This document shows, in pieces, positions 1 to 30,053 of a DNA stretch of 30,053 nt (position 1 is the stretch's first letter; the number at the start of each line of letters is the position of its first letter). The notes beneath the pieces are model-generated. The model ran no database searches and was not told the DNA's origin. It saw only the letters and a list, made by a program, of their open reading frames with translations. The DNA is taken from positions 1 through 30,053 of the IMG/VR virus record IMGVR_UViG_3300011114_000229, one strand, 5' to 3'. This stretch comes from a virus. The translations under genes were made by a program, and so were the position numbers.

Positions 1-197
1 TGTCATCAGATTCAACATCTGTCAAAGTATTAGACTATTTGGTTGCTCAGAGTGCCTATGCTCGTGCTTTGATTGAGCGTGGTGAAGATGGTGGAACAAA
101 CTCTGCCGAGGCTTATGCTCTGTTTAGGGGGATGCTCTCTGATGCGATTGCAATGGAAAGCACTCGTTACATAGAAGATAATTTTGAGGCAGTCTAA
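1..197 (+). CDS. 3' end of an unknown phage gene (partial)
   Basis: An open frame enters the window (first full codon at base 3) and runs 64 codons to TAA at 195-197. The visible part is mostly helical and acidic, with several Ala and Glu residues and the ending NFEAV. Its stop overlaps the next start by one base (TAATG), so the two genes are probably translationally coupled. Position just before the tail hub-type gene suggests a head-tail or tail structural protein, but I recognise no family in the visible 64 residues. The start lies outside the window. Confidence 0.75.
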   Translation, partial: SSDSTSVKVLDYLVAQSAYARALIERGEDGGTNSAEAYALFRGMLSDAIAMESTRYIEDNFEAV

Positions 198-1741
198 TGG
201 CATCTCAACTTCAAAGTTACAGTCTCTCAGCACCAGGCTTTTATGGCTTGAATACTGAAGATTCTCCCCTTGATTTAGGGGCGGGTTTTGCTTTGGTTGC
301 AACCAATTGCATCTTGGATCAGTATGGTCGTATTGGTGCTAGAAAAGGTTGGTCAAGGGTTAACTCGTCTTCTGGCAATCTAGGTGCTAATGATGTCGGT
401 GTAATCCATGAGTTAGTCCAGACTGACGGAACTCTGACAATCCTGTTTGCTGGCAATAACAAGATATTCAAACTTGGCACTTCTAATGCAGTGACTGAGT
501 TGACCTATGGTGGTGGAGGAACAGCCCCTACTATTACTGCTGATAATTGGCAATGTGCAACTCTTAATGGGATTGCATACTTCTTTCAAACAGGTCACGA
601 TCCTTTAATTTATGATCCCGCTATAAGTACGACTACTTATCGCAGAGTCTCTGAGAAGTCTGGTTATGTAGCAACTGTTCCTCAAGCAAACATCTGTTTA
701 TCAGCATTTGGTCGTCTATGGGTGGCTAATACTTCTACAGATAAAGTAACGATTACCTTCTCTGATCTGATTGCTGGTCATGTGTGGGGTGGTGGTACTT
801 CAGGTTCATTGGATGTCTCTCGTGTATGGCCTAATGGCGCAGATGAGGTCATGGGCTTGGCTGCTCACAATGATTTCTTGTTTATCTTTGGTAAACGACA
901 GATTCTTGTCTACTCTGGTGCTTCTACACCCGCATCAATAGTTTTAAGCGACACAATTGGCTCTATTGGTTGCATAGCAAGAGATACTATTCAAAGCGTT
1001 GGTTCTGACGTTATTTTCTTGTCAGATTCAGGTGTTCGCTCTTTGATGAGGACTATTCAAGAGAAGTCTGCTCCTTTGCGAGACTTGTCTAAGAATGTTC
1101 GTTTTGACCTAAATTCATCTTTAGCGGGTGAGACACTGGCTAATTTGAAGTCTGTTTACTCAGAAAAAGAAGCCTTTTATTTGCTTGTTTTGCCTACAAC
1201 ATTCCAAGTTTACTGTTTCGATACCAAGCAATCTTTGCAAGATGGTGCTTCTCGTGTAACGAAATGGGACTCAATTGCTCCTACTGCCTTGCGCTCTTTG
1301 CGTAATGGCGATTTGTATATTGGTAAGAATGGTTACATTGGTAAGTATGGAACTTATCTTGATGACGCATCAACGTACCGATTCTCGTACTACACAAACA
1401 ATGCTGACTTAGGCAATCCTAACCAGATTTCTATTTTGAAGTCTGTTACTGCTATTGTGATTGGTGGATCGAATCAGTATTTAACGATTAAGTGGGGTTT
1501 TGACTATTCTGGTGCTTATCAATCAGAAAACATCTACATCCCAACACAAGTTAGCTACGAGTATGGAATTGGTGAGTACAACATTGCTGAATATACAAGT
1601 GGTGTGCCAATTAAGACTCTTTCTGCCAATGCTTCTGGTGCGGGAAAGATTGTTCAAACTGGTTATGAAACAACAATCAATAATGTTTCATTTTCTCTGC
1701 AAAAGATTGAAATTCAAGCCAAAGATGGCAAAATAGGTTAA
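197..1741 (+). CDS. Virion structural protein, tail hub / DNA-stabilisation type
   Basis: A 514-residue protein starting at the ATG that overlaps the previous stop, with GAGG seven bases upstream. The N-terminus (SAPGFYGLNTEDSPLDL, then LVATNCILDQYGRIGARKGW) is a layout I associate with phage tail-hub or packaged-DNA-stabilisation proteins: one residue stretch per coded sample of the host or vector mean position, followed by short beta-strand repeats ending in aromatic, Gly and Asp residues. That suggests a beta-propeller-like fold, as in P22 gp10. The length is close to that of P22 gp10. It lies directly before the tail fibre gene, which fits a part of the tail machine. No signal peptide or membrane segment is seen. 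The structural role is well supported by context; the exact P22 gp10 equivalence is an inference. Confidence 0.6.
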   Translation: MASQLQSYSLSAPGFYGLNTEDSPLDLGAGFALVATNCILDQYGRIGARKGWSRVNSSSGNLGANDVGVIHELVQTDGTLTILFAGNNKIFKLGTSNAVTELTYGGGGTAPTITADNWQCATLNGIAYFFQTGHDPLIYDPAISTTTYRRVSEKSGYVATVPQANICLSAFGRLWVANTSTDKVTITFSDLIAGHVWGGGTSGSLDVSRVWPNGADEVMGLAAHNDFLFIFGKRQILVYSGASTPASIVLSDTIGSIGCIARDTIQSVGSDVIFLSDSGVRSLMRTIQEKSAPLRDLSKNVRFDLNSSLAGETLANLKSVYSEKEAFYLLVLPTTFQVYCFDTKQSLQDGASRVTKWDSIAPTALRSLRNGDLYIGKNGYIGKYGTYLDDASTYRFSYYTNNADLGNPNQISILKSVTAIVIGGSNQYLTIKWGFDYSGAYQSENIYIPTQVSYEYGIGEYNIAEYTSGVPIKTLSANASGAGKIVQTGYETTINNVSFSLQKIEIQAKDGKIG

Positions 1742-1752
1742 GGAGAATAATC

Positions 1753-3975
1753 TTGTCTAATTATACAAAATCGACCAATTTCGCTACCAAAGATAACCTA
1801 TCACCTGGCAATCCTTTAAAGATTGTCAAAGGTACTGAGATTGATACTGAATTTAACAACATTCAGACTGCTGTTGCGACTAAAACGGATGGTGCGACTT
1901 CAAGCACCGATAACGCCATTGCTAGATTTGATTCAACCACAGGTAAGATCATTCAAAACAGTGCACTCACAATTGATGATACAACTGGCGACATTGTTGG
2001 TACTGCAACACAAGGTGTTTTTAATACTGTATCTACAACTGTAAACGCATTTGGTGCGGCTACTGCTGTAAACATTGGTGCGGCTACAGGAACTGCCACA
2101 GTCAATAACACCACTTTGGCGGCTAAAGCAATCACCGCTAGTACAACTTTGGCGGTAACAGGAACATCAACTTTAACAGGTGCTGTAACTGCTACTGCGG
2201 GTGTTACTGGCCCGATCACATCTTCTAGTGCAACCATCACGGGTGGCACGATCACAGGCATTACTGATCTAGCGGTTGCTGATGGTGGTACGGGTGCTTC
2301 TACTGCCGCTGGTGGACTGAATAACCTTTTGCCTAGCCAAACAGGTAACGCAAACAAGTATCTGCAAACTGATGGCACTAATGCTTCTTGGGATGCAGTA
2401 AGCCTATCTACTGCCGACATTACAGGCACTTTGCCCGTTGCAAATGGTGGTACTGGTGTAACTTCTTCTACTGGTACTGGTAATGTAGTGTTGTCAAACT
2501 CGCCAACACTGGTGACTCCCGCCTTAGGAACTCCATCTGCTTTGGTGGGAACAAATATCACAGGTACTGCCTCTGGCTTAACTGCGGGTAACGTCACAAC
2601 TAACGCAAACCTTACTGGTGCGGTTACTTCTGTTGGCAATGCAACATCTCTTGGCTCATTTACTTCTGCTCAACTTTTGAGTGCTTTGACTGATGAAACA
2701 GGAACTGGTGCAAACGTATTTGCAACTTCACCTACCTTGGTAACTCCTATTCTTGGAACACCTACTAGCGCAACATTGACCAATGCAACTGGTTTGCCTT
2801 TGTCTACTGGTGTTACTGGAACACTTCCTGTTGCTAATGGTGGAACAGGAACAACAACTCCTAGCATTGTTGCGGGATCAAACATAACTGTTACTGGCAC
2901 ATGGCCTAATCAAACCATTGCCGCATCTGCTGGTGGTTCTGGAACTGTCACTAGCGTTGCGGCTACAGTCCCAAGTGTCTTCAGTGTTTCAGGCTCACCA
3001 ATTACTACATCTGGCACATTGGCATTGACTTACTCAGGTACTGCTTTGCCAGTAGCCAATGGTGGTACAGGACAGACTTCTTACACAGATGGTCAACTGT
3101 TAATTGGTAATAGCACAGGAAATACGCTTACTAAAGCAACATTGACTGCGGGAACAAACGTCACGATTACCAATGCTGCGGGTGCAATTACGATTGCTGC
3201 TTCTGGTGGTGGAACACCTGCTGGTTCAAACACACAAGTTCAGTTTAATAACTCAGGTGCGTTTGGTGCTTCTGCTAATTTGACTTTTAATGGAACTGCA
3301 CTTACAAGTACAACGACAAATACATCAGGAATTATTCTTGATACTTCTACTGCGGGTCAAGCAAATGTTAATTTTAAAAGTGGCGGAACTCAACAAGCAA
3401 TAGTTGGTTTGTCAGGTGCAATAACAGGCGGTAGCGGAACTGATATAGCGTTATTTTCAGAAAGTGGTAATGCGGTTAAATTTTATACCAATGGTTCAGC
3501 ATCAAACCCAGGAACTTACAACCAATATGGTTTAGGTCTTGGTGGTGCAGTCCCATCATCAGGATATGGCATCACATTCCCCGAAACTCAATCAGCATCT
3601 ACAAACGCTAACACGCTAGATGATTATGAGGAAGGTTCATTTACATTTACTGGAACTGGATTTACAACTTCACCAACAAAAACAGCGTATTACACAAAAA
3701 TTGGTAATCAAGTAACTATCAGAATTCCAGATATTACAGGAACAAGTAACTCAACCCTTTGCACAATAACTGGACTTCCTGTTGCAATAAGGTCAGATAA
3801 TAGTTTTGTTTCTTTTTTACTTGTTTATAGCGGGTCTGTTGGATATAACGGACACATTTATGGCGGTTCTAGTAACACGATACAGGTATTTTGGGATGCA
3901 GGAGAAAGTGCTTTTGTTGCTAGTGCTGTTAAAGGCATTGTAAATTACAACAATTTTACATACACAATAGTTTAA
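1753..3975 (+). CDS. Tail fibre protein with GGTG repeats
   Basis: 740 residues from a TTG start at 1753, chosen because AGGAG at 1741-1745 sits seven bases upstream. Residues 1-50 form a conserved-looking anchor (TKSTNFATKDNLSPGNP, then GTEIDTEFNNIQTAV). Residues about 55-500 are Thr/Gly/Ala-rich with repeated PVANGGTG-type units at about 177, 230, 362 and 436, each linked to SPTLVTP-type or TNVTIT-type strands; this is a widespread phage fibre repeat, probably a trimeric beta-rich shaft. The last 110 residues change composition (DDYEEGSFTFT, then YTKIGNQVTIRI), resembling receptor-binding ends of other fibres. It probably binds the host surface. The repeats also create long spurious antisense frames. 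Confidence 0.88.
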   Translation: MSNYTKSTNFATKDNLSPGNPLKIVKGTEIDTEFNNIQTAVATKTDGATSSTDNAIARFDSTTGKIIQNSALTIDDTTGDIVGTATQGVFNTVSTTVNAFGAATAVNIGAATGTATVNNTTLAAKAITASTTLAVTGTSTLTGAVTATAGVTGPITSSSATITGGTITGITDLAVADGGTGASTAAGGLNNLLPSQTGNANKYLQTDGTNASWDAVSLSTADITGTLPVANGGTGVTSSTGTGNVVLSNSPTLVTPALGTPSALVGTNITGTASGLTAGNVTTNANLTGAVTSVGNATSLGSFTSAQLLSALTDETGTGANVFATSPTLVTPILGTPTSATLTNATGLPLSTGVTGTLPVANGGTGTTTPSIVAGSNITVTGTWPNQTIAASAGGSGTVTSVAATVPSVFSVSGSPITTSGTLALTYSGTALPVANGGTGQTSYTDGQLLIGNSTGNTLTKATLTAGTNVTITNAAGAITIAASGGGTPAGSNTQVQFNNSGAFGASANLTFNGTALTSTTTNTSGIILDTSTAGQANVNFKSGGTQQAIVGLSGAITGGSGTDIALFSESGNAVKFYTNGSASNPGTYNQYGLGLGGAVPSSGYGITFPETQSASTNANTLDDYEEGSFTFTGTGFTTSPTKTAYYTKIGNQVTIRIPDITGTSNSTLCTITGLPVAIRSDNSFVSFLLVYSGSVGYNGHIYGGSSNTIQVFWDAGESAFVASAVKGIVNYNNFTYTIV

Positions 3976-3988
3976 CTAAGGAAATCAA

Positions 3989-4282
3989 ATGAAAAATTTG
4001 ACACATAAATTTATTCAGCACGAAGCAGATGGAAACATCTTTTTGGCATTACAAAAAACATCGTCTGATGGTGATGCGCTTGGAACGCACTACATAAATT
4101 TCCCGCCTGATTGTGACATTGATGCTTATGCGGCTTCAGCAGTTACAGCACTTGGAAACTTTAATGCTGTGCCAACGGAGTCAATCAACCAAGTTAAAGC
4201 ATTGGCTCAATTATTGTGGACTGCTGAAGTTATTGCGGCTTATCAAGCGGCACAAGCTGCGGCTGAAGCGGCACGAGCATAA
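3989..4282 (+). CDS. Small protein following the tail fibre, unknown
   Basis: 97 residues from ATG 3989, with AAGGAA upstream. The N-terminal half holds mixed beta-type sequence (NLTHKFIQHEADGNIFLALQ) and the last 25 residues are an Ala-rich helix ending AAEAARA. Small genes at this place, 13 bases after a fibre gene, can encode fibre-assembly chaperones, but no chaperone family signature is visible, so I leave the function open. The gene is followed by a 10-pair hairpin before the next cistron. Confidence 0.72.
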   Translation: MKNLTHKFIQHEADGNIFLALQKTSSDGDALGTHYINFPPDCDIDAYAASAVTALGNFNAVPTESINQVKALAQLLWTAEVIAAYQAAQAAAEAARA

Positions 4283-4284
4283 AA

Positions 4285-4310
4285 AGTTCTATCTTTAATT
4301 AAGTAGAACT
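4285..4310 (+). repeat. Hairpin between tail-fibre accessory gene and virion gene
   Basis: AGTTCTA at 4285-4291 pairs perfectly with TAGAACT at 4304-4310, and CTT 4293-4295 pairs with AAG 4301-4303, leaving a loop of about five bases. It fills most of the 45-base gap and ends 10-15 bases before the AGGAG of the next gene. There is no T-run after it on the plus strand, so it is not a good rightward terminator; an mRNA stability or processing hairpin is likelier. On the minus strand it is followed by five T residues. Confidence 0.55.
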
Positions 4311-4327
4311 ACACAGGAGAAAAAACA

Positions 4328-6721
4328 ATGCCAACAGTAAATGACATTTATCAGCAGGTGCTAGGTCGCCCAGCAGAGCCAGAAGGATTAGCCTACTGGA
4401 AAAGCGTATTTGGCGATTATGTTGACGATACTGAATTGGCACAGTTTAAAACTGCGGCTGCTCCTGAGTTAGCACAACGTGCATTGCTAACAGGCTCTGG
4501 AAATACTGCGGCTACAACAACTACCACTGCAACTACCGCAGCTCCTACATCAGTTACTGATCTATATCAACAGGTACTAGGTAGAGCACCCGAGTCTAAG
4601 GCTGTTGTTGACGAATGGACTAGACTATTTGGTAGCACGATTGAGCCTGCTGAAGTTGAGCAATTTAAGCAAGCCGCACAACTTGAGTTAACTAATCCTA
4701 ATATCTCTAACATTAAGGGTCAAATCTTAGCCCAAGGTAACATAGACAAATGGACAGGTGAAGGCAAAGGTTCTGCGGAAGCCAATGCAACTGACATGGC
4801 TACTATTTTGGCTGGTATCGGTATTACTGATATTAACCAGTTTGGTGCACTGCCTGGTGGCAAATTTGGTAACAAGATAACAGGTCAAGAAGTTCCTAAT
4901 ACTTATGGTGAGCGTCAAACTGGTAATGCTATTGGCGGGACATTTTCTGGTAAAGGAAACACTGGCTATCGTGTTAATTTTGATGCCACTGGTAAACCTA
5001 TTTTTTACACAACATCTGCTTCTAGCTCAACTGTTCCTAGTTGGGTAAAAGCCGCCATAATTGCTGCGGGTGCTTACTATGGTTTAGATGCTTCAGGATT
5101 ATTAGCTACTAGCCCTGTCACAGCAACAACGGCATTAACAGCAGCAGAAGCCGCAGGATTGGGTCTAACGGCAACAGAAGCGGCTGCTTTAGGTTTGTCA
5201 GGTACAGAGTTTGCAGCAGCGGCAGGAACAGCGGCAATACCTGCAGCTCTTTCTACTCCTGCGGCAGTTGCGGCTACAGTAACTCCTGCGGCTCTTGCTA
5301 CACCAGCGACAACTGCTTTAACTGCATCTCAAATAGCTCAATTGGCTTCTGCGGGTTTATCAGCGGCTCAAATAGGTTCTTTGGTTTCTGGTGGATTAAC
5401 TACTGCTAGTGGTCTTCTCCAACAACAAACATCTCGTGAAGCGGCTATTAAAGCACAAGCGATGATTGAGAAAGAAACTGCTGACGCTAAACTAGCAGCT
5501 CAGTTCAGACCCATTGGGATGACTACAAAATTTGGTACATCTAACTTTGCGTTTGATCCCGCAACAGGTCGACTGATTGACGCTAATTACAATCTGAGTC
5601 CAGAAGCTAAAGCCCAACAAGATAGACTTACTGCTTTGGCAAATGCAGGTTTAACACAAGCAGAAGGCGCACAAGCACAATATGCTCCTCTCCAAACTGG
5701 CGCACAAAGTCTTTTTGGATTAGGTCAAGGCTATTTAAATGCTCAAACTGATCCTCGTTTGGCACAAATTGCCTCTCAATATTTACCTTTGTCTCAAGAA
5801 AGCAAAGATTTAACAAGACTTGGTACTGGTTATTTAGCTTTATCTCCAGAAAGTCAGCGTTTAACTGCTCTTGGAGGTCAGTATATTGCCCAATCTCCTG
5901 AACAAGTAGCACAAAACTATTTAAATCAGCAGATGGCTTTGTTGCAACCAGGCAGAGAGTTAGAGTTGGCTAATCTGCAAAACAAACTACAACAACAAGG
6001 TCGTGGTGGTTTGGCGGTTACTCAAGGCGGTGCTTTGGGTGCTACCACTCCTGAACTACAGGCTTTGTATAACGCTCGTGTTCAACAAGAGGCTCAATTG
6101 GCGGCTAATGCTCAACAAGCGGGTCAACAACAAGTTCAGTTTGGTGCGGGCTTAGTTGGTACAGGTCAACAACTTGGAATACAAGGTCAACAGTTCGGTG
6201 CTAATTTGATTGGTTCTGGACAACAACTTGGCATAGCGGGTCAACAGTTTGGCATGAATACATTAGCCGCACAACAAGCACTTGAGCAACAGAGATTGGC
6301 ATTTGGCTCTGGACTATTAAGCCAAGGATCAGGACTCTTGGGTCAATATTATTCTGGTCAACAGGCGGCTTATGCACCTTACACGACAGCTATGGGACAA
6401 GTTCAAGCACTTGAGACTGCGGCACAACAACCCTTTAACACAAGTTTGGCTCTTGCTCAACAACAAGCTAAGGCTGGCTTTGATGTTGGTCAACTAGGCT
6501 TGTCTGGAGCAAAATTAAGTACAGCATTGTCAACAGGTGCTGCGGCAACAACTAATCCATACTCAACTGCTTTAGGTGGACTAGCAGCTTCTCCCGCATT
6601 TGGACAATATATAGGTGGTTTGTTTGGTGGCGTGCCATCAACAACAGCCATGAGCGCATTACCAACATCATTTGGTACTGGTAATTATTATGGTAGCCAA
6701 GACCTCGGCTTATATTTGTAA
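4328..6721 (+). CDS. Large virion protein with two DUF4214-like repeats, ejection-protein candidate
   Basis: 797 residues, start ATG 4328 with AGGAG nine bases upstream. Residues about 4-47 (NDIYQQVLGRPAEPEGLAYW) and 78-122 (DLYQQVLGRAPESKAV) are two copies of a DUF4214-like module. Then come an Ala/Thr-rich segment (235-350), a helical segment, and a long Gln/Ala/Gly-rich region (about 500-760) with repeats such as GQQLGIQGQQFGANL. No catalytic motif is visible. It is the first of three long genes separated by nine bases each, the place where podophages of P22 type encode DNA-ejection proteins. The late virion role is well supported; ejection is inferred. DUF4214 is better known from bacterial secreted and S-layer proteins, so its presence here is unusual. 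Confidence 0.68.
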   Translation: MPTVNDIYQQVLGRPAEPEGLAYWKSVFGDYVDDTELAQFKTAAAPELAQRALLTGSGNTAATTTTTATTAAPTSVTDLYQQVLGRAPESKAVVDEWTRLFGSTIEPAEVEQFKQAAQLELTNPNISNIKGQILAQGNIDKWTGEGKGSAEANATDMATILAGIGITDINQFGALPGGKFGNKITGQEVPNTYGERQTGNAIGGTFSGKGNTGYRVNFDATGKPIFYTTSASSSTVPSWVKAAIIAAGAYYGLDASGLLATSPVTATTALTAAEAAGLGLTATEAAALGLSGTEFAAAAGTAAIPAALSTPAAVAATVTPAALATPATTALTASQIAQLASAGLSAAQIGSLVSGGLTTASGLLQQQTSREAAIKAQAMIEKETADAKLAAQFRPIGMTTKFGTSNFAFDPATGRLIDANYNLSPEAKAQQDRLTALANAGLTQAEGAQAQYAPLQTGAQSLFGLGQGYLNAQTDPRLAQIASQYLPLSQESKDLTRLGTGYLALSPESQRLTALGGQYIAQSPEQVAQNYLNQQMALLQPGRELELANLQNKLQQQGRGGLAVTQGGALGATTPELQALYNARVQQEAQLAANAQQAGQQQVQFGAGLVGTGQQLGIQGQQFGANLIGSGQQLGIAGQQFGMNTLAAQQALEQQRLAFGSGLLSQGSGLLGQYYSGQQAAYAPYTTAMGQVQALETAAQQPFNTSLALAQQQAKAGFDVGQLGLSGAKLSTALSTGAAATTNPYSTALGGLAASPAFGQYIGGLFGGVPSTTAMSALPTSFGTGNYYGSQDLGLYL

Positions 6722-6730
6722 GGACTCATC

Positions 6731-7924
6731 ATGGCAGACAATATCGTAGCGGGTCTATTCGGACTAAGCCCAGAAATGTATGGCGAACAACAACGCAGAA
6801 GTGCTTTACAAGAAGGTATCACACTTGCTCAACTAGACCCTGCGGCTCGTGGTGCGGCAATGACCTATGCGGGTGCTAGAGGTCTTGGTACTGCCATTGG
6901 TGGTGCTATGGGCGTAGAAGACCCTCAGTTGAAGTTAATCAGTGCTCGTAATGCTATTGCTCAACAGATAGATCAAACAAATCCTGAGTCGATCCTAAAA
7001 GGTGCTCAGATGTTGGGGCAAATGGGCGACCAACAAGGTGCTATGGCTATGGCTCAATATGCTCGTCAAGCACAAAGTGAGATGGCTTTGATGCAACAAC
7101 GTCAGGCGGCTCAACAGTCTTCATTGGCTACTGCGGCTAAAACACAATTATCTGTTAGACAAGAAGAGCAATTGCGTGATGAGTTGTCTAAACTTCCTCA
7201 AGATGCTACACAAGAGCAAATCCTATCTGTTGTAACTAAATATGGTTCACCAGATAAAGTATTGGCAACTTTACAAGCCTCTGCTGATAGAACTGCTCAA
7301 AGAGAGCAATCTGTGCAACTTCAAAGAGAACGTATAGATGCTCAGATTCAAGCCGCAAAAGATCGTGGTGCAACTCAAAAAGAAATTGCCCAAATGCAAA
7401 TAGATGGTCGCACACAAATTGCTCAATTAGTTGCATCTCTTAAAGGCCCAAGCGCAGCAGTTCTTAAAGCACAAGAAAAAGCGGAGAAGATTGCAGAAGG
7501 AAAAGCTAGCCTTTCAGACACGTTAGAGGTTGCAAAGACTCTTGTAAATGACATCGCTAAACTAGGTGGAATGACTAGCACTGCTAAACAACCTCTTGCC
7601 AATTTGGTAACATCTTTGGGAACTGGAACAGTTGGTCAACTTGCGGGTCAAGCGTTTGGAACTCCAACGCAAGCAAAACGAGATGAGCTAAAAAGTGTAA
7701 GACTTCAGTTATTGAATGCGGTTAAAGAAGCAACTGGCATGAGCGCTCAACAACTTAACTCTAATGTTGAATTGAAAACTTGGTTAGATTCGCTTGGCAG
7801 TGAGAAAATGACCAAAGAAGCAAATCTTGCAATCATTAACAATATCTCCAATAGATTCTTAAAGGGAACTATCAATTCCCCTGAAGGTTCTGGCACTGCT
7901 TCAAACCCGATTGTTCTAAAGTAA
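6731..7924 (+). CDS. Gln/Ala-rich virion protein, ejection-protein candidate
   Basis: 397 residues from ATG 6731, with AAGGA seven bases upstream. Residues about 1-30 read LFGLSPEMYGEQQRRSALQEG, then an Ala-Gly stretch (AARGAAMTYAGARGLGTAIGGAMG) and, from about 95 to 245, a long Gln/Ala/Glu coiled-coil-like helix. The C-terminal third is compact with alternating charged helices and ends PIVLK. No enzyme motif is seen. It sits nine bases after the DUF4214 protein and nine before the 719-residue protein, so the three are likely co-translated and co-assembled. The composition fits ejection proteins, which must unfold to pass through the portal. Confidence 0.65.
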   Translation: MADNIVAGLFGLSPEMYGEQQRRSALQEGITLAQLDPAARGAAMTYAGARGLGTAIGGAMGVEDPQLKLISARNAIAQQIDQTNPESILKGAQMLGQMGDQQGAMAMAQYARQAQSEMALMQQRQAAQQSSLATAAKTQLSVRQEEQLRDELSKLPQDATQEQILSVVTKYGSPDKVLATLQASADRTAQREQSVQLQRERIDAQIQAAKDRGATQKEIAQMQIDGRTQIAQLVASLKGPSAAVLKAQEKAEKIAEGKASLSDTLEVAKTLVNDIAKLGGMTSTAKQPLANLVTSLGTGTVGQLAGQAFGTPTQAKRDELKSVRLQLLNAVKEATGMSAQQLNSNVELKTWLDSLGSEKMTKEANLAIINNISNRFLKGTINSPEGSGTASNPIVLK

Positions 7925-7933
7925 GGAATTAAA

Positions 7934-10093
7934 ATGCCTGTTTATCAATACGAAGGCAAGCATTATGATTTGCCAGAAGGATTATCTAACGATCAGGCTA
8001 TTGCCAAGATTGAAGGATTTTTAGGAAAAACTACTCCTCCTCAGGCATCTCCTGAAGTTTCTAAAACTGAATTGATGTTTGGAGCTGGCAGTCCTATTGC
8101 TCGAACAATCAAGGGTGCAGTTGTTGATCCTGCATTGGCAGTTAATCAATTATTGGCAAGCACAGGATTGTTTGGTGGCGAAATTAAAAAAGGCGCAACT
8201 CAACTTGTAAGTGATGTTGAGCAAGCTACTCAAGAAGGTCGTGCAAGAGTTGGAAGCACTGGCTTTGATCCTTACCAGATGCTTGGAAATGTTATTAGTC
8301 CTGTTAATCGCTTAGTTGGTGCTACACAAGCTCCTTTAGCTGGTGCTGGTCTAATAAGTAACATAGTTCGATCAGGAAGCACTGGTGCGGCTTTAAGTGC
8401 CTTGCAACCAGTAAATGCTCCTGTAGATCAGTTTGCTGAACGTAAATTAGAGCAAATGGCTACTGGCTTTGTATTAGGCCCTGTTGTTGAAGGTGGTGTA
8501 AAGGCTGTTGGAGGTCTTTTAAACACACTTAAAGGTCTTACTCCTTCTGGTCGTCAAGAATTCATGCAGAAACAACTGAATGAACTTGCTGGCTCAGATA
8601 GAACAAAAGTTATTGAAGCATTGCGTGATGCTAAAGAGATTGTTACTGGCTCTCGCCCAACTGTGGCACAAGCAATTTCTGACATTCCATCTGCGGTTGA
8701 ATTGGCAGCGGCACAGAGTAAACTTGCTAGTAAAGCCAAAGTATCAGGTCAATTCCAAGAGCGTTTAGTTGAGCAACAAGCGGCTAGAGCAAGAGAAATT
8801 CAATCTATTGCTGGAACAGAAGCTCAAAGAGCATCTTTGATTGCCGAAAGAACTGGTGTTACGACTCCAATGCGTGAGACTGCATTAGAGCAAGCAAATC
8901 TTGCTGGCCCAATATTTACTAAATTAGAAAAGGAAATTTCAGATAAGTTTAATAGCTTGGCGGCTGCTGAACAAACATCTGGAATGATTGGTTTGGCTGC
9001 AACAACTCAAAAACAAAAATCTTTGGCAGAAATGGGTCGTCCAGGTTGGTTATCTACTGGTGATATTGCGGCAGAAGCGGCAAGTCGTGCAAAAGCATAT
9101 AAAGAACTTGCGGGAACACTGCGTGGTGAAGCGCAATTAAAACAATTTCAACTTAATAGTTTAGAGCAAAATGGATTTTTTCCATTACGTGCATCCGATT
9201 TAACAGACCAACTAGACAAAGCCATTCGTGGAACTGTATCTGACCAAAGCAAAGCAGTTTTGCAAGGTATTAAAGATAAAGTTGTTTCTAAAGCCGATGA
9301 AAATGGTTTGTTAAACAGTCGTGATGTGTACGAAAACATTAGAAAAATATCAAATCAAGATGTTGCAAAAATGCTTAATCTTGGTGAGCAATATGCTTCT
9401 GGTGGAATCCCTCAACAAGCGGCTAAAGCCTTGGGTAGTGCAAAACAATTTATTGATGCGTCGTTAAACAAGTCATCTGATGGATTGTGGGGTAAATATC
9501 TTACTTCTTATGCGGATTACAGTAAAAAACTTAATCGCATGGAAGTTGGAGATTACTTATCTAAGAGTCTAAACACTCCTTTAGGTAAAGAATCGGCTGG
9601 TGAGTTTGCTACCGCTGTTGAGAATGCCGCTGGAACAATTAAGAAATCTACTGGCATACCAAGGTTTGAGAAGTTATCAGATGTTCTTTCATCCTCTGAA
9701 GTTGCATCTGTAAACAATGTATTGGCAGATTTGAAACGTGATTCAAAAGCAAAAGAACTTGCAAGAAAAGTTGGTGCACTTGACATTGGCGGCCCAGATG
9801 TAGTTAAGGAAGCTCCTCAACTATTAAATAGAACATTTACATTGATGAAGGCTGCTGTTGAGCATTTACAAAGAGGTAATGCTGACGCTTACAACAGGCA
9901 AATGGCTGAGTTGATGATGAACCCAGGTGCTTTAGCTCAATTTATGACTGTTGGAATACCAAAAAGTAGAACAAGTGACTTTGTATCGTCAATGATGAAG
10001 CTAATGGATGCTCCAACTCGATCTGCATTTGTTCAGTCATTTACAGTACCAGCTGCGGCTAAAGAGGTTGGAACTGAAGTTCCTGTTGAGTAA
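7934..10093 (+). CDS. Large virion protein, ejection-protein candidate
   Basis: 719 residues from ATG 7934, with AAGGA upstream. The first 32 residues (YQYEGKHYDLPEGLSNDQA, then IEGFLG) look like a short N-terminal module that I recall from other phage virion proteins. Residues about 50-190 are Gly/Ala/Val-rich and could form amphipathic or membrane-active helices (AAGLISNIVRS, VVEGGVKAVGGLL); the remainder is long charged helix. I see no transglycosylase or protease motif. It is the last virion gene before the lysis block and its TAA overlaps the ATG of a 30-residue membrane peptide (TAATG). P22 gp16-like function is possible but not shown. Confidence 0.65.
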   Translation: MPVYQYEGKHYDLPEGLSNDQAIAKIEGFLGKTTPPQASPEVSKTELMFGAGSPIARTIKGAVVDPALAVNQLLASTGLFGGEIKKGATQLVSDVEQATQEGRARVGSTGFDPYQMLGNVISPVNRLVGATQAPLAGAGLISNIVRSGSTGAALSALQPVNAPVDQFAERKLEQMATGFVLGPVVEGGVKAVGGLLNTLKGLTPSGRQEFMQKQLNELAGSDRTKVIEALRDAKEIVTGSRPTVAQAISDIPSAVELAAAQSKLASKAKVSGQFQERLVEQQAARAREIQSIAGTEAQRASLIAERTGVTTPMRETALEQANLAGPIFTKLEKEISDKFNSLAAAEQTSGMIGLAATTQKQKSLAEMGRPGWLSTGDIAAEAASRAKAYKELAGTLRGEAQLKQFQLNSLEQNGFFPLRASDLTDQLDKAIRGTVSDQSKAVLQGIKDKVVSKADENGLLNSRDVYENIRKISNQDVAKMLNLGEQYASGGIPQQAAKALGSAKQFIDASLNKSSDGLWGKYLTSYADYSKKLNRMEVGDYLSKSLNTPLGKESAGEFATAVENAAGTIKKSTGIPRFEKLSDVLSSSEVASVNNVLADLKRDSKAKELARKVGALDIGGPDVVKEAPQLLNRTFTLMKAAVEHLQRGNADAYNRQMAELMMNPGALAQFMTVGIPKSRTSDFVSSMMKLMDAPTRSAFVQSFTVPAAAKEVGTEVPVE

Positions 10094-10185
10094 TGATTGA
10101 TTGGGCTGAAGCAATCATTGCGGCAGTCTGTATTAGTTGTTTTGTCATCTTTTGTAGTTATATTGTTGTTTGGGCGTACCCGTGA
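10093..10185 (+). CDS. 30-residue single-helix membrane peptide
   Basis: A very short frame from ATG 10093, sharing one base with the preceding stop, to TGA at 10183-10185. The sequence is MIDWAEAII, then a hydrophobic stretch of about 18 residues (AAVCISCFVIFCSYIVVW) and AYP. It has a short acidic outside or cytoplasmic end and one probable transmembrane helix with three cysteines. Its TGA overlaps the GTG of the next gene. Coupling on both sides and position at the start of the lysis block suggest a small lysis or membrane factor, but composition is the only evidence. Confidence 0.6.
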   Translation: MIDWAEAIIAAVCISCFVIFCSYIVVWAYP

Positions 10186-10469
10186 GATGGCTAATAGCAC
10201 TTGTTTTAATTCTCTCACTTCAATCTACGGGGAAAGACCTATGTAGTGTGCGTGAGTTTTATGGAATAGCTTACACAGTACATAACCCGTCAGAGCGTCA
10301 TCAACAAATGTCTGCTTGGCTTACAAAACATAAAACATTGTGTAAAAGTTCTGACATGACTGTTATATGGAATAACTTATCGGAATGGGCGGGTAGTGCA
10401 GATAGTGCTGAGTTAAGACATAAAGTTGTTATTGCTTACAAGGATGCTGTAGAAAGGGAGAAGAAATGA
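10182..10469 (+). CDS. Small secreted or lipoprotein-like protein in the lysis block
   Basis: 95 residues if GTG at 10182 is the start; this overlaps the previous TGA as GTGA and gives a clean signal-like N-terminus (MRWLIALVLILSLQSTGKDLC). An upstream TTG at 10170 would add four residues and break that coupling. After the hydrophobic segment the protein is soluble, with two cysteines (about 21 and 47) and a Trp/Ser-rich middle. A periplasmic or membrane-anchored role in lysis fits the context. The signal peptide lacks an obvious lipobox, so I do not call it a spanin. It ends in an ATGA overlap with the next gene. Confidence 0.62.
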   Translation: MRWLIALVLILSLQSTGKDLCSVREFYGIAYTVHNPSERHQQMSAWLTKHKTLCKSSDMTVIWNNLSEWAGSADSAELRHKVVIAYKDAVEREKK

Positions 10470-10702
10470 TAGACACCATCAAACTATTCCCAACAGTTCA
10501 GCCTTCTGGGTATCCAGATAGGCATGACCTTGCCCAGAAGAAGCTAGAGAAACAGCATGAAATGAACAAGGCAAATGAGTTAGCCAGACAAAAGCAGACT
10601 CAATTACAAGATATTACCTTTGAGATTTATTGTAAAAAGGTGAGTCAAGAACGTATCCACATGGAGATATTTCAGAATCGTAAACTGGATATTTATGTAT
10701 GA
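10466..10702 (+). CDS. Small charged helical protein, unknown
   Basis: 78 residues from ATG 10466 (ATGA overlap with the gene before) to TGA 10700-10702 (ATGA overlap with the gene after). The first 20 residues include TIKLFPTVQPSGYP; residues 22-50 are a Lys/Glu/Gln-rich helix (LAQKKLEKQHEMNKANELA). No transmembrane segment or family motif is seen. A similar size and charge pattern occurs in inner-membrane spanin soluble parts, but the needed membrane helix is missing. The tight overlaps support real coding. Confidence 0.62.
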   Translation: MIDTIKLFPTVQPSGYPDRHDLAQKKLEKQHEMNKANELARQKQTQLQDITFEIYCKKVSQERIHMEIFQNRKLDIYV

Positions 10703-10977
10703 CCAAGAAGCCAATACGCCAACCAAGGAAACCGCAGATAGAAGTGAAAGAAAAACTGACGCTGTACGTCACTCTGATGGTCAGCACAACCCTGTGCATC
10801 TCTGTTTTGGCTATGGTGGTCAGCTTTATGCTTGGCCTTTGGGCAAAAGAAGTGGACAACGCAGAGATATTCAAGATGATTTCACCCGCTTTTTCTACTC
10901 TTATAGGCGGCATGATTGGCTTCCTGAGTGGTATCAAACTGATGCAAAATGAAGATAAACCGAAATGTAAGGATTAA
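10699..10977 (+). CDS. Two-helix membrane protein, holin-like candidate
   Basis: 92 residues from ATG 10699. The N-terminus is Lys/Arg-rich (KKPIRQPRKPQIEVKEK), followed by a first hydrophobic helix at about 22-48 (LYVTLMVSTTLCISVLAMVV) and a second at about 62-81 (AFSTLIGGMIGFLSGIKLM), with a charged tail. Positive N-terminus and two helices suggest an N-in, C-in membrane protein. In the lysis block, two bases before a 3TM-holin-like gene, it could be a second holin, an antiholin or a partner. Another frame (10695-10952) over this gene lacks the membrane pattern and is a shadow. Confidence 0.65.
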   Translation: MTKKPIRQPRKPQIEVKEKLTLYVTLMVSTTLCISVLAMVVSFMLGLWAKEVDNAEIFKMISPAFSTLIGGMIGFLSGIKLMQNEDKPKCKD

Positions 10978-10979
10978 TA

Positions 10980-11483
10980 ATGCTTTCTCTTTTCTCAACC
11001 TTGGGCGGTCTATTGATCTCTGGTTTACCAAAACTACTAGAGTTTTTCCAAAACAAAGCAGACCAAAAGCATGAATTAGCTTTGGCTAACATTCAAGTTC
11101 AAATGCAATTACAGATGATGGCTCAAGGCTTTGCTGCCCAAGAGCGCATGGAGGAGATTCGCACAGACCAAGTTGCCATGCAATCTGAAGCCCAGATGAC
11201 CGAGGCGGCTCTAAAGCACGATGAGAAAGTCTTAGAGAAGGCTTCTCAATGGGTTGCCAACTATGTTGGTACTGTAAGACCTACAGTTACCTATATCTTT
11301 GTGTTTGAGTTATGTGCTATCAATGCTTGGATTGCCTACTACATCTACTCTCGCCCTAGTTTGGTGATGAGCATAGATGATTTGATTCGTTTGTCTGACA
11401 TTATTTTCTCTACTGATGAGATGGCAATGTTGGGTGGAATCATTGGTTTCTGGTTTGGCTCAAGAGGTTGGTCTAAGAAATGA
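10980..11483 (+). CDS. Holin-like protein of the 3TM (gene-transfer-agent holin) type
   Basis: 167 residues from ATG 10980. Residues about 3-22 form an amphipathic or hydrophobic helix (LFSTLGGLLISGLPKLLEFF), 30-95 are a Gln/Glu/Met-rich coiled coil, 103-128 are a membrane helix (TVRPTVTYIFVFELCAINAW), and the end carries GGIIGFWFGSRGW. The RP-x-T-Y and GFWFGSR features match the 3TM holin family as I know it. The stop overlaps the endolysin start (ATGA). Its job would be to open the inner membrane so that the endolysin reaches the wall. Family assignment is from memory of motifs. Confidence 0.7.
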   Translation: MLSLFSTLGGLLISGLPKLLEFFQNKADQKHELALANIQVQMQLQMMAQGFAAQERMEEIRTDQVAMQSEAQMTEAALKHDEKVLEKASQWVANYVGTVRPTVTYIFVFELCAINAWIAYYIYSRPSLVMSIDDLIRLSDIIFSTDEMAMLGGIIGFWFGSRGWSKK

Positions 11484-11983
11484 AAGTCAGCAAAGCTGGT
11501 GAGGATTTGATGCACTTCTATGAAGGCTACAGGAACAGGCCGTATCGGTGCAGTGCCGCCATTTGGACTGTCGGATGGGGTCACGCTATGTATGCAGACC
11601 AATTAAGCCTTCCAAACGTGCGTAAAGAGGGTTATACAGGGCTTATCAGGTCTGATTACCAACTCAAGGGGGAAGATAATCGTGTATGGTCAAAAGAGGA
11701 ACTGGTCGATTTATTCAAGATGGACATCAATTCTTTTGAACGTGGTGTTCTTCGACTTAGCCCTAATCTTGTTAATCATCAAAGTAAATTTGACGCTGCT
11801 ACCAGTTTTGCTTACAACGCAGGTTTAGGCAACTACCAGAGGTCAACTATCCGCATGAAAATCAATCGTGAGGATTGGAATGGGGCAGCAGAAGCCTTTA
11901 TGTCATGGACTAAAGCGGGTGGAAAAGAAGTATCAGGTCTTGTCAAAAGACGCAAAGCTGAAGTTGCGTTGTTTCTATCTTAA
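11480..11983 (+). CDS. Endolysin, lysozyme of glycoside hydrolase family 24
   Basis: 167 residues from ATG 11480. It hydrolyses the glycan strands of peptidoglycan at the end of infection. The GH24 active-site segment is at residues 15-35: EGYRNRPYRCSAAIWTVGWG followed by His. Glu15 matches the catalytic Glu11 of T4 lysozyme and Thr30 matches Thr26; the Asp20 position holds Cys24. Further down, FAYNAGLGNYQRSTI and KRRKAEVALFL match conserved lysozyme segments. There is no N-terminal signal-anchor helix, so export depends on the holin. Length is normal for a T4-type lysozyme (164 residues). Confidence 0.92.
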   Translation: MKVSKAGEDLMHFYEGYRNRPYRCSAAIWTVGWGHAMYADQLSLPNVRKEGYTGLIRSDYQLKGEDNRVWSKEELVDLFKMDINSFERGVLRLSPNLVNHQSKFDAATSFAYNAGLGNYQRSTIRMKINREDWNGAAEAFMSWTKAGGKEVSGLVKRRKAEVALFLS

Positions 11984-12018
11984 ACTAAACTGTAATAAAT
12001 ATCCTATAAGGTGTTGTA

Positions 12019-12393
12019 ATGCCTAACATTCCTACACCACAAGATGTCGTACACTTCGCACATTGTGTCAAAAAGTGGCAACAAGTGCTGAGTTTGGGTG
12101 ATTGGAGAATAGAGAAGGGAAGTAAGGCGGCAAAGGCGGCAATGGCTTCTGTTGAGTTTAATGCTTCTGCTAGATTGGCTACCTATAGATTGGGTGATTT
12201 TGGTGCTGAGAAGATCACACCAGAATCTCTGGATCAGACTGCTTTACATGAGTTACTTCATGTATTTCTACACGATTTAATGACTGTGGCACAAGACCCT
12301 AAATCCTCTCAGGATGAGGTGGAAATGCAAGAACACAGAGTTATCAATCTGCTAGAAAAGTTACTTTCAAGGGATTCCAATGGGTGCTCATAA
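12019..12393 (+). CDS. Zincin-like small metallopeptidase-fold protein
   Basis: 124 residues from ATG 12019, with AAGGTG five bases upstream. The core is LHELLHVFLHD: His77-Glu78-x-x-His81 with His85 and Asp86, the zinc-binding pattern of small zincins, followed by a Glu-rich helix (EVEMQEHRVINLLEKLL) which could hold a third ligand. The first half has mixed beta/alpha sequence (GDWRIEKGSK). No signal peptide is seen, so it would act in the cytoplasm, perhaps on a phage or host protein. It overlaps the next gene by 14 bases. Substrate is unknown; the fold call rests on the HExxH pattern. Confidence 0.65.
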   Translation: MPNIPTPQDVVHFAHCVKKWQQVLSLGDWRIEKGSKAAKAAMASVEFNASARLATYRLGDFGAEKITPESLDQTALHELLHVFLHDLMTVAQDPKSSQDEVEMQEHRVINLLEKLLSRDSNGCS

Positions 12394-13366
12394 TGAAACT
12401 TGTACGGATATGGAATTTATCCAACTTTGGGAGCAAATGCAATCTGCAACTGAAATAGCCAAACATCTTGGAATTCCAAACAGAGCAGTTCATTTGCGTA
12501 GAAGGTGGATTGAAGATACCTACAAAGTAACTTTAATAGCAAAAGACCATCGTGGTGCTAACTATGCCATTAACAAGCCAAAATCCTTTTCTCCGTTAAA
12601 ACAGATAAATCTTGGCATACTAGACGGAACAGTAATTGTGTTCTCAGATGCCCACTTCATCCCAAGTCAGCGTACAACGGCCTTTAAAGGGCTTCTATGG
12701 GCTATAGAACAGTTCAAACCCAAGGCAGTGATATGTAACGGGGATGCTTTTGATGGAGCGTCTATATCTCGCCATGATATAACTGACCAACCACAGACTT
12801 CTGTCATCCAAGAGCTAAAGGCTTGTCAGGGTGCATTGGGTGAGATAGAGGAAGTCGCTAAAGCAGCGAGGCACAATGTAAAGCTACTGTTTACATGGGG
12901 CAATCACGATATTCGGTTTGGCAACAGATTAGCGCAACACGCACCCCAATTTAAGGAAGTTCAAGGCTTTAAGCTGACAGACCATATCCCAGAGTGGGAC
13001 TTTTGTTGGGCAGTATGGCCTACAGATAACTTAATTGTTAAACATCGTTACAAAGGTGGTGTTCATGCCACTCATAACAATACTGTTAACGCTGGTGTAT
13101 CGGTAGTTACTGGACACTTGCATAGCCTTAAAGTGACTCCATTTAGCGACTACAACGGGATTCGGTACGGGGTAGATACAGGAACTTTGGCTGAGACAGA
13201 TGGGCCACAATTTACTTATGCTGAGATAAACCCAAACAACCACAGATCAGGGTTTGCGGTGTTAAACTTCTTCAATGGTCAGCTTTTATGGCCTGAACTC
13301 GTCCATAAATTTGATGAAGACCAGATTCAATTTAGGGGTGAAGTGATTGATGTAGGTGCATTTTGA
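12380..13366 (+). CDS. Calcineurin-type metallophosphoesterase with N-terminal HTH-like segment
   Basis: 328 residues from ATG 12380 (a Met at residue 11 is an alternative start). All five family motifs are visible: Asp90-x-His92 (FSDAH), Gly-Asp122 (NGDAFDG), Gly-Asn175-His176-Asp (WGNHD), a His in VHATH, and Gly-His246-x-His248 (TGHLH). These bind two metal ions for phosphoester hydrolysis. Residues about 10-50 (WEQMQSATEIAKHLGIPNRA) look like a helix-turn-helix, suggesting nucleic-acid contact. Substrate could be nucleic acid or nucleotide. It lies in the late-direction segment after lysis and its TGA overlaps the TTG start of a small membrane protein. Confidence 0.85.
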   Translation: MGAHNETCTDMEFIQLWEQMQSATEIAKHLGIPNRAVHLRRRWIEDTYKVTLIAKDHRGANYAINKPKSFSPLKQINLGILDGTVIVFSDAHFIPSQRTTAFKGLLWAIEQFKPKAVICNGDAFDGASISRHDITDQPQTSVIQELKACQGALGEIEEVAKAARHNVKLLFTWGNHDIRFGNRLAQHAPQFKEVQGFKLTDHIPEWDFCWAVWPTDNLIVKHRYKGGVHATHNNTVNAGVSVVTGHLHSLKVTPFSDYNGIRYGVDTGTLAETDGPQFTYAEINPNNHRSGFAVLNFFNGQLLWPELVHKFDEDQIQFRGEVIDVGAF

Positions 13367-13506
13367 GTGCTTGGCTCATCATTGTCACAGGTGGTATCTA
13401 CGCCTATATTGCTGGTGAGCAGCTCTATAAAGAAAACCCCTACATGGCTATCGTGTACGCAGGGTACGCCTTTAGCAATGTGGGGCTTTATCTACTAGCA
13501 AAGTAG
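13363..13506 (+). CDS. 47-residue membrane protein
   Basis: Frame from TTG 13363, overlapping the phosphoesterase TGA as TTGA, to TAG 13504-13506. Sequence begins SAWLIIVTGGIYAYIAGEQL, then a charged turn KENPY, then MAIVYAGYAFSNVGLYLLA. Two short hydrophobic helices separated by a charged loop indicate a hairpin membrane protein. It is too short for a known holin family I can name. It is the last plus-strand gene of this block and ends eight bases before the end of the opposing operon. Confidence 0.6.
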   Translation: MSAWLIIVTGGIYAYIAGEQLYKENPYMAIVYAGYAFSNVGLYLLAK

Positions 13507-13514
13507 CTTATAAG

Positions 13515-13736
13515 TTACAACGGCTCGTGAGTGTTTAAAGCAAAGGGCGGCACTTCTTCTTCTTCAGTTTCTTCATCTTCAAAATCAAGTGGCTCAGTTG
13601 CTTCATAGTCAACTGCCCAACCATGTTCTTCTTGGAACTCAATAAATTCTTGAATGATTTGAATTTTCTCGAAGTCAAAGGTTTCAACTGTAATTTTCTC
13701 ATTACCAATAAAGCCAAAATCCATTTCAAATTTCAT
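13515..13736 (-). CDS. Acidic small protein, last gene of the leftward early operon
   Basis: 73 residues. I start at the ATG at 13736 because AAGGAGA lies about six bases upstream; the longer frame to 13754 would put that Shine-Dalgarno inside the coding part. Sequence starts MKFEMDFGFIGNEKITVETF and is strongly acidic, with a run of Glu near the end (ETEEEEVPPF). It might be a DNA-mimic or an inhibitor, but charge alone is the evidence. The gene converges with the plus-strand block; only eight bases lie between the stops and no T-rich terminator is seen there. Confidence 0.65.
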   Translation of the reverse strand: MKFEMDFGFIGNEKITVETFDFEKIQIIQEFIEFQEEHGWAVDYEATEPLDFEDEETEEEEVPPFALNTHEPL

Positions 13737-13790
13737 GGTGTTCTCCTTACGCAACCGATTGTTGCAATGAAATACTAGGGTAAATTTATG

Positions 13791-14099
13791 TCACTCAAGT
13801 GTCTTTTGAAACACTCCGTTGGGCAATAATATGCCCTTGCGATTCTTGATTTGGTCATACGCTATTTCCATGCAATCTACCATATTGATGTCTTGAAGAG
13901 CGCAGTAGTTAATAAGACAGACCATGACATCACCAACAGAATCAACAATAGCCTCCCTGTCATTTTTAATGGTCGCATCTGCTAGTTCTCCTATTTCAGA
14001 TACCGCTTTAAGTAACTGAGACTCTGGGTTACTATTAGGAATAATCTTACGGGCTTCTGCCCATTGGATTATCTTCATCTCTATATCGGCATAACTCAT
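13791..14099 (-). CDS. MazG-like nucleotide pyrophosphohydrolase
   Basis: 102 residues from ATG 14099, with AAGGAG upstream. The central helices hold Glu35-x-x-Glu38 (SEIGELADA) and an Asp53-x-x-x-Asp57 pair (VDSVGDVMVCL), the acidic metal-binding set of all-alpha NTP pyrophosphatases of MazG type. Such enzymes hydrolyse (d)NTPs or ppGpp-type nucleotides; phage copies may sanitise the nucleotide pool or blunt host stress signals. The length is that of a single-domain MazG-like protein. The start overlaps the stop of a 59-residue upstream gene (ATGA). Exact substrate cannot be read from the sequence. Confidence 0.75.
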   Translation of the reverse strand: MSYADIEMKIIQWAEARKIIPNSNPESQLLKAVSEIGELADATIKNDREAIVDSVGDVMVCLINYCALQDINMVDCMEIAYDQIKNRKGILLPNGVFQKTLE

Positions 14100-14275
14100 C
14101 TAACTCTCCTTAACTCTGTAATTTTTTCAGGTGGTGGGGGCAGCATTTTCTCGCTTGGTGGAGTCCATCCATGCTTTCTCCAAAGGGCCTGGACATCCGA
14201 TCCTGACTCCCATTTAAAGTCTTTTAGAGGAACTGAAGGGTAGCTAATCTTGGAATGTGGAGGTAGTTCTATCAT
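14096..14275 (-). CDS. 59-residue Pro-rich protein, unknown
   Basis: A short frame from ATG 14275, which overlaps the TGA of the winged-helix gene (ATGA), to TGA 14096-14098, which overlaps the MazG-like start (ATGA). Sequence starts MIELPPHSKISYPSVPLKDF, includes the segment WRKHGWTPPSEK and a PPPP run, and ends ELRRVR. The double ATGA coupling and steady in-frame reading argue that it is real although short. Pro-rich with aromatic and Lys residues, it may be a linear-motif protein. No family recognised. Confidence 0.65.
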   Translation of the reverse strand: MIELPPHSKISYPSVPLKDFKWESGSDVQALWRKHGWTPPSEKMLPPPPEKITELRRVR

Positions 14276-14604
14276 TTTGCTGCCCTCATAACCCTTTGAT
14301 TACGACCAAATTTGCCACGTTTGACACCCGAAACCTCAATAAATCCCTTGTCTAACAAAGCACGATACCTTGCCGTTATTGAGGAATATGGGTAGTTTGG
14401 GAACATACCAAGGATGTCGTCTGAGATACACCCCTCTGGAAAGCCTTTAATAGCCTCATAGACCATTGTTTCTAGCTTGGTAGTATCAACTGCTTGAGCC
14501 GCCTGATGGCTCGTTGTAGGGTCTTCTTTTCTAACCAGTTTGAAAGGTTCTGTGCCAAAGAATCTTTCTATTGAAGCATTCATGTTATCAAAAAATGTAC
14601 TCAT
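14272..14604 (-). CDS. Winged-helix DNA-binding protein
   Basis: 110 residues from ATG 14604, with AGGAG seven bases upstream. Residues about 27-42 (EDPTTSHQAAQAVD) are followed by a helix (KLETMVYEAIKGFPEGCI), a recognition-like helix (YPYSSITARYRALLDKGFIE) and a basic wing (SGVKRGKFGRNQRVM). This is a winged helix-turn-helix of a phage type. It could regulate the early operon or take part in replication or recombination, because it lies just after the SSB-like gene. Its translation start is preceded by a long hairpin (14624-14679). DNA binding is inferred. Confidence 0.72.
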   Translation of the reverse strand: MSTFFDNMNASIERFFGTEPFKLVRKEDPTTSHQAAQAVDTTKLETMVYEAIKGFPEGCISDDILGMFPNYPYSSITARYRALLDKGFIEVSGVKRGKFGRNQRVMRAAK

Positions 14605-14623
14605 TTATTCACTCCTATTGGGT

Positions 14624-14679
14624 GAGGGGAAAACTGCTCGTCTGCAAGCTAGGAAAATCCTTTGCACAGCTCTCCCCTC
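14624..14679 (-). promoter_or_regulatory. Long mRNA hairpin upstream of the winged-helix gene
   Basis: GAGGGGA (14624-14630) pairs perfectly with TCCCCTC (14673-14679). Inside, TGCAA (14643-14647) pairs with TTGCA (14662-14666) and AGGA (14651-14654) with TCCT (14658-14661), giving a multi-part stem with a three-base tip. It lies in the 89-base gap between the SSB-like stop and the winged-helix start, about ten bases before its Shine-Dalgarno. There is no T-run, so a translational or stability element of the leftward mRNA is likelier than a terminator. Confidence 0.6.
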
Positions 14680-14693
14680 GGGTTTATATTAAC

Positions 14694-14948
14694 TTAAAAG
14701 GGCATTGATTCGTCATCAAAGCCAGTAGCCTTAGAACGCTCAGAAGGTTTGGCTTTATATTCTTCTTTAGGAGATACTGCTAACCCCATGAATTTGCCTG
14801 ACTTTCCTTCTTTTACCCAAGCTGATAGCCAGTAATCCTGACCATTGACTGTGATATTTCCCTTGTAATCAGGATGATTTCCTGTTTCCTTTTTGTCGTT
14901 CTTAAACAGAACACCAGAGTTATCCCGCTGATTTGCTTTATTGTCCAT
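14694..14948 (-). CDS. SSB-like single-stranded DNA-binding protein candidate
   Basis: 84 residues from ATG 14948, overlapping the ERF stop by one base (TAATG). Residues 11-60 ([19 protein letters not shown], then [19 protein letters not shown]) are a compact beta-rich, Lys/aromatic-containing sequence compatible with a small OB-like fold, known to me from phage proteins of this type. The tail is [10 protein letters not shown], which closely resembles the acidic C-terminal tip of bacterial SSB (ending in Asp-Asp-x-Pro-Phe). Position next to ERF supports a ssDNA role in annealing. It is shorter than host SSB. Confidence 0.62.
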
Positions 14949-15562
14949 TACATTTCCTTCGCTTTCTTTAACGCTGAACGCACTTTACTAGGCATGAGAG
15001 TCCATAGAGCGATTTTTTGCTCGTTATCTAGGTTCTCTTCATCCAACCTAACCAAGGCTGCCCTTGGATCACCTTGCTCACACATGGCAATCAATTCTAT
15101 TGCCACTTCTTCAAGATACCTTAATTCCTCGATTGGGATGTCATTTTGAGCACCTTGGGTAGGGCTAATGATGACTTTATCTTCCTTTAGAGGGGCAGAA
15201 GAATCCAGTGCATCGTGTTCTACGATCTCCATTGCTGAAACCCACAGATAACGCCTGGTATAAGTTTCTACCGCACCAAGGTTCTGGATTGGATGGCATC
15301 CCTTTAGGTTTGCTTCTGCCATAGGGCTTGTCAGAACGATCTCTGAGCCGTCTTCTGTGTCTGTGATAGTCAGACTAGCCAACTCCTTGCCAAACGACAC
15401 TACACCGCACAATCCAGTCTTATAGAAGATTGAGTTGATTGTTGGCAGAAAATCACCCAACTCGAAGTATGAGTACCCTGCAAACTTGTTGTGGCCTGAC
15501 TTCTTAAGTGGAGCGTGTTGCAAGAGTAATCTTGCCTCCATTAACTTTTTATGTACACCCAT
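14948..15562 (-). CDS. erf: ERF-family single-strand annealing protein
   Basis: 204 residues from ATG 15562, with AAGGAG seven bases upstream. It promotes annealing of complementary single strands in phage recombination, for example genome circularisation. Residues 20-40 ([20 protein letters not shown]) and the centre ([20 protein letters not shown]) carry the conserved K-x-x-FAGY and AxTYxRRY-type features of the ERF superfamily. The last 65 residues are a charged helical tail. It is followed immediately by the SSB-like gene. Length is that of ERF proteins (about 200). Confidence 0.85.
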
Positions 15563-15564
15563 GA

Positions 15565-15747
15565 TTAACTCCTTGTATCTAACTCTTGTTGAATAATCTC
15601 TTTTTGTTGTTCAGGATATAAATCCTTGAACTCGATGAAGTCTGCTTCTTGGCAGCAAACTATTTTATCTCCCTTGATTGTCAAACAATAAGGACAGTAG
15701 TGGATGTCAGAAAACTCTTCCACATAGGTCTGAAATAGTGTTTTCAT
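15565..15747 (-). CDS. Small CxxC protein, unknown
   Basis: 60 residues using the ATG at 15747, which overlaps the preceding TGA as TGATG; a longer frame to 15777 would run further into the upstream gene. Sequence starts MKTLFQTYVEEFSDIHYCPY and includes CPYC and CCQ, so four cysteines could bind a metal ion. The C-terminal half is acidic helical (FKDLYPEQQKEIIQQEL). Its last codons contain the Shine-Dalgarno of ERF. Function unknown; part of the early operon. Confidence 0.6.
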   Translation of the reverse strand: MKTLFQTYVEEFSDIHYCPYCLTIKGDKIVCCQEADFIEFKDLYPEQQKEIIQQELDTRS

Positions 15748-15950
15748 CAGTGGAAACTCTCGTAAGCCATTGTCCACAGAACATCACCCGCCAGATCGGT
15801 GAGCTTGTTTAACTCATCTTCTGTTAGTGGTGTTCCATCTTCATAGCATCCATCTGAGAAGTAGGCATCAGAGAAATCTGGATAATCTCTTGAATCTACT
15901 CCATCTACCTCTAGGTCTACAACCTTTTTTCCATTAAGAATCGGCATCAT
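15747..15950 (-). CDS. Conserved small acidic phage protein, unknown
   Basis: 67 residues from ATG 15950 (ATGA overlap with the gene before). The composition is acidic with Tyr/Asp motifs: DGVDSRDYPDFSDAYFSDG, then DGTPLTEDELNKLTDL. I remember similar short proteins in other phages but no function. It has no membrane segment. The stop overlaps the next ATG (TGATG), so it is coupled with the CxxC protein. Confidence 0.62.
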   Translation of the reverse strand: MMPILNGKKVVDLEVDGVDSRDYPDFSDAYFSDGCYEDGTPLTEDELNKLTDLAGDVLWTMAYESFH

Positions 15951-16156
15951 TCGCCCCTTGCTTTAATCATTGCGTCTGCTAACAGATAAGAGGTTTGCGC
16001 TCCCAATTTAAAAACTTCAGGCCGCCAAACTTCATTGGCCATGTAAGCCTGCATGGCCTTTGCCGCAAAGTAGTCACGCAGGCTCATGCCATACATAGTT
16101 CTTGTTTGATTCAATTGCTTGTCAAAGTATGCGTATGGAAAAGCTGATTCATTCAT
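15947..16156 (-). CDS. Conserved small phage protein with LRDYFAAKAM motif, first gene of the leftward operon
   Basis: 69 residues using the ATG at 16156, preceded by AGGAG four bases from GAAT-ATG; the longer frame to 16219 would code through an inverted repeat of the control region and lacks a Shine-Dalgarno. Residues 20-45 contain MYGMSLRDYFAAKAMQAYMA, a motif common in small phage proteins, followed by an amphipathic helix. No enzyme signature. As the promoter-proximal gene it is likely expressed early. Confidence 0.7.
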   Translation of the reverse strand: MNESAFPYAYFDKQLNQTRTMYGMSLRDYFAAKAMQAYMANEVWRPEVFKLGAQTSYLLADAMIKARGE

Positions 16157-16182
16157 ATTCACTCCTATTTGTTTATCAAAAA

Positions 16183-16220
16183 TGTGGCTTATTTGCTGTC
16201 CACATCGATAATGTGCCACA
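16183..16220. repeat. Inverted repeats in the divergent early control region
   Basis: TGTGGC (16183-16188) and GCCACA (16215-16220) form an inverted repeat, with a second, nested CACAT (16201-16205) / ATGTG (16211-16215). They lie between the leftward start at 16156 and the rightward start at 16290, where an early repressor or activator would bind. They could also be an mRNA hairpin in the leftward leader. Confidence 0.5.
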
Positions 16221-16237
16221 CCTTTTCCAACTATTTA

Positions 16238-16255
16238 ATTAGGATAAACCCTAAT
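16238..16255. promoter_or_regulatory. Palindromic operator, site 1 of the AGGG..CCCT family
   Basis: ATTAGGATAAACCCTAAT is a perfect six-base inverted repeat around ATAAAC. It ends one base into a TAGACA element that could be the -35 box of the rightward early promoter. Related sequences occur at 20653, 24833 and 25298, so a phage- or host-encoded regulator may read them. The winged-helix protein at 16466 or the one at 14272 is a candidate. Confidence 0.55.
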
Positions 16256-16282
16256 AGACAGACTAAAAAACAACACTACTAT
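16255..16282 (+). promoter_or_regulatory. Candidate rightward early promoter, leaderless
   Basis: TAGACA at 16255-16260 (five of six match TTGACA), a 16-base spacer, and TACTAT at 16277-16282 (four of six match TATAAT). Transcription would start at about 16289-16290, on the A of the ATG of the next gene. No Shine-Dalgarno is present before that ATG. Confidence 0.45.
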
Positions 16283-16289
16283 TCTGACC

Positions 16290-16469
16290 ATGAACATCGA
16301 AAAAATTGAATACCAATGTGCCGAACACCTTGTTTCTTACGCAGAAACAATGGCTGACGCTTACATCAACCAACCAGAGGACTTAGAAGCCGCTATGACT
16401 GCTTTATTTGGTCGGGCAATAGAGATACACCTAAACCGCAAAATCAACTTGGAGAACCTATACAAATGA
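16290..16469 (+). CDS. 59-residue early protein, unknown
   Basis: Frame from ATG 16290 to TGA 16467-16469, overlapping the next ATG (ATGA). Sequence begins MNIEKIEYQCAEHLVSYAET and continues with an acidic helix (NQPEDLEAAMTALFGRAIEI). It is soluble and helical, with no motif I recognise. There is no Shine-Dalgarno; the start codon coincides with the predicted transcription start, so it may be read from a leaderless mRNA. It is first in the rightward early operon, a usual place for host-takeover or regulatory proteins. Confidence 0.65.
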   Translation: MNIEKIEYQCAEHLVSYAETMADAYINQPEDLEAAMTALFGRAIEIHLNRKINLENLYK

Positions 16470-16840
16470 CCCAACAAGCAATTATTCGAGCTTTACAGAA
16501 TGGATCGCTTACTGCCTATGAGATGGAGAATCTAACGGGCATCCCAAGAACCTCTATTGTGGCTGCTTGCAAGAAAATGTTTCGCAAGAAAGAGCTTACT
16601 GTTGAGAAGGTCAAGGTGAGTCGTGCTTGGGTCTGTAGATACACCCTAGAGCCGCACATGATTGAGGCTACAAAAGCCGCCAATGATGAGCCTTATGACA
16701 AGCTAAATCCCTTTGATGTACGCAATGCCAAGGGTATTTTTACCAAGTCTGAGTATGCCGTGATGAACAATCAGGCTAGAAACTTCTACAAAAGCAATCC
16801 TAATTTCACTAAAGAAATCACAAATAATCAATTTATTTGA
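16466..16840 (+). CDS. Helix-turn-helix DNA-binding protein, early regulator candidate
   Basis: 124 residues from ATG 16466. The N-terminal 60 residues show a helix (QAIIRALQNGSLTAYEMENL), a turn and recognition-like helix (GIPRTSIVAACKKMFRKKEL) and a basic strand pair (VEKVKVSRAWVCRYTL), a small winged helix. The C-terminal part ends with PNFTKEITNNQFI. The next strong element is the TTGACA/TATAAT promoter at 16851. It may control that promoter or the divergent operators; this is inferred. Confidence 0.72.
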   Translation: MTQQAIIRALQNGSLTAYEMENLTGIPRTSIVAACKKMFRKKELTVEKVKVSRAWVCRYTLEPHMIEATKAANDEPYDKLNPFDVRNAKGIFTKSEYAVMNNQARNFYKSNPNFTKEITNNQFI

Positions 16841-16850
16841 AAAAAACCTC

Positions 16851-16877
16851 TTGACATCAAGAAAGATTGTGTATAAT
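16851..16877 (+). promoter_or_regulatory. Consensus sigma70-type promoter
   Basis: TTGACA (16851-16856) and TATAAT (16872-16877) both match the consensus perfectly, with a 15-base spacer, slightly short. Transcription would start near 16884. It is the best promoter seen in the window and stands directly before the structured RNA and the replication genes. Confidence 0.78.
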
Positions 16878-16883
16878 CCAAAT

Positions 16884-17036
16884 CGTCTGAGTGGCATCAG
16901 GCGATGAAACAAATTGTAAACCCCATAGATTCCTGTGTGGTCTTGCCAGACAACTGGCGTACTTTTGATTTGTTTCAATCGTCCGTTGTTGCTCTCGCCA
17001 AGAGCCAAGACCACAGAGTGATTTATGGGGTTTTTT
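16884..17036 (+). ncRNA. Structured RNA with own promoter and terminator (sRNA or attenuator leader)
   Basis: From the predicted start at about 16884: a first hairpin GTCTGA (16885-16890) / TCAGGC (16897-16902); helix A, bases 16902-16914 pairing with 16968-16981 (13 pairs, one bulge); helix B, bases 16918-16945 pairing with 17006-17033 (28 positions, over 20 paired), followed by six T. Helix A's 3' arm lies in the loop of helix B while its 5' arm lies outside, so the two interlock as a pseudoknot or are alternative folds. An open frame from 16904 spans this RNA but has no good start. The RNA could act in trans, or decide read-through into the replication genes. Confidence 0.68.
17006..17036 (+). 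terminator. Intrinsic terminator closing the structured RNA
   Basis: The 3' arm of the long stem (17006-17033) ends in GGGG followed by T17031-T17036. Its partner is AAACCCC at 16918-16924. A strong stem directly followed by six T is a classic Rho-independent stop, here with a loop of about 60 bases. Confidence 0.65.
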
Positions 17037-17284
17037 GCGTTTGGCGGCTATGCAATGCGGTACGTCGGTGGTTGCATTTAGGGATACCCTGTTACACGAG
17101 CGAACTAAAGCAGGGGCGGTGGGCTAAGGATAGAGCCGAGTGGTTGGGACGCAAGTCTCAGAAGTCTGTCCGATGCGATGCGATGACATGGCTCCGAAGA
17201 GGAAGTTATCCACAAGCAGAGCGAAAACTGAGTTATGACTCGGTAAGGCTTTGCTTTGCTCAAACATTCACCAAAGAGGAACTT
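17037..17284. other. Non-coding stretch with small hairpins and a DnaA box
   Basis: About 250 bases with no convincing gene. They hold AGGG-ATA-CCCT (17080-17090), ATGCAA/TTGCAT (about 17050-17077), the GNRA-type hairpin GGGACGCAAGTCTC (17146-17159), a triple CGATG repeat (17171-17185), GAGT/ACTC (17230-17241) and TTATCCACA. Composition is richer in G and C than the neighbours. It may be part of a replication origin or a second structured RNA; neither is proved. Confidence 0.45.
17206..17214 (+). promoter_or_regulatory. Perfect DnaA box
   Basis: TTATCCACA matches the DnaA-box consensus TTATNCACA exactly. It lies just before the zinc-ribbon and helicase-loader-like genes in the early operon. 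One box is weak evidence for an origin. Confidence 0.4.
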
Positions 17285-17440
17285 ATGAGGATATGTAAGT
17301 GTGGAGGAGTAGTAGGACAACATCAACTGACAAACAACCGAGAGGCTTGGACTTGTCGTAGTTGTGGAAGATATGAGATTGTTGAATTAAAAAAACCTGA
17401 TAAACCTGAAGATGATAGGAGTGAAGATGGAAAAGTTTGA
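17285..17440 (+). CDS. Small zinc-ribbon protein
   Basis: 51 residues from ATG 17285, preceded by AGAGGAA. The longer frame to 16904 would run through the structured RNA and reads like non-coding sequence, so I reject it. Sequence starts MRICKCGGVVGQHQLTNNRE and continues WTCRSCGRYEIVEL, giving two Cys pairs (CxC and CxxC) for one zinc ion. The tail is Lys/Asp/Glu-rich. Its end overlaps the next gene by 14 bases. Small zinc ribbons in phage early operons often bind DNA, RNA or RNA polymerase, but the partner is unknown. Confidence 0.6.
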   Translation: MRICKCGGVVGQHQLTNNREAWTCRSCGRYEIVELKKPDKPEDDRSEDGKV

Positions 17441-17786
17441 ACTGTTTTGGGCAGCATGGCCTAAATCATTTAGAAAAGGCGGTAAATCTGCCTGTAGAGT
17501 GAAATGGAAGAAGTTTTACTGCGAAACCTGTGCAGACCAGATCATCAAGCACATAGAGTGGATGAAAACAACCGATGCTTGGAGAAAAGACGATGGTGCT
17601 TTCATTCCCGCACCTTTGGTCTATCTAAACCAACAAAGATGGGATGGGGCAGAGATTCCTGAGTCCTTCGGGATCAAAGTTGAAGCGAAAATTGATCCTG
17701 CTCTTGCCAAGATTGAGGCTGACAATAAAAAAGCCACTCCTATGCCTGAACATATCCGAGCAAGATTAGCTGAACTAAGGAAATGA
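17427..17786 (+). CDS. Replication protein, helicase-loader-like
   Basis: 119 residues from ATG 17427, chosen for AGGAG five to six bases upstream. Sequence starts MEKFELFWAAWPKSFRKGGK, then HIEWMKTTDAW, then DDGAFIPAPLVYLNQQRWDG. The pattern F-x-x-FW-x-x-(Y/W)P at the start and F-I-P-x-P-x-x-(Y/W)-L-N-x-x-RW is known from the C-terminal part of phage replication proteins of the lambda O/helicase-loader kind. The N-terminal initiator domain is absent, so this is a stand-alone loader-like module. It would bring the host helicase to the phage origin. The stop overlaps the next frame. Confidence 0.6.
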   Translation: MEKFELFWAAWPKSFRKGGKSACRVKWKKFYCETCADQIIKHIEWMKTTDAWRKDDGAFIPAPLVYLNQQRWDGAEIPESFGIKVEAKIDPALAKIEADNKKATPMPEHIRARLAELRK

Positions 17787-17788
17787 AA

Positions 17789-17977
17789 ATGCCGATATTT
17801 TTGCCAAAAGAATTAGAAACTGAGGTTTTTGGAACTGGTGAAGGTTTTATTTGCATCATCCAAAAAGATATTGATGGTCAAGAAACAAGAATTGCATTGT
17901 CTGTGCATCAATTTGAAACTATTTTTAACCATGAAAAAACACTTGTCAGAGAGGCGTTAAACGATGTCGCACCATGA
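17789..17977 (+). CDS. Small acidic protein, unknown
   Basis: 62 residues from ATG 17789, with AAGGAA six bases upstream; another ATG at 17783 sits too close to that site. Sequence starts MPIFLPKELETEVFGTGEGF, then beta-type IALSVHQFETIF and a short helix ending DVAP. No motif recognised. It overlaps the next short gene by 14 bases. Confidence 0.55.
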   Translation: MPIFLPKELETEVFGTGEGFICIIQKDIDGQETRIALSVHQFETIFNHEKTLVREALNDVAP

Positions 17978-18071
17978 CGCAATGAAGCTGTTAGACAAAG
18001 TAAAAGAGGGAATCCCCTTTCCGCTACATCTGATAAACAAGGCTTTAGAGCTTACTGGCGACCTAGAGTAA
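17964..18071 (+). CDS. 35-residue protein, unknown
   Basis: Frame from ATG 17964 to TAA 18069-18071, with GAGG nine bases upstream. Sequence MSHHDAMKLLDKVKEGIPFP, then LHLINKALELTGDLE. It is an amphipathic helix pair; I recall the pattern GIPFP-x-x-x-IN-x-AL-x-LTGDL in other phage small proteins, which supports coding. Function unknown. It overlaps the previous gene by 14 bases. Confidence 0.55.
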   Translation: MSHHDAMKLLDKVKEGIPFPLHLINKALELTGDLE

Positions 18072-18077
18072 ACCCCT

Positions 18078-18290
18078 ATGGCGTATTCGAGAAAAACAAT
18101 ATCCAATGAGTCAGATAGGGTGATCCTAGAACAAGCAGAGGCTAGGGAGCTTTATAGAAGTTGGAGTTGGAGCAAGAATCGTGATCTCATTCGTGCCAGG
18201 CTTGAGAGAGCCGAAAGAATCTATGGTACGGGTGCTAGAGACAGAATCCGAGAGTATATGAACAGAATTAAAGATGGAACTCTTGAATGA
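18078..18290 (+). CDS. Small Arg-rich helical protein, unknown
   Basis: 70 residues from ATG 18078. After a short N-terminus (AYSRKTISNESDRVIL) the protein is a long Arg/Glu-rich helix (ARELYRSWSWSKNRDLIRA, then LERAERIYG, RDRIREYMNRIKDG). It may bind nucleic acid by charge. The stop overlaps the methyltransferase start (ATGA), so the two are coupled. No family recognised. Confidence 0.6.
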   Translation: MAYSRKTISNESDRVILEQAEARELYRSWSWSKNRDLIRARLERAERIYGTGARDRIREYMNRIKDGTLE

Positions 18291-19417
18291 ACTATTTATC
18301 GGTATGTAGCGGGATAGAGGCAGCAACAGTTGCTTGGCATCCTTTGGGGTGGAATCCTGTGGCTTTCTCAGAAATCGAGTCTTTTCCAAGCCAAGTTTTA
18401 AAACATCACTACCCAACAGTCCCCAACCTTGGTGACATGACAAAATTTAAGGAGTGGCAAATTGAATCAAATGTCGATGTTCTCGTTGGAGGAACTCCCT
18501 GCCAATCATTCTCAGTCGCAGGACTCAGAAAAGGATTGGATGACCCTCGTGGTAACCTCATGCTTACCTATCTTGCCATCGCTAAACAACATCGCCCCCG
18601 TTGGCTGGTCTGGGAGAATGTCCCCGGCGTTTTGTCCTCCGCTGATGGACGGGACTTTGGTAGCTTCCTCGGAGGGTTGGCAATCTGCGGGTATGGGTTC
18701 GGCTACAGGGTGCTTGACGCTCAATACTTCGGAGTGGCCCAAAGACGCAAACGTGTGTTCGTTGTCGGATATCTTGGAGACTGGCGACCTGCCGCAGCGG
18801 TTCTTTTTGAGCGAGCGAGCTTGCAAGGGAATCCTCCACCGAGCCGACAAAAGAGGAAAGGAGCTTCCTCCTGCTCTGCTTCAGGCGTTGACGAAAGTGG
18901 CATCCAACTCACTGTAGGAACTTTATGTGCTGACACACACCCTGGCAGTTACAGAGGACAAGATGCCTATACGGGCAGATTAGTCCCAACTGGTGTGCCA
19001 GACGTAATGTCTACTTTACTGTCTTCAACGGCAGGAATCTCTAGACCTGGCAATGCCGTAACTGAGCATGAAACCTACATTCCAATGACAAGTGCTTACT
19101 CGATCCGAGAAGATGCCAAAGCCAATACGTTTAGTGCCACAGAACTAGAGGTCGCCAATGCCCTCAAAGCATTACAACCGAGTCCACAATCCCATCATGC
19201 ACAGACCTTTGTTGCCCAACCAGTAGCGGTTAGAAGATTGACTTGTGTTGAGTGCGAGAGACTCCAAGGATTTCCAGACCATTACACCGACATCAAACCC
19301 AAGGGAAAGCCTACTGCTGATGGCCCAAGATACAAGGCATTGGGCAATAGCATGGCAGTCCCAGTAATGAACTGGATTGGGAAAAAGATACAGAAAGTCG
19401 AGGACATAATCAAATGA
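18287..19417 (+). CDS. DNA (cytosine-5) methyltransferase
   Basis: 376 residues from ATG 18287. It transfers a methyl group from S-adenosylmethionine to C5 of cytosine in DNA. Motif I is LSVCSGIEAA (4-13), motif IV GGTPCQSFS with catalytic Cys72, motif VI W-Glu109-Asn110-Val (ENVPG), motif VIII QRRKRVF, motif IX RRLTCVECERLQGFPDHYT, motif X ALGNSMAVPV near the C-terminus. Between VIII and IX lies a target-recognition region of about 150 residues. No partner restriction enzyme is seen, so it probably protects phage DNA from host restriction. The recognised site cannot be read from the sequence. The stop overlaps the RusA-like start (ATGA). Confidence 0.93.
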   Translation: MNYLSVCSGIEAATVAWHPLGWNPVAFSEIESFPSQVLKHHYPTVPNLGDMTKFKEWQIESNVDVLVGGTPCQSFSVAGLRKGLDDPRGNLMLTYLAIAKQHRPRWLVWENVPGVLSSADGRDFGSFLGGLAICGYGFGYRVLDAQYFGVAQRRKRVFVVGYLGDWRPAAAVLFERASLQGNPPPSRQKRKGASSCSASGVDESGIQLTVGTLCADTHPGSYRGQDAYTGRLVPTGVPDVMSTLLSSTAGISRPGNAVTEHETYIPMTSAYSIREDAKANTFSATELEVANALKALQPSPQSHHAQTFVAQPVAVRRLTCVECERLQGFPDHYTDIKPKGKPTADGPRYKALGNSMAVPVMNWIGKKIQKVEDIIK

Positions 19418-19842
19418 CATTTATGGTGACATTCAAAGTAGACGCTAACCCTGTTGGCAAACAAAGGGCTAGATACGTCAAGAGGGGAAACTTTGTCCAA
19501 ACTTACACCCCTGAGAAGACAAGAACCTATGAAACCTTAATCAAGGATTCTGCAATCGAGGCAATGGGTGCGTCTGAACCCTTGGAAACCCCTGTTAGCC
19601 TTTATCTCTACATTCGAGTGCCAATTCCCAAGTCATGCACCAAAAAGAGATTAGAAGCCATTGCCAATGGATCAGAGAAGCCAACAAAGAAGCCTGACGC
19701 AAGTAATATCCTCAAGAGCGTAGAAGATGGCATGAACGGGGTTGTCTACCATGACGATTCGCAGATCATCAACCTACACGTTTCTAAGGTTTATTCAAGT
19801 CTGCCAGGTGTTGATATTTGCGTTAAGGAGTGTTTGGAATGA
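19414..19842 (+). CDS. RusA-like Holliday-junction resolvase
   Basis: 142 residues from ATG 19414. RusA dimers cut four-way junctions during recombination and before packaging. Family features: GKQRARYVKRG and YTPEKTRTYE near the N-terminus, KKPDASNILKSVEDGMNG (about 92-109), and VYHDDSQI (111-118). In E. coli RusA the catalytic acids are Asp70, Asp72 and Asp91; here Asp95 and the Asp114/115 pair match the first and last, while Ser97 stands where Asp72 would be. Lys101 is kept. Its end overlaps the PP-loop gene by ATGA. Family call is strong; activity is less certain because of the Ser. Confidence 0.8.
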   Translation: MTFMVTFKVDANPVGKQRARYVKRGNFVQTYTPEKTRTYETLIKDSAIEAMGASEPLETPVSLYLYIRVPIPKSCTKKRLEAIANGSEKPTKKPDASNILKSVEDGMNGVVYHDDSQIINLHVSKVYSSLPGVDICVKECLE

Positions 19843-20654
19843 GCAACCCATTTAAGATTATTGAGCCAACTTGTATCAGCTTCTCAGGAGGCAGAACCTC
19901 GGCATTCATGCTTTACAAGATTCTAGAGGCTCACCAGATGAGCCTACCGCCCGAGGCTATTGTCTGTTTTGCCAACACAGGCAAAGAAGACCCAGCCACT
20001 CTAAAGTTTGTCCATGATTGCGAAACCCATTGGGGTGTTCCAATAACTTGGATTGAATACGATGGGGTAGACGAGGTTAAAGACCGATGGAAAATCGTTA
20101 ATTACCAGACTGCAAGTAGAGAAGGAGAACCATTTGAGGCGATGGTAGAGCGTAAAAAGTATCTGCCAAACACATTTGCTAGGTTTTGCACCCAAGAACT
20201 CAAGATTTTGCCCATAGACAAGTACATGAAAAGCCTAGGACATGAGGATTATGTGACTTTTGTTGGCATCAGAGCAGATGAGCAAAGACGGGTTGCCAAG
20301 ATGAAAAACAACAAAGACATCAAAGAAACACCACTTGCGACCGCAGGGATTGGCGTGGGTGATGTCCTAGATTTTTGGTCTAAGCAGCCATTTGACCTTG
20401 AGACAATAACTGTCAATGGGAATTCATTGTTGAGCAATTGTGATCTTTGTTTCTTGAAAAAGGCAGATCACTTGATGGGGCTGATTATTGACAAACCCGA
20501 AAGAGCGGTTTGGTGGGCAAACATGGAGAAAAAGGTCGGTGCTAGGTTTAACCAGGCACACCCAAGTTATGTCGACATGATGCACTTCAATGCCAAACAA
20601 CAGGGACTATTCGACCCAGACGAGGAGTCAATAGCGTGTTTTTGCGGAGATTAG
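19839..20654 (+). CDS. PP-loop protein of the PAPS-reductase-like family
   Basis: 271 residues from ATG 19839; AAGGAG lies eight bases upstream, and the longer GTG frame is less likely. The N-terminus carries the PP-loop ISFSGGRTSAF (13-23), which binds ATP or an adenylated substrate, followed by VCFANTGKEDP. A central FARFCTQELKI and a late CDLCFLKK and C-F-C-G-D end give cysteines placed like those that hold iron-sulphur clusters in sulphur-transfer enzymes. In phages such proteins are often labelled PAPS reductases but may act in nucleic-acid thiolation or other base modification. Position between resolvase and small early genes does not point to sulphate assimilation. Confidence 0.72.
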   Translation: MSNPFKIIEPTCISFSGGRTSAFMLYKILEAHQMSLPPEAIVCFANTGKEDPATLKFVHDCETHWGVPITWIEYDGVDEVKDRWKIVNYQTASREGEPFEAMVERKKYLPNTFARFCTQELKILPIDKYMKSLGHEDYVTFVGIRADEQRRVAKMKNNKDIKETPLATAGIGVGDVLDFWSKQPFDLETITVNGNSLLSNCDLCFLKKADHLMGLIIDKPERAVWWANMEKKVGARFNQAHPSYVDMMHFNAKQQGLFDPDEESIACFCGD

Positions 20655-20665
20655 GGTTTATCCCT
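20653..20665. promoter_or_regulatory. Palindromic operator, site 2
   Basis: AGGGTTTATCCCT, whose reverse complement AGGGATAAACCCT matches the core of the other sites. It begins at the last two bases of the PP-loop gene and lies about 55 bases before the next start. TTTAAT at 20694-20699 could be a -10 box, but the -35 is poor. Confidence 0.5.
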
Positions 20666-20719
20666 ATGGTATTACGCAAGCAATTAAGTAAGATTTAATT
20701 TTTAACAGGAGTAAATAGC

Positions 20720-20956
20720 ATGGAATCAACTTGGGAATTTGACACAACTACAGGTGCAGGTAGCGAAGTGGTTACTATCGTTTATGAGTATGAAAACGAT
20801 GGAGAGACAACTTATAACGAATCCATCAAAGAGGTTTGGTTTGAGGGTCGCAACGTCATAGGGCTATTCTCTGATGAACAATTTAAAGAGATGGAGTGCG
20901 AGGCGGCAATGCGTTTTCAGCACCATAAACTCAACTATAAGACCGAGGATGTATGA
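20720..20956 (+). CDS. Small acidic early protein, unknown
   Basis: 78 residues from ATG 20720 with AGGAG nine bases upstream. It is rich in Glu, Asp and Tyr: WEFDTTTGAGSEVVTIVYEY, then ESIKEVWFEGRNVIGLFSDE. A mixed beta/alpha small domain is likely. It follows a regulator site, so it may start its own transcript. ATGA overlap with a 30-residue membrane peptide. Confidence 0.62.
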   Translation: MESTWEFDTTTGAGSEVVTIVYEYENDGETTYNESIKEVWFEGRNVIGLFSDEQFKEMECEAAMRFQHHKLNYKTEDV

Positions 20957-21045
20957 GTAAACAATCTGTTTGGCAACTAATTCTTATCGCACTGGCGGCT
21001 TTTTGGGCGGGAGTGCTTAGTTTATTGAGGTTTTGGTATGACTAG
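20953..21045 (+). CDS. 30-residue single-helix membrane peptide (early)
   Basis: Frame from ATG 20953, overlapping the previous TGA (ATGA), to TAG 21043-21045, overlapping the next gene by eight bases. Sequence MSKQSVWQLILIALAAFWAG, then VLSLLRFWYD: a polar Lys/Gln start, a helix of about 18 hydrophobic residues and a charged end. It is one of several peptides of this size in the window. Overlaps on both sides support translation. Confidence 0.58.
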   Translation: MSKQSVWQLILIALAAFWAGVLSLLRFWYD

Positions 21046-21403
21046 AGAAGACATTATCCGAATGGCACATGAGGCTAAGTTTTATGTCAAAAACGATGAA
21101 GCCTATAGCCCATCCAATCAGGAAGACCATGAATTAACCGAATACTTAGAACGCTTTGCCGCCCTTGTCGCTTCTGCCGAGCGTGAACGAATTAAACAAG
21201 CTAACGCACCAGAGATTGAGCGTATCAATGCCCACATCAAAGAACTGGAAGATGCTGTCATAGCCGAGCGTAAGGCGTGTGCTGAGATTTGCAAGAAACA
21301 CGCTGATTTTTATGCGGGGCTTGAACCAAGCCCAATCGCGCAATCAGCATGGGCGGCTTGCGTTGATAACCGTGACACCATCCGAGCAAGGGGACAAGCA
21401 TGA
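21038..21403 (+). CDS. Small phage protein, paralogue pair member 1
   Basis: 121 residues from ATG 21038. The start MTREDIIRMAHEAKFYVKND leads to a segment LERFAALVASAERERIKQAN that is nearly repeated in the next protein, then a Lys/Glu coiled-coil and a Cys/His stretch (ACAEICKKHADF). The pattern REEI-x-R-x-A-x-EA at the start and RFAALVASAERE is common in phage accessory proteins of unknown role. ATGA overlap with the next gene. Confidence 0.68.
   Translation: MTREDIIRMAHEAKFYVKNDEAYSPSNQEDHELTEYLERFAALVASAERERIKQANAPEIERINAHIKELEDAVIAERKACAEICKKHADFYAGLEPSPIAQSAWAACVDNRDTIRARGQA
21151..21186 (+). repeat. 36-base exact direct repeat, copy 1
   Basis: Starts ACGCTTTGCCGCCCTTG; the same 36 bases recur at 21477-21512 in the next gene. 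In both copies it codes RFAALVASAE-type sequence, so the genes share a recent duplication or gene conversion. Confidence 0.8.
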
Positions 21404-21612
21404 ACAGAGAAGAAATTACCCGCTTGGCGCAAGAAGCTGGATTTGTTGGTATGGATGGTGAACATGGAGGACTTAGACGCTTTGCCGCCCTTGTCGCTTC
21501 TGCCGAGCGTGAGGAATGCAAAAAACTTTGCACATGGAAAACAGGCAATCAATTTGTTGACGAGGCGGTTGCTGTTTGCTATCGAGCAATAGACCAAAGG
21601 GGACAACCATGA
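21400..21612 (+). CDS. Small phage protein, paralogue pair member 2
   Basis: 70 residues from ATG 21400 (ATGA overlap). Starts MNREEITRLAQEAGFVGMDG, then LRRFAALVASAEREECKKLC. It is a shortened relative of the upstream protein that keeps the N-terminal module and loses the coiled-coil. Contains two or three cysteines. ATGA overlap with the next gene (start at 21609). Confidence 0.68.
   Translation: MNREEITRLAQEAGFVGMDGEHGGLRRFAALVASAEREECKKLCTWKTGNQFVDEAVAVCYRAIDQRGQP
21477..21512 (+). repeat. 36-base exact direct repeat, copy 2
   Basis: Exact second copy of 21151-21186; see that entry. Confidence 0.8.
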
Positions 21613-21848
21613 CTGATTGGACTAAAGAGGAAGACGAAGCATTTAATGCCGTTGAACAACAAAGTAACCTTGGTAAACAGATATTGAAAGCCCAAGGTCA
21701 ACCCTACCATTTTGATGTTTTTGTGTCTCTATCCCAAAGAAATCATGTTTTAGAAGAGGTCGCTAAGGAATTTGACAAAATGCCATTTGGTGATACTGCT
21801 TCAAGTTTTGCTTGTTTTGTAAGAAACATGAAGAAAACAGAGATTTAA
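21609..21848 (+). CDS. Small early protein, unknown
   Basis: 79 residues from ATG 21609, with AGGGGA upstream and an ATGA overlap; the longer frame from 21576 is rejected. Starts MTDWTKEEDEAFNAVEQQSN and continues with mixed sequence including FDVFVSLSQRN and DTASSFACFVRNM. No motif recognised. Confidence 0.62.
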   Translation: MTDWTKEEDEAFNAVEQQSNLGKQILKAQGQPYHFDVFVSLSQRNHVLEEVAKEFDKMPFGDTASSFACFVRNMKKTEI

Positions 21849-21849
21849 C

Positions 21850-22173
21850 ATGAACGAACCAACCAAAGCCATTCAATACTTAATCGATACCGCCCCTTTG
21901 TATGCAAAAGCAAAGGCAGATCGGATGTACTTAGAAGAGTTTAGAAAATCCCGAAAAGCCCAACTAATGAGCCAAGCGGGAACAGAGGTTTTAGGTAAAC
22001 AAGAGGTTTATGCTTATGCACACGCTGATTATGTCGGGATATTAGAGGGCATTAGAGAAGCGGTAACTCTTGAGGAAGAATATCGGTTTTTAATGAGGGC
22101 AGCAGAAGCAAGAATTGAGGTATGGAGAACAAACCAATACTCAGCCCGCATGGAAATCAAGGCAACCCAATAA
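21850..22173 (+). CDS. Conserved small phage protein, unknown
   Basis: 107 residues from ATG 21850. Sequence includes LIDTAPLYAKAKADRMYLEE and FRKSRKAQLM near the N-terminus, then charged helices. I recall the APxYAxAKAxRxYLEEF pattern from other phage early proteins, usually next to a small nuclease or NinB/RusA-like gene. Here its TAA overlaps the ATG of a Cys/His nuclease-like protein. Confidence 0.68.
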   Translation: MNEPTKAIQYLIDTAPLYAKAKADRMYLEEFRKSRKAQLMSQAGTEVLGKQEVYAYAHADYVGILEGIREAVTLEEEYRFLMRAAEARIEVWRTNQYSARMEIKATQ

Positions 22174-22478
22174 TGCAATCAAAGAATAAACCTAAACCTA
22201 GCGCAGGTGAAAGGTTGCATATTGCCAAGATTAAACTAATGCCCTGCATTATTTGCCAGGCAAGCCCTCCAAGCGAATGCCATGAGATAAATCAAGGTCA
22301 ATGGTTTACATCAATGCCACTTTGTGCAGATTGCCACAGAGGATCGGTAAATGGGGTTCATGGTCAACGCAGACTATGGAACGTCTACAAAATGGACGAG
22401 TTGGCAGCACTAAACGAGACAATCAGACTATTGATGGACAATAAAATGCCCTCTAGAACCGATTTAAACGAGTTTTGA
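22173..22478 (+). CDS. Cys/His zinc-binding nuclease-like protein (HNH/Ref-type candidate)
   Basis: 101 residues using ATG 22173, which overlaps the previous stop as TAATG; an ATG at 22122 would overlap 52 bases of the gene before. Core: MPCIICQASPPSECHEINQG, then MPLCADCHRGSVNGVHG. The C-x-x-C, C-His and C-x-x-C-His spacing resembles HNH or Ref/NinG-type nucleases, which cut DNA during recombination. The C-terminal helix (LAALNETIRLLMDNK) follows. Nuclease family is inferred from spacing only. It closes the rightward early operon, before a terminator. Confidence 0.58.
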   Translation: MQSKNKPKPSAGERLHIAKIKLMPCIICQASPPSECHEINQGQWFTSMPLCADCHRGSVNGVHGQRRLWNVYKMDELAALNETIRLLMDNKMPSRTDLNEF

Positions 22479-22525
22479 GACGTTTTTTAGTATAGGTGCA
22501 TACCAACTATGCATCCAATGAAAAA

Positions 22526-22549
22526 AAGCCACTAAGGGCTTAAATTTTA
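22526..22549 (+). terminator. Rightward early terminator candidate
   Basis: AAGCC (22526-22530) and GGCTT (22537-22541) with a loop ACTAAG, followed by AAATTTTA. It lies 48 bases after the last early plus-strand gene. The stem is short and the T-run is weak, so it may be a partial terminator. Confidence 0.45.
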
Positions 22550-22552
22550 GAC

Positions 22553-22610
22553 AATAAAAAACCCTCCGTAGAGGGCTTGAGATTAGCGTTTCCCGCTAAG
22601 TATTCGGAGG
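22553..22610 (-). terminator. Two-hairpin terminator of the leftward accessory operon
   Basis: On the minus strand CCTCCG (22610-22605) pairs with CGGAGG (22568-22563), enclosing the perfect stem TTAGCG/CGCTAA (22599-22583), then a T-rich tail opposite AATAAAAAA (22553-22561). A competing short stem is CCCTC (22562-22566) / GAGGG (22571-22575). This combination gives a strong leftward stop after gene 22633-22875. Confidence 0.65.
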
Positions 22611-22632
22611 ATTAAAGCTAGACAAGCATAAA

Positions 22633-22875
22633 TCATTTTTTCTCCGATATTAAATGATTATCTCTATAGCATGAATTAAAATCTGGTCTACCGATTTCAA
22701 TTTGAATAACATATATATCACCCCCATATTCATGCCACCAATCATTCGGCATCTGATAATCTTTTGCGTGATTATATAATCCTTTTTTTAGGTGTTCTTT
22801 GGCTAGTGTTTCATTTTCGGCATAAGCTTCAAATTGAAAACGTCTAGAATCAAAAATCGCTTTATAAAATTTCAT
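22633..22875 (-). CDS. Small accessory protein, unknown
   Basis: 80 residues from ATG 22875 with GAGGTG upstream and an ATGA overlap with the gene before. Starts MKFYKAIFDSRRFQFEAYAE, followed by a helix (AKEHLKKGLYNHAKDYQ) and a beta-like WWHEYGGDIYVIQIEIGR. Aromatic-rich, possibly a small mixed fold. No family recognised. Last gene of the operon. Confidence 0.6.
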   Translation of the reverse strand: MKFYKAIFDSRRFQFEAYAENETLAKEHLKKGLYNHAKDYQMPNDWWHEYGGDIYVIQIEIGRPDFNSCYRDNHLISEKK

Positions 22876-23114
22876 TCTGTCACCTCTACTTCAAAAGGGA
22901 TTGAGTTATCAATAAAAGCTTGTCGGCTATCGTATGGCAATGCAAAGATAGTGCCAAATTGCCTATTGACGGAAGCTTGAACCTCTAAAGGCAATTTAGG
23001 CAATTCCCTTTCTGAGCCGTCTAAAGCATAGGTGACAGTTACCTTGTCGCCATTGGGTAGTGTCACATATTGAACGGCAGCAATAGAGCCGTGAGTGATT
23101 GTGTATTTGCTCAT
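22872..23114 (-). CDS. Small accessory protein, unknown
   Basis: 80 residues using ATG 23114, with AAAGGT eight bases upstream; a longer frame to 23135 overlaps the gene before. Starts MSKYTITHGSIAAVQYVTLP, then beta-type GDKVTVTYALDGSE and ending EVEVTE. Probably a small beta-rich protein. Two bases separate it from the preceding gene. Confidence 0.58.
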   Translation of the reverse strand: MSKYTITHGSIAAVQYVTLPNGDKVTVTYALDGSERELPKLPLEVQASVNRQFGTIFALPYDSRQAFIDNSIPFEVEVTE

Positions 23115-23116
23115 TT

Positions 23117-23368
23117 TTAGACCTTTGATTCGCAAAAAACAAATGTGTAGCCCTTGCCATCACTTGAACCGCCATAACACATATTGGACAAATCCCAAGT
23201 GAGCTTGTGTTTTGCAACTAATGCTTTGACTGCTTCAAAATGTACCAGGTGACCGCTAAAGGCATCATTGCGGGAAACAATGACAGAGTGCCCATTGTCT
23301 GATGTCGCTTTAATTCGCGATCCTTTGAAGTTGGAAGCAGGAATGTATTTTGTGTGGATAGCTAACAT
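23117..23368 (-). CDS. Conserved small accessory protein, unknown
   Basis: 83 residues from ATG 23368, behind the repeated leader. Starts MLAIHTKYIPASNFKGSRIK, then GHSVIVSRNDA, a helix (FEAVKALVAKHKL) and a Gly-rich end (GGSSDGKGYTFVF). I recall proteins of this N-terminal pattern from other phages and mobile elements of proteobacteria, without known function. Confidence 0.62.
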   Translation of the reverse strand: MLAIHTKYIPASNFKGSRIKATSDNGHSVIVSRNDAFSGHLVHFEAVKALVAKHKLTWDLSNMCYGGSSDGKGYTFVFCESKV

Positions 23369-23401
23369 ATTTACACCTATTAAAAGTTTGTTGAAAAGAG
23401 T

Positions 23402-23593
23402 TTAAATTGCACTAATGCTTGGTGCGTCTGTACAAATGCACACAATGCGCTCAAATTTTGGAGAGTTTTCTAGTGTGTGGACAATTACATTTCTGCCTGT
23501 GTGGGTGTAACTTTCAACCCGCATTGAACGTCCATGCACCTTAATAATTTGTCCAATTTTGTATTGGCTTTTAGGAATGAAAGCAAATCGCAT
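23402..23593 (-). CDS. Small beta-rich accessory protein, unknown
   Basis: 63 residues from ATG 23593 with AGAGGT upstream. Starts MRFAFIPKSQYKIGQIIKVH and shows alternating strands (GRSMRVESYTHTGRN, FERIVCICTD). A small SH3-like or OB-like barrel is possible. The leader differs from the repeated one by one or two bases in the AGGTG part. Confidence 0.55.
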   Translation of the reverse strand: MRFAFIPKSQYKIGQIIKVHGRSMRVESYTHTGRNVIVHTLENSPKFERIVCICTDAPSISAI

Positions 23594-23595
23594 AT

Positions 23596-23796
23596 TTATA
23601 CCTCTGTTGAGTAATTAAAAAAAGAATTAATCAAAGCCAAAGCATCAACTGTTTTTTGGTCTAGCTTGTAATGGTCTTGAGGGTTAACCGCAAACCTACC
23701 GCACTCGCTATAGTTTGGGTTGTAGATTTCTGAACCATTTACTTCTACTGAATAAACGGGTTCGTCATTGTTGTTTCTTGAGAGAATAAAATTCAT
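23596..23796 (-). CDS. Small accessory protein, unknown
   Basis: 66 residues from ATG 23796, behind the repeated leader. Starts MNFILSRNNNDEPVYSVEVN, then NPNYSECGRFAVNPQDHY and a C-terminal helix (DQKTVDALALINSFFNY). No motif recognised. It is two bases before the next gene's leader-like region. Confidence 0.55.
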   Translation of the reverse strand: MNFILSRNNNDEPVYSVEVNGSEIYNPNYSECGRFAVNPQDHYKLDQKTVDALALINSFFNYSTEV

Positions 23797-23826
23797 ATTG
23801 ACACCTATTAAAAAAGATTTTGATAA

Positions 23827-24261
23827 TCAGCCGTGCAAGGGTGCAAGGCACATTTCGTAGATTCCGAAATACTGTTCTTTGAGATAATCTGTAGCCTGTT
23901 TCATTGCCTCGTCAAGGTTGGGACTAAGGTCAAGCATATAGTCTCCTTGGTCTAACAATTGGATTTTTCCATTTACTAAAAGCAAAACAGACACAAACCC
24001 ATCACCATCACAACAGTAGTGACCATAGGAATAAATTGCCTCCTCCTCTTCCTCATCGACAATATTGCCTCCCGCATAAAATTCCCAACCCTCGAATTCT
24101 TGGGGTACAAAAATGTCTGTTGGCTCTTCACAAATCTTGTTTGTGTTGTAGACAAGGCATTGTCCAAGTCTAGTTTTTTGGATTCTTTGGTTTGTCGTAA
24201 TGTCTGTATAAATTGCCCCAAGGTCTAGGAAATTTACAGTTTGTTTAACCCATTTTTTCAT
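23827..24261 (-). CDS. Acidic accessory protein, unknown
   Basis: 144 residues from ATG 24261, behind the repeated leader. Starts MKKWVKQTVNFLDLGAIYTD; contains IVDEEEEEAIYSYGHYCCDG and a C-terminal helix (PNLDEAMKQATDYLKEQY). A five-Glu run and many aromatic residues give a strongly acidic protein, compatible with an inhibitor or DNA-mimic, but that is speculation. It is the longest gene in the operon. Confidence 0.58.
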   Translation of the reverse strand: MKKWVKQTVNFLDLGAIYTDITTNQRIQKTRLGQCLVYNTNKICEEPTDIFVPQEFEGWEFYAGGNIVDEEEEEAIYSYGHYCCDGDGFVSVLLLVNGKIQLLDQGDYMLDLSPNLDEAMKQATDYLKEQYFGIYEMCLAPLHG

Positions 24262-24326
24262 GTTGACACCTATTAAAAAGTTGATTGAGAGTGCAATTTT
24301 AGTGATTTGCGAACACCTGGAAAACT

Positions 24327-24338
24327 AGGGATTACCCT
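24327..24338. promoter_or_regulatory. Operator-like palindrome (AGGG-N4-CCCT)
   Basis: AGGGATTACCCT in the gap between two minus-strand accessory genes. The arms match the other sites, but the spacer is one base shorter than at sites 2 and 3. Weaker member of the set. Confidence 0.35.
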
Positions 24339-24350
24339 TGCTGCCAAATA

Positions 24351-24446
24351 CTATTTGACCAAAATGTCAAAGTAAGCCAACAGACCGACACAAAGGGCTA
24401 AACCCACAAATATGGCGGTGAGGATGTCTTTGTGATTGTCATTCAT
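24351..24446 (-). CDS. 31-residue membrane peptide in the accessory operon
   Basis: Frame from ATG 24446, overlapping the previous TGA (ATGA), to TAG 24351-24353. Sequence MNDNHKDILTAIFVGLALCV, then GLLAYFDILVK: a polar acidic start, a hydrophobic helix of about 18 residues and a short charged end. Size and design resemble the peptide at 20953. Overlap with the upstream gene suggests coupled translation. Confidence 0.58.
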   Translation of the reverse strand: MNDNHKDILTAIFVGLALCVGLLAYFDILVK

Positions 24447-24757
24447 GCCCACTCTCCCCAAATCTGATTAATTTTGGCAATCACTTCGTCCCATGAATCG
24501 GTAGTCAAAGCAACATTAGCATCCGACTCAATGTCTAACTCTTCGTCATTGATTGGGTTAATGCAAATGGTGAATTGTTTAAAGCCACTTTCCCTACGAT
24601 TGGGATTAGCAAAGTCAACCCATAGGACAATATCTTGAGTGGCATTGAGTTGGCTATAGAAGCTTGGGCAAACATCGTTGCGGTAAGACTTGTCTGTAAA
24701 GCCCTCGATAAAAGGGATTTCAAAGTCAAAGGTTGGAAATTCCGATCTGTAACTCAT
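24443..24757 (-). CDS. Acidic accessory protein, first gene of the leftward accessory operon
   Basis: 104 residues from ATG 24757, behind the repeated leader TTTAATAGGTGTCAA. Starts MSYRSEFPTFDFEIPFIEGF, then CPSFYSQLNATQDIVLWVDF and an acidic end (SWDEVIAKINQIWGEW). No family recognised. Aromatic and acidic, like the other proteins of this operon. The leftward promoter is likely in the 24760-24880 region, but I cannot fix its boxes. Confidence 0.58.
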   Translation of the reverse strand: MSYRSEFPTFDFEIPFIEGFTDKSYRNDVCPSFYSQLNATQDIVLWVDFANPNRRESGFKQFTICINPINDEELDIESDANVALTTDSWDEVIAKINQIWGEWA

Positions 24758-24832
24758 TTTGACACCTATTAAATTGCACTAGTTCCGCTAGTTCGGTCTA
24801 TATAGAATAGCAACAAAAAAAAGAAAAAACAT

Positions 24833-24845
24833 AGGGACAAACCCT
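24833..24845. promoter_or_regulatory. Palindromic operator, site 3
   Basis: AGGGACAAACCCT, one base from site 2's AGGGATAAACCCT. It lies between the divergent starts at 24757 (-) and 24890 (+), next to an A/T-rich stretch, an ideal place for control of either operon. Confidence 0.5.
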
Positions 24846-24889
24846 TAGATGCTAGAATTAAATTAAATATTTATCAGATGAGGGAAAAG

Positions 24890-25135
24890 ATGTCTAGACC
24901 GCCAAAGATTGACACAATCCAATTCCGCAGAAAGTTAGACAACCCCAAACGTCAAATCCTGTTAACAGTAGGACAAGGGAATATATCCCAAGGGTTCGAG
25001 AATCTGTTAGCCCTCTACCAATATTTGCATTCATTGGGTTACAGGATAGATGAACCATTTGAGAGAGTAGGGTTAGTTACTAACTATGTCGGTAATAAAC
25101 AACAACCCTTAACAGAGGATTCAATGGTAGTGTAA
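24890..25135 (+). CDS. Small protein before the packaging genes, unknown
   Basis: 81 residues from ATG 24890, with AGGG about six bases upstream; an ATG at 24878 is the alternative. Starts MSRPPKIDTIQFRRKLDNPK, then ILLTVGQGNISQGFENLLAL and YQYLHSLGYRID. A basic N-terminus and an amphipathic helix suggest nucleic-acid contact. Similar short proteins occur in other phages, function unknown. Confidence 0.6.
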   Translation: MSRPPKIDTIQFRRKLDNPKRQILLTVGQGNISQGFENLLALYQYLHSLGYRIDEPFERVGLVTNYVGNKQQPLTEDSMVV

Positions 25136-25436
25136 ACACTAAGGGAAGGATAAGGAGAGGGAATGCGAATAGTTCTTGTTTAGATTCAAGTAACCCTGAA
25201 AAGGTGCATCTGTCTCTTTCACGCAACAAGTTATAAATCATAACCATTTCACCAATTGAGAATCATTCGCATCTAGACACCTGGTAATCCGTACAGAAGG
25301 GTAAACCCTATGCTGTAAGGATAGACAGTAGTAGAAACTATAGGTGTATGGGGGGGGAGGGGGTAGGTTGGGCTGTGAGATATTTGTGGAGCATCCCATC
25401 CTCTGAAAAAGCTAAAACCATTCCAGAAAGGACAAA
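25136..25436. other. 300-base control region before the terminase genes
   Basis: It holds a strong AAGGAG (25152-25157) before a six-codon frame (ATG 25163 to TAG 25183), an inverted pair ATGCGAAT (25163-25170) / ATTCGCAT (25265-25272), a small palindrome GTTATAAATCATAAC (about 25230-25244), an operator copy (25298-25309) and a G-rich run (25350-25372). No full gene. A late promoter and possibly a packaging site are expected here. Confidence 0.5.
25298..25309. promoter_or_regulatory. Palindromic operator, site 4
   Basis: AGGGTAAACCCT, a perfect AGGGT/ACCCT palindrome about AA. It lies 128 bases before the TerS start, and TAGACA follows at 25322-25327, as at site 1. Confidence 0.5.
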
Positions 25437-25808
25437 ATGGAAACGAAATTAAAAAGAGGTCGTGGTAGACCAAAGGGAAGCGTCAAAATGACCATACAGA
25501 GGTTTGCTGACAACCCACCTGCTATATTGCCTAAGACAGACCACCAGAGGCTCAAGGAGCTTAAGGAGTTGATGATTAGGAGCGGAGGTAAGGATGTTGC
25601 TCAGAAGGTGATAGAGATAGCCCTTAATGATGACCATCCCCATCAATTAGTAGCCCTTAAGATGTGTCTTGATAGGACTCTTCCTATAAGTTTGTTTGAA
25701 AAAGACAAGAGTCAGAGAAGTGCAGTAACCATCAATATCACTGGTTTGGGACAAGAACCAACCATAATTGATGAACAACCTGAAGATGTAGAGGCTAAAT
25801 ATGGCTGA
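25437..25808 (+). CDS. Terminase small subunit candidate
   Basis: 123 residues from ATG 25437 with AAAGGA upstream. The N-terminus KRGRGRPKGSVK is an AT-hook-like, Arg/Gly/Pro motif, followed by helices (LKELKELMIRSGG, VAQKVIEIALNDDHP) and a central HQLVALKMCLDRTLPISLF that fits small terminase/DNA-binding proteins. It would recognise the phage genome and bring the TerL motor to it. It overlaps TerL by eight bases. The sequence alone does not prove the TerS function; the place directly before TerL supports it. Confidence 0.7.
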   Translation: METKLKRGRGRPKGSVKMTIQRFADNPPAILPKTDHQRLKELKELMIRSGGKDVAQKVIEIALNDDHPHQLVALKMCLDRTLPISLFEKDKSQRSAVTINITGLGQEPTIIDEQPEDVEAKYG

Positions 25809-27060
25809 CCTGAACTTTAGTCTCCTTCCTTGGCAACAAGAGGTATTCAAAGACACGACTCGGTTCAAGGTTGTGGCTGCTGGTCGTAGGTGCGGTAAGT
25901 CCCGTATGGCGGCAGTTACCCTACTGATTGAAGGACTCAAGTGTCCACAAGGCTCTGCGGTTCTTTATGTGTCTCCTACTATGGGACAATCAAGGCAGAT
26001 TATCTGGGACTTACTGCTAGACCTTGGCAGAGAGGTTATCCAAGGAAGCCACGTTAATAACTTGGACATTACCCTGATAAACGGAGCAAGAATCTATGTC
26101 CGTGGTGCTGATAGACCCGATACTCTTCGTGGCGTGTCTCTGACCTATGCCGTACTAGACGAGGTAGCCGACATCAAACCTGAAGCGTGGGAACAGGTCA
26201 TTCGAGCCAGTTTGTCTGATAAACGGGGTAGAGCACTCTTTATTGGCACTCCAAAGGGGAGAAACTGGTTCTACGATACCTTCAAGCTAGGCGAGAGCGA
26301 GGATGATCCTGATTGGAAGTCATGGCACTTCACCACTGCTGATAACCCTTTGATTGACCAAAAAGAGATAGAAAGTGCTAAAAAGACCCTAAGTACCTTT
26401 GCTTTTAAGCAAGAATACATGGCTTCGTTCACCAATGCTGGTTCTGACATCTTCAAGGAAGAATGGATCAAATACGGAGTTCAGCCTGAACACGGAAGCT
26501 ATTACATCGCTGTCGACCTTGCGGGATTCGAGGAAGTTGCCAAACAAGCAGCTAACTCTAAGAAGCGTCTAGACGAGACTGCTATCTCAATCGTAAAGGT
26601 TACTGACGATGGGAAGTGGTTTGTTGAGAAGATAGAACACGGAAGATGGGATATTAGAACTACTGCGTCAAATATCTTGATGGCAATAAGAGATTACCGC
26701 CCTTTGTCGGTAGGTATCGAGAAGGGGGCATTAAAAAATGCCGTTCTGCCATATCTTTCTGATTTAATGCGAAAAAACAATATTTATGCCCATATAGTAG
26801 ACCTTACTCATGGCAACAAGAAAAAAGCGGATAGGATTATTTGGGCATTGCAAGGACGCTTTGAACATGGCAGAATCATCCTTAATACAGAAGAAAATTG
26901 GGATGAATTTGTTGACCAACTCATTTTATTTCCAGCTACTGGCGTTCACGACGATTTGCCCGATTCTCTTAGCTATGTAGACCAACTTGCCGTAACAAGT
27001 TATTTTCAAGAAGATAATGATGACGAATGGGAGCCGGTTGATGTTGTCTCAGGTGTTTAA
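25801..27060 (+). CDS. terL: Terminase large subunit
   Basis: 419 residues from ATG 25801. It is the ATP-driven packaging motor and nuclease. ATPase half: Walker A AGRRCGKS (27-34), Walker B VLD120E121, coupling motif LFIGTPKG (about 146-153). Nuclease half: AVDLAG with Asp239, IEKGA with Glu307, and HDDLPDS with Asp384/385 and Asp388, the acidic metal-binding set of terminase nucleases. Length is slightly short but complete. The 3' end overlaps an HNH endonuclease gene by 20 bases, and the last third of the gene is more AT-rich than the first. Confidence 0.93.
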   Translation: MADLNFSLLPWQQEVFKDTTRFKVVAAGRRCGKSRMAAVTLLIEGLKCPQGSAVLYVSPTMGQSRQIIWDLLLDLGREVIQGSHVNNLDITLINGARIYVRGADRPDTLRGVSLTYAVLDEVADIKPEAWEQVIRASLSDKRGRALFIGTPKGRNWFYDTFKLGESEDDPDWKSWHFTTADNPLIDQKEIESAKKTLSTFAFKQEYMASFTNAGSDIFKEEWIKYGVQPEHGSYYIAVDLAGFEEVAKQAANSKKRLDETAISIVKVTDDGKWFVEKIEHGRWDIRTTASNILMAIRDYRPLSVGIEKGALKNAVLPYLSDLMRKNNIYAHIVDLTHGNKKKADRIIWALQGRFEHGRIILNTEENWDEFVDQLILFPATGVHDDLPDSLSYVDQLAVTSYFQEDNDDEWEPVDVVSGV

Positions 27061-27559
27061 TACAAAGTTTTGCTCAAAATGCAAAGAAACTTTATCGGTA
27101 GATTCTTTTTTCAAAAATAAGAGTCGTAGAGATGGATTGCAAGGATATTGCAAAAAATGCAAATGCTTAAGAGATAGGCAATATGACTCTGAACACAGAG
27201 ATAAAGTTAATGAATCTGCAAGAAAAAGAAGATTTGCTGGAGAAACAAGGCAAACACATTTACATGCTTTAAAAAACTACAGGCAAAAGAATAAGGCTAT
27301 TCGTGCCAAACTTCAAATGAATCGTAAAAGTGCGAAATTGTTAAGAACACCACTTTGGTTAACAGAGTTTGACCGCCTAAAAATACAATGCTACTATCAG
27401 GTGGCAGCCATGAGGTCAAGAGAAAGTGGCGAACATTGGCACGTTGACCATATAATCCCATTGCAGGGTAAAACTGTTTGTGGACTTCATGTGCCAAACA
27501 ACTTGCAAATTATTCCCGCAATTGAGAATATGCGTAAGAACAACCACTATGAGGTCTGA
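27041..27559 (+). CDS. Free-standing HNH endonuclease with zinc finger
   Basis: 172 residues from ATG 27041, with GGGAG seven bases upstream, overlapping the TerL end. The first 45 residues hold a Cys4 finger (FCSKCKETLSVDSFF, then GYCKKCKC). The C-terminal part has the HNH active site: HWHVDHIIPLQGK, GLHVPNNLQIIP and NMRKNNHYEV, with His residues for metal binding and the terminal Asn-x-x-Lys. It makes DNA breaks, probably as a homing endonuclease inserted between TerL and portal. No intron boundaries are seen; it lies between genes rather than inside one. Confidence 0.85.
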   Translation: MLSQVFNTKFCSKCKETLSVDSFFKNKSRRDGLQGYCKKCKCLRDRQYDSEHRDKVNESARKRRFAGETRQTHLHALKNYRQKNKAIRAKLQMNRKSAKLLRTPLWLTEFDRLKIQCYYQVAAMRSRESGEHWHVDHIIPLQGKTVCGLHVPNNLQIIPAIENMRKNNHYEV

Positions 27560-27561
27560 TT

Positions 27562-29541
27562 ATGGATCAAAACGAATTCCAAGAACCTAGCGACTCAGAT
27601 AAGGAACTGGTTTCCTTTGTTGTTGACCATTGTGATAGATGGAGAGACTACCGAGATACCAACTATTTGGACGATTGGCTAGAGTACGAGCGAATCTTCA
27701 ATGGCGAGTGGGATGCCCAAGACAAGACCCGTGAATCAGAGCGTAGCCGTATCGTTACTCCCGCTACCCAACAAGCCGTAGAGACACGCCATGCTGAGAT
27801 CATGGAAGCCATCTTTGGTCAGGGTGAGTTCTTTGACATTCAAGATGATATTCGTGATGTCAATGGTAGCCCATTAGACGTTGAAGCTATCAAAGCACAA
27901 TTGATGGAAGACTTTAAAGTCGATAAGATTCGCAAGTCTATTGACCAAATTGAACTACTTGCTGAACTGTATGGCACTGGAATCGGTGAGATTGTTGTCA
28001 AAACAGAGAAAGTCTATGTTCCATCTACTCAGGCAATACCTGGTCAAATCGGTCAAGCCGCTATCGGAGTGGTAGAACAAGACCGCATTGCAGTCAAGAT
28101 TGTTCCTGTAAACCCCCGTAACTTTCTGTTTGACCCTAATGGAACATCTATTGATGACTGTATGGGTGTGGCTATTGAGAAGTATGTCTCTATCCACAAG
28201 GTCGTCAAAGGTCAAGAAGATGGCATCTACCGCAAGGTAAAAGTCGGCACTGACTCTATGGATACGGACTTAGAGCCTACCCAAGAGATTACTCAGTACG
28301 AAGACGATAAGGTAAAACTTCTGACTTACTATGGTTTAGTCCCTAGAGAGTACCTTGACCAAATAGAGAATGATGATGCTGAAGTAGAAGACTTGTTTCC
28401 TGATGACAGTATTCAGGATGAGTATTCCGATCTGGTTGAGGCTATCGTAGTTATTGCCAATGATGGGACTCTTTTGAAGGCAGAAAAGAACCCATACATG
28501 ATGAAGGATCGCCCAATCCTTGCTTATCAGGACGATACAGTTCCTAATCGGCTATTGGGTCGTGGTACTGTAGAAAAGGCTTACAACTCACAAAAAGCCA
28601 TAGATGCCCAAGTTCGTTCACACTTAGATTCACTAGCCCTCACTACTAGCCCAATGATGGCTATGGATGCTACTCGTCTTCCAAGGGGTGCTAAGTTTGA
28701 AGTCAAGCCAGGCAAGGCTATCCTGACAAACGGCAATCCCAATGAGATTTTGTTCCCGTTCAAGTTTGGCAACACTGACGGGTCTAACTTGCAAACTGCC
28801 AAAGAGTTTGAACGTATGCTCTTGATGGCAACAGGCACTCTTGACTCTCAGGGAATGGTATCTGCCGTTGCTAGAGATGCGGGTCAGGGCGGTATTTCAA
28901 TGGCTGTAGCCTCGATTATCAAGAAATACAAACGTACATTGGTGAACTTCCAAGAGGATTTTATGATCCCCTTCATCACCAAAGCCGCCTACCGCTATAT
29001 GCAGTTCGATCCAGAGCGTTATCCTACTGTGGACATGAAGTTTATTCCAACTGCTGCTTTGGGAATCATTGCTAGAGAGCATGAACAACAACAGATGATT
29101 GGTTTGCTCCAGACTCTTGGCCCGAATACACCTGTTTTGCCTATCATTTTGAAGGGCATTATGGCTAATTCTTCTCTGTCAAACAGATTTGAGTTGATTG
29201 CCATGCTAGACAAGATGTCTCAGGCTGATCCACAGGCTCAACAAGCTCAGCAAATGCAACAACAATTGGCTATGCAACTAGCTCAAGCTCAGATTGCTGT
29301 CCAAACTACACAAGCAGAGCAGAATAAGGCTGAAGCGCAGAAGTTATTGACTGAAGCGCAATTGATGCCTATTGAGTTGCAAGCAAAGAGTATGGCGGCT
29401 AATACCAAGAACCTCCCAACTGATGACGCTATGGCTTCACGAGAGTTTGATAAGCGGGTCAAAGTTGCTGAATTGATGCTAAAAGAAGCAGATATTCAGA
29501 ATAAGGCTAAGATTGTTGAAAAACAGATGATGAGACAATGA
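27562..29541 (+). CDS. Portal protein, P22 type
   Basis: 659 residues from ATG 27562. It forms the dodecameric ring at one vertex of the head through which DNA enters and leaves. Starts MDQNEFQEPSDSDKELVSFV, with RDTNYLDDWLEYERIFNGEW and ESERSRIVTPATQQAVETRH near the N-terminus, a layout of P22-type portals. The middle has mixed alpha/beta sequence; from about 550 it becomes a Gln/Ala coiled-coil (QAQQAQQMQQQLAMQLAQA), like the barrel end of such portals. It follows TerL and precedes the capsid genes, as expected. Stop overlaps the next start (ATGA). Confidence 0.82.
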   Translation: MDQNEFQEPSDSDKELVSFVVDHCDRWRDYRDTNYLDDWLEYERIFNGEWDAQDKTRESERSRIVTPATQQAVETRHAEIMEAIFGQGEFFDIQDDIRDVNGSPLDVEAIKAQLMEDFKVDKIRKSIDQIELLAELYGTGIGEIVVKTEKVYVPSTQAIPGQIGQAAIGVVEQDRIAVKIVPVNPRNFLFDPNGTSIDDCMGVAIEKYVSIHKVVKGQEDGIYRKVKVGTDSMDTDLEPTQEITQYEDDKVKLLTYYGLVPREYLDQIENDDAEVEDLFPDDSIQDEYSDLVEAIVVIANDGTLLKAEKNPYMMKDRPILAYQDDTVPNRLLGRGTVEKAYNSQKAIDAQVRSHLDSLALTTSPMMAMDATRLPRGAKFEVKPGKAILTNGNPNEILFPFKFGNTDGSNLQTAKEFERMLLMATGTLDSQGMVSAVARDAGQGGISMAVASIIKKYKRTLVNFQEDFMIPFITKAAYRYMQFDPERYPTVDMKFIPTAALGIIAREHEQQQMIGLLQTLGPNTPVLPIILKGIMANSSLSNRFELIAMLDKMSQADPQAQQAQQMQQQLAMQLAQAQIAVQTTQAEQNKAEAQKLLTEAQLMPIELQAKSMAANTKNLPTDDAMASREFDKRVKVAELMLKEADIQNKAKIVEKQMMRQ

Positions 29542-29777
29542 ACCCAGAACTTCAAAAGTATTACGAAGAGAGATTTTCCACAATGTCCACTCAAGGGTGG
29601 ATAGATTTGATGGAAGATGTTGACAAAATGATTGAACCTTTGAATAATATTTCAACAATTGCAGATGAAAAAAGTCTACAATTCAGAAAAGGTGAGTTAT
29701 CAATCCTTATTTGGCTGAAAAACTTAAAACAAGTCAGCGAAAGAGCATTTGAGGACTTAAATGAAAAGAATGTATGA
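29538..29777 (+). CDS. Small post-portal protein, unknown
   Basis: 79 residues from ATG 29538 (ATGA overlap with the portal). Starts MNPELQKYYEERFSTMSTQG, with WIDLMEDVDKMIE and a C-terminal helix LSILIWLKNLKQVSERAFED. Helical and acidic, of a kind I recall directly after portals in related phages. May help assembly. It overlaps the next gene by 17 bases. Confidence 0.7.
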   Translation: MNPELQKYYEERFSTMSTQGWIDLMEDVDKMIEPLNNISTIADEKSLQFRKGELSILIWLKNLKQVSERAFEDLNEKNV

Positions 29778-29988
29778 ATTTGCCTGTATAAACGGGCATA
29801 AGACAGAGAGATTTGTTGTTTATGAGACAACAAGTCTTGTGTGTGATTGTGGTGAGGAAACTCATCGCATTTTATCTGCGCCAGCTTTTAGGTTAGAAGG
29901 ATGGTCTGGAGCGTTTCCATCAGCGTATGGGAAGTTCGAGAAAAGCCATACTGATAAACTGAAATCTGAACGCAAAATCAACTCATAA
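29761..29988 (+). CDS. Small zinc-ribbon protein (FmdB-like end)
   Basis: 75 residues from ATG 29761; GAGG lies six bases upstream. Starts MKRMYEFACINGHKTERFVV, then SLVCDCGEETHRILSAPAFR. The first metal pair is Cys-x3-His rather than two cysteines, and the second is CxCG, so the ribbon is atypical. The C-terminal half is Ser/Lys-rich and ends SERKINS. Similar proteins sit before scaffold genes in other phages; function unknown. Confidence 0.7.
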   Translation: MKRMYEFACINGHKTERFVVYETTSLVCDCGEETHRILSAPAFRLEGWSGAFPSAYGKFEKSHTDKLKSERKINS

Positions 29989-30045
29989 GCAATTATGCCG
30001 AGTTGAATCTCCTACAACCGATTACGGCAGGAAAAGGAAAAAAGT

Positions 30046-30053
30046 ATGTTGAT
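30046..30053 (+). CDS. First codons of the next gene (partial)
   Basis: ATG at 30046 with AAAGGA about eight bases upstream opens a frame that leaves the window after two codons. By order it should be the scaffold or another head gene. The 57 bases before it contain a TGCCG/CGGCA inverted pair. Confidence 0.5.

Follow-up and report, generated by a model that had tools for sequence, protein, structure and literature searches.

The locus and its gene context

The analysed stretch of viral DNA, hereafter the window, is 30,053 nucleotides long and carries a two-part RNA unit on the + strand. The unit lies between an upstream helix-turn-helix gene (16466-16840, + strand), which gives a weak Ren-like PHROG match, and a small zinc-ribbon-like ORF with paired cysteine motifs (17285-17440, + strand), which is the first gene past the unit and has no Pfam or PHROG match. 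Another + strand ORF (17412-17786) encodes the C-terminal part only of a replication initiation protein (PHROG 9474, profile positions 177-273 of 288), and not the helicase loader that had been supposed at this place. The first part of the unit, module 1 of the type we call class 1, comprises a putative promoter, a folded RNA and a predicted terminator. The second part, module 2, is a further structured RNA (17045-17272) into which the unit always continues, and which the original prediction overlooked together with the conservation past the T-run. No tRNA or tmRNA was found in the window. At some distance, an HNH-endonuclease-like ORF (27017-27559) is inserted between the terminase large subunit and portal genes.

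Promoter, fold and terminator of module 1

The predicted sigma-70-type promoter (16851-16877, + strand) consists of TTGACA (16851-16856), a 15-nt spacer and TATAAT (16872-16877). On the same strand lie the 5' hairpin P1 (16883-16904; stem 16883-16890/16897-16904, loop GTGGCA at 16891-16896), helix A (16905-16977; arms 16905-16914/16968-16977), helix B, which forms the terminator rod (16918-17033; arms 16918-16945/17006-17033), and helix C (16950-16989; arms 16950-16959/16980-16989), with CTTTTGA and the 3' arm of helix A inside its loop. Helix A is pseudoknotted with helix B and also crosses helix C. The rod ends in a run of six T (17031-17036, + strand), where intrinsic termination is predicted. 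Hairpin D (16991-17005, + strand) has the loop CGCCA, in which GCCA (16997-17000) is complementary to UGGC of the P1 loop (16892-16895), and this loop-loop contact is probably part of the tertiary fold of the RNA. The promoter boxes with their spacing, the 5' hairpin, helix B and the six T had all been predicted at these positions; helix A is present as well, although its proposed arms (16902-16914/16968-16981) were 3-4 nt too long, their outer bases belonging to P1 and helix C.

The minimum free energy of 16880-17040 is -67.1 kcal/mol, compared with -39.7 kcal/mol for dinucleotide shuffles (z-score -7.0), and none of 200 shuffles equalled it. An automatic promoter and terminator scan missed both features of the window because it accepted only spacers of 16-18 nt and loops of no more than 8. 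Rfam 15 yielded no match at the gathering threshold for the window and 16 relatives, nor any for the region at E-values up to 5. 6S RNA is a rod with a large bubble at its centre that looks like an open promoter; the suggestion of a 6S-type rod does not agree with the pseudoknotted fold found here, and no Rfam 6S match was obtained.

Covariation among relatives of module 1

Conservation of the fold was assessed in an alignment of 48 diverse relatives, in which P1, A, B, C, D and the contact between the P1 and D loops were scored. In this 57-pair pseudoknotted structure, 97.3% of the cells were paired, compared with 90.8% after shuffling, while sliding the partners by 1-3 columns reduced pairing to only 33-44%. 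Two-sided changes numbered 178 where 47 were expected, a value reached in none of 500 shuffles, and they affected 20 pairs. Such changes were found in five of the eight pairs of P1 (99.2% paired) and in 7 of the 9 aligned pairs of helix A, several of which use all four Watson-Crick types (pair 34-109, for example, is GC in 23 sequences, AU in 11, CG in 8 and UA in 4). The outer part of helix B showed them in 4 of 9 pairs (99.8% paired; pair 56-165 is GC in 28, AU in 15 and UA in 5), its inner rod being almost invariant, and helix C in 3 of 10 pairs (94.2% paired). Together with the folding energy, these paired changes in both interlocked helices confirm the structured phage RNA that had been proposed. 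Automatic consensus folding, which does not allow pseudoknots, recovered P1, B and D, as well as C in a shifted form, and a covariance model reached a relative as remote as L265 (E = 1e-12).

Helices A and B have no base in common, and each of them is retained in all 48 relatives. They therefore form a pseudoknot and coexist rather than representing alternative states, contrary to the competition between them that had been envisaged. Among the cells without Watson-Crick pairs, G-U (175) far exceeds A-C (27), which indicates that the + strand transcript is the folding molecule. Helix A contains frame-breaking indels in addition to its paired changes, and this is not the pattern of a protein continuously conserved across 16904-17284.

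The contact between UGGC of the P1 loop and GCCA of the D loop is invariant among the 48 relatives and hence has no covariation support. Hairpin D is likewise invariant in relatives picked by the window sequence; this constancy is partly a result of selection, since the search fixes the 27-base core. In relatives found via module 2, the D stem varies (GTTCT/AGAAC, CCC/GGG) while the GCCA of the loop is unchanged. The -10 box (TATAAT, TATACT or TACAAT) ends 12-14 nt ahead of the P1 loop in all 112 measured loci, so that the predicted transcription start is at P1 or next to it; relatives often lack the -35 box.

The post-terminator element and module 2

Immediately past the T-run lies a short element (GCGTTTGG in the window, 17037-17044, + strand; family form GCTTTTGG) that was recorded in 125 class 1 loci. 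It, or a near variant, goes with class 1 whether module 2 is of the alpha, beta-like or gamma type. Since the element tracks class 1 and not module 2, module 1 extends past its own terminator. Judged by complementarity, a helix may form between the element and the 3' strand of hairpin D, CCAAGAGC, with 7 of 8 positions paired in the window, and both strands are almost invariant. In the RNAs that we call class 2, the pairing partner of the 5' loop recurs past the T-run as a weaker copy: this copy forms 5.36 of 7 Watson-Crick pairs, compared with 4.80 in shuffled sets (reached in none of 2000 shuffles), a signal that becomes weak (93 of 2000 shuffles) when GU pairs are allowed and only distinct loops are counted.

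Module 2 of the window, type alpha (17045-17272, + strand), is a second structured RNA with pseudoknots, whose consensus helices covary in an alignment of 46 sequences; no Rfam match was obtained for it. A direct repeat of approximately 8 bases, AAGAGGAA (17197-17281, + strand), has one copy inside alpha, after GGCTCC (17197-17204), and another just past it (17274-17281). The two copies vary in concert, with 8.9 of 12 matches among 79 distinct pairs, compared with 6.5 (maximum 6.8) after shuffling. In its look the repeat resembles a guide or target; a search of 900 nt to either side revealed no complementary partner.

A family of two-part units

The sample of units started from a search of IMG/VR with the upstream helix-turn-helix protein, which returned 199 relatives and 80 virus loci. 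Behind the helix-turn-helix gene there is one of three elements: class 1, the RNA of the window; class 2, a different promoter-terminator RNA; or class 3, a short leader without promoter or terminator. In all 129 distinct class 1 loci, module 2 follows directly as alpha, beta, gamma or a beta-like variant with beta's initial bases ahead of other bodies, 17 otherwise unclassified cases having been judged by eye. The second module is not tied to the first, as class 2 is found with both alpha and beta, and a further type, class 4, with alpha. In the module 2 slot, gamma (L002 3006-3500, L031 and L102) is an unrelated and longer RNA (> 350 nt), and the bodies of the beta-like variants (L131, L139, L183 and L105) are likewise unrelated RNAs.

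Classes 2 and 4 are built alike: the loop of a 5' hairpin finds its pairing partner on the 3' side of the terminator rod. Of the 11 distinct in-register pairs of loop and bulge 7-mers in class 2, 10 are complementary at 7 of 7 positions, as counted by position, the multiple alignment being one column out of register between subgroups; single folds give z-scores of -5 to -7. In class 4 (L242, L247, L266 and L276), CGTAACGGC of the 5' loop has GCCGTTACG of the rod as its pairing partner, the corresponding pair in L266 being CATCGCAGC with GCTGCGATG, and past the terminator stands GCTTTCC, the complement of GGAAAGC in the rod. In the examined sequences of classes 1, 2 and 4, the rod ends in a T-run. 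Module 1 is represented by several alternative RNA types, each with its own promoter and with a 5' loop tied into the terminator rod.

The class 3 loci have another structured leader after the helix-turn-helix gene (L012 5373-5500, L020 5373-5480). The sequence of its hairpin varies while the pairing is kept (GGTACG..CGTACC, GGTTGGG..CCCAACT), and a C-rich stretch is complementary to a G-rich segment ahead of the start codon; no Rfam match was found for this leader.

Distribution

The 27-base core GTTGCTCTCGCCAAGAGCCAAGACCAC occurs exactly in at least 120 IMG/VR virus stretches. The carriers are freshwater phages, numbering in the hundreds, and the family was confined to phages in the searches made. 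Class 1 was present in 21 of 30 long virus records, as a single copy in each except one, which has two matches, one at each end of the record; in the same 30 records, alpha and beta occur in one copy per record and never together. Neither class 1 nor alpha was found in any of 25 records from the first search, nearly all of which are class 3.

A pattern scan of bacterial and archaeal species genomes gave a single match, which lies inside the coding sequence of a sigma-54 activator gene and was taken as chance. Isolated phages gave no match to the module 1 RNA, and weak matches to module 2 in Arthrobacter phages lie within coding sequence and were taken as chance. Units of other classes are present in two uncultured GenBank phages, where hypothetical proteins are annotated over the RNAs (L349, 2477-2704, MW202545; L350, 2329-2688, MW202484).

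Neighbouring genes and the replication initiator

Upstream of the units there is mostly a Cro-like protein, a helix-turn-helix protein or a large terminase, as named by eye from the sequence unless a PHROG matched. The largest downstream ORF is co-directional with the unit in 102 of 105 loci. The downstream genes themselves vary: a short replication protein, a methyltransferase or, after terminase, virion genes. The protein most often encoded downstream is a short version of the replication initiator (Rep), which corresponds to the C-terminal part of its family alone. Class 3 loci (e.g., L005, L012 and L014) mostly encode an initiator of 237-280 aa, with varied N-terminal parts and a constant tail.

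Where the unit stands beside the Rep gene, Rep is 117-177 aa long in 23 of 23 genomes, and where the unit is absent or distant, it is 216-280 aa long in 14 of 14, these being counts from whole records of related phages and therefore not independent (two further records gave no Rep). Most genomes lacking the unit have their minimum of cumulative GC skew inside the Rep gene. When the unit stands beside Rep, the global minimum never falls inside that gene, and in 12 of the 23 genomes it is found upstream of it, at a distance of up to ~1.5 kb. Three genomes whose unit is distant (G001, G011 and G013) have their minimum at or near the full-length Rep gene, 9.6-14.2 kb from the unit. An apparently perfect origin signal in the raw cumulative skew was discarded as an artefact of uneven total skew; it became weaker after detrending.

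Interpretation of the unit

The reading that we favour, with a probability of approximately 0.4, is that module 1 is part of a terminator-gated, two-part leader RNA that heads an operon, as suggested by the sequences compared here. Transcription would start at hairpin P1 from the unit's own promoter and would produce an RNA of ~150 nt locked by the pseudoknots of A with C and B and by the probable contact between the P1 and D loops. Most transcripts would stop at the T-run and free a compact, stable RNA, while a read-through fraction would include module 2 and the operon as well. The folding of the terminator rod may be set or reported by the tertiary tether that holds the 5' loop, and this tether may be undone in the read-through RNA by the element past the T-run, which is GCTTTTGG for class 1 and the repeated, weaker loop partner for class 2. 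Such a leader would be attenuator-like, but its pseudoknot would exist alongside the terminator, in place of an antiterminator that excludes it.

The constant presence of module 2, the element past the T-run and the position at the head of an operon favour this leader over a self-contained small RNA, and conservation past the T-run suggests that read-through matters. We also count in its favour the fold with its covariation, the co-directional downstream ORFs, the similar build of class 2 with its repeated loop partner, and the fact that the same module 2 follows other classes of module 1. Against it stand the absence of a visible mutually exclusive antiterminator and the general tendency of phage genomes to be co-directional.

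Could the terminated RNA itself be the working product? A stand-alone, trans-acting small RNA of ~150 nt, with a 5' end protected by P1 and with a protein or RNA of the host or the phage as its target, is a strong rival of the leader, although we hold it to be less likely; module 2 would then be a second RNA supplied at a lower dose by read-through. The unit's own promoter and terminator, the very stable fold that takes in the terminator, the single copy per genome at varying places and the almost invariant loops, which suggest a binding partner, agree with this view. One unit per genome with differing downstream genes also fits a location-free function better than the control of one operon. 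However, module 2 is never missing after class 1, and the conservation of module 1 continues beyond the T-run, both of which count against a self-contained RNA.

Another question is whether the unit is connected with replication. As an RNA-borne origin, it would be transcribed from its promoter, and the folded RNA with module 2 would mark the start and replace the origin-binding N-terminal domain of the initiator. The short Rep in 23 of 23 genomes with an adjacent unit, compared with full-length Rep in 14 of 14 with none or a distant one, speaks for this idea, as do the single unit per genome and the place of the skew minimum, which is within Rep in most genomes lacking the unit and ahead of Rep in 12 of the 23 with an adjacent one. 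Nevertheless, in G001, G011 and G013 the minimum stays with Rep, 9.6-14.2 kb away from the unit; the minima are scattered in the unit-adjacent genomes; and skew follows gene direction, which switches there too. We consider such an origin improbable. The more specific version, a portable module in which the folded transcript recognises the origin and hands the helicase-loading C-terminal piece to the DNA, is similarly doubtful, and the same low expectation applies to several unrelated RNA types filling the two slots of such a portable origin.

Little credence can be given to processive antitermination of the put type, in which the nascent fold or module 2 would bind RNA polymerase so that terminators in the operon are ignored. 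The unit does head co-directional operons whatever their genes, and antitermination by an RNA alone is known from phage HK022; however, put RNA is ~70 nt long with two stem-loops and no terminator end (PMC9378689), while the fold of module 1 is complete only after the terminator has been made. A chance fold within a coding frame (ORF 16904-17440) has a negligible probability, as this explanation, suggested by the open frame that spans the region and by the GenBank habit of marking such frames as hypothetical proteins, is ruled out by compensatory changes, frame-breaking indels and the bias of G-U over A-C.

Our searches revealed no earlier description of the RNA family, of its classes or of the two-module rule, in agreement with the original prediction, for which neither Rfam nor the literature searches offered a described relative. 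The unit is of a known general kind, that is, a structured, terminator-bearing phage leader or small RNA. A class of pseudoknotted RNA that covaries strongly and occurs in at least 120 stretches of virus contigs, and in none of the bacterial genomes searched, is without a name or an Rfam entry, and related units pass as hypothetical proteins in GenBank. The mix-and-match modules raise the question of whether phage operons are gated by RNA tertiary structure around a terminator. The tie to the shortened initiator raises another: can RNA replace the origin-binding half of an initiator? If the origin reading were true, phages with the unit beside the initiator gene would have dispensed with its DNA-binding N-terminal half.

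Comparison with known systems

The put RNA of phage HK022 suppresses distant terminators via the zinc-binding domain of the RNA polymerase beta' subunit. Like putL and putR, the unit is a structured nascent phage RNA near a promoter at the head of an operon; unlike the ~70-nt put RNA with its two stem-loops (PMC9378689), module 1 is 150 nt long, has several helices and closes in a terminator. With the ToxI RNA of type III toxin-antitoxin systems it shares the order of promoter, pseudoknotted RNA, terminator and downstream gene, and it differs in having a single fold without tandem repeats, no recognised toxin (ToxN-like) gene and a structured RNA as its neighbour. The transcript-primed origins ColE1 RNA II and T4 oriF resemble the unit as folded transcripts from a strong promoter near replication genes, whereas here the RNA includes an intrinsic terminator, and three genomes argue against a putative role as an origin.

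In the fluoride and preQ1 riboswitches, the pseudoknot and the terminator are alternatives. The unit similarly couples a leader pseudoknot to an intrinsic terminator, but in contrast to a riboswitch or a classic attenuator, whose terminator and antiterminator overlap in sequence and are mutually exclusive, helices A and B have no common base and are both conserved, and the downstream genes (replication, methyltransferase, virion) are not metabolically coherent.

The lambda PR' leader combines a constitutive promoter, the 6S RNA and the tR' terminator with a Q-dependent late operon reached by read-through. By its sequence, the unit likewise appears to have a strong promoter and, behind it, a short leader that ends in a terminator, and it resembles PR' in its short RNA with an intrinsic terminator, its operon that would be reached by read-through only, its exchangeable modules and its presence once per genome. 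We know of no conserved pseudoknot or second structured RNA in the case of lambda 6S RNA; unlike PR', the unit possesses both and often stands ahead of replication genes.
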